The translations under genes were made by a program, and so were the position numbers. From an uncultured Ruminiclostridium sp. (GTDB taxonomy: Bacteria > Bacillota > Clostridia > Oscillospirales > Ruminococcaceae), in the NCBI GenBank assembly GCA_947594425.1, contig CANQED010000017.1, forward strand, positions 1-41,168: a DNA stretch of 41,168 nt, in the 5' to 3' direction. The notes below the pieces were generated by a model. That model was not told where the DNA came from, did not search any database, and saw only the letters and a program-made list of their open reading frames with translations. This document shows positions 1-41,168 of this stretch, one piece after another. Positions within the stretch are counted from its first letter, which is position 1. Each line of letters begins with the position of its first letter.

Positions 1-51
1 CTTGAATTACGAAGTCAGTTCGTTACTTAATTTAATTTGCCGTAGGGGTCT

Positions 52-110
52 TTTGTGCTGTTCGCACAAACTGGTGCAGTTCATTAGGCTGCACGGGTTT
101 GTTTTTTGCA
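52..110 (+). terminator. Tandem hairpins with T-tract, probable terminator of an upstream operon
   Basis: A 7-bp hairpin (TTTGTGC, loop TGTTC, GCACAAA) at about 52-70 is followed by a 6-bp hairpin (GTGCAG at 74-79 with CTGCAC at 89-94). Then comes GGGTTTGTTTTTT. The second hairpin with its T-run reads as a rho-independent terminator for whatever lies left of the window. Both stems are short. Confidence 0.5.
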
Positions 111-178
111 CATTTTATACAAATTATCAAGAAAGCATTGTGCATATTGCTATTTTTACGCAAATGTGATACAGTGTG

Positions 179-207
179 TTGACATTTGTTTGTGTCTGTT
201 TTACAAT
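179..207 (+). promoter_or_regulatory. Sigma-A promoter of the ABC operon
   Basis: TTGACA at 179-184 and TACAAT at 202-207 are separated by 17 bp. The site lies 46 bp upstream of the ATG at 254, so it should drive both the ATPase and the FtsX-like permease genes. Confidence 0.75.
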
Positions 208-253
208 AAGTATACAGGAACAAGCTTACACAGCACTATAAAGGAGCACCGAT

Positions 254-928
254 ATGGCAGAAAATTTTATACAAGTGATCGATCTCGAAAAGACATTTTT
301 ATCGGGAGAAAACAAAATAGCCGCGGTAAAAAAATGCAGCCTTTCGATAAATAAGGGCGAACAGATAGCCGTTATGGGACCGTCGGGCTCGGGCAAAAGC
401 ACCTTTCTTTCATTGCTCGGAGGGCTTGCCGCGCCCACGTCGGGCAGGATAACGGTAGGCGGCTTTGACTATACCTCCGCCTCGGATAAAGAAATGACGG
501 CGTTTCGCAGGGACAATATAGGCTTTGTATTTCAGTCGTATAACCTTATCCCCGAAATGACCGCAAAGCAAAATATAATCCTCCCGCTTAAATTAGGCGG
601 AAAGACTTATGATAAAGAGCATTTTGACAGTATATGCCGAGAGCTTAATATATCAGACAGGCTGACGCACCTGCCGAGCGAATTATCGGGCGGACAGCAG
701 CAGAGAGTCGCTATAGCGAGAGCGCTCATCACCGAGCCGTCGCTGCTTCTTTGTGACGAGCCAACGGGAAATCTCGATTCCGCGTCGGGAAACGAGGTCA
801 TGGAGCTGCTGCTCGGCCTAAGCGGCAAAACGGGCAGCACGCTTATTGTAGTTACACACGACGAGAGCGTTGCTGCTCAGCTGCAAAGAGTGATACATAT
901 TTATGACGGCGAGATCTCGGAGGTGTAA
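254..928 (+). CDS. ABC transporter ATP-binding protein, MacB/LolD type
   Basis: This is a 224-residue cytoplasmic ATPase that powers the permease encoded next. Visible motifs are Walker A GPSGSGKST (about residues 38-46), the Q-loop in FVFQSYNLIPEMT, the signature LSGGQQQRVAIARAL, and Walker B LLLCDEPTGNLD followed by the switch histidine in VVTHD. The length and the CDEPTGNLD motif are typical of the MacB/LolD/BceA group, which pairs with FtsX-fold permeases. In Gram-positives these often handle antimicrobial peptides or lipoproteins. The start is supported by AAAGGAG a few bases upstream, and a consensus promoter lies at 179-207. The stop is 2 bp from the next start, so the two genes are surely cotranscribed. 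No two-component system of the BceRS type sits beside it, so the substrate is unknown. Confidence 0.93.
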   Translation: MAENFIQVIDLEKTFLSGENKIAAVKKCSLSINKGEQIAVMGPSGSGKSTFLSLLGGLAAPTSGRITVGGFDYTSASDKEMTAFRRDNIGFVFQSYNLIPEMTAKQNIILPLKLGGKTYDKEHFDSICRELNISDRLTHLPSELSGGQQQRVAIARALITEPSLLLCDEPTGNLDSASGNEVMELLLGLSGKTGSTLIVVTHDESVAAQLQRVIHIYDGEISEV

Positions 929-930
929 GT

Positions 931-3480
931 ATGATCACTTTGAGTATTGCCTTTAATTACATCCGCCGACATCTGACTAAATTTTTGCTTATTACTTTAG
1001 CCTGCGGCATGCTTATTTCTTCGATAACCGTAATAATTATCAACGGAAATATAACCAAATACAATAATTTTATCAAGGCTTATCAAAGCTACCCCAACTT
1101 TGTCCGCATATATTATGACTGCGACGAAAGCAAGCTCACAGACAGCGTATTAAACGAATATTACTGCGGGCGGCAGGATATAACTGGCACTGTCGATATA
1201 TACGGGAAAACCGTCGGCGTAAGCTGGATGGACCAAGCCGCTTTAGCCTCGGTAAATGTAGAATTGCTGCGCGGCAGGCTTCCCGAGAGCAAAGACGAGA
1301 TAGCGGTGACCGAAAATATCCTAAATCAGCTCAACGCCAAGATAGGCGATACCGTGACGCTTTCATACACATCGTCCGACGGCGTGACTGACAGAGAATT
1401 TATTATCTGCGCATTGATAACCGACATCACGGATATTTTGAAAACTACTGTAATATCCGCTCATACAACAGCATATTGGGACAAGGGCGAGATAGAGCGA
1501 GAAGATATACCCGTGATATACCCCGAGATACTTACCGCAAAGCAGGACGCAGCTATCTGCCACAACGCCGTGCAGAACCTTGCCGCCAAGGTCTTTCTTA
1601 ATGAGGAGAGCATGCTGTGCGACCTCGGCGAGAAGATACAGGTGGTAAACTATCTTATGAGCGAGACCTCATCTATATACAATGAGAGCAACGACAACGG
1701 CAATATAATAATAAGCTATATATTGATAGGGCTTATCGTCTGCGCCGTGTTTGGAGGTATATACGGATGTGTGCGCATTATTTCCGACGGGCAGAAAAAC
1801 AATCTCGCCCTGCTCAAAACGATAGGCGCGAGCAAAGGTCAGCGCTTTTGCGTCTTTTTATGGGAGTCGGGATTTATCTCGCTTATATCCGCGCTTATCA
1901 GCATACCCGCCGGCGCGGCGTTTGTGCGGATATTCAACGCCGCTGTCGCTTCCAAAAATACGCTCTTTCACTTTCCTGTCCCCTACACGATGATAATTAT
2001 TTCGGCGGCGGTATCGTTTGCGGTGATGATGGTATTTTTCATCTTTCATTTTCGCTCGGTCAATTCTCAAAAGCAGTTCAGACCGAAGTCTGTCGAAAAT
2101 GAAGAACGCGTATCGCTTGAAAAGCTGTGGACAAGGACTGTCGGACGTCACACCGACACTTCAAAGTGGGTATACAGCGCGGTGATATGCGCCTTTACCG
2201 TAGTATTTACGGTGGGCATGTGCTTTGGCGATACCGAGAGCCTGCCTTATCTTGCGCACGCCGAAGAAACAGAAAACGACGTCGGTTACTTTATGTATAC
2301 AGGCTCGGGAGGTATAAGCTCTGATTATTTCGATTACGGCACGCCCTCGTATAACGGGTTTACCGACGAGGAAATAGCCGAGCTGAATGAAAAATACAAC
2401 ACGTCCGTCTACTTTAAGGGCATGGAGATGAATATAAACTCGTATATCATCTCAAACGGGAAAACGCCAAACGGGCTTGACGACATATCTCCCGCTAAGT
2501 ACAGCGACAAGGCGCTTAAGCTGATAAATGCGGCGGGACTGCAGGATTTTGAAGCGTTGTACAAATACCGCGTAAAGGCTGTGCCCTATGAATATCTTAA
2601 AAGCATAACGGGCGACAGCGACATAACGCAGGAGGATTTTGACAGCGGCAGGCGCGTCATTTCTGTAAACGGAAAATTTGACGAGGGAGAAAAGTTAGCG
2701 CTCGGGTTTATGTTCTTTCCGGACGATTATTTTGTAAGCGACAGCTATACCGAAGAATTTGTGCCGAGCGTGTGCTTTGCCGATATTACCGTTACAGATA
2801 ATGTGACCGTAAATGAAGCCGAGCTTTCAAAAATAATCGGACGCTTTGCCGACAGGAGCTTTCTGCTTGTGTCGGACAAATTCCTGCTCGGGCTCAGCGA
2901 CAGGTTCAGATACGACTTTCTCGCTTTAAACGGCGACAAAAATATACCCGTGCAGACTATGCGCGATATAGATACTCAGCTCAGCTACTTTACTAACTCA
3001 AAGTTTTTGTTTTTTGAGAATTATATCATTACGCCCGTGCTTATGCAAGACCGCGTAGAGAGCATAAAGCTGCCTATCGTCGCGGTAAGCGCGCTGTATA
3101 TGATAATAGTGGTAATGTTCGGCTTTATTTTCATAAATTCCGAGATAAAATCAAGGAGCAAAAGCATAGCCCTGCTAAGGTCTATGGGCATAAGCTCAAA
3201 GCAGCTGACAAAGACCGTCATAACCGACGCGTGCACAAAGGTGCTTACCGGCCTCATAGTCGGCATAGTCCTGTCTGTCGCCCTATCCATAGCCCTGATA
3301 CTGCTTACGGCGAAGTACAACCCCACATACCTCGAGCTTTTCCCATATACGGTATTAATGATATATCCGCTGATACCCACGTTTATCACTCTGGTGATAA
3401 ATATCGCGGCGGCGCTCTTCGCTCTGCACAGGATAAAGAAAGAAGAGATATACCGCGCAATAGTATCCGAGATATTCTGA
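931..3480 (+). CDS. ABC transporter permease with two FtsX domains
   Basis: This 849-residue membrane protein is the partner of the preceding ATPase. It has an N-terminal membrane segment (about 16-38), an extracytoplasmic stretch, then three segments at about 255-375 with the FtsX-like motif NLALLKTIGAS near residue 292. A second half repeats the plan: one segment near 412-430, a large extracytoplasmic region to about 700, and three C-terminal segments (about 717-735, 772-793, 807-832) with ALLRSMGIS near 747. Two FtsX domains in one chain is the usual arrangement for stand-alone Gram-positive FtsX/MacB-like exporters. GGAGGTG upstream of the ATG supports the start. The gene ends just before a strong bidirectional terminator and faces the precursor-peptide genes tail to tail. 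Any role in exporting those peptides is only a guess. Confidence 0.9.
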   Translation: MITLSIAFNYIRRHLTKFLLITLACGMLISSITVIIINGNITKYNNFIKAYQSYPNFVRIYYDCDESKLTDSVLNEYYCGRQDITGTVDIYGKTVGVSWMDQAALASVNVELLRGRLPESKDEIAVTENILNQLNAKIGDTVTLSYTSSDGVTDREFIICALITDITDILKTTVISAHTTAYWDKGEIEREDIPVIYPEILTAKQDAAICHNAVQNLAAKVFLNEESMLCDLGEKIQVVNYLMSETSSIYNESNDNGNIIISYILIGLIVCAVFGGIYGCVRIISDGQKNNLALLKTIGASKGQRFCVFLWESGFISLISALISIPAGAAFVRIFNAAVASKNTLFHFPVPYTMIIISAAVSFAVMMVFFIFHFRSVNSQKQFRPKSVENEERVSLEKLWTRTVGRHTDTSKWVYSAVICAFTVVFTVGMCFGDTESLPYLAHAEETENDVGYFMYTGSGGISSDYFDYGTPSYNGFTDEEIAELNEKYNTSVYFKGMEMNINSYIISNGKTPNGLDDISPAKYSDKALKLINAAGLQDFEALYKYRVKAVPYEYLKSITGDSDITQEDFDSGRRVISVNGKFDEGEKLALGFMFFPDDYFVSDSYTEEFVPSVCFADITVTDNVTVNEAELSKIIGRFADRSFLLVSDKFLLGLSDRFRYDFLALNGDKNIPVQTMRDIDTQLSYFTNSKFLFFENYIITPVLMQDRVESIKLPIVAVSALYMIIVVMFGFIFINSEIKSRSKSIALLRSMGISSKQLTKTVITDACTKVLTGLIVGIVLSVALSIALILLTAKYNPTYLELFPYTVLMIYPLIPTFITLVINIAAALFALHRIKKEEIYRAIVSEIF

Positions 3481-3492
3481 TAAGGTATACGA

Positions 3493-3530
3493 TATAAAAA
3501 ACTCGTGCGAGAGAGCACGAGTTTTTTATA
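3493..3530. terminator. Bidirectional rho-independent terminator
   Basis: A perfect 16-bp stem (3493-3508 with 3515-3530) around the loop GAGAGA is flanked by an A-run on the left arm and a T-run on the right. It ends transcription from both the FtsX operon (+) and the peptide cassette (-). Confidence 0.93.
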
Positions 3531-3568
3531 TTCAACTCCTTAAGTAAGAACGGATATTGACCCTAAAT

Positions 3569-3943
3569 TTAAAACGGTAAAAGGTCCTTTGCCGCCTTAG
3601 CCAAGCCCTTGCCCGTATCGACAAGCGTTTCTTTTACGTCCTCTTCAAAGAATTTCGGGACATCCTCGGTAAAGAAGTCCTTCACATCCTCGGTAAAGAA
3701 CTTTTTCACCGAAGAGAACGCCTTATCGAACCAGTCGGAGATAACGCATCCGCCGACAACGCCCTCAAGCTCGTCGTCGCTGAGCTCGCCCTCGGCGTGC
3801 AGCTTATCGTACAGCTTCTGCGCGTTTTCAAGACTAAATTCGACGCCGAATTCGCCCGCTAATTTTACCAGCTCCTCGGGCGACTTTGCCGTAATGAGCC
3901 TTTCTTTAAATTCTTCCTTGCTGATGGCCTTGGTTTCTTCCAT
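3569..3943 (-). CDS. Nif11-like leader precursor peptide with octapeptide repeats in the core
   Basis: This 124-residue protein begins at the ATG at 3943, which has AAGGAGGA 7 bases upstream; an earlier in-frame start lacks such support. Residues 1-65 look like a Nif11-type leader: ISKEEF near the start, a charged helix, then ELSDDELEGVVGG with the double glycine at 64-65 and Cys66 directly after. The remaining 59 residues carry WFDKAF, then three 8-residue units V[KP][KD]FF[TE]ED at about 79-102, and a hydrophobic tail ending LLPF. Leaders of this kind are known from RiPP precursors, where the GG is the cleavage site of C39-type peptidases. Here the core is acidic, amphipathic and poor in Cys/Ser, unlike lanthipeptide cores. 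It is the last gene of the cassette. A bacteriocin-like or structural role is possible but unproven. Confidence 0.85.
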   Translation of the reverse strand: MEETKAISKEEFKERLITAKSPEELVKLAGEFGVEFSLENAQKLYDKLHAEGELSDDELEGVVGGCVISDWFDKAFSSVKKFFTEDVKDFFTEDVPKFFEEDVKETLVDTGKGLAKAAKDLLPF

Positions 3944-3960
3944 ATCATTATCCTCCTTAA

Positions 3961-4398
3961 TTAGTGCAAAAACAGTTTGCCGCAGCTCTTGCACCTATAG
4001 TTACATTGGTGACCTGCCACAGGGTCCATATATACCCCTTTTACGGTGCTTATCGAGCCGCAGCCGGGGCATTTTACATTGTCGATTATTTGGGTCGCAA
4101 TGACGCCTATCTCTTTAGCCGCCTGCGGAATATCCTCGACAAAGAAATCCTTAACGTCCTCGGCGGCCTTTTCAAACCAGCTGCCTATCTTGCATAAGAA
4201 GCAGCCGCCTGTTACCCCCTCAAGCTGCTCGTCGCTGAGCTCACCCGTCGTGCGCGCCTCGTCAAACATCTTTTGGGCAGCGTCGGCGCTCAGATCAACG
4301 CCGTTTTCTTTAGCGAGGGCGATTATGTCCTCGGGGGACTCGGCGTCTCTCAGCAAAGTCATAAACTCCTCTTTAGAAATGAGTTTTTCTTGCTCCAT
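3961..4398 (-). CDS. Nif11-like leader precursor with C-terminal zinc-ribbon-like tail
   Basis: This 145-residue protein has the same architecture as its downstream neighbour: a 65-residue Nif11-type leader (ISKEEF, ELSDEQLEGVTGG) with GG at 64-65 and Cys66 next. The segment after the leader shares WFEKA and DVKDFF-x-ED-I-P with the other precursor. The C-terminus differs, with two CxxC pairs, CPGC (Cys110/113) and CKSC (Cys136/139), plus Cys132, spaced like a zinc ribbon. A strong AAGGAGG precedes the start at 4398. The gene lies 44 bp after the condensation-fold gene and 17 bp before the second precursor, so it is in one transcript. A metal-binding tail on a double-glycine leader peptide is unusual. 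The cysteines could instead be sites of modification. Confidence 0.85.
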   Translation of the reverse strand: MEQEKLISKEEFMTLLRDAESPEDIIALAKENGVDLSADAAQKMFDEARTTGELSDEQLEGVTGGCFLCKIGSWFEKAAEDVKDFFVEDIPQAAKEIGVIATQIIDNVKCPGCGSISTVKGVYMDPVAGHQCNYRCKSCGKLFLH

Positions 4399-4442
4399 AA
4401 TTTTACCTCCTTATTCTCAAATAATAAAACCTGATCGGTCTT

Positions 4443-5702
4443 TTACATCTTCAGACTCGGGCAGATAAGCTCCTCTTCGTCGTCGGCGTTTACCTGTATC
4501 CCTACGCGCCTAAGCTGCTCGATAAAGGCGTCGGACAGCGCGCTGCCTGCAAATTCTTGCAAAAAGGTCACGCAGAATTTTCCCGCTACGGCGTTCGCCT
4601 CAAATAACAGATGGCTTGCGGCGGGGTCTACATAAGTAAATATCGACCTTATATACGGCTCGAGCGCGCCGAGCTGCTGCACGCGGACATAGCTTACCGT
4701 GGCGTCGACGTATATGCGGTTAGCCAACGACGCCTTTTGAAACGCCTCGTGTATAGCGTCATAGTCGCCTAAGGCGAGCACCTTGCGCTCGTTATTCAGG
4801 CGCTTTTTAACCGCGCCGAGCATATATTCGGGCGTAGACTGATAGTCCATCATCTTGCGCGTAACGGCGCAGATCTTGTCTATAGGCATATTGCGCATAT
4901 CCTCGGTGTAATTGAACACGATGTTGCCGAGCACGTTATTATGCGCGAGCGGCGCGCCGACCGCCTCGCGGTAATTCTTCATAAGCACCGTCCTAAAAGG
5001 GTGGGACAGCTTATTGCTTAGCTCAAACACCGCCTTAGCTATCAGGGCGGACAGCACCAACGACGGCGTGCCGCCGCACTGCCTAACGTATTCCATAAAT
5101 GCGTCCTCGGAAAAGGTCATCTTGCGTACTGTCCTCAGCGCGGGACAGCCCGAGATTATCTCCTCCCAGTTCGCTGCGGGCTCGGCGGGCGGGCTTGCAC
5201 TCTCGCCCTCGGCGGGCTCTACATCGAGATAGGGGTCTCTTCTCTCTCCGTCGGTGACAGGGACATCCAGCGTGCGGATACTCCCCGCGGGAAAGGTCTC
5301 GCCGTATTTTTCGCATATATAATAATACAGCGTGGTCTTGATAAATTCGAGTATACCCGTTTCGTCGGTGATAGAATGCACTATGTCAAAATACACCGTA
5401 TTGCCGTCATAATTAATCGCGAGGGCGTGATAATTTGCCTCTTTGCTTAGCAGCATAACGGGGTTTATCCCCTTAGTTATCACTATCTGCTCGCCGTTAG
5501 GTCTTACCGAGTGTAAAAGCTCGCCGGGCACACGCTGTATACTTACGGCATAATAATCATACCGCTTTATCGCCGTATCTACAGCGTTTCGCAATATGGC
5601 GGGTTCTACGGGCTCGCTTAATTCTACCGCCGTCCTTACCGTATGGTGAAGGTTCTCGTCGCCCCTGTAAAAACCCGATATTCCCGATGGATTGTTTATC
5701 AT
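4443..5702 (-). CDS. Condensation/acetyltransferase-fold protein (HxxxD acyltransferase superfamily)
   Basis: This 419-residue protein most resembles the CoA-dependent acyltransferase/NRPS condensation superfamily, including alcohol acetyltransferase-like proteins. The main sign is VHSITDETG, with His109 and Asp113 forming the HxxxD motif and Gly116 where the family often has DG. The segment AHNNVLGNIVFNY around residue 275-290 resembles the second-half floor-loop region of that fold. No carrier-protein or adenylation domain is attached. The start at 5702 has GGGAGAG about 8 bases upstream; a longer reading frame would overlap the preceding gene. The gene lies 22 bp after the methyltransferase-STAS gene and 44 bp before the first precursor. 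Its substrate could be a peptide side chain or N-terminus, or a small alcohol or amine. Family assignment is moderately sure, the role unknown. Confidence 0.7.
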   Translation of the reverse strand: MINNPSGISGFYRGDENLHHTVRTAVELSEPVEPAILRNAVDTAIKRYDYYAVSIQRVPGELLHSVRPNGEQIVITKGINPVMLLSKEANYHALAINYDGNTVYFDIVHSITDETGILEFIKTTLYYYICEKYGETFPAGSIRTLDVPVTDGERRDPYLDVEPAEGESASPPAEPAANWEEIISGCPALRTVRKMTFSEDAFMEYVRQCGGTPSLVLSALIAKAVFELSNKLSHPFRTVLMKNYREAVGAPLAHNNVLGNIVFNYTEDMRNMPIDKICAVTRKMMDYQSTPEYMLGAVKKRLNNERKVLALGDYDAIHEAFQKASLANRIYVDATVSYVRVQQLGALEPYIRSIFTYVDPAASHLLFEANAVAGKFCVTFLQEFAGSALSDAFIEQLRRVGIQVNADDEEELICPSLKM

Positions 5703-5724
5703 ATGTCTACTCTCCCTGTTCTTA

Positions 5725-6942
5725 TTATAAGCCGAGCATATCCGCAAAGCCCGTCTGCTCGAGTATCGAGGTGACAAGCTCGTTAGGCTTTATAAGCGTG
5801 ATATTCTCCTGCCCTACATGCTTTGTCATACGCAGCAGCACTCTAAGCCCCGCCGAGGATATATAGTCGAGCTTCTCGACCGATACCGTTATGCTCTCTA
5901 TCTTATTTTCTTTTGATATCTTGTCGAAAAGCTCGAGCAGCTGCGGAGCGCTTATCGAGTCGAGCCGCCCCGAAAGGGATATATCGAGCTTATTGCCGCT
6001 TATGCTGTGGGATAATTCCAGCCCCGCCATTGTAGAAGTGACGGCGGGCTTTATCTCGGCGGACTTGTCAAGGCTTATCGCCCAGATATTGACGCTGCAA
6101 AGCCCCTTTATCAGCGCGTCACGCACCTCGGGCGGATAGCCGTCTATTTGGTCTATCTTCATGCCGTCGGTCCAAAACGGGTGCTTTGCCACCGTCATAC
6201 CGTCCTCGTTCAGCAGCCTCTCCGCCTCGTCCAGCGGCAGGGTCTTTATCGACGCGTCAGACTGTCGGTCAAACTCCTTTAGGTCTTTTCTGAGCAATTC
6301 TCCCGCTCTGCTGCCTAAAAGAGCGCCCGCCGCCGCCTTAAACGCCATACCGACCTCATAGTCGGTGGTCAGCCACACGCCGCCGTGCTTTGCCAAGACG
6401 TCGCGTATCGCCTGCCACATAGCCCTCTTTTCGGGGAGGGTGAGGTATACCATCACGCCCTCGCTCGATATCGTGACCGCGCCCTGCATTGTGTCGGCCG
6501 CCGCCATCACCGAAAGGCTGTTGGTAACGTCGGTGGGCAGGTATGTACACTTTCCGTCCATAAGCTTCTCATTAAGGATATTCATTACCTCGACCACGGC
6601 GGGAAGATCGCCGCCGACATAATTATACCCGTTTCTTATAAGATAGCGCCCTCTCGGGGTGTACCCGCAGGCAAGGTCGAGCACGTTTTTATTTCCCGCT
6701 AAGGCTATCTCTCTGTTGGCTATATTATAGCGCAATAAGAGCATAAGCTCGTTCAGCTTTTCGAGCTCGCCGCCCTCATTAAAGACCTCTTTATCCGCCG
6801 AATACTCGCTCTTTTCCGACTGTATATCGAGCAGAGCCTTTTCGTACTCGGCCGCCTCGGCAACGCCCGCCTGCGCGAGCTGGTGCAGGGTGGTCTTAGC
6901 GGTATTGAATATCGGGTTTACTTCTTCATATACGTTTGACAT
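5725..6942 (-). CDS. SAM-dependent methyltransferase fused to a C-terminal STAS domain
   Basis: This is a 405-residue fusion. Residues about 60-300 form a class I methyltransferase: NVLDLACGYTPRG is motif I, GGDLP the acidic end of the second strand, and SSEGVMVYLTLPE matches the leucine-carboxyl-methyltransferase-like group (the family of polyketide O-methyltransferases and TYW4-like enzymes). Residues about 308-405 form a STAS domain as in anti-sigma-factor antagonists, with KLDYISSAGLRVLL. Ser362/Ser363 sit at the position that SpoIIAA-type proteins phosphorylate. AAGGAGGAATT before the ATG supports the start. It is the first gene of the peptide cassette. The fusion suggests that methylation is switched or localised through STAS binding, but no serine kinase or phosphatase is encoded nearby. 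Domain calls are firm, the substrate unknown. Confidence 0.85.
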   Translation of the reverse strand: MSNVYEEVNPIFNTAKTTLHQLAQAGVAEAAEYEKALLDIQSEKSEYSADKEVFNEGGELEKLNELMLLLRYNIANREIALAGNKNVLDLACGYTPRGRYLIRNGYNYVGGDLPAVVEVMNILNEKLMDGKCTYLPTDVTNSLSVMAAADTMQGAVTISSEGVMVYLTLPEKRAMWQAIRDVLAKHGGVWLTTDYEVGMAFKAAAGALLGSRAGELLRKDLKEFDRQSDASIKTLPLDEAERLLNEDGMTVAKHPFWTDGMKIDQIDGYPPEVRDALIKGLCSVNIWAISLDKSAEIKPAVTSTMAGLELSHSISGNKLDISLSGRLDSISAPQLLELFDKISKENKIESITVSVEKLDYISSAGLRVLLRMTKHVGQENITLIKPNELVTSILEQTGFADMLGL

Positions 6943-6967
6943 AATTCCTCCTTATATTTTCGTCAGT

Positions 6968-6996
6968 CGAGCCGTGACCAATCAGCGGTCGGCTCG
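6968..6996 (-). terminator. Intercistronic imperfect hairpin between the cstA-like gene and the peptide cassette
   Basis: CGAGCC at 6968-6973 pairs with GGCTCG at 6991-6996, and inner TGACC/GGTC pairing extends the stem with a small bulge. On the minus strand it follows the transporter stop codon but has no U-run, so it may be a weak terminator, an mRNA-processing signal or an attenuator. Confidence 0.4.
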
Positions 6997-7015
6997 GGTT
7001 CGGCTGTCGCAAGCT

Positions 7016-8476
7016 TTAAGACTGCGAGCCGTTTCCCGCCAACGCCGCGCGCGACGTCTTTCTTCCGTACCATATCAATACCGCGGCATAAGCGACGGTA
7101 AGCACCCCGGCGACCGAGTAGCTTATCACCCACGGCAGATTAAAGCCGATAGCCGCGTTTAATATAAAGCTAGTTATCACGAACATATAGAACATGCCCG
7201 GCACGAGAGCCATTATAAACGGCTTTTTCTGCCGCATCATATATATCGATATCATCGCGAATGCAAATACCGCTATCGTCTGATTTGCCCACGCAAAGTA
7301 TCTCCAGAGGATATTAAAGCCGCCCTCGTTTATCTTGGCGAAAACAAGCACCGCCGCCACCACGGCGAATATCACGAGCGACACCGCGAGCCTTTTAGAC
7401 TTTTTGGTCTGGTCTATCTTCATAGCGTCGGATATTATCAGCCTGAGCGAGCGCAGGGCGGTATCTCCCGAGGTTATCGGCAGTACGATTATGCCTATCA
7501 CCGCGATTATACCCCCGACAGAGCCGAGCAGGTCCTTAGCTATTATCCCGACGACGTCGGTAGCGGAGGTGTCCGCCGACGCGAGCCCGAGCTTCATTAC
7601 GCCCATTGCCGCCGCCGCCCATATCATAGCTATCACGCCCTCGGCTATCATCATGTTGTAAAAGGTCATACGACCCTCTTTTTCGCTGCTTATCGTGCGC
7701 GAAATCAGCGTCGACTGAGTGGAGTGAAAGCCCGACACTATACCGCACGCCACCGTGACGAAGAACACCGGCATAAAGTTAAGCCCCTGCGGGTGCACTC
7801 CCGCTCCCGCCGTCCATAATTCATCGAGCGGATAGCCCTTTACGAGCAAGCCGATAAATACGCCTATCGCCGATAACAGCAGCAATATGCCGAATATCGG
7901 ATATACCTTGCCTATTATTTTATCTATCGGGAAAAGGGTGGCGATAATATAATATACAAATATCGCACCGTACACTATCCATACTATGGGGCTGGTAACG
8001 CCGTTGTCGGTATTAAGTATCTGGGTTATAAACAGATCCCCCGGGGTGTAGATAAACACCGTGCCCACAAGCAGCATAAGCAGGCATACAAACACATTGT
8101 ATATCGGGTACGCATACTTGCCGAGATATTTTCTTACCAGCCCGGGCATCTGCGCGCCGTCGTTGCGCACCGAGATCATACCGCACATATAATCGTGAAA
8201 AGCTCCGCCTATCACGCAGCCTATCGGTATCGTAATAAACGCTATCGGCCCGAAAAGTATGCCCTGTATCGGTCCTAATATCGGCCCCGTGCCCGCGATA
8301 TTCAGCAATTGTATCAGCGAATTTTTCCACTTTTTCATAGGGACATAGTCCATGCCGTCGTTAAGCCTTACGGCGGGGGTCTTGCGGTCGTCGGGGCAGA
8401 AAACCTTCTCGCACACCTTGCCGTACACCGCTCCGCCCAAAATAAGCATTGCAAAGCCTATAAAAAACGTTATCAT
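7016..8476 (-). CDS. cstA: CstA-family peptide/pyruvate transporter
   Basis: This 486-residue polytopic membrane protein matches the CstA/BtsT carbon-starvation family. Early signature stretches are the GTGPILGPIQGILFGP loop after LLNIAG and GGAFHDYMCGMISVRNDGAQMPGL; later ones are GFHSTQSTLISRT and GDTALRSLRL. About 13-15 hydrophobic segments are visible. Family members import peptides or pyruvate by proton symport. It is shorter than E. coli CstA/BtsT (about 700 residues), as is usual for Firmicutes homologues. The ATG at 8476 has GGGAG 8-10 bases upstream and is preferred over the GTG at 8485. It follows the hydrolase gene by 21 bp and is the last gene of a unit headed by a LytTR two-component system. 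Confidence 0.9.
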   Translation of the reverse strand: MITFFIGFAMLILGGAVYGKVCEKVFCPDDRKTPAVRLNDGMDYVPMKKWKNSLIQLLNIAGTGPILGPIQGILFGPIAFITIPIGCVIGGAFHDYMCGMISVRNDGAQMPGLVRKYLGKYAYPIYNVFVCLLMLLVGTVFIYTPGDLFITQILNTDNGVTSPIVWIVYGAIFVYYIIATLFPIDKIIGKVYPIFGILLLLSAIGVFIGLLVKGYPLDELWTAGAGVHPQGLNFMPVFFVTVACGIVSGFHSTQSTLISRTISSEKEGRMTFYNMMIAEGVIAMIWAAAAMGVMKLGLASADTSATDVVGIIAKDLLGSVGGIIAVIGIIVLPITSGDTALRSLRLIISDAMKIDQTKKSKRLAVSLVIFAVVAAVLVFAKINEGGFNILWRYFAWANQTIAVFAFAMISIYMMRQKKPFIMALVPGMFYMFVITSFILNAAIGFNLPWVISYSVAGVLTVAYAAVLIWYGRKTSRAALAGNGSQS

Positions 8477-8497
8477 ATTTACCACTCCCTAAAATAT

Positions 8498-9469
8498 TTA
8501 TTGAGCATTTAAATAAGCGTCAAGTCTTGTCTGCACATTCTTTTCAAGATTACGGTAGAAAAATTGATAATCGTAAAGATGATATATCCCGTCCTCAAAT
8601 ATATCCAGCCCCGCGGGATAATCCTCAACCGATACGTCCGTCACCTTAAGCGCGCCTCTTATCTCGTCTATGTACGCGCCGGTAAACTCGGGTATCTCGC
8701 TTGTGATATTGCCGTCATAATCGGTAAAGCACGCGCCCAAATTAAGGCTCTTATCGGCGGGAGAGGTGTCATTAGTCCAGCTCAGCGGATTTATCGCGAG
8801 TGTCTTTGTACCTTTGGGTATCATAAGCGAATTATCTATAAATTCCGCCTCGCTGTTAAAGGCTACGACTACTCCCGTATCGCTCTCGCCCTCGGCAAAT
8901 TTAAGCTGCGGGTACTCGCCGATATCCTCCTCGGTCACCCGCCAGCCTATTGCATAGCACGCGACCAGCCGACCCGATAATTCTTCATCGGAAAAGCGCT
9001 CTTTCAGCAGCCTTAAGCACATATCCGCGCCCTGAGAAAAGCCCGCGAGTATTATCGGTCTGCCGCCGTTATAATTTTTATAATAATAATCAAACGACGC
9101 TAAAACGTCCTCAAACGCGGTATCAAAGTACCCCTGTGCCTCATCGGTCGACATCTTGTATACGTCTAGCGCCGCCTGTCTGTAATACGGGGCGAAAAAT
9201 CGGCACTTATCGTCGTATATGCCCTTTTCCATATTTGTCGCCCCGAGGAAGCTTGCCTTAGCGTCCTCGTCGCCAAGCGACATATTGTGCATGTCCTCTT
9301 CGCCCATATATACCGTCGGGCAGATAAAGAACACGTCCGCCGCCTTATTCTCTCCGTCCTCGCAGTACGCCCAGTTTTCTTTGGCGGAATAATCCGTCCC
9401 CGCGCTCTGACAGCCGCCGAAAAATACCGCCGCGAATACAAGTACCGCGATCATCGCTATTCTCTTCAT
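8498..9469 (-). CDS. DUF3089-type alpha/beta-hydrolase lipoprotein
   Basis: This 323-residue protein has a lipoprotein signal peptide (hydrophobic residues 4-17, FFGGC with Cys20 as lipidation site). The mature part shows DVFFICPTVY, FFAPYYRQA and the nucleophile elbow GFSQG near residue 142, the hallmarks of DUF3089 within the alpha/beta-hydrolase fold. It should be tethered outside the membrane and act as an esterase or peptidase-like hydrolase on an unknown substrate. It lies 33 bp after the sensor kinase and 21 bp before the CstA-like transporter. A simple reading is that it releases or processes a nutrient that the transporter then imports. Confidence 0.82.
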   Translation of the reverse strand: MKRIAMIAVLVFAAVFFGGCQSAGTDYSAKENWAYCEDGENKAADVFFICPTVYMGEEDMHNMSLGDEDAKASFLGATNMEKGIYDDKCRFFAPYYRQAALDVYKMSTDEAQGYFDTAFEDVLASFDYYYKNYNGGRPIILAGFSQGADMCLRLLKERFSDEELSGRLVACYAIGWRVTEEDIGEYPQLKFAEGESDTGVVVAFNSEAEFIDNSLMIPKGTKTLAINPLSWTNDTSPADKSLNLGACFTDYDGNITSEIPEFTGAYIDEIRGALKVTDVSVEDYPAGLDIFEDGIYHLYDYQFFYRNLEKNVQTRLDAYLNAQ

Positions 9470-9502
9470 AATATCACGTTATCTCCTGTTCTTACACATT
9501 TT

Positions 9503-10870
9503 TTATGCATCCGCATGCAAATTTAGCCTTACACGCGTTGTAAATATCTCTTTATCCGCGTTAAAGCGGAAAGCCGCGCTGCCGCCGTATTTTTTAGCGG
9601 TATGCGCTATGCTCGACAGCCCGTACCCGCCGTTAGTGTCGCTGACAAAAGCCTCGGCGGGCGAGAACCCGTTCTCGGTGAGAAAGCGGCGGTTGACGTT
9701 TACCGACTTGCAGGAGTTGGATATCTCCATAGCAAGCGAGCCCTGCACCGTGCCGACCTGAACATTGATAAAGCTGTCGCCGCCGCATTTGCGGCAGGAG
9801 CGTATGGCGTTTTCCATGGCGTTGCCGAATACCACGGTAAGGTCGTCGGGCTCTATGCTCAGTTCGTCGCACTCGGCGTGTATCTCGCAGCTTATGCCCT
9901 CGTCCTTAGCAAGTCCGACATAGTACTGCAGCAGGCCGTTTACCGTCATATTTTTACAGTATACCTCGCTCTCGCGGTTTACGGTGGTGTTTATAAGCTT
10001 AGACAGATAATCCTTTATCTTATCGGTCTGCCCGCTGTCGAGCATACTGCTGAGGGTGGCGTAATGATGGCGCAGATCGTGGCGCATCCTGCGGGTGCTG
10101 TCCATATCGCTGACGATCTTTTCGTACTGCAGCTGTTGTATCTCCATAGCTCTTTTGCTGTCGCTGTCGCGCTTTCGCCTGACGGACTCGCGAAATACGA
10201 GCCAGTATATAAGCACCTGATTTATCGTTAGCAGCACCAGCATCGGCAGATATTCTAAAAACTGCCACATCTTGCCGAACTGCGTATCAAAATATATCGC
10301 GAGGATAAAATACACCGTGGTGGATAATATCAGGATAAGAAATTCGCGGCGCATAGTCTTAGGCTCTATCATTTGGATATAGTCCTTAAGCGGGCGTATC
10401 ACCGCAAATATCATAATAGGCAAAAGCACCGCCGTCGCGAGTATGTACATTATCAAAAAGGTGTCGGTGTACGGATAGTGCATGGTGTCTATCGGCGGTA
10501 TCAAAAGCGAGTAAGCGGTGTTTACCGCGACAAATTCCGTCGCCGCATAAAACATTACGACAAAGAATACCATCACCTTTTTGATAACCGACCCGCGCAC
10601 AATCCACACATACGCCGCAAGTATAAGCAATACCGCCGCGAGCATAAACGAATTCGATATGGTGATGTGCATGGGGTATTTTTCGATATCCCTAAGGCAC
10701 AATACCGCCGCGAATATTATCGAGAACACCGCCGACGCGGCGCTTACCGATATAAATACGTTTCTTTGCTTAAAGCGATATGCCTCTTTAGGAAAAGGCA
10801 AAAATATCATTATCGCGCACGGGAAAAACTGTACAAAAAAGCCTAAGGCGTTTTGTAAAAAAACTATCAC
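9503..10870 (-). CDS. Sensor histidine kinase, AgrC-like/GHKL
   Basis: This 455-residue kinase has about six or seven N-terminal membrane segments (to about residue 220), a short coiled linker, an H-box in MRHDLRHHYATL (about residues 259-270), the N-box VVFGNAMENAIRSC (about 343-356) and the glycine-rich GGYGLSSI near 416. This is the HPK10/AgrC layout with a GHKL ATPase. The start is a GTG that overlaps the stop of the response-regulator gene (GTGA), which implies translational coupling. The partner is the LytTR regulator just upstream. No agrBD pair lies next to it, and the following genes suggest sensing of a nutrient rather than an autoinducer. Confidence 0.9.
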   Translation of the reverse strand: MIVFLQNALGFFVQFFPCAIMIFLPFPKEAYRFKQRNVFISVSAASAVFSIIFAAVLCLRDIEKYPMHITISNSFMLAAVLLILAAYVWIVRGSVIKKVMVFFVVMFYAATEFVAVNTAYSLLIPPIDTMHYPYTDTFLIMYILATAVLLPIMIFAVIRPLKDYIQMIEPKTMRREFLILILSTTVYFILAIYFDTQFGKMWQFLEYLPMLVLLTINQVLIYWLVFRESVRRKRDSDSKRAMEIQQLQYEKIVSDMDSTRRMRHDLRHHYATLSSMLDSGQTDKIKDYLSKLINTTVNRESEVYCKNMTVNGLLQYYVGLAKDEGISCEIHAECDELSIEPDDLTVVFGNAMENAIRSCRKCGGDSFINVQVGTVQGSLAMEISNSCKSVNVNRRFLTENGFSPAEAFVSDTNGGYGLSSIAHTAKKYGGSAAFRFNADKEIFTTRVRLNLHADA

Positions 10871-11598
10871 CCTTTATCCCCCCTAACGCCCCTCTGCTGA
10901 GAAAGGCGGTCAAAGACGTAATTGTCATACATCGCGCGTATGCTCGCGCTGTGCCGTATCGCTATCGGCAATTTGACCCCGTCGCGCATGGTGCAGGTAT
11001 CCGTCCCCATACGCACGATATACTCCATATTTACCACTATCCCGCGGTTTATTTTAAGAAAGCTGCCGTCGAGCTTTTGCTCGAGCTCGGCAAACGACGT
11101 CCACACCTTTAGTCTGCGCCCGTCGGAGAGAGATACGTTTACCGCGTGGTTGTCGTTTTCGAGCAGGCATATCTGATCCATAAAGACTGTGTGCCTGTCG
11201 TGCCCCACGGTAAAGGACAGCTGTCTGCGCCGCTTTGAGCGCAATTCGTTCAGTCGTCTGAACGTCTCTATTATCCCGTCGGTGGATACGGGCTTAACGA
11301 GATAATGCAGGGCGTGGAGCGAAAATGCGTCCACGGCAAACTCGGTGCTCGTGGTGACAAAGGCTATACCCGTTTCGGGGGAGGCATTTTGCAGAGCCTT
11401 TGCGATATCTATGCCGTTCTCTCCCGGCAGATATATGTCGAGGAAAACTATGTCAAAGCGAGGAAGCCTTTTCGCCGCGTCGAGCAATGCCGCGCCGTTT
11501 AAGAATTTTTCGGCGGTGCGGGTCGGGTCCCAGCCCTGAAGCGCCTTTTCTATCTGCTCTTGCTCGGCGATATCATCGTCGCATATCGCGATACGCAT
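10867..11598 (-). CDS. LytTR-family response regulator
   Basis: This 243-residue regulator has an N-terminal receiver with the acidic pair Asp7/Asp8, phospho-acceptor Asp54 in VFLDIYLPG, Thr in FVTTST and the conserved Lys in YLVKPVS. A C-terminal LytTR DNA-binding domain (about 135-235) includes FLKINRGIVVNMEYI. Phosphorylated proteins of this family bind paired direct repeats upstream of target promoters. Strong AAGGGGGGAG precedes the ATG, and a good promoter lies at 11660-11688. It is the first gene of the RR-kinase-hydrolase-transporter unit. Confidence 0.92.
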   Translation of the reverse strand: MRIAICDDDIAEQEQIEKALQGWDPTRTAEKFLNGAALLDAAKRLPRFDIVFLDIYLPGENGIDIAKALQNASPETGIAFVTTSTEFAVDAFSLHALHYLVKPVSTDGIIETFRRLNELRSKRRRQLSFTVGHDRHTVFMDQICLLENDNHAVNVSLSDGRRLKVWTSFAELEQKLDGSFLKINRGIVVNMEYIVRMGTDTCTMRDGVKLPIAIRHSASIRAMYDNYVFDRLSQQRGVRGDKG

Positions 11599-11650
11599 AA
11601 AGCTCCCCCCTTATGTCAAAAGTTCTCATATCGGAAAATATTATCCTATA

Positions 11651-11688
11651 GGTATATTTAGTATACCATATTTAGAGGATAAATTCAA
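11651..11688 (-). promoter_or_regulatory. Promoter of the two-component/transporter unit with overlapping inverted repeat
   Basis: Read on the minus strand, TTGAAT (11683-11688) and TATACT (11660-11665) are 17 bp apart. A perfect 6-bp inverted repeat, GGTATA-5-TATACC, occupies 11651-11667 and overlaps the -10 box, as a repressor operator or autoregulatory site would. Confidence 0.65.
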
Positions 11689-11758
11689 TGCGCAAATTTT
11701 GATTTTTAAGTAATCAATTCTGACTTTTTCGTAATGAACGAGCGAATATATCACAAAT

Positions 11759-11779
11759 CCCCGCAGGAGCCCTGCGGGG
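11759..11779 (-). terminator. Terminator after asnB
   Basis: A perfect 9-bp GC-rich stem (CCCCGCAGG/CCTGCGGGG) with a 3-base loop sits 18 bp past the asnB stop. The following minus-strand bases ATTTGTGAT give only a weak U-tract. Confidence 0.75.
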
Positions 11780-11797
11780 AAGTGTAATATATTACTA

Positions 11798-13630
11798 TTA
11801 TTCTACCGTCACGTCATATTTTCTCATCCACGCCTCAAGCTGGATAAGGTATGCAAACACCTGCGGCGCGGTCATAAGCTGACCGTACCAGTTATTCTTA
11901 AACACGGTCGGGTCGTCGCACAATTCGCTTAGCCGCTTTTTATCGAGTATCTGCGTCATGCGGCAGTCCTTATCGCTTAGTATGGCGCGGGTGCGCTTTA
12001 TCACCTCGGCGAGATAGTTGGGATTGTGAGTCTTGGGGTAGGGGGACTTTTTGCGCCACAGCACATCGTCGGGCAAGACCCCCGCCATAGCGCTGCGCAC
12101 AAGCCCTTTTTCTCTCCCGCGCAAGGCTTTCATCTCCCACGGGATATTATACGCATAGCGGGCTATGCGGTGGTCGCAAAACGGCACCCGCACCTCGAGC
12201 CCCCACGCCATGCTCATCCTGTCCTTTCTGTCGAGCAAGGTCTGCATAAACCACATGACGTTTAGCATAAACATCTCTCTCATCCTGCGGTCGGTCGGGC
12301 TGTCGCTGTCGAGATAATCGGTGTCCTTTAGCGTCTCCTCGCAGCAGCCGTCTATATATTCGTAGGGGTCTATGTCCTTTAGCACGCAGGGTCTTATCAG
12401 CCCTGCGCGGTCCTTAGTCGACCTCGCCCACGGAAAGCCCTTTCTAAAGAGTATCTCCTTATTATGATACCACGGATACCCGCCGAATATCTCGTCGGCG
12501 CACTCTCCGCTGACCGCGACGGTATGGGTCTTTTTTATCTCCCTGCAAAACAGATACAGCGAGCTGTCCACGTCCGCCATCCCGGGCAGATCCCGCGCGT
12601 ACGCGGCTGGGGTCAGCGCGTCTGTGAGCTCTATGGTGTCCTCCTCGACGTTTATGTGATCGGAGCCGATAAATTTTACCATCTTTTCTACCCACGGAGC
12701 ATCCATATCGGGCTGAAATCCGCTCGGGCGAAAATTCTTATCGTTGTCGACATAGTCAATAGAATAGGTGGTGAGTGTCTTGCCGTGCTCGGCGTATTCT
12801 TTTGCGGCGACGGCGCTTATTATGCTGCTGTCGAGCCCTCCCGATAAAAACGTACACAACGGCACGTCGCTGACCAGCTGACGCTTTATCGCGTCCTTTA
12901 TCAAGAACGCGAGGTTCTCCTCGGTCTCCTTAAGCGACTGCTTATGCTCGGCGGCTCTTAGCTGCCAATAGCTGCGCTTTTTCAGCCCATAGCGGTTCAT
13001 AACCGCGCACTCGGCGGGCTTTAGCTCCTTTATGCCCTTAAACACCCCGTACCCGGGTCGGCGCGCGGGTCCGAGCAGCATTATATCCGCGACGCCCTCC
13101 TCGTCTATGACGGGGCGTATCTTAGGAAATTTTAACAGCGCCTTTATCTCCGAGGCAAACACGAGCCCGCCGCCGTATTCGTAATAAAACAGCGGCTTTA
13201 CCCCCATACGGTCGCGCGCCATAAACAGCGTCTGCTCTTTCTCATTGTATATCGCAAACGCATATATCCCGTTAAAGCGGTCAAGGCACGCCTCGCCCCA
13301 CTCGACATACGCGTCGAGCAACACCTCGGTGTCGCTGTCGGTGCTGAATGTACACCCCGCCGCCGCAAGCTCGCAGCGTATCTCGTCGGTGTTGTACAAT
13401 TCGCCGTTGTAGACTATTATGTACCTCGCACCGCCCCTGCGCACTATCATCGGCTGCAAGCCGTTTTCGGGGTCTATCACCGCGAGCCGCCTATGCGACA
13501 GGGCGCAGCATTTAGAAAAATACTCGCCCTTAGAGTCGGGGCCGCGCGGCGTGAGAGTCTCCGCCATAGCGCGCATTACCTTGTGGTCGGGCATATCGGT
13601 ATAGTCCACCCATCCTGCTATTCCGCACAT
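11798..13630 (-). CDS. asnB: Asparagine synthase (glutamine-hydrolysing)
   Basis: This 610-residue two-domain enzyme makes asparagine from aspartate, glutamine and ATP in the cytoplasm. The N-terminal class II glutaminase starts MCGIAGW, so Cys2 is the nucleophile, with RRLAVID and the NGE(L/I)YN loop. The C-terminal synthetase domain has the pyrophosphate loop FLSGGLDSS near residue 265 and EVRVPFCDH further on. Length and intact glutaminase domain are normal for AsnB. GAAAGGAGC precedes the ATG. It seems to be a single-gene transcript with its own terminator. The intact glutaminase argues against a lasso-peptide cyclase role, despite the peptide cassette 5 kb away. Confidence 0.95.
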   Translation of the reverse strand: MCGIAGWVDYTDMPDHKVMRAMAETLTPRGPDSKGEYFSKCCALSHRRLAVIDPENGLQPMIVRRGGARYIIVYNGELYNTDEIRCELAAAGCTFSTDSDTEVLLDAYVEWGEACLDRFNGIYAFAIYNEKEQTLFMARDRMGVKPLFYYEYGGGLVFASEIKALLKFPKIRPVIDEEGVADIMLLGPARRPGYGVFKGIKELKPAECAVMNRYGLKKRSYWQLRAAEHKQSLKETEENLAFLIKDAIKRQLVSDVPLCTFLSGGLDSSIISAVAAKEYAEHGKTLTTYSIDYVDNDKNFRPSGFQPDMDAPWVEKMVKFIGSDHINVEEDTIELTDALTPAAYARDLPGMADVDSSLYLFCREIKKTHTVAVSGECADEIFGGYPWYHNKEILFRKGFPWARSTKDRAGLIRPCVLKDIDPYEYIDGCCEETLKDTDYLDSDSPTDRRMREMFMLNVMWFMQTLLDRKDRMSMAWGLEVRVPFCDHRIARYAYNIPWEMKALRGREKGLVRSAMAGVLPDDVLWRKKSPYPKTHNPNYLAEVIKRTRAILSDKDCRMTQILDKKRLSELCDDPTVFKNNWYGQLMTAPQVFAYLIQLEAWMRKYDVTVE

Positions 13631-13699
13631 ATATTATTGCTCCTTTCAGGCTTTTTCCTTAATATATGCGGATTAAAAAATACGGTGAAAAAGCATACG

Positions 13700-13830
13700 G
13701 GAGCCGAGCCCAAGTCGGTTTTTACGGGCATCTTTCCGCCCATACTTTGTCGCCCTCGCTCGACATACATACAGTATGCCTTCGTTCGGTCTCCTCGTCT
13801 GGACGAAAATCTGCTCCGTAAAAACTGCTG
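13700..13830. repeat. Long imperfect palindromic intergenic element
   Basis: GTTTTTACGG at 13718-13727 is the exact inverse of CCGTAAAAAC at 13816-13825. Just inside, ATCTTTCCGCCC is an imperfect inverse of GGACGAAAATCT. The whole 108-bp span can fold into one long hairpin. No reading frame is convincing. It looks like a MITE/REP-type intergenic repeat; only one copy is seen in this window. Confidence 0.5.
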
Positions 13831-13834
13831 CGCA

Positions 13835-13895
13835 CCCCACGATTAATAATATACCGTCGTGGGGCGGCTCGGGTTCGACTCCCGCATGCTTGGCT
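13835..13895 (+). other. Hairpin plus tRNA T-arm-like fragment
   Basis: CCCCACGA (13835-13842) pairs with TCGTGGGG (13857-13864). Immediately after, CGGGTTCGACTCCCG (about 13869-13884) has the exact form of a tRNA T-stem-loop, followed by GCATGCTTGGC where an acceptor stem could lie. No matching D-arm, anticodon arm or 5' acceptor strand is present upstream. It is best seen as a tRNA 3'-end scar, such as an old integration site, or a repeat that mimics one. Confidence 0.35.
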
Positions 13896-13931
13896 TGTAC
13901 AAAAAAATTTAAAATTTTTTTAATTTAGGTC

Positions 13932-13980
13932 TTGACAAACTAAGAAATGGAATGTATAATTGTATTAGTCGAAATAATAC
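13932..13980 (+). promoter_or_regulatory. Consensus promoter and inverted-repeat operator of the GntR/ABC operon
   Basis: TTGACA (13932-13937) and TATAAT (13955-13960) are exactly 17 bp apart, a perfect sigma-A promoter. GTATTA-7-TAATAC at 13962-13980 is a perfect inverted repeat covering the expected transcription start. It is well placed for autorepression by the YtrA-type regulator encoded 25 bp downstream. Confidence 0.85.
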
Positions 13981-14004
13981 AGTTATACTTCCGGAGGTGC
14001 AGCT

Positions 14005-14364
14005 ATGTTTTCGATGAGAATGAAGGGCGGCGTCCCTATTTACGAGCAGCTGGAGAGCCGAATAACCGAGCTTATCGTCAGCGGCGAGATAAAAGAGGAC
14101 GAGCGTCTGCCCACCGTCAGAGAGGTCGCGACGCATTTTGCGGTCAACCCCAACACGGTGCAAAAGACCTATCAGCTGCTTGAGCAAAAGGGGCTGATAT
14201 ATTCCATACCGTCAAAGGGCAGCTATGCGGCGTCCCGCGACAGCTATATCGATACGATAAAAGCCACGGCGTCAAAGGACTTTTGCTTCGCTGTGGACGC
14301 CGCGTTAAAGCGCGGACTGACAAGGGATGAGCTTGTCGGTCTGATAAACGGCGATAAAAAATAA
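14005..14364 (+). CDS. GntR-family transcriptional regulator, YtrA subfamily
   Basis: This 119-residue repressor has an N-terminal winged helix (PIYEQLESRITELIVSGEI, LPTVREVATHFAVNPNTVQKTYQLLEQKGLI) and only a short C-terminal helical tail. That is the YtrA layout, without the large effector domain of other GntR proteins. YtrA regulators usually control adjacent ABC transporter genes and respond to cell-envelope stress or peptide antibiotics. GGAGGTG is 7 bases before the ATG. The ABC ATPase gene starts 26 bp after its stop, and the palindrome at 13962-13980 is the likely operator. Confidence 0.92.
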   Translation: MFSMRMKGGVPIYEQLESRITELIVSGEIKEDERLPTVREVATHFAVNPNTVQKTYQLLEQKGLIYSIPSKGSYAASRDSYIDTIKATASKDFCFAVDAALKRGLTRDELVGLINGDKK

Positions 14365-14390
14365 CGGCCTTAAGGAGAGGACGGGATAAA

Positions 14391-15287
14391 ATGATAAACA
14401 TTGAATACGTTACCAAAAAGTTTGACGATTTCTGCGCGTTGGACAATTTTTCCCTGCAGATAAAAAAGGGCAGCGCGTACGGGCTGTTAGGCTCTAACGG
14501 CGCGGGAAAATCCACCCTGCTCAGGCTTATCGCGGGGATATACCGTCAGGACAGGGGCAGGATAACGCTCGACGACGAGCCCGTATACGACAACGTAAAG
14601 ATAAAGCAGAAGATATACTTCGTAAATGACGAGACCTCGCAATTTTCCAATATGACGATAAAGGATATGCGGGCTATGGTAAAGACCTTTTATCCTAAAT
14701 TCAGCGACACTACATTTGATAAGCTGCACAACGTGCTAAAGCTTCCTATGGACAAGAAGCTGTCGGGCTTTTCAAAGGGTATGCGCCGTCAGGCGGCGGT
14801 CATGTGCGCGTTGTCGAGCGGGTGCGAATATCTGCTGCTCGACGAGGCTTTTGACGGGCTGGACCCGACTATGCGCATAATCGTTAAAAAGCTGATGATA
14901 GACAACATGATAGAGAACAACACCACGGTAATACTTTCCTCACACAATCTTAAAGAGATAGAAGAATTTTGCGACACGGCGGGACTGCTCCATAACGGCA
15001 AGCTGGTATTCAACCGCGAGCTAGACAGCCTTAAAGGGGATCTTCACAAGGTGCAGACCTCGTTTGAAAACGGCGAGGTGCCGCCCCTGCCCGAGCTCGA
15101 GATACTCCACACCGAGCAGACAGGCAGCGTCGCTACGCTGATAGTGCGCGGCGACCCCGACCGCAGCATGAGCGTCGTAAACGACAAGAACGCTATGTTC
15201 TGCGATATTATGCCGCTTAGCCTTGAGGAGGTCTTCATCTACGAAATGGAGGTGCTGGGTTATGACTTCGACGGTATCGACCGATAA
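14391..15287 (+). CDS. ABC transporter ATP-binding protein of a YtrA-regulated exporter
   Basis: This 298-residue ATPase has Walker A GSNGAGKST (near 34-42), a Q-loop region around FVNDETSQF, the signature LSGFSKGMRRQAAVMCAL, Walker B YLLLDEAFDGLD and the H-loop SSHNL. The signature is FSKGM rather than LSGGQ, common in this ABC-2 group. About 80 C-terminal residues extend past the core. AAGGAGAGG precedes the ATG. Its end overlaps the next gene by 26 bp, and it should energise the two paralogous permeases that follow. Confidence 0.92.
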   Translation: MINIEYVTKKFDDFCALDNFSLQIKKGSAYGLLGSNGAGKSTLLRLIAGIYRQDRGRITLDDEPVYDNVKIKQKIYFVNDETSQFSNMTIKDMRAMVKTFYPKFSDTTFDKLHNVLKLPMDKKLSGFSKGMRRQAAVMCALSSGCEYLLLDEAFDGLDPTMRIIVKKLMIDNMIENNTTVILSSHNLKEIEEFCDTAGLLHNGKLVFNRELDSLKGDLHKVQTSFENGEVPPLPELEILHTEQTGSVATLIVRGDPDRSMSVVNDKNAMFCDIMPLSLEEVFIYEMEVLGYDFDGIDR

Positions 15288-17373
15288 AAAGAGCTTTTTC
15301 GGCGCCTATTATCTCTACAAGCTTAAAACGCTGAAAAATCAGTTCATACTGTGCTGCATATTCAGCGTGGTGGCAATGCCGCTGGCGGCGCTGTGCCATC
15401 TGCCGGTGCTGAATGATATGGAAGAAAGCCTGTCGCTCTACGCTCAGCCGAGCTTGTCAAACTTTGCGGGGATGTCGTGGTTATGCCTGATAATCGGGCT
15501 GCTGGTACTGCTCGGGCTGTTTATGCTTATGCCCGCGCTGAATTTCAGCTACTATAATAAAAAGGACAGGGTGGACGTAAGCGGAGCATTGCCGCTGACA
15601 TTCAGCCAGCGGTTCTGGGGGGATACTCTCTCGGGGCTTACGGTGTGCTTAGCGCCGTTTACGGTGTGCCTCGCTATCGCGGCGGCGATATTCATACCGC
15701 GCTTTTGTCAGGTGATAAGCGTGCTTAACAGGGAAAATGTGACCGATCTTCCCGTCGACAAGATAGCGCCGTACCTGCTTATGCTCGCGGTGACGGGGAT
15801 AATATGTATGGTCGCGGGGTACCTGCTGTCGCTGTTCGTGACGGTATGCTCGGGCAGATTCAGCGCCTCGGTGCTGTTTTCGATAGTTATCGCGCTGATA
15901 ATACCGTTTTTTGCGGCGGTATGCGTTATGGCGTGCGGCGGCAACGGTACGCAGACATTTACCGACGCGGGCAATATACTGTCGTATCTCCCGCCCTTTG
16001 GCACGGTGATCGCCTTTACCATAAACGGCGTACCCGCCGTGCAGAGTCTCGGCGACCTGTTGATAATCTTGGCGCTTTTTGCGGTGGTACTTTTAGCCTC
16101 ATATTTTATCGCAAAATACCGCAAGGCGGAAAAGACGGGCGAGCACTTTGCGATAAACGCGGTATACCATGCCCTGACCGCAGTATCTGTGGGCGCGGTG
16201 CTGCTGCTCGCGTTAAGCATAGCGTTTAATTTTGAGCTTGACTCGTACAGCTCCGGAATCACGGCAATGCCCGGGCTCATTATCGCGCTGTCGGTACTGT
16301 TTACGATAATACCGCTCGTGGTGCTGGATATATTCCACTATCGCAATTTTGCGAAAATGTGGCGCACCGCGGTAAAATATGCAGCCTGTGCGGGCGGCGC
16401 GCTGGGTCTGTACCTGCTTATGTCGGGTCCCGTGTCGCAGATGGCGCTTAATTATTCGCCCGCGACAGACGATATCGAATGCACCTATCTCAGTGTAAGC
16501 ACCCCGTACGAATATGCCTACAGCTACTCCGATCTCGAGCTGCGCAACGACTACATCGATATGTTCTTATGCGACAGCAAGGGCGCGGAATTTGCAAAGC
16601 AGCTCCAGGAAAAGGCGATAAGCGTCCAAAGCGACAGTTCCCCCTCCCGTGAGGTGAGCATCGATTATGCGCTCAAAAACGGCAGGCATATAAGAAAGTC
16701 TATCCGTGTGGGCGAGGATCTTATCTTTGACGCGCTTGAATATTTCGGCGGGATAGAAGGGGTGCTTGACACGCCGCTTAATCCCCCGGAAATAAATAAT
16801 GTCAATATCCCCTCGCTGAAAATATTCGGCGGCGACAGCTATAACAACATGCCCGAGCTTATCAGCGCGCTTAAATACGATATAGCTAACGACAACGGCA
16901 AAGAAAAGACCGGATACTTTACGTTGTGGCTTTCCACCGAGACGGAAAAATACGGCGGCTATAACTTTAATTTCAGCATATTCAGCGAGCCGCTTAAAAA
17001 CGACAGCCTGAGCCTGCGTATCCCGATATTTATAAACGACGGGTATACAAAAACGCTTGAATTGATAAAAAGTTCGGGATTTAACTTTGACGAGGATGAC
17101 ACGCCGCTCTCATTCGCTGTATTCAGCGACGATTACCGTACCGTCGAGAAGTCCTATGACATACCGAAAGACGCGATATACGGCGAAACGGGAGAGAAAA
17201 TATTCGAGCTGCTCAAGCTTACGGGCGGCGTTATGGACATACCTAAAAACTCCGCGCACCTCGCCGTGACAAGCATATGCTATGATCGCCCGCTGTTTTA
17301 TGTCCCGGAGGAGAACGTCGATAAGCTGCTCAAGATAATCGAAAAATATGAAAGGACGGACTTATATGACTGA
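15262..17373 (+). CDS. ABC-2 type permease with large C-terminal extracytoplasmic domain (first paralogue)
   Basis: This 703-residue protein starts at the ATG at 15262, which has GGAGG 9 bases upstream; an earlier in-frame start lies inside the ATPase gene without such support. The first 390 residues or so hold about eight to ten membrane segments, including the stretch GALPLTFSQRFWGD shared with the next gene. A final segment near residue 370-390 is followed by about 300 hydrophilic residues that should lie outside the cell. Known ABC-2 permeases are usually 250-400 residues, so the tail is the odd part. The stop overlaps the start of the next gene by 8 bp. Confidence 0.85.
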   Translation: MTSTVSTDKKSFFGAYYLYKLKTLKNQFILCCIFSVVAMPLAALCHLPVLNDMEESLSLYAQPSLSNFAGMSWLCLIIGLLVLLGLFMLMPALNFSYYNKKDRVDVSGALPLTFSQRFWGDTLSGLTVCLAPFTVCLAIAAAIFIPRFCQVISVLNRENVTDLPVDKIAPYLLMLAVTGIICMVAGYLLSLFVTVCSGRFSASVLFSIVIALIIPFFAAVCVMACGGNGTQTFTDAGNILSYLPPFGTVIAFTINGVPAVQSLGDLLIILALFAVVLLASYFIAKYRKAEKTGEHFAINAVYHALTAVSVGAVLLLALSIAFNFELDSYSSGITAMPGLIIALSVLFTIIPLVVLDIFHYRNFAKMWRTAVKYAACAGGALGLYLLMSGPVSQMALNYSPATDDIECTYLSVSTPYEYAYSYSDLELRNDYIDMFLCDSKGAEFAKQLQEKAISVQSDSSPSREVSIDYALKNGRHIRKSIRVGEDLIFDALEYFGGIEGVLDTPLNPPEINNVNIPSLKIFGGDSYNNMPELISALKYDIANDNGKEKTGYFTLWLSTETEKYGGYNFNFSIFSEPLKNDSLSLRIPIFINDGYTKTLELIKSSGFNFDEDDTPLSFAVFSDDYRTVEKSYDIPKDAIYGETGEKIFELLKLTGGVMDIPKNSAHLAVTSICYDRPLFYVPEENVDKLLKIIEKYERTDLYD

Positions 17374-19555
17374 TACAACGTCCGAAAGAACGGGATTTTT
17401 CGGAAAATACTTTCTGTTTAGACTAAAGTCGCTGCGTCCGAGGATGGTAATGAGCCTTATCATGAGCCTGCTTACATTTCCTTTAGCGTTAGGCTCGGCT
17501 CTGCCTGTGCTCGACACCCTATGCGACCTTGTCAAAGAACAAAATGAGCTCGAGCCCTCCATGCTCTCTAACGGCTTGGCTATACTGACCTTTGGACTGA
17601 TAGCGGCGGCAGCCTCGCTCATTATACTGCTGTTTATGCTGATAACCGCGCCGTCGGGCAGCTTTGTCTACTACGCTAAAAAAGAGTGCGCGGATATGTA
17701 CGGCGCATTGCCGCTGACCTTTTCGCAAAGATTTTGGGCGGACTTTATAAGCGGGCTCGGAGCAACGCTCGTGCCGTTTATAATATGCTCGGGCGCGTCC
17801 TGCGCCTTTGTCCCCGTACTGTGCGGGAAGAATGATATGCTCGTCGAGCTCGGCTTTAGCAATTTTGACTCGGCTAAGCTTGCCACGGCGTATTTTCAGG
17901 TGCTGCTTACCGTAATTATCGCGCTTATCGCGGCGTACGCCATAGCGACGCTTATCACCGTATGCTGCGGCAGCGGCGGGATAAGCATACTGTTCTCATT
18001 CGTGGCGGTAGGCATGGTACCCGCGCTTGCGGCGATATTCTCTAATACGCTTATCTCCCACTGTGCGGGCGTGGATATGACCGAGCACTGTATGTCGCTG
18101 TTAAGGGCGCTCCCGCCGTTCGGCACGCTTATCGCGGACGCTGTGACCTTGCGTCCGACACCCGCCGAGCCGCTCTCGCTGATATGCGCGCTTATATTCA
18201 TCGCGGCCGTGATAATAGGCGCGTACTTTCTCGCAAAGCGCCGCAAGGCCGAGCGCACGGGCGAGCAATTCGTCTACAACGCGGCATATCATATTATCAC
18301 GGTTTTGCTGCTGGTCGGGGCGTTTGTGCTTATGGCGAATATAGTAGGCAGCGTTCACGTAAGCGATCAGGGACTTTATATAGGGGTGTTCATATTCCTC
18401 ACCGCCGCGCCGCTTTTATTCTTTGAATTAGGGCATTATCGCAGCTTTAAAAAGATGTGGCGCAGCGGGATAAAATACGCCGCTAGCCTTATCGGGTCGA
18501 TAGCGCTGTACGGCGTGCTTGTAAGCACCGGCGGGTTCGGTCTTCAGTACAGCCTGCCGAACGCCGAGGATATAGACAACGTGGTGCTCAGCACCCAAGA
18601 CTCTTTCTACAACAGCTTAGAGGCACGCTTTGACGACCCCGAGCAAATAAAGACCGTACTCGATATAAACTACCGCATTATTGACTGCGAGGCGGGCACC
18701 AATCACACAAGCTACCCCCATACGACAATAACCTATACGCTTAAAGGCGGCGGCACGCTGACACGAAAATACTACACATATGACGATATGACAGACACGT
18801 TAGGTCCTATCTTCTCGGAAAATAAGCCTATAACGCTCCCTATACTCGATAAGGCGGAAAAGGGCGCGGCGTATATCAACGAGATCTCCGTGCCTAGCGA
18901 GGGTATCGTGTTCAGCTCTATCCCCGACAGCGATGTAACAAAAGAGCTTATCGCCGCGATAAAAGAGGATATCAACAGCGGCGCGGGCGGCGACTATATC
19001 GGCACGATGACCTTTTCATGGCCTACCGATATTATGTCGGGCGCAAATGATCCGACGAATATGTATATACTCGACGAGAGAATAAGCAGCGCCCTACGCG
19101 CTTTAGACTCGCGGTTCAGCTTTATGATAAGGGAGGGGTATACCCACACCTTAGATGCGGTGAAGAAGCTTGACAAGGACGCCTTACAGCTCGAATCCGC
19201 GACTATAACCTATGCCAACCGCTATGAATATCAATCCGCCGAGTGGGAAGAAAACGGCTATAACACCGACCTTAGTCTTGATATCTCGTCAGGCTCGGAG
19301 CTGTCAGACGACCCCGATATGCAAAAGCTGCTCGGTCTTATAGCCTTCTACCCCGACGTAAACGCTATGACAAACGGAACACGGGAAACCGATAATAAGC
19401 GGTACGACGGCAATACAAAAATTGTCGTAATAAGCAGCTATAACAGCATTAATAACTTTATGTACATCCCCGACGAAAAGCAGGAAGAGGCTATGCAGCT
19501 TATCTCCTCGCTCTATGAAAAGCAGCAAAAGCTGTACGAAGAGATGTATTCTTAA
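17366..19555 (+). CDS. ABC-2 type permease with large C-terminal extracytoplasmic domain (second paralogue)
   Basis: This 729-residue membrane protein is clearly related to the preceding one: FFGKYFLFRLKSL against FFGAYYLYKLKTL at the N-terminus, and YGALPLTFSQRFWADFISGL against the matching GALPLTFSQRFWGDTLSGL. It has the same plan of about eight to ten membrane segments to residue 400, then about 320 hydrophilic residues. The ATG at 17366 is preferred because AAAGGACGG lies 7-9 bases upstream; it overlaps the upstream stop (ATGACTGA). The two proteins probably form a heterodimeric channel driven by the ATPase at 14391. Confidence 0.85.
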   Translation: MTDTTSERTGFFGKYFLFRLKSLRPRMVMSLIMSLLTFPLALGSALPVLDTLCDLVKEQNELEPSMLSNGLAILTFGLIAAAASLIILLFMLITAPSGSFVYYAKKECADMYGALPLTFSQRFWADFISGLGATLVPFIICSGASCAFVPVLCGKNDMLVELGFSNFDSAKLATAYFQVLLTVIIALIAAYAIATLITVCCGSGGISILFSFVAVGMVPALAAIFSNTLISHCAGVDMTEHCMSLLRALPPFGTLIADAVTLRPTPAEPLSLICALIFIAAVIIGAYFLAKRRKAERTGEQFVYNAAYHIITVLLLVGAFVLMANIVGSVHVSDQGLYIGVFIFLTAAPLLFFELGHYRSFKKMWRSGIKYAASLIGSIALYGVLVSTGGFGLQYSLPNAEDIDNVVLSTQDSFYNSLEARFDDPEQIKTVLDINYRIIDCEAGTNHTSYPHTTITYTLKGGGTLTRKYYTYDDMTDTLGPIFSENKPITLPILDKAEKGAAYINEISVPSEGIVFSSIPDSDVTKELIAAIKEDINSGAGGDYIGTMTFSWPTDIMSGANDPTNMYILDERISSALRALDSRFSFMIREGYTHTLDAVKKLDKDALQLESATITYANRYEYQSAEWEENGYNTDLSLDISSGSELSDDPDMQKLLGLIAFYPDVNAMTNGTRETDNKRYDGNTKIVVISSYNSINNFMYIPDEKQEEAMQLISSLYEKQQKLYEEMYS

Positions 19556-19591
19556 GATAATATCTATCTCCCTCCTATTTATATTTTTTAA

Positions 19592-19640
19592 CTGTCTCCC
19601 CACGAGCATTTATCGCGGGGAGACAGTGTGTTTAGCTAAC
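19592..19640 (+). terminator. Terminator of the GntR/ABC operon
   Basis: CTGTCTCCCC (19592-19601) pairs perfectly with GGGGAGACAG (19617-19626), and the tail reads TGTGTTTAGC. The stem is strong, the T-run short. Confidence 0.75.
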
Positions 19641-19670
19641 AAAATATGCCGTCAAAAACATAAATTACGG

Positions 19671-19701
19671 TATTGTGTTTTTTAAAAATGTATGATATAA
19701 T
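19671..19701 (+). promoter_or_regulatory. Extended -10 promoter of the NatAB-like operon
   Basis: TATAAT at 19696-19701 is preceded by TG one base upstream (19693-19694), an extended -10. TTGTGT at 19671-19676 is a poor -35 at 19 bp. The site lies 43 bp before the ATG. Confidence 0.65.
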
Positions 19702-19744
19702 TTATTTGTTGTTGTAAAATTAGAAGAGAAGAAAGGAAAGGTTT

Positions 19745-20665
19745 ATGTCACTTACCGTAAACAACATATCCAAAAAGTACGGTGACTTTACCGCGCTGAG
19801 AGGCCTCAGCTTTGAGCTTAAAGAGCCGGGCGTATACGCCTTGCTCGGCACTAACGGCGCAGGAAAATCCACCGCGATAAGAATTATACTCGGTATGCTC
19901 GCAAAGGACTCGGGAGAGGTATTGTATAACGGCGCCGAGCTCGACCCGATAAAAGAAAAGGTCGGCTATCTCGCCGAAGAGCGCGGACTGTATCCTAAGT
20001 GCAAGATAGTAGATCAGCTGACGTATTTTGCCGAGCTCAGAGGTATGAAAAAGACCGAGATAACTAAGGCGGTCGACTATTGGTTCGACCGTATGGAGCT
20101 TAACGACTACCGCGACAAGCGGGCAAATCAGCTGTCTAAGGGCAATCAGCAAAAGGTGCAGCTTGCCGCCGCGCTTATCGCCGACCCGCAATTGCTGATA
20201 CTCGACGAGCCGCTCTCGGGACTTGACCCGGTAAATTCCGACATATTCAAGAGCATAATCAACGAGCAAATTGCCAAGAACAAATACATAATAATGTCCT
20301 GCCACCAAATGCCCGTAATAGAGGAGTTTTGCTCGGATATAACGATACTGCATCACGGCGAGGCGGTGCTTCAGGGCGACCTTAACGAGATAAAAAAGAG
20401 CTACGGACGCGTAAACCTCGCTGTAAAGTGCGACGGCGACATTCTCCCGATAGCCGCCGAGTGCGGATTAGAGCCGACGGAGATCACCCCCGAGCTTGTC
20501 CGCTTTAAGATAAAAGAAGAAGAGCAGGCAAAGCAATTGCTCAAAAAAGCCGCTGCGGCAGATATGACGATAGTAAGATACGAACTGCGCGAGCCGAGCC
20601 TGCATGAGATATTTGTAGAGCATATCACACGCGCGGACAATGCGGCAAAGGAGGCACGGCTATGA
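19745..20665 (+). CDS. ABC transporter ATP-binding protein, NatA-like
   Basis: This 306-residue ATPase has Walker A GTNGAGKST (about 34-42), the Q-loop equivalent in LAEERGLYPK, the signature LSKGNQQKVQLAAAL, Walker B LLILDEPLSGLD and the H-loop MSCHQM. It also has a C-terminal extension of the DUF4162 kind (about 225-300). LAEERGLY and LSKGNQQK are typical of the NatA/YhaQ group that pairs with NatB/YhaP permeases for sodium or drug efflux. AAAGGAAAGG precedes the ATG. Its last codon overlaps the permease start (ATGA). Confidence 0.9.
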   Translation: MSLTVNNISKKYGDFTALRGLSFELKEPGVYALLGTNGAGKSTAIRIILGMLAKDSGEVLYNGAELDPIKEKVGYLAEERGLYPKCKIVDQLTYFAELRGMKKTEITKAVDYWFDRMELNDYRDKRANQLSKGNQQKVQLAAALIADPQLLILDEPLSGLDPVNSDIFKSIINEQIAKNKYIIMSCHQMPVIEEFCSDITILHHGEAVLQGDLNEIKKSYGRVNLAVKCDGDILPIAAECGLEPTEITPELVRFKIKEEEQAKQLLKKAAAADMTIVRYELREPSLHEIFVEHITRADNAAKEARL

Positions 20666-22011
20666 GCGTAACAGGCTGGCAGAAAATATTTAAATTCACC
20701 TTTACACAGCAAATAAAGCAAAAATCGTTCATAATCAGCACGACGCTTATATCGGTGCTTATAGCAGCGATGGTAGTGCTGATAAACATACTGCCCGGGC
20801 TTATATCGTCGGGCGACGAGCAGGGCGGCGGCACTGCAACAAGCTTTTCTTTTACTAAGATGTATCTTGTCGACACGAGCGACATCACCGACAACACCTA
20901 TTATTCCGAGCTTTTCGGGGATATCGAATATATAGGCAGCGGCGACGCGTCGCAGATAGCGGGCTACACCGATACGGTCAGAAACGGCACAAAGTGTATG
21001 CTCATCACGATAACCGAAAACGACGGCACTTATAAAATTTTGGGTATGCGCCCCGCCGACAATTCGGTCAGCATAGACGAGGCTAATGCCGCCGCTAATA
21101 CGGTATCCGCCGCTTTCTCTGCGGGCAGGCTGGCTAAGCTCGGGCTTCAGCCCGACACTATCGCCACCGCTACCGCGCCCGTCACTATCGGGCAGGTGAT
21201 AGCGGGCGAGGAGGAGCAGACCGAGTCGATGTTCTTCCTCAATATGATAGTGCCTATGGTGACCTCGATGATATTGTTTATTATGATAATATCCTATGGT
21301 CAGATAATCGCGCAGTCGATAGCTCTCGAAAAGACCTCTAAGGTCATAGAGCTGCTGCTCACCTCTACAAAGCCGCTCGCGGTCATTATAGGCAAGGTCA
21401 GCGCGATAGGCTTATTGTCGATACTGCAATTCTTGATATTTATCGCGGTAGGCGGCATAAGCTTTGCGGTGACACTGCCGTTCGGCATGGGCTTTGGCGC
21501 TCTCGCGCAGGCGGGCAACGCCGATATGGCGCAGGTAAACGACGCGATAAATGCCGTATTCGGCAATATTTCGCCGCTGTCGATAGTGCTTATAATCGTG
21601 ATATTCTTAGCGGGCTTCTTATTCTACGCGCTGCTTGCGGGGCTTGTAGGCGCGAGCGTCAGCCGCAGCGAGGACCTTAACAGCGCTATGCAGCCCTTTG
21701 CCATAATAAGCGTTTTGGGTCTGTATCTCGCATATTTCCCCTCGTTTATGGTGGAGATGGATACTGACTTTTTACAGACGCTGTCCTATTATCTGCCGCT
21801 GTCCTCGCCGTTTGCTCTGCCCTCGGCGATACTTACAAACAAGCTGGATATGGCGCAGACGCTTATCTGCGTGGCGGTGCTGATAATAGTTACCGCGCTG
21901 TTTGCGGTATTTGTCGCAAAAGTATATCACCGTATCATAGTACATACGGGCAGCAGACTTACCATAAAGCAGATATTCGGTATGGCTAAGGAGACCTCGC
22001 CCAAAATATAA
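20662..22011 (+). CDS. ABC-2 type permease, NatB/YhaP-like
   Basis: This 449-residue permease has one N-terminal membrane segment (about 22-45), a large extracytoplasmic loop to about residue 185, then five or so segments (FLNMIVPMVTSMILFIMI, then further ones to the C-terminus). KTSKVIELLLTSTKPLAVIIGK and the ABC-2 permease stretch around ALLAGLVGASVSRSEDLNSAMQP are standard for the NatB/YhaP family. The start overlaps the NatA-like stop codon, so the pair forms one exporter. Confidence 0.9.
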   Translation: MSVTGWQKIFKFTFTQQIKQKSFIISTTLISVLIAAMVVLINILPGLISSGDEQGGGTATSFSFTKMYLVDTSDITDNTYYSELFGDIEYIGSGDASQIAGYTDTVRNGTKCMLITITENDGTYKILGMRPADNSVSIDEANAAANTVSAAFSAGRLAKLGLQPDTIATATAPVTIGQVIAGEEEQTESMFFLNMIVPMVTSMILFIMIISYGQIIAQSIALEKTSKVIELLLTSTKPLAVIIGKVSAIGLLSILQFLIFIAVGGISFAVTLPFGMGFGALAQAGNADMAQVNDAINAVFGNISPLSIVLIIVIFLAGFLFYALLAGLVGASVSRSEDLNSAMQPFAIISVLGLYLAYFPSFMVEMDTDFLQTLSYYLPLSSPFALPSAILTNKLDMAQTLICVAVLIIVTALFAVFVAKVYHRIIVHTGSRLTIKQIFGMAKETSPKI

Positions 22012-22022
22012 GGATCGAATTT

Positions 22023-24461
22023 ATGAAAAGATTGTTAAAAAATCCGCTTATATTCATCGTCACCGCCGTGATAATCTTCACGGCGGCGGCTGTGCTTTTT
22101 GCGTCGGCGGCAAGCGTAAAAATAATCGGCATATCCGTCACGGTAAAGGACAATACGCTCGACAGCTCGGACAAGACCTCCGTCTATACTTTGTCAAACG
22201 GGAAGTCCACCAAGCTGTCCTATTATAACGTGCTCGACCGCGACAATATCACCCTTACCGTCAAATATTCCGATCAAAGCAGCAAAAAATACACGGGCGC
22301 GGCTCTCACCGCCTTTGAGGCACAAAACGGCCTTGCGTTAAGAGCCGACGACGACCAGATGACCTCTCAGTGGAATAGCGGCACGCACACCGTGACCTAT
22401 TCGCTCGGCGGGTTTACCTCCTCGGTAAAATACACCGTCGCCGCTAATGAGATAGCCTCGGTATCGATATCGCCCATGCACCCCGTAGAGGTGATATATC
22501 ACTATTCGGGCGAATATAAGCTGTTAGGCTCGCCGAGCGGCGCGGATATAAGCGAATATTTTCGCTATTCGTTAGAGGATCATGACTATAATATCACGCT
22601 TAAATACACAAACGGCAAATCTATAAGCTGTTCGCTTGCCGACCTATATGACAAGACGGGGTACACCGCCGAATTTTCACACGCCGAAAAAGAGCTTAGC
22701 ACGGGCACCCAGACGGGCTATTGCACCGTAAACGGCGTAAAAGGCAGCTTTTCCTTTAAGATAGTCAAAAGCGATATAAAGTCTATAAGCCTATACTATC
22801 CCGACGGCACGCCGACCCTATATTGTCCCGACGACGGGGTATTTTTAAACGACCGCGCGGGCAATAGGTATTTCAGCTTCTTTATAGACCGCTCTGACTT
22901 AAGAGCAAAGGTGACCTATACAAGCGGAAGTACCGCCGACCTTACTCTCGGCGAGCTTATCTCGGCTACCCACGCAAAGCTTAATTTTGACGATCAGCTC
23001 GACGAGCCGCTAAAGCCCGGCACGGTAAAGCTCGGCGCCGAGATAAAAGGCGTAAAGACCTCCGTCACCCTAAAAATACAGCCCGCCGACGTAACGGGCG
23101 TAAAGGCGACGGCGACTAATTCCACCGCGACGGTCACATGGGACCCCGTCCCCGCCGAGGGATATATCGTAGAATATTACTCGACAAGCGGCTGGCAGAC
23201 GCTTGCCACCATAACCGACGGCACGTATAAAAAGAGCTGGTCGGGGCTCGTGTCGGGTCAGACGTATTATTTTGGGGTAAGGGCGTTCAACACCGTAAAC
23301 GGCAAGCGCACCTACACCAAAAGGATGCAGGCACACGTCACCATGCCGTCCGCCCACCCGTCCGAGGTAACGGGGCTAAAGCTCTCTTCGCGCGGCAGCA
23401 CCTCGCTGACGCTTTCGTGGAATGTAAGCGCTAACGCGGGCGGATATATAGTCGAGCAGTACATTTCGGGCAAGTGGACGCGTATCGCGCGTATCTCGGG
23501 CAATAAAAATTCAAAGTATACCGTTACCGGACTTACACCCGCGACAAAGTATAACTTCCGCGTAAAGTCATTTAACATCTATGACGGAAAGAGCTATTAC
23601 AGCGAGTATAAAAACACGTATTATTACACCTCGGCGAAAGCCGTTGCCAAAGTGCCGCTGTCCTCGCGCAAATCTACCTCGCTTAGTCTTAAGTGGGACA
23701 AGGCGACCGGCGCTGAGGGCTATATCATAGAGCAGTACAAGAACGGTAAGTGGGTAAGGATAGCCCGCTTAGCGGGGAATAATAATACCTCTTATACCGT
23801 CACTAAGCTCGCTGCGGGCACAAAGTATAATTTTAGGATAAAGACTTTCTTTATCTGCCCCGAAAAGGCCGTTTACAGCGCATACAAAAACTTTTACTAT
23901 ACGACCCTGCCCGCATCTGTAAGCAGTGTGCCGCTTGTCTCGCGTACATCCTCGTCCCTCTCGATTAAATGGGATAAGGTAAGCTGTGCGGAGGGGTATA
24001 TCTTAGAGCAGTACAGCGCGGGCAAATGGGTCAGAATAGCCCGTATCAGCGGCAATTCTAACGTTAAGCTCAATATAGGCAAGCTGGCGCCCTCGACAAA
24101 GTACAGCTTTAGGATAAGAACGTTTAAATTTGCAAACAAGACTCCGCTGTACAGCACATATAAGAATTTTTACTACTATACCCAGCCCGCTAAGATAAGC
24201 GGCTTTGCCGCCGCAAGAGCAAGCTCGTCAAAGGCTCGGCTCTCGTGGAATAAGAGCACATCCGCGGGCGGCTTTATCATAGAGCAGTACAGCGGCGGCA
24301 AATGGGTGCGCATAGCCCGCCTTGCTAAAGGTACATACACCGCCTGCAATATCACCGAGCTAAAGAGCGGCACTAAGTACCGCTTTAGGATAAAGGCATT
24401 CAATATAGCGGCGGGCAAGAGCTTTTACAGCGATTATTCTTACGCGGACGTGATGATATAA
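22023..24461 (+). CDS. Secreted or membrane-anchored protein with five fibronectin type III modules
   Basis: This 812-residue protein has a hydrophobic N-terminal segment (about 12-30, ending FASAAS) that is a signal peptide or anchor. About 320 residues follow with two or three beta-rich, Ig-like repeats. Then come five FN3 modules of about 90 residues beginning near 355, 446, 540, 632 and 723. Each carries a variant of GYIVEQYxxGKWVRIARI, then SGTKYxFRIKxF and a Tyr-rich strand. Modules 2-5 are very alike and probably arose by duplication. No LPxTG, SLH or choline-binding motif is visible. It starts 11 bp after the NatB-like gene, so it is likely cotranscribed. It may bind polysaccharide or other cell-surface partners. 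Confidence 0.85.
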   Translation: MKRLLKNPLIFIVTAVIIFTAAAVLFASAASVKIIGISVTVKDNTLDSSDKTSVYTLSNGKSTKLSYYNVLDRDNITLTVKYSDQSSKKYTGAALTAFEAQNGLALRADDDQMTSQWNSGTHTVTYSLGGFTSSVKYTVAANEIASVSISPMHPVEVIYHYSGEYKLLGSPSGADISEYFRYSLEDHDYNITLKYTNGKSISCSLADLYDKTGYTAEFSHAEKELSTGTQTGYCTVNGVKGSFSFKIVKSDIKSISLYYPDGTPTLYCPDDGVFLNDRAGNRYFSFFIDRSDLRAKVTYTSGSTADLTLGELISATHAKLNFDDQLDEPLKPGTVKLGAEIKGVKTSVTLKIQPADVTGVKATATNSTATVTWDPVPAEGYIVEYYSTSGWQTLATITDGTYKKSWSGLVSGQTYYFGVRAFNTVNGKRTYTKRMQAHVTMPSAHPSEVTGLKLSSRGSTSLTLSWNVSANAGGYIVEQYISGKWTRIARISGNKNSKYTVTGLTPATKYNFRVKSFNIYDGKSYYSEYKNTYYYTSAKAVAKVPLSSRKSTSLSLKWDKATGAEGYIIEQYKNGKWVRIARLAGNNNTSYTVTKLAAGTKYNFRIKTFFICPEKAVYSAYKNFYYTTLPASVSSVPLVSRTSSSLSIKWDKVSCAEGYILEQYSAGKWVRIARISGNSNVKLNIGKLAPSTKYSFRIRTFKFANKTPLYSTYKNFYYYTQPAKISGFAAARASSSKARLSWNKSTSAGGFIIEQYSGGKWVRIARLAKGTYTACNITELKSGTKYRFRIKAFNIAAGKSFYSDYSYADVMI

Positions 24462-24470
24462 GGAGCGGAT

Positions 24471-24965
24471 ATGGAGATAATAGTTTCGGTAGACGAAAAT
24501 AACGGGATAGGCAAAAACGGCGAGCTTTTAGCCCACCTTTCCCCCGACCTAAAGCGATTAAAGGCCATGACGGTCGGAAATATCATAGTAGTCGGCAGAA
24601 AGACCTACCTCTCATTTCCTCGCCGCCCCCTGCCCGACAGAGAAAACTTAGTGCTGACCTCGCACCCAGAGCAATTTGCCGAAGAGGGCGACGCGGTCAA
24701 GTGCTTTTCCTCCCTGAATGAGCTTATCGCATACACACAAAAGAGCGAAAAGCCCGTATTCGTGCTCGGCGGCGCAGAAATATACCGTCAGCTGCTGCCT
24801 TATTGCGATAAGGCGCATATCACGCGGATACTTAGCGCCTTTGATGCGGACGCATTCTTCCCCGACCTCGACAATGACCCCGAGTGGAAAAAAATATCCG
24901 AGGGAGAAGTGATCACCTCGGAGAGATATCCATTCCGCTATGACGAATATGTTAGAGTTAAATAA
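24471..24965 (+). CDS. folA: Dihydrofolate reductase
   Basis: This 164-residue cytoplasmic enzyme reduces dihydrofolate to tetrahydrofolate with NADPH. Diagnostic stretches are IVSVDENNGIGKNGELLAHLSPDLKRLK (Asp/Glu region of the substrate site), NIIVVGRKTYLSFPRRPLPDRENLVLT (NADPH binding) and VFVLGGAEIYRQLLP. Length is normal for chromosomal DHFR. AAGGAGCGG precedes the ATG, 9 bp after the FN3 gene. Usually the gene sits with thyA; here thyA is absent from the window. Confidence 0.95.
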   Translation: MEIIVSVDENNGIGKNGELLAHLSPDLKRLKAMTVGNIIVVGRKTYLSFPRRPLPDRENLVLTSHPEQFAEEGDAVKCFSSLNELIAYTQKSEKPVFVLGGAEIYRQLLPYCDKAHITRILSAFDADAFFPDLDNDPEWKKISEGEVITSERYPFRYDEYVRVK

Positions 24966-24997
24966 CGATTTTCTTTAACAGCTTATGGAAAAAATTC

Positions 24998-25035
24998 AAC
25001 CGCCTGCAAACCCGCAGGCGGTTGTTGTTATTTAC
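24998..25035. terminator. Bidirectional terminator between folA and the GNAT gene
   Basis: AACCGCCTGC (24998-25007) and GCAGGCGGTT (25014-25023) form a perfect 10-bp stem. TTGTTGTTATTT follows on the plus strand and GAATTTTTTCC on the minus strand. Confidence 0.88.
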
Positions 25036-25562
25036 TGTATTATGCCTTTACAATTCCATCTGACAACGGTCTTATAGCCGAGAGCGGCGTACCATCTTTC
25101 GAGGTGGGTGTGGTGTATCCACGACAGCGCATAGCCCTCGTCTCGGAGTATATCACCCGCGCGCCTGACCATCTCCGACCCGATACCCTGTCTGCGGTAT
25201 TCGGGCAATGTCCCTACGCAGCCGGGCCCACCGATTTTGCGTCCGTCGACGCTGCCCATATCGGAAAGTATGCAAAACGCGGCGATATTCTCCCCGTCAA
25301 AGGCACAAAAGCAACGGCTGTCGGTATCAAAATACTGTACCCACTCTTTGTCTACTCTGCCTACCGCTTTAAGCAATGCGGAATGAGCCTTGTCGTACTC
25401 GCTAAAGGTTATTCCCTTAGGAACGGATATCGGCCGCCCGCAGGGCTTACTCCTGAGCTCCATAGCCATTTCCACATAGACCTGCTCTATCGGCAGGGAT
25501 TTTATGCCCTCTTCGCTGAAAAAGTCTGGGAACAGCCTGTCAAACAGCTTTATATAGTCCAT
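25032..25562 (-). CDS. GNAT-family N-acetyltransferase
   Basis: This 176-residue protein carries the acetyl-CoA binding motif A, LPEYRRQGIGSEMVRRAGDIL (about residues 121-141), and a typical C-terminal strand ERWYAALGYKTVVRW. It transfers an acetyl group to an unknown amine. It starts 9 bp after the RNase Y stop, so it is likely cotranscribed. No clear Shine-Dalgarno sequence precedes the ATG, which suggests translational coupling. Confidence 0.85.
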   Translation of the reverse strand: MDYIKLFDRLFPDFFSEEGIKSLPIEQVYVEMAMELRSKPCGRPISVPKGITFSEYDKAHSALLKAVGRVDKEWVQYFDTDSRCFCAFDGENIAAFCILSDMGSVDGRKIGGPGCVGTLPEYRRQGIGSEMVRRAGDILRDEGYALSWIHHTHLERWYAALGYKTVVRWNCKGIIQ

Positions 25563-25571
25563 AGGCGAATA

Positions 25572-27173
25572 TTACTTTGCGTAATCTATCGCGCGGCTCT
25601 CTCTGATAAGGTGTACCTTTATCTGGCCGGGGTACTCCATTTCGTTCTCGATACGCTGAGATATCTCCCTTGCAAGCACTATCATCTTCTCGTCGTTTAC
25701 CTGCTCGGGCTTTATCATTATTCTTACCTCGCGGCCTGCCTGGATAGCGAAAGACTTCTCAACTCCAGTATAAGAGCTGCATATCTCCTCAAGCTTTTGC
25801 AGGCGCTTGATATAGTTCTCGTAATTTTCGCTTCTTGCGGCGGGTCTTGCCGCGCTGATAGCGTCTGCTGCCTGTACCAAGGCGGCTATTACCGAGTGTA
25901 TCTCTACGTCGCCGTGGTGCGCCTCTATCGCGTGTATTACCTCGTTGCTCTCCTTATACTTGCGGCAAACATCCACGCCTATCTGAACGTGCGAGCCCTC
26001 TATCTCGTGGTTGAGCGCCTTTCCTATGTCGTGCAGCAGTCCCGCGCGGCGTGCAAGGGTAGCGTCTACGCCGAGCTCGCTCGCCATAATTCCCGCAAGA
26101 TGTGCGACCTCTATCGAGTGATCAAGCACATTCTGACGATAGGAGGTACGATAATGCAGTCTGCCTATCAGCTTTACGAGCTCGTGGTGCAGACCGTTGA
26201 CGTTGGTCTCCATTACGGCACGCTCGCCCTCCTGCTTTATCTTCTGCTCTATCTCGCGGCGAGCCTTTTCTACCGTCTCTTCTATTCTTGTCGGGTGGAT
26301 ACGCCCGTCCTGTATCAGCCTCTCGAGGGATATTCTCGCTATCTCCCTGCGCACGTGGTCATGGCAGGAGAGCGTGATAGCCTCGGGCGTGTCGTCTATT
26401 ATCAAATCGACGCCGGTTAGCTGCTCGAGCGTGCGGATATTTCTGCCCTCGCGCCCTATTATGCGGCCCTTCATCTCGTCATTGGGGAGCGGCACAACGG
26501 ATACCGCCACCTCGGACACCGTGTCCGCCGCAAGTCTCGATATAGCGAGAGAGATATGCTTTCTCGCCTTTTCGTCGCATTCGTCCTTTAGCTTTTGCTC
26601 GTAGGCGGTTATCTTGACCGCCTTTTCGTGGGCAAGCTCGCTGTCAAGCATATTCAGCAGATGCTCTTTCGCCTGTTCGAGGGTAAATCCCGATATCTTC
26701 TCGAGGATATCCATCTGGCTCTTCTTTATCTGCTCCGCCTCTGCAAGCTTCTCCTCCGCTTTCTTATTCTTGCTTTGCAGCTGATCCTCTAAACGCTCTA
26801 TCTTGTCGTTCTTCTTGTCGAGGTTCTCCTCCTTTTGCTGCAATCTTCTTTCTGAGCGGGTGAGCTCCGCTCTGCGCTCTTTGAGTTCGCGCTCGGTCTC
26901 GCTCTTTAATTTTTGAATATCGCGCTCCGAGCTTTCTTTCAGTCTGAAAATTTCGTCCTTTGCTTCCACAAGTGCGGTCTTTTTTGTTGCCTGCGCTTTT
27001 TCGTTAGCCTCGCTGACTATGCGCTGAGCCTCTTTCTCAGCGGATTCTATCTGCGCCTCTGCGCTCTTTTTTCTATGCTCGATCCCGACTTTAAACATAA
27101 TAAAGCCGAAAACTAACGCTCCAACAACAAATCCCGCCGCACAAAGTGTGACCGTAAGCCACGCGTCGACCAT
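25572..27173 (-). CDS. rny: Ribonuclease Y
   Basis: This 533-residue membrane-anchored endoribonuclease starts bulk mRNA decay in Firmicutes. It has an N-terminal membrane segment (about 8-27), a long charged coiled coil (about 30-210), a KH domain with [23 protein letters not shown] (about 230-255) and an HD domain with [10 protein letters not shown] and LLHDIGKA (His-Asp at about 383-384). Length and order are standard. AAGGAGGA lies 7 bases before the ATG. The promoter at 27326-27354 leaves a leader of about 150 nt. Confidence 0.97.
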
Positions 27174-27325
27174 GATTTGAGCTTCCTCCTTGTTTAAAGT
27201 TTGCTATACCATGCGGCACAGCGGATTTTACACTTACATTAAATTGTATTTATGTAAAATTGGCAGAATTCTAACCCTCACGCAAAAACTCCGCCTTTGT
27301 GAGATATATCATCTTACACTTTATA

Positions 27326-27354
27326 ATTTTACGTCATTTTTAACAAATTGTCAA
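27326..27354 (-). promoter_or_regulatory. Promoter of rny
   Basis: On the minus strand TTGACA (27349-27354) and TAAAAT (27326-27331) are 17 bp apart, about 155 bp upstream of the rny start. Confidence 0.65.
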
Positions 27355-27395
27355 GAGCTTTTTTTAAAAAACTGCCGAATTATTTCTTTAAGGTA

Positions 27396-27424
27396 TTGAC
27401 AATCATTTTTCACTATGATATAAT
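27396..27424 (+). promoter_or_regulatory. Consensus promoter of the tRNA-Leu gene
   Basis: TTGACA (27396-27401), 17 bp, TATAAT (27419-27424), with TG one base before the -10. Both boxes match the consensus perfectly, as expected for a stable RNA gene. It lies 33 bp before the tRNA. Confidence 0.9.
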
Positions 27425-27457
27425 AATCAAACTGTAAAGTTGAAATTGACCTATTTT

Positions 27458-27544
27458 GCCGGAATGATGGAATTGGCAGACGTGCCGGACTCAAAATCCG
27501 GTGGTAGCGATACCGTGCGGGTTCGACCCCCGCTTCCGGCACCA
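27458..27544 (+). tRNA. tRNA-Leu (anticodon CAA)
   Basis: The acceptor strands GCCGGAA and TTCCGGC pair perfectly, followed by A and an encoded CCA. The anticodon stem CCGGA/TCCGG encloses the loop CTCAAAA, giving anticodon CAA for UUG codons. A long variable arm (GGTGGTAGCGATACC) marks it as class II, and the T-arm is GCGGGTTCGACCCCCGC. It sits at the edge of the accessory region and is a plausible integration site. Confidence 0.96.
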
Positions 27545-27545
27545 A

Positions 27546-27580
27546 AAAACCGACTTTGTGCGAAGTCGGTTTTTCCTTTT
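27546..27580 (+). terminator. Terminator of the tRNA-Leu transcript
   Basis: AAAACCGACTT and AAGTCGGTTTT pair around TGTGCG, followed by TCCTTTT. It starts 2 bp after the tRNA CCA. Confidence 0.9.
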
Positions 27581-27666
27581 GTTATGCGGAATGTCGGCGG
27601 GTGGGGATTTTAGGGAAAAGGGGGTTGCTTTTATGCGCTTTTTTGAATTTTCCGTGATTTTTGCGC

Positions 27667-27699
27667 AGTTCTAATCAAGTTCTAATCAAGTTCTAATAG
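27667..27699. repeat. Three tandem 11-bp direct repeats, candidate recombinase arm sites
   Basis: AGTTCTAATCA occurs at 27667-27677 and 27678-27688, with a third copy AGTTCTAATAG at 27689-27699. They lie between the tRNA-Leu gene and the excisionase-like gene. Short tandem repeats in this place are typical of integrase arm-type or Xis binding sites. Confidence 0.7.
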
Positions 27700-27730
27700 T
27701 AATTTTTGGAAGTTGAGTTTGTTCCGACAA

Positions 27731-27761
27731 AAAAGCTGCGGTGGTCAATACCGCAGCTTTG
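27731..27761 (-). terminator. Terminator after the integrase/HTH pair
   Basis: AAAGCTGCGGT (27732-27742) pairs with ACCGCAGCTTT (27750-27760). On the minus strand the stem is followed by TTTTGTCGG. Confidence 0.85.
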
Positions 27762-27767
27762 AGATTT

Positions 27768-28313
27768 TTACTTATTTGCAGAGTTAAATTGTCGGAGAAG
27801 CTGTTTATACTTTTCCGATTGTTGAAAAGATGACATTGCCTCTATCGACGATAAATATTCTATCAGACTTTGTTTAGTGCAATATCTTTTTCCGACCACC
27901 TCCACCACAAGAAGTTTAGGTCCTAAGAGCATTTGATTTATATGTTTGCGCGAATAGCCGATCAGTTCTAATATATCGTCGGTATTAAGAGCGTCGGGGA
28001 GAGCTTTCCATCTGTTAGTGAGAAACCGCTTTAATTTTATACTATTATCTTTTGTCGGCTTTACTAAAAAACGATCCTCACATTGGCTGCAGCTGCTGAA
28101 TTTTCCTTTTAGCGGGGCGAGATAGCTTGGATCTTCTTCCAGCTTAAGTTTAAATTGCTCCGCGTCCCTGCGTACCACGCGGTATCTGTATGCTTTCTTT
28201 CCTGTATCCACCGCCGGTATATACCCGTTTTCAATCAAATATTTCATTTTCCTTTTTGAAATATGCAGGTATTTGTACAACTCCTCGCCGCTGAGATAAT
28301 CCTTTTCCGCCAT
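27768..28313 (-). CDS. Excisionase-like helix-turn-helix protein of an integrative element
   Basis: This 181-residue protein has an N-terminal MerR/excisionase-type HTH (YLSGEELYKYLHISKRKMKYLIENGYIPAV). A second HTH-like stretch lies near the middle (NTDDILELIGYSRKHINQMLLGPK). It carries CSQC in between and a lysine-rich C-terminus. GAGG is 8 bases before the chosen ATG; a start two codons earlier overlaps the recombinase stop codon as ATGA but has poor spacing. The place directly after the tyrosine recombinase and next to direct repeats suggests a role in recombination directionality. The protein is longer than typical Xis (60-100 residues). Confidence 0.7.
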   Translation of the reverse strand: MAEKDYLSGEELYKYLHISKRKMKYLIENGYIPAVDTGKKAYRYRVVRRDAEQFKLKLEEDPSYLAPLKGKFSSCSQCEDRFLVKPTKDNSIKLKRFLTNRWKALPDALNTDDILELIGYSRKHINQMLLGPKLLVVEVVGKRYCTKQSLIEYLSSIEAMSSFQQSEKYKQLLRQFNSANK

Positions 28314-28315
28314 TT

Positions 28316-29080
28316 TCATTGCCTCTTTTTGTCGTTAAATATCTGTGATATGACCTTTGCGCTTGCTATCTTGCTTGATTTATCAAGATGTCCGTATATG
28401 TTCGCCGTCGTTGATATTGTGGAGTGTCCGAGGAAATTCGACACATCGATCAGCGGTACATTTCTTGACAGCAGCATACTTGCAAAGGTATGTCTGAGAT
28501 CGTGAAAACGTATATGCTTCAGCCCGACCTTTTGCAATATCTGAGGAAAATGCGCCGTAACATATCCCGGTCGCAGCAGATTGCCTAAAGGATCGACGCA
28601 CACATAATCTTCAAATTCCTTGTTGTAGCTGCCTTTGAACATTTCTTTATATAGCCCCTGCATCTCCTTTATGTTGTTCAGCATTTGAATGACAGGTGCG
28701 GTCAGCGGTATGGTTCTTCGGCTCGATACGTTTTTCATCTGCTCTATTGGTATTGCTATCGTTTTGTTGTTCTCGATTTTTTCAACGACCTTTGTGTCTA
28801 TCAGAACCGTATTCTGCGCAAAGTCTATCCTTGACCAGCGTACGCCCAATGCCTCGCTTCGCCGTAATCCGAGTCCGCCGGCTAAAACTATTACCGGATA
28901 AATATTATCATTCGCCGCCTCATTCATCAGTTTACGCCATTCTTCCTCGCTGAAACACGCCGCGTTATATTTTATGATCTTCGGGCGGTCTACTCTGTCA
29001 AAGGGGTTCGCGTCAATTATTTCATGCTTAAGCGCCGAGATAAGTATCGCCGTCCTCGGCATTGGATTTAAGATATACAT
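28316..29080 (-). pseudogene. Tyrosine recombinase (integrase), 5'-truncated
   Basis: The frame encodes the catalytic domain of a phage/ICE-type tyrosine recombinase. Recognised parts are ALKHEIIDANPFDRV at the end of the core-binding domain, LGLRRSEALGVRW with the first Arg, HDLRHTFASMLL with His-x-x-Arg, and LGHSTISTTANIYGH with His and the nucleophile Tyr. Family members are about 370-400 residues and carry an N-terminal arm-binding domain and a complete SAM-like domain. Here only about 245 residues match, and upstream the frame runs into the Cna_B-like fragment. The first ATG at 29080 lies in that foreign part. The protein may keep catalytic residues but lacks DNA-binding parts, so it is probably inactive. 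Confidence 0.82.
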
Positions 29081-29942
29081 AGAACTCTGCCGACTCTTCG
29101 GGAATAAGCTCTTCGGGATCCGTTAGTTCTGCCGTATCGGTTTTGTATTTCAGTATATCAAACCAGCCGTAAATCGGTTTTTCGTTTACGCTCTGCGTAA
29201 GAGGATTTAACTCAGCGGTAAAGTTTGCGGGATCGGTGTTTAAGGTATATACTGTTGTATCAAGGAGATAGCCCTCTGACGGAGTGATTTCCTTGATTGT
29301 CCATACATCAGTACCGGCGGTTCTTTCATCACAAACGTAGTTTTTAGTGGTAAATTGACCGTTATCATCAGTTGTGTACCTGTCAACTTCTATGCCATTT
29401 TTGTATATGGCGTATACAGCACCTGCTAACTTAGCATCACCATGAGGCATGCCGTTCTTGCTGTCGTTGTCGCGCTTTGTCAAGGTAACACTAAACTTCT
29501 TTAAGTCGTTTTCAAACGTTACATTAGTTACCTCGTCCCAGTTGATCTCAATACCCTTTTGATCTTGGGGCTGAACATACTGTATCGGAGTATGTATCTC
29601 TGATATCGTGTAGTTATTGCCGATAGGGATATTATCAAAATGTACCTTACCGTCTGCGCCTACCGTTGCGGTTTCGTCGATCTCAATACCCGATAGGGAA
29701 GTACCTTTCAGACGGAACTGCAGACCTTGTGCCCTATTATCCTCAGCTAATTTGGTAACTACTACATAGCCTTCTTCAAGAGGGTTATCTGCTTCTATTG
29801 TAACAGGCTCGGCAGGATTAGTTATTTTATCCTTAACGGTGACGGTTGCTCCCTTCCAGTTATCAAAGTACGGTTTCTGTGTGACTTCTTCAAGTTTATA
29901 AGGGTCATCTACACAATGTCCCCTAAAACACCTTATATTGTT
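29028..29942 (-). pseudogene. Cna_B/SpaA-like surface adhesin fragment, truncated at both ends
   Basis: One frame stays open from a stop at 29943 to a stop at 29028 (about 304 codons) without a usable start. The translation contains Cna_B-type beta-sandwich repeats: EEGYVVVTKLAEDNRAQGLQF, FDNIPIGNNYTISEIHTP, and GDAKLAGAVYAIYKNG with GQFTTKNY and WTIKEITPSEGYLLD. These E-box-like KEITP/SEIHTP segments are typical of isopeptide-forming pilin-like surface proteins. Signal peptide, N-terminal region and sorting signal are missing. The last 17 codons overlap the recombinase frame at 29028-29080, which marks a recombination joint. Confidence 0.78.
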
Positions 29943-29964
29943 TTAACGGTTTCCACAAAAGAAG

Positions 29965-30020
29965 AGAGCCTTTCATTACTTGGATATCACCTCCAAGAGA
30001 AAGGCTCTTTAATATTTAAT
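29965..30020 (-). terminator. Terminator after the CAP-domain lipoprotein gene
   Basis: AGAGCCTTTC (29965-29974) pairs with GAAAGGCTCT (29999-30008), with an inner CTTGG/CCAAG stem. On the minus strand CTTCTTTTGTGG follows. Confidence 0.8.
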
Positions 30021-30031
30021 TCATTTTTTAA

Positions 30032-31375
30032 TTACCAAATATTAAACTCTCCACTAAATGCCTTCTCATAAAACAGGTCAGCGTCACCACCATACTCGTA
30101 TGTTTTTTCACTAATCAAGTCGCAGTTTTCAGTAGATACCAGTATAATTATACCTCCTTCACTGTACCCAACTCCTACATATTTGTTGTTTACATCTCCA
30201 AGATAGCTCCAGTGACCCGCTGACTCGCTAAAAGCTTGGACTATTCGATCAGCTTCTTTGTTTATACTTTCTTCAGAAAAGCCTACAAAGCCTACCGAAC
30301 CCGCCATACCTTCCGCCGCAGGGGGCATATTCCAGCCTTTCTTTACGCCTGCCACTTCGCCCTTTTGATAGTAGAACCCATACTTCAATTCTGCGGCTAA
30401 AGCATCACAGTTTTCTGCACTATGTCCTCCGCCTATTCTTTTGACTTGCTGTGTACGTTCATACGCATAATTTGAAAGCCCTGGAAGTAATATTATCTCG
30501 GTATTTCCTCTGTGTACCCCAAGATAGTATGCAATGCGCTCTGCCATGTGGTCAAAATACTCACGCTTTTCAGCGGCTGACATCTTGTCCCAAATCTCTT
30601 CTTCGGTAGGTTCTTGAACAGGCGTTTTATCTACTGTAGGTGTAGCACCTTGCCTCTTAGTTGTTTCCGCAGGCTTAGGTGAGGTATTCTGCTTTTTTGT
30701 CGTAGTAGCCTTCGTAGTTGACGGAGCGGGAGTCGTGCTTTGCTTCTTTGTAGTGGTATCAGCCTTTACTACAATCTTGCTTGTACTCAGGTAATCTTTA
30801 TGAATAAAACTGCCATCTGCAAGCTTGTAATACCCCGTGTTTGTTTCAGCCGTTACAGTTACCATATCGTTAAGACCGTAACTCTTGACTTTTTCAGCAC
30901 CAAGAACCGCTCTTGCACGGCTGTATATACCCGCCGTATTAACATACCTTGTACCCGATACCGCACTCTCAGTCCATTCGGGAGCGGGAGTAGCGTTATC
31001 TACTTTCACGCTCTGCACGGTGGTTGCGGGAGCTGCCTGCACCGCCGGTTTGGTAGATGCAGGAGCGGTAGCAACAGGCTTGTCGGTCTGCTTCTCGGTT
31101 GTGGTTGCCTTAGTCGAAGTAGAAGTGGTATCGTTATTCTCCTTTTCGGTTATAGGCTCCTTCTTTTCCTCGACAGTAGTGCTTTCCCTACTATCAGAAA
31201 TGTTTTCCTTTTTGGTTTCCTCTGCCTTGCCTTCGTCAGATATAACACTTTCGGTTGTTGAAGTGCTGTCCCCCGTTGTCGGGTTTGTTTGCGCTGTGTT
31301 AGCGGAACAACCTGATGATGTGATGATCATAACTGCGGATAAAAAGACAGAGATAACACGAAATTTTATAGTCAT
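30032..31375 (-). CDS. Lipoprotein with Thr-rich linkers, SH3-like segment and C-terminal CAP-like domain
   Basis: This 447-residue protein has a lipoprotein signal ending SSGC (Cys23). About 100 residues of Thr/Ser/Lys/Glu-rich low complexity follow. A segment at about 140-200 (TAGIYSRARAVLGAEKV..YYKLADGSFIHKDYL) resembles a bacterial SH3 domain. A second Thr/Lys-rich linker precedes a C-terminal region at about 290-430 with SNYAYERTQQV, GGHSAENCDAL, FSESAGHWSYLGD and YVGVGYSEGG. These features suit a divergent CAP/SCP domain, although its usual active-site pattern is only partly kept. AAAGGAAG precedes the ATG. It is probably a cell-wall-reaching surface protein of unknown function. Confidence 0.75.
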   Translation of the reverse strand: MTIKFRVISVFLSAVMIITSSGCSANTAQTNPTTGDSTSTTESVISDEGKAEETKKENISDSRESTTVEEKKEPITEKENNDTTSTSTKATTTEKQTDKPVATAPASTKPAVQAAPATTVQSVKVDNATPAPEWTESAVSGTRYVNTAGIYSRARAVLGAEKVKSYGLNDMVTVTAETNTGYYKLADGSFIHKDYLSTSKIVVKADTTTKKQSTTPAPSTTKATTTKKQNTSPKPAETTKRQGATPTVDKTPVQEPTEEEIWDKMSAAEKREYFDHMAERIAYYLGVHRGNTEIILLPGLSNYAYERTQQVKRIGGGHSAENCDALAAELKYGFYYQKGEVAGVKKGWNMPPAAEGMAGSVGFVGFSEESINKEADRIVQAFSESAGHWSYLGDVNNKYVGVGYSEGGIIILVSTENCDLISEKTYEYGGDADLFYEKAFSGEFNIW

Positions 31376-31554
31376 GCCGATCTTCCTTTCTGCAGTGCTG
31401 CTTTGCTAATACCATTATATCACATCTATGCAATAAAGTCCAGCGTAAACCCAAATAAAATTTTATGCATAAGGCAGCAGAATAGCAGCAAAGCTTTGGT
31501 CCTTTATGCTGCTACTCGACCGCCATGCTTATTTTTTCTTGCTTGATATTATTC

Positions 31555-31760
31555 CTGTCCCTCAAAGCAGGGATCGCATCCTCCGGCTGTGCATACAGCC
31601 TCATTGGAATCTCACCACCCCGCGGTTCTCGCCGGGACGCCCTCCATATTTGAGATTAGGACTGGGCGTAAGTATCTTTAATACTCCCACTTGTCATCGC
31701 CATACCGCAGATGCGCTGCGGTGTCCGAGCTTTAGCTCTTCGGCTTGTCCCATCGGACAG
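31555..31760. other. Hairpin-rich non-coding block, possible structured RNA or oriT-like DNA
   Basis: Several perfect hairpins follow each other: TCCCT/AGGGA (31558-31573), GGCTGT-GCAT-ACAGCC (31585-31600), ACCGCAG-ATGCG-CTGCGGT (31704-31722), and TGTCCGA/TCGGACA (31722-31759) enclosing GAGC-TTTA-GCTC. The block is more GC-rich than its flanks. No long frame is convincing; a short minus-strand frame starting MRLYAQPEDAIPALRDRN is open for 30 codons but has no clear ribosome binding site. The rest of the 31376-31824 gap shows nothing else I can name. Confidence 0.5.
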
Positions 31761-31824
31761 CAGGAGGAATGTAGATGATGCGATGATATTAAATTTTCAA
31801 GGAACTAAACATGAGGAGAAAAAT

Positions 31825-31860
31825 AACCCCTCACTAATATAAGCCGAAAAGTGAGGGGTT
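31825..31860 (-). terminator. Terminator after the sigma-like gene
   Basis: AACCCCTCACT (31825-31835) pairs perfectly with AGTGAGGGGTT (31850-31860). On the minus strand ATTTTTCTCC follows, a good U-tract. Confidence 0.9.
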
Positions 31861-31874
31861 TTACAACCGAAAAT

Positions 31875-32390
31875 TTAAATTTTCATTAATTTTCTAAGTT
31901 TTAAAATTGTTTTCTTTATTCTCTTGCTGACAGCCTGCTGTGAAATGCCATAAATCTTGCTTAATTCATCCTGTGAAAGTTCAAGATAATATCGCCTATG
32001 TAAAAGTAATTGTTCATCGCGACTAAGCAAAGCGAGACATTCATTCATATTTTGCAGATCAATTTTATGCTCTATCTGCTCATGTATATCCGGCGTTGGG
32101 CTTTGAATAAATTCTTCACCGTTATACGCCTCTTTCGATATCCTATCGTATGATATGTCTTTATTCTTTGCAGAGCGCTCGTTTCCGTATTTATAGGAAC
32201 GCATTATTTTAGAAAACTCTTTGTGTTTTTCCTCGCTGACTTCCATAAGCATTCTACCGGAAGCAACAAACCATCTTTTTGTATTGTTCTCTTTGCATTT
32301 GTTTAATATTTGGCAAAATTCTTCAAAAGATATTTCCTTGCGGCTTTTGTCATCGTTAAATATGAAAATTTTTTGCGGTTTATTTTTCAC
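31875..32390 (-). CDS. Sigma-70-like factor (region 4 HTH protein) of an accessory element
   Basis: This 171-residue protein probably starts at the GTG at 32390, which has GGAGG 8 bases upstream; a longer frame to 32516 lacks a ribosome site. The C-terminal 60 residues form a sigma region 4 helix-turn-helix: ECLALLSRDEQLLLHRRYYLELSQDELSKIYGISQQAVSKRIKKTILKLRKLM. The N-terminal half (FIFNDDKSRKEISFEEFCQIL) is not a recognisable region 2. Similar small region-4 proteins occur on conjugative and integrative elements as regulators. It could direct transcription of element genes. Confidence 0.75.
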   Translation of the reverse strand: MKNKPQKIFIFNDDKSRKEISFEEFCQILNKCKENNTKRWFVASGRMLMEVSEEKHKEFSKIMRSYKYGNERSAKNKDISYDRISKEAYNGEEFIQSPTPDIHEQIEHKIDLQNMNECLALLSRDEQLLLHRRYYLELSQDELSKIYGISQQAVSKRIKKTILKLRKLMKI

Positions 32391-32516
32391 CGCCGTTTCC
32401 TCCAATCTTTTTTGATGTTCAAAAAAGATTGGAATTGGAGGCGCACGAGCAAAATAACAAAAAACTAACATTTCGTAAAATGTAAAATTCTCATGCCTCA
32501 ATATCAGTAAACGCAA

Positions 32517-32547
32517 AAATCCTTTCCCGTCAAGCAGGAAAGGATTT
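32517..32547. terminator. Hairpin with flanking A and T runs upstream of the sigma-like gene
   Basis: AAATCCTTTCC (32517-32527) pairs with GGAAAGGATTT (32537-32547) around a 9-base loop. The A-run on one side and T-run on the other allow termination in either direction. Confidence 0.6.
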
Positions 32548-33214
32548 TAACATAATGTGAGTTTCCTAATTAATTACCAACTATGCAAAAGTAAAAAAAT
32601 AACACATATACTATAAAAACGATATACTGTTTGTGTTTGCCAGAATAGAGATAAAAATTGCATAGGGCACACAAATATATCGTATAAAATCAAAAGTTAA
32701 CAAACATAATGTTTTCATAAAAGATATAAAAATAAGCCGTTATTCATTAACATCAAAAATCCTCCAATAAACAGTTTTGATATGTAGGCATTCTTCTCTA
32801 TATTTCTTCCTCTTATTAATGCATAAAGTGAAAAACTTTTCAATAAGTTACTTGCTTTGTAATTTAACTATGGCTAAACCGGGTAAAATTCAGTCAGAAA
32901 TGTAAATTGCGCACTGAGAAAGATAAGGGAGATCGTGTTTCCTACTGAAATGTTATAAAACTCCGGATTGTAAAAATGCAATCTACCATCGGGCGAGAGT
33001 TATGCACTATTAGCCGCAATTATAAAAGCAGGTGGGCATCTTGTCAAGGCTATAAAAGACAGCAAAAGAGCTATAAAAATTATTCATCAATTTCAGATAA
33101 CAACAGCCGCGCCAAAGGCGTGGCTGTTGTTAATACGTTGAAAATTCAGCTATAAAAGGTTTTCCCAACAGAATAAAGTGTATGATTAATACCTACACTT
33201 TGCAGCTTATTTGC
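32548..33214. other. AT-rich intergenic stretch with one strong hairpin and a possible decayed small ORF
   Basis: No complete gene is visible. A 16-bp hairpin with AAA loop (33098-33113 with 33117-33132, one G-T pair) could end the agrBD transcript, although the U-tract is weak. The sequence GCTATAAAA recurs at about 33049, 33069 and 33149. A plus-strand frame at about 32986-33139 encodes an Ala/Ile/Lys-rich stretch, ALLAAIIKAGGHLVKAIKDS, but has in-frame stops upstream and no start codon. Confidence 0.4.
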
Positions 33215-33340
33215 TCACTTTTTGAATTTCTTTAAATCCTTAGGAGCTTTGGGCTGGTAGCTAAAAGCATAACACGTTGTATTAGCTGAGTGCTGAACTG
33301 TTTTCTTTGTAATCTTAGCTATTACGTTCCAAATCTTCAT
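33215..33340 (-). CDS. agrD: AgrD-like autoinducing peptide precursor
   Basis: This 41-residue peptide has the three-part AgrD plan. An amphipathic N-terminal helix (MKIWNVIAKITKK) is followed by the region ANTTCYAFSY with the single Cys23, which would form the thiolactone, and a C-terminal recognition part QPKAPKDLKKFKK. The conserved P-x-x-P-x-x-L-like element after the core (QPKAPKDL) is typical of clostridial AgrD. AAAAAGGAGGGG lies 7 bases before the ATG. Its start overlaps the end of agrB by 26 bp, the usual arrangement. The mature signal should be a cyclic peptide around Cys-Tyr-Ala-Phe-Ser(-Tyr). Confidence 0.88.
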   Translation of the reverse strand: MKIWNVIAKITKKTVQHSANTTCYAFSYQPKAPKDLKKFKK

Positions 33341-33926
33341 TTTTTCCCCTCCTTTTTAATAATTTTTCCAATATCATTAAAACGGAATCAACCGTTAATG
33401 AACTAAATAACGCAAAACTTATTTCTATATTTTTACAAAGCATAAATAATATGCCTACAATTAAAAATATGGAACTTATTATAATAGCCTTTTTTCTGTA
33501 TTCTATATATTCCTCTTTTTCTAACGGTCTGTTTTCATTTTGTATAGGTGATAACAAGAAAATTATTACAAAAGCAAAAATCGCAACGGCTAACTGTGTA
33601 TATACAACTTCTTCAAAATAAAGAGAATTTATTTTATATAAAAAAGCAAAAATAAAATATATCAAAACAGAAACAAATGTACAAGTACTTGACTTTTTAC
33701 AATGATGACCACCTGTGTATTCTCTCAAAATCATATAAGAAAGAACAAACACAAGCCCTGCAAAAACTGTACCTGTTATGAGAGCGATAATTGTTATGAA
33801 ACCCAAAATCAAAACTTTTGAGATAAACAGTTTTGCTCCATATAAATAAATTTCTTCATCTTCTTCAATAATCACATTATTTTTAATCATCTTAGCAACG
33901 ATAATTTTTGCAATCTCATTAATCAT
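33315..33926 (-). CDS. agrB: AgrB-like membrane endopeptidase
   Basis: This 203-residue membrane protease trims and cyclises AgrD at the cytoplasmic side. The catalytic His75 and Cys82 lie in REYTGGHHCKKSSTC, spaced seven apart as in Staphylococcus AgrB. About five or six membrane segments are visible. The ATG at 33926 has GGGAG 9 bases upstream and is preferred over a TTG seven codons earlier. agrD overlaps the 3' end. No intact agrC or agrA lies next to it: only a 3' remnant of agrC is found upstream at 34300-34443. Confidence 0.92.
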   Translation of the reverse strand: MINEIAKIIVAKMIKNNVIIEEDEEIYLYGAKLFISKVLILGFITIIALITGTVFAGLVFVLSYMILREYTGGHHCKKSSTCTFVSVLIYFIFAFLYKINSLYFEEVVYTQLAVAIFAFVIIFLLSPIQNENRPLEKEEYIEYRKKAIIISSIFLIVGILFMLCKNIEISFALFSSLTVDSVLMILEKLLKRRGKNEDLERNS

Positions 33927-33976
33927 ACTCAGCATCTCCCAAAACAATCCATTTCTTTTTTACAATAAAAAAAGAA

Positions 33977-34042
33977 AAAAATCAACATTTACTTACCGAG
34001 TTGCTAAAAAAAGCAACCGAGTTGCAAGAAATGTTGATTTTT
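33977..34042 (-). terminator. Long hairpin with U-tract just upstream of agrB
   Basis: Outer arms (33977-33990 with 34029-34042) pair over 14 bp, with an inner GTTGC/GCAAC stem and two copies of CCGAGTTGC. On the minus strand the structure is followed by TTTCTTTTTTTATT, about 35 bp before the agrB ribosome site. It is a terminator for the former agrC transcript or an attenuator in the agrB leader. Confidence 0.7.
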
Positions 34043-34299
34043 AAGATTAAAAAGTAACTATGTTTCTCTCGAATTTATAAAGTATCATTTTACGGGTTTA
34101 TTCTTAAGATTGATCTGCTTTATATCCATAGTAAGGAATAGTATTATCCTCGTTCTGTTCCTGTCTTTACTCCATGCCTCCTTTTTGGGCGAAAATTTTT
34201 ACTTAATACGCGCCATCAAAGTTACAAATATTAATATTCAAATTAAAATTTGTAGCGTATTTGAAAAATAATGGCTAAAAGTGATTTTCTGTATATGAT
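34043..34299. other. AT-rich gap between agrB leader hairpin and the agrC remnant
   Basis: No gene can be supported. On the minus strand a good AAGGAGG at about 34173 is followed by ATGGAGTAA, a two-codon frame. An overlapping frame (KKEAWSKDRNRTRIILFL and on) is open to about 34096 without a start codon and may be a further decayed fragment. Confidence 0.35.
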
Positions 34300-34443
34300 C
34301 TAAATAATTCCAAGAAGAATATTAACAGTGAAAATATTGTCTTTTATATCCCGATTGTAAGTGCCATTATATTTGTCGCATATTTCCTTTATAATTTGGC
34401 TACCAAATCCGTGATTTTCTTTATCCTGTTTATTAGGATTTAA
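34300..34443 (-). pseudogene. agrC: agrC remnant (C-terminal GHKL kinase fragment)
   Basis: A 47-codon open stretch, bounded upstream by TGA and ending at TAG, encodes KENHGFGSQIIKEICDKYNG and then DNIFTVNILL. This matches the last ATP-binding motif and C-terminus of AgrC-type GHKL kinases (NHGxGL..I..I..KYNG). The membrane domain, H-box and N-box are missing. It lies on the same strand just upstream of agrB, where agrC could once have been. The receptor has therefore been deleted while signal production genes remain. Confidence 0.75.
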
Positions 34444-34593
34444 TCAGCACCTCGGCATTTTAATGCCCAAAAAATTTTTTTAAAAAAATTTTTTTCGAGT
34501 GTAACAAATCCCGGTAAAAAAAGATTATATATTCAGGAGGATAAATTTTATCGAAAGGAGTAATATCATTTTAACTTTATAAATTAAATTCTA

Positions 34594-34622
34594 TTGACAT
34601 TTTATATGCGATAATGTATAAT
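34594..34622 (+). promoter_or_regulatory. Consensus promoter of the secreted-protein/lipoprotein genes
   Basis: TTGACA (34594-34599), 17 bp, TATAAT (34617-34622). Both boxes are perfect. It lies 72 bp before the ATG at 34695. Confidence 0.88.
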
Positions 34623-34694
34623 TTGTCATAGAAATGTACAACAAATGATAACTGCGGTCTTCGCAGAAATAAATAAAATCAAGGAGGGAAATAT

Positions 34695-35144
34695 ATGAAA
34701 AAACTCATCAAAATTTTTGCGGCAGCAACAGCGGCTGCGGTCGCGACGGCAAATATGATTTGTTATTGTTCTGCTGCTGATGTTGAAGAAGCGTATATTT
34801 CGTCATGGACATCAATTTGCACCGATAATTCGGGCGAACAGTCAAACGAGGGGGTAACACCGTGCATGTATGTGACTTACAGCACATTGGGGCAAACGCT
34901 TTATCTTAATTCGGAGAGCGTTTCTAAAAGCGGCTCGATCGGTAATGTAAACTGTTTGGTCATCAATTCCGGTCACTACGCTATGGCGGATAAAACGTTA
35001 GAAAATATAGGGGAATATTTGTTATGCCGCCCCGTCCTGATAGGGGACGCTACAAAGATAATATATTCTGTTTCGGCTTTCAGCTCCTCTCCCGGTAACA
35101 CATATACCGCAGAAGGGATAATGACGACGCGTCATTATAAATAA
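34695..35144 (+). CDS. Secreted small protein with four cysteines, unknown function
   Basis: This 149-residue protein has a clear Sec signal peptide (KKLIK, then Ala-rich hydrophobic core, cleavage near Ala27 in YCSA-ADVEE). The mature part of about 122 residues is Ser/Thr/Tyr-rich and holds four Cys (in SICTD, TPCMY, NVNCL, LLCRP), suggesting two disulfides. I do not recognise the family. AAGGAGGG is 7 bases before the ATG and a perfect promoter lies upstream. It is the first gene in a plus-strand group with two lipoproteins and an ABC transporter, so it could be an exported effector or a surface-exposed sensor. Confidence 0.75.
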   Translation: MKKLIKIFAAATAAAVATANMICYCSAADVEEAYISSWTSICTDNSGEQSNEGVTPCMYVTYSTLGQTLYLNSESVSKSGSIGNVNCLVINSGHYAMADKTLENIGEYLLCRPVLIGDATKIIYSVSAFSSSPGNTYTAEGIMTTRHYK

Positions 35145-35181
35145 TAATAATTTAATTTATTTTAAATTGAAAGGAAATTCT

Positions 35182-36648
35182 ATGAAAAAGATAATTTTAT
35201 TGCTGGTCTTATGTTCTATAATGACAGGCTGTTCAAATCTTAAAGGCGAAAGCTCCGAAACAAGCTCGCAGATCTCGGAGTCCTCGGTCGAGGAGAATAT
35301 CGATAATATAGCAAGTAATGATAATACCGGATCAAACTCGCAGACCTCAGAGTCCTCGGTCGAGGAGAGTATCGATAATACCGAATCGAGCGATCCTGTT
35401 GAATTGCCTAAGATAGACGAAATAGAAACGCCTAAGCCTATCACCCCGATAGAATTCGACAACGAAAGAGAAGATCATACTGTCGAAGAAGCGGCCGAAA
35501 TACTGGGAAAGTATGATAATTTTAATATCACGGACGGCTTTACCGCAAGCGTACCCAAGCATATAGAACACATGGACGAATTTACCGAGCGCAACTTATG
35601 CCTAAAGGCAAAAGAGGAGATGACGCCGGAGGAAAAGTATATAGATTTTGTCGGGGCGTATAAGTATCTGTTCTCAAACCGCGAATTGCACGAGGACAGT
35701 CTGTTTTATGTGGGGGATTTTGACGAAAACGCCGATATCAATGACCCGTTCAACGGTATAAAGCCCTTTTATGAAAACATTGACAGCTATGCAAACGGCA
35801 GCATAGCTAAGGATTCTTTGGGGTATTTTTGGTATAACGACGCATTCAACAGCAATTTTGAACCGAATGACGGCGAAATTCCGGTATCGCTTACCGTAGG
35901 TTCTCCGTTCGGCACTAACCTGTGCTATTTTAACCGCTCCGTATCACAGCATTGGGCAGGCAAATCCGAGGGCTCGGAGTTTTATCTCCCCTCTGTAGAT
36001 TTTTCTTGTATAGCGAGATATTCTCCCGACAGCGACAAGGTGTATAAGCTGCTGGATAAGGAAATATCCGTAAAGGACGCGGTCATATTTTTTGAAAATT
36101 ATATTAACTCCATGCCGAGCTTTTACCCCGTCACACTGAATATTCATGTCAACAAGGTGGAGGTGTATAGGCTGGATAACGAGCATTACGGATATTATTT
36201 CTATATCTCGAATATCTACGACCGAATACCTTACGATTACAGCGCGGAGGGCGTTTCTACAGTCAGCGGCGATCTGTTAGGGTACGGCGGCGGCGCTTTT
36301 ATGGTAAAAAGCGACGAGGTGGATTCGGCTTTCGGGATAAACAGAACCTCGGAAATATCCGACAATGTTCGGCATACCGACTGTATCTCGTTTGAAAAAG
36401 CGGCGGAGCTTGCCTCAAAAAAGCTGACGGAGCATGTGAAGTTTGACGTGCCGGAGGTATCTCTTGTATACGGAAAAGAAAGCGTGGCGGGCACCGCCGA
36501 TACCTCTACGGTAAAGCCGTATTACAAATTTACGCTGTTTAATCCCAACGATAATATGTATTATATCTGCTATCAAAGCGCGATAAACGAGGACAGCTTT
36601 AAAATGGCAACGGTATCGGATTTGGGAGAACCGGAAATATATGAATAA
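35182..36648 (+). CDS. Lipoprotein, unknown family (paralogue A)
   Basis: This 488-residue protein has the lipobox IMTGC (Cys17). A Ser/Glu-rich linker with a near-duplicate of SESSVEE(N/S)IDN follows, then a globular part. Shared with the next gene are DHTVEEAAEILGKYDNF..FTASVPKHIEHM, VKDAVIFFENYINSMPS, a FYPVTLNIHVNKVEVYRL strand, SFEKAAELASKKLTEHV and LFNPNDNMYYICY. The ATG at 35182 is preferred, with AAAGGAAA upstream; the earlier TTG lacks a ribosome site. It would sit on the outer membrane face. Position between the secreted protein and an ABC-2 transporter fits an accessory or immunity role, which is a guess. Confidence 0.82.
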   Translation: MKKIILLLVLCSIMTGCSNLKGESSETSSQISESSVEENIDNIASNDNTGSNSQTSESSVEESIDNTESSDPVELPKIDEIETPKPITPIEFDNEREDHTVEEAAEILGKYDNFNITDGFTASVPKHIEHMDEFTERNLCLKAKEEMTPEEKYIDFVGAYKYLFSNRELHEDSLFYVGDFDENADINDPFNGIKPFYENIDSYANGSIAKDSLGYFWYNDAFNSNFEPNDGEIPVSLTVGSPFGTNLCYFNRSVSQHWAGKSEGSEFYLPSVDFSCIARYSPDSDKVYKLLDKEISVKDAVIFFENYINSMPSFYPVTLNIHVNKVEVYRLDNEHYGYYFYISNIYDRIPYDYSAEGVSTVSGDLLGYGGGAFMVKSDEVDSAFGINRTSEISDNVRHTDCISFEKAAELASKKLTEHVKFDVPEVSLVYGKESVAGTADTSTVKPYYKFTLFNPNDNMYYICYQSAINEDSFKMATVSDLGEPEIYE

Positions 36649-36720
36649 GCCCGATAAGAAAGTTTATATGCAGAAAGGAAAAAAGAAATGAAAAAACTAA
36701 TTAAGCTGAAAGGAAAAAAT

Positions 36721-38085
36721 ATGAAAAAACTCATAGCGTTATTTTTGATATGCTCCCTGTTCACCGGCTGCGCAAACCTTAAAGGCACGGGATCGACCGT
36801 TGAAAGCTCCGCACAGCAGAACGATCCCGCGACAGCGGGAGACTCGACGGTATCAAATCCCGATCCTATACCGACAGGCGACTGGCTTACCATTGACGAC
36901 GTCGAAACGCCCGCGCCTATGGAGCGTGTTATATCGGACAACGGGCGGGAGGATTATACCGTTGAAGAGGTCGCCGAGATACTGAACAGTATAGATAATT
37001 TCAAGACCTCCGACAACTTTACCGCGACCGTCCCGAAGCATCTCGATCATCTGCGCGAGTTTAATATAGGCACTCAGGATATAGAATGTCCGACGGAAGA
37101 ACAGTATAAGAATTTTCTCGAAACGTTCAAATATATTTTTCCGAATGACGATTTTCACGAGAACTGTTTTTTCTGTCTAAGCAACGGAGAATATTATCCG
37201 ATCTATGAAAACTATGATAAATTCATTGACCACACGTTAAACGAAGACATGGACAAGTGGGTATGGTTTTTGACCTACACGGAAGCCGATTCCGACGACG
37301 AGTATCGTATCGACCTTACTACTCCGTATTATTTCGGCGGCAGCATTTCTTCGTTTAACAGGGGGAAAGCTATAAAAACGGCTTACGAAAAAGGAGATGC
37401 CGAGTTTTGCAGCGCCACGCTTTCATTCCCCGAATACTGGTTCGAATCGGAGGGGATATATCCGCCGGACAGCGAAAAGAGTTTTAAGCTGACGGACAAG
37501 GAAATGTCGATAAAGGACGCGGTAAAATTTTTCGAGGATTATGTAAATTCTTTGCCGTCAAGGTATGAGCCTGTTTTCAGCGTTCATGTAAACAGGGTGA
37601 CGGTATACAAGCTGACGAACGACTGTTACGGGTATGGTTTTTCCACTTCCAGAATGTATGATGAAATACCGTTTGAATATTTTGTCGACGGTCAGCATAT
37701 AAGCGGCTCTCTAAATATTATCGGAGATATGGGCAGGGGATTTATGCTGCGCAGCGACGAGGCAGATAGCGCCAGCGGCATCTGCTGTGATGAAACCATT
37801 GGCGATATCAAGGAATATACCGATATGATGAGTTTTGAGCAGGCGGCAAATATCATCAGTGAAAAGCTGACCGACCACGTTACCTTTGAGGTGGTGGACG
37901 CAAAGCTGATATACTGCCAATATGACGACGGTGTTCCCCGTTTGTTCGGAGATATCAGTGTCCCTATCAGAGCAAAATGGTCTTTAAGACTGTATAACCC
38001 GAACGACGCGTTATATTATTTCTGCTATCTCGACGCAAGAAACGCCGAGGATTTTTCCTATTTCACCGCGGAAGAAATCCAATGA
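36721..38085 (+). CDS. Lipoprotein, unknown family (paralogue B)
   Basis: This 454-residue lipoprotein (lipobox LFTGC, Cys17) is a clear paralogue of the preceding one: DYTVEEVAEILNSIDNF..FTATVPKHLDHL, IKDAVKFFEDYVNSLPS, VFSVHVNRVTVYKL, SFEQAANIISEKLTDHV and LYNPNDALYYFCYL. The linker after the lipobox is shorter and lacks the duplicated segment. The ATG at 36721 has AAAGGAAA 6-7 bases upstream. The start of the longer frame at 36688 also has an AAAGGAAA-like site but would disrupt the signal peptide. Tandem divergence suggests different ligands. Confidence 0.82.
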   Translation: MKKLIALFLICSLFTGCANLKGTGSTVESSAQQNDPATAGDSTVSNPDPIPTGDWLTIDDVETPAPMERVISDNGREDYTVEEVAEILNSIDNFKTSDNFTATVPKHLDHLREFNIGTQDIECPTEEQYKNFLETFKYIFPNDDFHENCFFCLSNGEYYPIYENYDKFIDHTLNEDMDKWVWFLTYTEADSDDEYRIDLTTPYYFGGSISSFNRGKAIKTAYEKGDAEFCSATLSFPEYWFESEGIYPPDSEKSFKLTDKEMSIKDAVKFFEDYVNSLPSRYEPVFSVHVNRVTVYKLTNDCYGYGFSTSRMYDEIPFEYFVDGQHISGSLNIIGDMGRGFMLRSDEADSASGICCDETIGDIKEYTDMMSFEQAANIISEKLTDHVTFEVVDAKLIYCQYDDGVPRLFGDISVPIRAKWSLRLYNPNDALYYFCYLDARNAEDFSYFTAEEIQ

Positions 38086-38116
38086 TATTGCAGATCCTTT
38101 GCCGTTGAGGACTTTT

Positions 38117-38215
38117 ATGCGACCGCAGCTTAGGCGGGTACCGCGACGATTTAAAAGCAGTATACCGAAGAAAAGCGCCTTGAGTGCCGAGTACGCGGTA
38201 TCGGCGGAAATATGA
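38117..38215 (+). CDS. Possible 32-residue basic small protein
   Basis: An ATG with GAGG 8 bases upstream opens a 32-codon frame beginning MRPQLRRVPRRFKSSIPKKS. It is rich in Arg/Lys at the N-terminal half. It lies in the 157-bp gap between the second lipoprotein and the first permease. No family is recognised. It may be chance. Confidence 0.3.
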   Translation: MRPQLRRVPRRFKSSIPKKSALSAEYAVSAEI

Positions 38216-38242
38216 GCGCGGTGACGCCCGAAAGGAGGCTTT

Positions 38243-39145
38243 ATGTTAAGGCTCATTTTATCAAATTTCAAAAAATGCTTTACCGACATTACATTTTATA
38301 TGTGTATAGTGTTGGTATTTGGGCTGTGCTTTACCGCGACGGTCATTTCCGACCCGGTCACCGAGGACCCGCTGACGGTGTTGGATCTTATCATCAGGAA
38401 CGACAGTCAGCTGGTACTGGATAACGTGCAGCTCAACGCTTTCGAGATATTCAAAGCGGGCGGGACGGGAAGCTGGCTTGTGATGTTTTTGCCGATAATC
38501 GTCAGCTTTTCCTTTGCGAAAAGGTTTTGCGACAGCCGCGAGAGCAGATTTATCCGACTGGAAACGATACGCCTGTCAAGGCTTAGCTACAACCTCGGCA
38601 CAGTGATAAGCGCGGTGCTTTTAAGCGGTCTTGCGGTGGTGATAGGGTATTTATTGTACGGTATTTACACCGCGGCGGTATTCCCCGATCTGTCCTATTA
38701 TCCGGGCGAGGCGGAGTATTATCTTCACGCCTTTGATCAGCTTTTGCCGCCGTTTGATATGCTTTACGATATTATAGGAATGTCGGCGGGCTACATAGCT
38801 TTGCTGCTCGGAATGTTTTTATATGCGTCACTATCGGTACTGCCCGCGGTGCTTGCCGCGTCTGTTATGAGAAATCAGTATCTGATAATCTGCCTGCCGT
38901 TTTTCGCAAGCTATATTATGACGATAATCTGTCAGCGGCTGTGGGGTATCGTTTTCACAGACGTCGACGCGACCATGCCGTACCTTAGCACGATAGCGAC
39001 GGCGATACATCCCGCGGCGATAGAGAATATATTCCTTTACGGGAATACGGCGCTGCCGACCGTGATATATAACGCGGTGCTTGCCGCGGGCGCTGTAACG
39101 TTGTTTATAATAGCCATGAACAGGAGGTTGGATAAAGGTGAGTAG
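38243..39145 (+). CDS. ABC-2 type permease subunit 1
   Basis: This 300-residue protein has about six membrane segments (about 20-38, 78-95, 110-135, 175-200, 210-232, 268-290) and no ATPase motif. The size and the pairing with a second 288-residue permease and a short ATPase match ABC-2 exporters of the LanE/LanG kind. AAAGGAGG precedes the ATG by about 6 bases. The stop overlaps the next gene's GTG start by 8 bp. Confidence 0.82.
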   Translation: MLRLILSNFKKCFTDITFYMCIVLVFGLCFTATVISDPVTEDPLTVLDLIIRNDSQLVLDNVQLNAFEIFKAGGTGSWLVMFLPIIVSFSFAKRFCDSRESRFIRLETIRLSRLSYNLGTVISAVLLSGLAVVIGYLLYGIYTAAVFPDLSYYPGEAEYYLHAFDQLLPPFDMLYDIIGMSAGYIALLLGMFLYASLSVLPAVLAASVMRNQYLIICLPFFASYIMTIICQRLWGIVFTDVDATMPYLSTIATAIHPAAIENIFLYGNTALPTVIYNAVLAAGAVTLFIIAMNRRLDKGE

Positions 39146-40004
39146 GAATATTTCGACCGTATGGTTCGTGGCAAGGAGCGAATACGTCCGCTGGGTGACA
39201 AATCCGCGAATGATAATCGTGCTTATCCTGCTGATAATAATAAACACGATCGTTACCGACCCGCTGTCGGCACGCGCCGAAAAGTTCGGCGCGCCGATGA
39301 ATTTGTTCGAGCCGTTTATCGCGGTGACAAATTCGCCGATACTGCTGCTGCTTATCCCGTCGGTGTTCTTTGTACTTATGAGCGATTTTCCCTCCTCGTC
39401 GGAGAATATGTTTTTCTTAATAAACCGCACCGGAAAGATAAACTGGATGATAGGGCAGCTGTTGTTTGCGTTTATGGCGGCGGCAAGCTTCATGGCGGTG
39501 ATATTTATAGGCACGCTGCCCGCGCTGATAACTAAAGACTGCTTTATCGGCGCAGACTGGAGCGACGTTACAAGGCTGTATCTTTCACACTTTCCGAAAG
39601 AATACGATTCGTTCGTATCGCAATTATTACCGGCTAATCTCTACAATCAGATGTACCTTAGTGAAACATTGGTGCATACCTGCCTTATGCTTTTACTATA
39701 TCTGTTTTCGATATGCGCGATGCTGTTCGTTTTCAAAATGCTGAAAATGAAAGCGGCGGGACTTCTTACAAGCGCGGCGATACTTGCGGCGGGAGTTACC
39801 GCCTTTACCGCGAACAGCGTTTTAATGTGGATATTCCCCTCCGCTAATATGGTGGTGTGGGTGCATTTTCAGGAGATACTCGCGGCGCAGGTGTTCCCGC
39901 TTTGGGCGTCATATCTGTATTTTGCGGTGTTTATCGCCGTTATGATTATATTAGGTGCGTTAGCGCTGAAAAAGGTTAATTTTTACAGTACGGAGGAAAG
40001 ATAA
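39138..40004 (+). CDS. ABC-2 type permease subunit 2
   Basis: This 288-residue membrane protein starts at a GTG that overlaps the preceding stop, with GGAGG 10 bases upstream. It shows about six membrane segments, including MIIVLILLIIINTIV (about 27-41), ILLLLIPSVFFVLM and a C-terminal segment near 262-278. The stop codon overlaps the ATPase start (TAATG). It likely pairs with subunit 1 and the next ATPase. Confidence 0.82.
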   Translation: MSRNISTVWFVARSEYVRWVTNPRMIIVLILLIIINTIVTDPLSARAEKFGAPMNLFEPFIAVTNSPILLLLIPSVFFVLMSDFPSSSENMFFLINRTGKINWMIGQLLFAFMAAASFMAVIFIGTLPALITKDCFIGADWSDVTRLYLSHFPKEYDSFVSQLLPANLYNQMYLSETLVHTCLMLLLYLFSICAMLFVFKMLKMKAAGLLTSAAILAAGVTAFTANSVLMWIFPSANMVVWVHFQEILAAQVFPLWASYLYFAVFIAVMIILGALALKKVNFYSTEER

Positions 40005-40645
40005 TGGAAGCGATGATAACCGTAAGCGACCTTTCGCTTACTATCAAGAAAGCCGAGATACTAAAGCATATCAACGTTGAGTTTGAGCGCGGGAAGATAC
40101 ACGGGCTTATCGGGCGCAACGGCAGCGGCAAGACTATGCTTATGAAGTGCATATGCGGCTTTGTCCACCCCACCGCCGGAGAGGTCACCGTAGCGGGCAA
40201 AAGGATCGGCAAGGACCGCGATTTTCCCGACAGCATAGGGATAATAATAGAAACGCCGGGATTTATCCCGTATTACGGCGGCTACCGCAATCTGAAGCTG
40301 CTCGCCTCGCTGAATAATAAGATAGGCTCGGAGCAGATAAAGGAGAGCATGGTGCGCGTGGGACTTGACCCCGAGTTAAAGCTGCCGGTGCGCAAGTACT
40401 CCCTCGGTATGCGCCAGCGTTTGGGACTTGCTCAGGCGATAATGGAGGATCCCGACCTGCTTATCCTCGACGAGCCGATGAACGGGCTTGACAAAGAGGG
40501 CGTGGAGGATATGAGAAAGTACCTGCTCGGTCTTAAGGAACAGGGCAAAACTATCCTTATCGCCTCGCATACGTCGGGGGATATCGACGTGCTGTGCGAT
40601 ACGGTGAACGAGATGGATAAAGGGGTCATGAGTAATATAAAGTGA
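40004..40645 (+). CDS. ABC transporter ATP-binding protein, short BcrA/LanF-like
   Basis: This 213-residue ATPase has Walker A GRNGSGKT, a Q-loop equivalent in IIIETPGFIPYYGGYRNLKLL, the signature YSLGMRQRLGLAQA, Walker B LLILDEPMNGLD and the H-loop ASHTS. ETPGFIPY and SLGMRQRLGLA are characteristic of bacitracin/lantibiotic self-protection ATPases (BcrA, LanF) and related exporters. It lacks the 70-100 residue C-terminal extension many of these have. It is translationally coupled to the permease before it. Confidence 0.9.
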   Translation: MEAMITVSDLSLTIKKAEILKHINVEFERGKIHGLIGRNGSGKTMLMKCICGFVHPTAGEVTVAGKRIGKDRDFPDSIGIIIETPGFIPYYGGYRNLKLLASLNNKIGSEQIKESMVRVGLDPELKLPVRKYSLGMRQRLGLAQAIMEDPDLLILDEPMNGLDKEGVEDMRKYLLGLKEQGKTILIASHTSGDIDVLCDTVNEMDKGVMSNIK

Positions 40646-41000
40646 GGGCGGATGATCTGTTTATGTCACACTTACAAAAAGGGGCGATATTATGTTTTTG
40701 CTCAACGTTGAATTGTGCTTTGAGCTACAGTTGCACACTTTAAGCGTAATATAGAAAGGAGCCTTTGTGTCACTCGGAGTTAAAGAACGTGTAAGATAAT
40801 TTGCAAATAAAGTATGCAGTTGCAAATGAGCCAAACGGTTCATTAACATCGATATTTATGTAAATAGCGTAGAATCGGTTCGCGCTTGAAGGTAATGTAA
40901 TCTGAAAGTCTTGATAGGAGTAACCGGAGAGCAAGATATTCTAAATCTCTCACTAACAGAAATAAAATTTGACTTATACTCCAAAAAAGAACCAGTGATA
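40646..41000. other. Intergenic stretch between the ABC operon and the IS element
   Basis: No complete gene or clear terminator is visible. A plus-strand frame from about 40768 shows peptide-like pieces (AKRFINIDIYVNSVESVRA, then GEQDILNLSLTEIKFDLYSK) interrupted by TAA and TGA codons and running into the IS end. It may be a decayed gene cut by the insertion. Confidence 0.35.
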
Positions 41001-41046
41001 TGTTCTGACCCCAAAAAGTTAGACAAAAATTTAAAAGAAAAATTAT

Positions 41047-41080
41047 GCAAAGCGACTAAGAGAAATCTTGGTCGCTTTTG
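41047..41080 (-). terminator. Terminator of the IS transposase
   Basis: GCAAAGCGACTAAGA and TCTTGGTCGCTTTTGC fold into a stem of about 15 bp with the tetraloop GAAA, directly after the transposase stop codon. Confidence 0.75.
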
Positions 41081-41168
41081 CTATGCAGCAGTTAAGCGAT
41101 AATCGACCGGCGACATTCCATCAAGCTTAAGCTTGATGCGCTTTGTGTTGTACCATTCGATATAGGCT
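41081..41168 (-). CDS. IS3-family transposase, C-terminal fragment
   Basis: The last 28 codons encode YIEWYNTKRIKLKLDGMSPV and DYRLTAA. This is the C-terminal end of the DDE integrase-core (rve) domain of IS3/IS150-type OrfB, where YNxxRIxxKLxxxSPxxYR is diagnostic. The rest lies beyond the window edge. Confidence 0.88.
   Translation of the reverse strand, partial: AYIEWYNTKRIKLKLDGMSPVDYRLTAA

Follow-up and report, generated by a model that had tools for sequence, protein, structure and literature searches.

The four-gene unit

Four co-directional genes lie on the minus strand at positions 3569–6942 of the window, the whole stretch of 41,168 nucleotides analysed here from an uncultured Ruminiclostridium sp. 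(contig CANQED010000017.1; Table 1). The intergenic gaps (22, 44, and 17 bp) and the Shine-Dalgarno-like sequences agree with the short gaps and ribosome sites reported in a preliminary description of this DNA, and the unit is closed by an intrinsic terminator that was spotted by eye and is absent from the scanner's list. The start of ACYL is most likely at 5702; a longer open reading frame (ORF) starting at 5777 was judged less likely. By synteny, a CstA-like gene adjoins the ACYL site in all eight genomes with a close ACYL orthologue.

Table 1. Features of the unit and its borders, in window coordinates.
Feature	Position	Strand	Basis
CstA-like transporter	7016..8485	-	NCBIfam CstA E 6e-23, far below cut-off; synteny
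MT-STAS, 405 aa, LCMT/PPM1-like SAM methyltransferase + SpoIIAA/RsbV-like STAS	5725..6942	-	
Methyltransferase domain of MT-STAS, residues 1-294	6061..6942	-	structure-alignment ranges
STAS domain of MT-STAS, residues 305-405, YISSAGLR motif	5728..6030	-	Pfam, predicted structure, alignment
ACYL, 419 aa, stand-alone BAHD/PapA/condensation-fold acyltransferase	4443..5702	-	
HxxxD catalytic-type motif of ACYL (HSITD, residues 109-113)	5364..5378	-	alignment
pre1, 145 aa Nif11-like leader peptide, 80-residue core	3961..4398	-	
pre1 leader, C-terminal end ELSDEQLEGVTGG	4204..4398	-	leader alignment
Two CxxC pairs in zinc-ribbon-like pre1 core (C110, C113, C136, C139)	3982..4071	-	sequence
pre2, 124 aa Nif11-like leader peptide, 59-residue core, FFTEDV repeated	3569..3943	-	Pfam Nif11 25.2 bits
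pre2 leader, C-terminal end ELSDDELEGVVGG	3749..3943	-	leader alignment
Intrinsic terminator hairpin + U tract, closing the unit	3492..3531	-	17-pair stem, -22.3 kcal/mol

Leader peptides and enzyme folds

Against Pfam Nif11 (PF07862; cut-off, 23.8 bits), pre2 scores above and pre1 just below the cut-off (23.1 bits). Both fall under that of NCBIfam TIGR03798 (32.3 bits; pre2, 28.9; pre1, 26.8) and are therefore described as divergent and Nif11-like rather than filed as members of that family. They are the best of three TIGR03798 matches across the whole window genome, so the tandem is not due to chance. The Gly-Gly (GG) after the acidic LSDxxLxxVxGG end is invariant in 14 aligned leaders, the pre1 leader being 41–54% identical to the 13 others, pre2 among these. 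The earlier identification of two double-glycine, Nif11-like leaders is supported. The leader alignment A4 was built with the window, G035 (locus L010), G416, G048, and G005, so that profile scores of those members arise by construction. The pre1 core has only sub-threshold zinc-ribbon matches in Pfam. Zinc-ribbon-like cores, recognised by eye, occur exclusively in ACYL-bearing loci among the nine loci compared and are a novel lead; a literature search returned no paper with ‘Nif11’ and ‘zinc ribbon’ together. Two radical-SAM arrays (L123 and L125) have Cys-rich cores of another kind. Relatives of pre1 exist in L010 (G035) and L011 (G030), where the first of the peptides behind ACYL shares 45–46% identity with it; a homologue search using pre1 as query nevertheless recovered nothing beyond the window's own protein (one cluster on three contigs), so that search is insensitive to such peptides.

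The proposed methyltransferase-STAS fusion holds for both of its parts. The STAS domain is matched by Pfam (E = 4.4e-10) and superposes on SpoIIAA in predicted structure comparisons; its phospho-acceptor-type serines, Ser362 and Ser363, are invariant across 40 sequences. The methyltransferase domain reaches only 16.4 of the 27 bits required by Pfam but is clear in the predicted structure, where it has the LCMT/PPM1 fold and its nearest structures are the leucine-carboxyl methyltransferases PPM1 and LCMT-1 (PDB 1rjd, 3iei; 11–14% identity), from which it differs in being fused to STAS. As other class I methyltransferases follow closely (about 2–4 Z behind), carboxyl methylation by MT-STAS is a lead only. 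The SAM-site residues are intact in the alignment. Two relatives of MT-STAS, P0042 and P0044, continue past STAS into a fused GG-leader tail and core, a novel lead from the 120 listed of 366 MT-STAS matches that were screened for this motif; a family search based on P0044 in 396 genomes did not recover the fused protein. Borosin autocatalytic methyltransferases are fused to their core peptide and have a fold different from that of MT-STAS; a likeness to them is suggested by P0042 and P0044, whereas the window's MT-STAS has no such fusion. STAS-tagged enzymes in the window's genus include a methyltransferase and an APH-type kinase.

ACYL matched no family in Pfam or NCBIfam, and a sequence search against the PDB gave no credible match. 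Its predicted structure has the two-lobed, CAT-like fold of the BAHD/PapA5/condensation superfamily and its HSITDETG motif was confirmed, in line with the earlier reading of an HxxxD acyltransferase-fold protein. H109 is invariant in 23 sequences, with the Asp of HxxxD missing from some distant homologues. Fold and motif are shared with PapA5, BAHD transferases, NRPS condensation domains, and AzeD at an identity of ~7–16%; no NRPS module was found among the scanned window ORFs. ACYL is under purifying selection between species (G494 vs G366, dN/dS = 0.21); three ACYL pairs and the MT-STAS of the window genome stood outside this comparison due to saturated dS. The viral contigs scanned held no relative of either enzyme.

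Export genes and distribution among genomes

Matches to HlyD, sigma, C39, and ABC-membrane families were absent from the window, and with them the NHLM trio of HlyD (TIGR03794), C39-ABC1 (TIGR03796), and ABC2 (TIGR03797). The Pfam scan covered the main ORFs of the 41 kb (nine, including ACYL, matchless at the thresholds used; 7016–8485 scanned with NCBIfam only; two ORFs of ~90 aa left out). For these ORFs, the reported lack of LanM, YcaO, radical SAM, and C39 stands. The full window genome (G000), however, has an NHLM C39 exporter on contig C1 (G000:C1:65726-67843; 980 bits), its single NHLM ABC1 over the cut-off, so that ‘no C39 transporter’ is valid locally only; the genes, folds, and leaders of the preliminary description were retained, but not the absence of C39 beyond the window. 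Beside this exporter, the C1 locus encodes a sigma factor, a STAS protein, and a pair of Nif11 peptides.

The CstA site of G035 and G030 contains HlyD, C39-ABC1, ABC2, ECF sigma, ACYL, and Nif11 arrays (in G035: C39-ABC1 TIGR03796, 945 bits; ABC2, 720 bits; HlyD, only 39.7 of 156.2 bits for TIGR03794). The sites of G222 and G416 resemble these, and that of G029 is similar without a sigma match and with ABC1 split over two frames. Overall, NHLM export genes occur at the CstA site in five of the eight genomes with an ACYL orthologue; in 5/8 the orthologues (52–73% identity) have export genes on one side and Nif11 peptides on the other, and Nif11 peptides stand beside ACYL in six, G000 included. 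The peptides number two at the window site, 12 in G035, and 18 in G030; other Nif11 types can escape the Nif11 counts given here. Two close MT-STAS orthologues (65%) in the searched genomes lie between a sigma gene and Nif11 peptides, in G005 and G028, at a locus different from the window site; these loci are near-identical and count as one independent case. Synteny in relatives thus ties ACYL and MT-STAS, separately, to Nif11/NHLM export loci.

Among 149 genomes, the window genome included, close ACYL orthologues were found in four and close MT-STAS orthologues in three, with both in the window genome only; the proposed four-family peptide-modification cassette was not borne out. Two patterns named beforehand as contrary to that proposal were each partly seen: precursors mostly without the enzymes (22 of the 28 Nif11-positive genomes had no close orthologue of either) and enzymes conserved without Nif11-like peptides (ACYL alone in G494 and G366). 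What survives of the earlier interpretation is the Nif11 leaders and the links to export loci, not a conserved cassette. G494 and G366 retain ACYL with neither Nif11 peptides nor an NHLM exporter, and G494 has a partial HATPase upstream of CstA; these two genomes may have lost the peptides recently. Their leader-profile matches (E = 6e-4, one with an internal stop) do not arise by construction, as neither genome contributed to A4. Conversely, ACYL is missing from G048, where export genes are present with nine or more peptides; one core there, GIIDTVKEWFGSLFGK, is a single residue apart from GIVDTVKEWFGSLFGK in ACYL-bearing G030. A frame change close to the beginning of the G048 ABC1 gene disrupts it, and export of the G048 peptides may therefore be lacking as well. 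This dissociation suggests that the peptides and the enzymes are not bound to one another as necessary partners.

When ORFs from all six frames were searched by A4 profile and motif, no Nif11-type GG-leader peptide was found within 6 kb at 18 of the 21 fetched MT-STAS loci or at any of 23 distant ACYL loci (16 and six from two match lists, plus L013, with many weaker matches left out; G352:C25 and G352:C26, although identical in gene content, enter the count separately). In G033:C62, Nif11 peptides lie >6 kb from ACYL and are unrecognised by profile or motif. Within 6 kb of distant ACYL homologues on 22 long stretches (L013 left out), a STAS, SpoIIE, or HATPase gene was present in eight, MT-STAS in three, and Nif11 peptides in none. 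Such partner-switch neighbours occurred in 8/16 stretches from the window's genus vs 0/6 from other genera, a comparison with no formal null.

Interpretation of the locus

The available text on N11P/NHLM loci describes Nif11-type GG leaders, paralogous arrays, and a trio of HlyD, peptidase-ABC, and ABC genes (Haft, Basu and Mitchell 2010, PMC2887384), and a term search of it returned neither STAS nor sigma. The leaders are shared by the window and the trio by its relatives; the window site differs from these loci, as far as that text describes them, in having no TOMM or lanthionine enzyme and no exporter. In the available part of its description (PMC6363468), the lah cluster of a clostridial commensal encodes nine Nif11-type precursors and the C39/PCAT protein LahT, whose LahT150 C39 domain accepts diverse GG leaders for cleavage and depends on the last ~13 residues of the leader. 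Clostridial origin, diverse cores behind Nif11-type leaders, and GG as the C39 cleavage site, a predicted one in the window, are common to both, but lah has its own PCAT inside the cluster and the window site has none. Nostolysamides/selidamides, according to the accessible text of PMC13060382, are acylated Nif11-leader lanthipeptides in which, as in the window, an acyltransferase gene adjoins a Nif11-leader peptide; theirs is a tandem GNAT, in contrast to the BAHD/PapA/condensation fold of ACYL, and acylation of the window peptides is hypothetical. No MT-STAS or condensation-fold enzyme was named with Nif11 peptides in the literature titles and abstract beginnings searched.

On balance, the unit is probably a rearranged, exporter-less N11P/NHLM peptide-secretion locus with accessory, partner-switch-type enzymes, an assessment held with modest confidence. 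pre1 and pre2 would be inert as long as the leader is attached, until cleavage behind Gly-Gly by a C39 peptidase-ABC exporter, which would free two cores, one of 80 residues and zinc-ribbon-like, the other of 59 residues and amphipathic, both probably bacteriocin- or signal-like. With no cognate exporter at the window site, export would be in trans, possibly via the second NHLM exporter on C1; against this, the C1 and cognate exporters share only 44% identity, and the leaders encoded at C1 have diverged (2e-7 in the leader-profile search). MT-STAS and ACYL would be accessory enzymes recruited to Nif11/NHLM export loci, neither an obligatory peptide maturase: the former an LCMT-like methyltransferase with a phospho-switchable STAS, presumably wired to a SpoIIE-phosphatase/HATPase partner switch, the latter a putative thioester-dependent acyltransferase.

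Several observations run against the export-locus reading. ACYL and the close MT-STAS orthologues stand directly before peptide genes, a maturase's place, the zinc-ribbon-like cores keep to ACYL-bearing loci among the nine compared, and the fusions in P0042 and P0044 link MT-STAS physically to leader peptides. A new peptide-modification pathway at the locus is possible; a RiPP pathway in which, ahead of export, the Nif11-leader peptides are methylated by MT-STAS as an LCMT-like enzyme (plausibly to a carboxyl methyl ester) and acylated by ACYL is considered unlikely overall. The co-directional unit with its short gaps, the separate placement of both enzymes beside Nif11 peptides in relatives, the fused GG-leader tails, the intact HxxxD and SAM-site residues, and the acylated Nif11-leader peptides known with GNAT enzymes (in the accessible part of PMC13060382) favour it, but close orthologues of both enzymes co-occur in a single genome of 149, ACYL persists without peptides in G494 and G366 as a near-identical core does without ACYL in G048, peptides are absent within 6 kb at 18/21 MT-STAS and 23/23 distant ACYL loci, and Pfam/NCBIfam matches of either enzyme include no RRE/PqqD-type leader-binding domain. 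A bolder RiPP logic, in which STAS would replace the RRE in holding Nif11-type leaders, the LCMT fold would methyl-esterify them, P0042/P0044 would bring their own fused, GG-cleavable substrate, the BAHD/PapA-type enzyme would acylate, and partner switching would gate maturation, is highly improbable.

Decay of the locus, with exporter and sigma lost, orphan peptides, MT-STAS as an unrelated insertion, and no joint function, would explain the missing export and sigma genes, the two peptides compared with 12 and 18 in G035 and G030, the different locus of close MT-STAS orthologues in G005 and G028, and the further MT-STAS of the window genome, in pieces on contig C18. Yet none of the four ORFs is disrupted, their ribosome sites are good, a terminator closes the unit, ACYL is under purifying selection, and both leaders are full-length with GG; decay is likewise considered unlikely.

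For the favoured export-locus reading, the wider meaning is that N11P/NHLM loci in Clostridia are rebuilt at one chromosomal site from a swappable exporter, sigma factor, accessory enzyme, and peptide array. Co-location with Nif11 leaders is insufficient for calling an enzyme a RiPP maturase, and both the STAS-tagged enzymes and the GG-leader tails fused to MT-STAS relatives suggest a connection, open to experiment, from partner-switch signalling to peptide secretion.

The four-gene unit and its surroundings

The G000 draft genome (2.6 Mb, 99.95% complete; closest named relatives, the metagenome bins 'Lapin' of uncultured Ruminiclostridium sp.) contains the window as contig C17. The four minus-strand genes with short gaps and ribosome sites were borne out by ORF coordinates, and encode a methyltransferase-STAS fusion (MT-STAS), an HxxxD condensation-fold enzyme (ACYL) and two leader peptides (pre1, pre2). 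The leaders, described as Nif11-type, do end in GG and pre2 exceeds the Pfam cut-off, but pre1 falls narrowly below it and neither reaches the NCBIfam cut-off; judged on sequence, both are divergent from Nif11 models.

LolD/MacB-like ABC ATPase and FtsX permease genes (254-3480), convergent with the operon and a possible immunity pump, had no orthologue in loci L010-L013. GHKL sensor kinase and LytTR response regulator genes (9503-11598) lie 5' of the CstA-like gene and have homologues in several relatives. An AgrB-like peptide-processing protein (33315-33947; Pfam E 7e-37) possibly marks a second peptide-signal locus, and a phage-type integrase and HTH gene adjoining a SpaA-fold fragment (27768-29483) are probably a mobile element.

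Coordinates of the unit and of small proteins with a decayed GG motif
Feature	Position	Strand	Remark
MT-STAS	6942-5725	minus	3' of CstA-like transporter
ACYL	5702-4443	minus	next after MT-STAS
pre1	4398-3961	minus	Nif11-like leader, ends GG
pre2	3943-3569	minus	Nif11-like leader, ends GG
Hairpin terminator	3531-3492		closes unit, -22.3 kcal/mol
Decayed-GG protein	L090:10824-11012		
Decayed-GG protein	L124:6511-6708		
Decayed-GG protein	L141:13894-14079		
Decayed-GG protein	L142:6656-6841		
Decayed-GG protein	L108:12813-13010		
Decayed-GG protein	L109:8263-8460		
Decayed-GG protein	L088:10050-10259		

Distribution of the enzymes and peptides

Across one set of 149 genomes (G000 included), Nif11 leaders occurred in 28, close ACYL orthologues in 4 and close MT-STAS orthologues in 3. 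Both enzymes co-occurred in 1/149, at odds with the four-family cassette proposed in the preliminary description, and 22 of the 28 Nif11-positive genomes had a close orthologue of neither.

ACYL orthologues (52–73% identity) were present in eight genomes, from the window's genus (G000, G029, G030, G035) and another genus of the same family (G222, G366, G416, G494), with a CstA-like gene preceding the site in 8/8. G030, G035, G222 and G416 share the order CstA, HlyD, C39-ABC1, ABC2, ECF sigma, ACYL, Nif11 peptides; in G029, where sigma gave no match, HlyD and the ABC genes are present and ABC1 is spread across two reading frames; G000 has CstA, MT-STAS, then ACYL; and ACYL directly follows CstA in G366 and G494. 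Adjoining peptides numbered 2 (G000), 12 (G035), 18 (G030), 2 (G029), 2 (G222), 3 (G416) and 0 (G366, G494). Neither G494 nor G366 gave a convincing match to Nif11 peptides (best E 6e-4) or an NHLM ABC1 (best matches, ABC proteins at 31–33% identity), and ACYL is intact in both (dN/dS between them, 0.21), so that one enzyme, at least, is kept without peptides. A partial HATPase upstream of CstA in G494 (residues 67-145 of 145) suggests that this site formerly held an export locus and retained ACYL; just the end of a HATPase lay inside the fetched G416 stretch. G048 lacks ACYL at the same site, where HlyD, the ABC genes, a sigma gene and nine or more peptides are present, and one G048 core differs by a single residue from a core of ACYL-bearing G030.

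Around distant ACYL homologues (22 long stretches, 16 from the window's genus and 6 from other genera; several contigs short), a STAS, SpoIIE or HATPase gene lay ≤6 kb away in 8/22, all among the 16 genus loci, MT-STAS in 3/22, an NHLM-like ABC pair in 1/22 (G033:C62) and a recognised Nif11 peptide in none of the 22, nor in the further locus L013. By these plain counts, ACYL-type and STAS-tagged enzymes therefore occur near each other in loci lacking Nif11 peptides as well. A further fusion in such loci joins STAS to an APH/choline-kinase-like phosphotransferase domain (L100:5425-6606, the one member scanned of a sequence cluster with 12 members in 9 fetched loci).

MT-STAS orthologues at 65% occurred in G005 and G028 of the searched genomes (99% identical to each other), within another NHLM locus (SpoIIE phosphatase, HlyD, ABC, ABC, sigma, MT-STAS, Nif11-like peptides). 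The wider family is large (366 matches, 120 listed) and recurs within genomes, including a further G000 member split in two pieces (L120:353-1775, C18), and Nif11-like peptides lay ≤6 kb from MT-STAS in 3/21 fetched loci (window, G028, G005). P0042 and P0044, relatives at 38% identity, finish with ...GALSDDDVEAVAGG followed by an 18-residue tail, which places a leader end and a core after the STAS domain, a possible enzyme-substrate fusion; they alone carried a GG-leader-like motif (2/120 among matches listed).

Peptide cores and decayed GG-leader motifs

On the other side of the cassette question, zinc-ribbon-like cores were recognised by eye in each of the four genomes from the window's genus that carry ACYL (1/2 G000, 4/12 G035, 4/18 G030 and 1/2 G029 peptides), and in none from G048, G222, G416 or, for MT-STAS, the G005 and G028 loci. 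Cys-rich cores of other kinds are present in the radical-SAM arrays of G028:C10 and G036. Radical SAM/SPASM proteins adjoin Cys-rich Nif11 arrays (L123:6397-7827, L125:5313-6707); other arrays in the window's genus therefore have a conventional type of maturase. The 16-residue core GI(V/I)DT(V/I)KxW(F/V)GSLFG(K/R) is nearly invariant in L124, L090, L141 and L142 (two genera), which is unusual among hypervariable cores, and the heptapeptide core MSIWTYH occurs twice in L089 and three times in L090. Directly 5' of sigma, a small conserved protein has a decayed GG-leader motif at its C-terminus (for example LNDSELEVNAAGE), with a similar-looking protein in the C1 NHLM locus of G000; from its sequence, it is possibly an uncleavable leader mimic.

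Possible export in trans and alternative readings

The reported lack of a C39 transporter does not extend to the whole genome, as G000 has a single NHLM C39 exporter above the curated cut-off. It lies on C1, shares 44% identity with the cognate exporter of G035, and has genes for STAS and sigma as well as two divergent leaders in its vicinity. Pre1 and pre2 would be exported in trans by this C1 exporter, which is plausible because a related C39 domain requires no more than roughly 13 residues at the leader's C-terminal end and cleaves a range of leaders (PMC6363468). We slightly favour reading the unit as an N11P locus that lacks its exporter and carries accessory enzymes. Modification of the peptides by MT-STAS and ACYL, the chemistry first proposed, is improbable given the single co-occurrence, even with the shared zinc-ribbon-like cores. 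Decay of the locus is judged equally improbable. By tblastn, the window contains no trace of HlyD or sigma. Window ABC1/ABC2 tblastn matches were rejected as exporter remnants, being ATPase domains of other transporters. Frame changes inside C39-ABC1 of G029 (L091:14257-16439) and G048 (L124:1954-4132; shifts near residue 45) are either assembly error or decay.

Haft et al. (PMC2887384) describe N11P peptides adjoining the same transport trio and argue that leader, exporter and enzyme evolve by mix-and-match; the locus in the window is an instance of such evolution. A condensation-fold enzyme acting as acyltransferase of Nif11-leader peptides would, if shown, be new within the searched literature.
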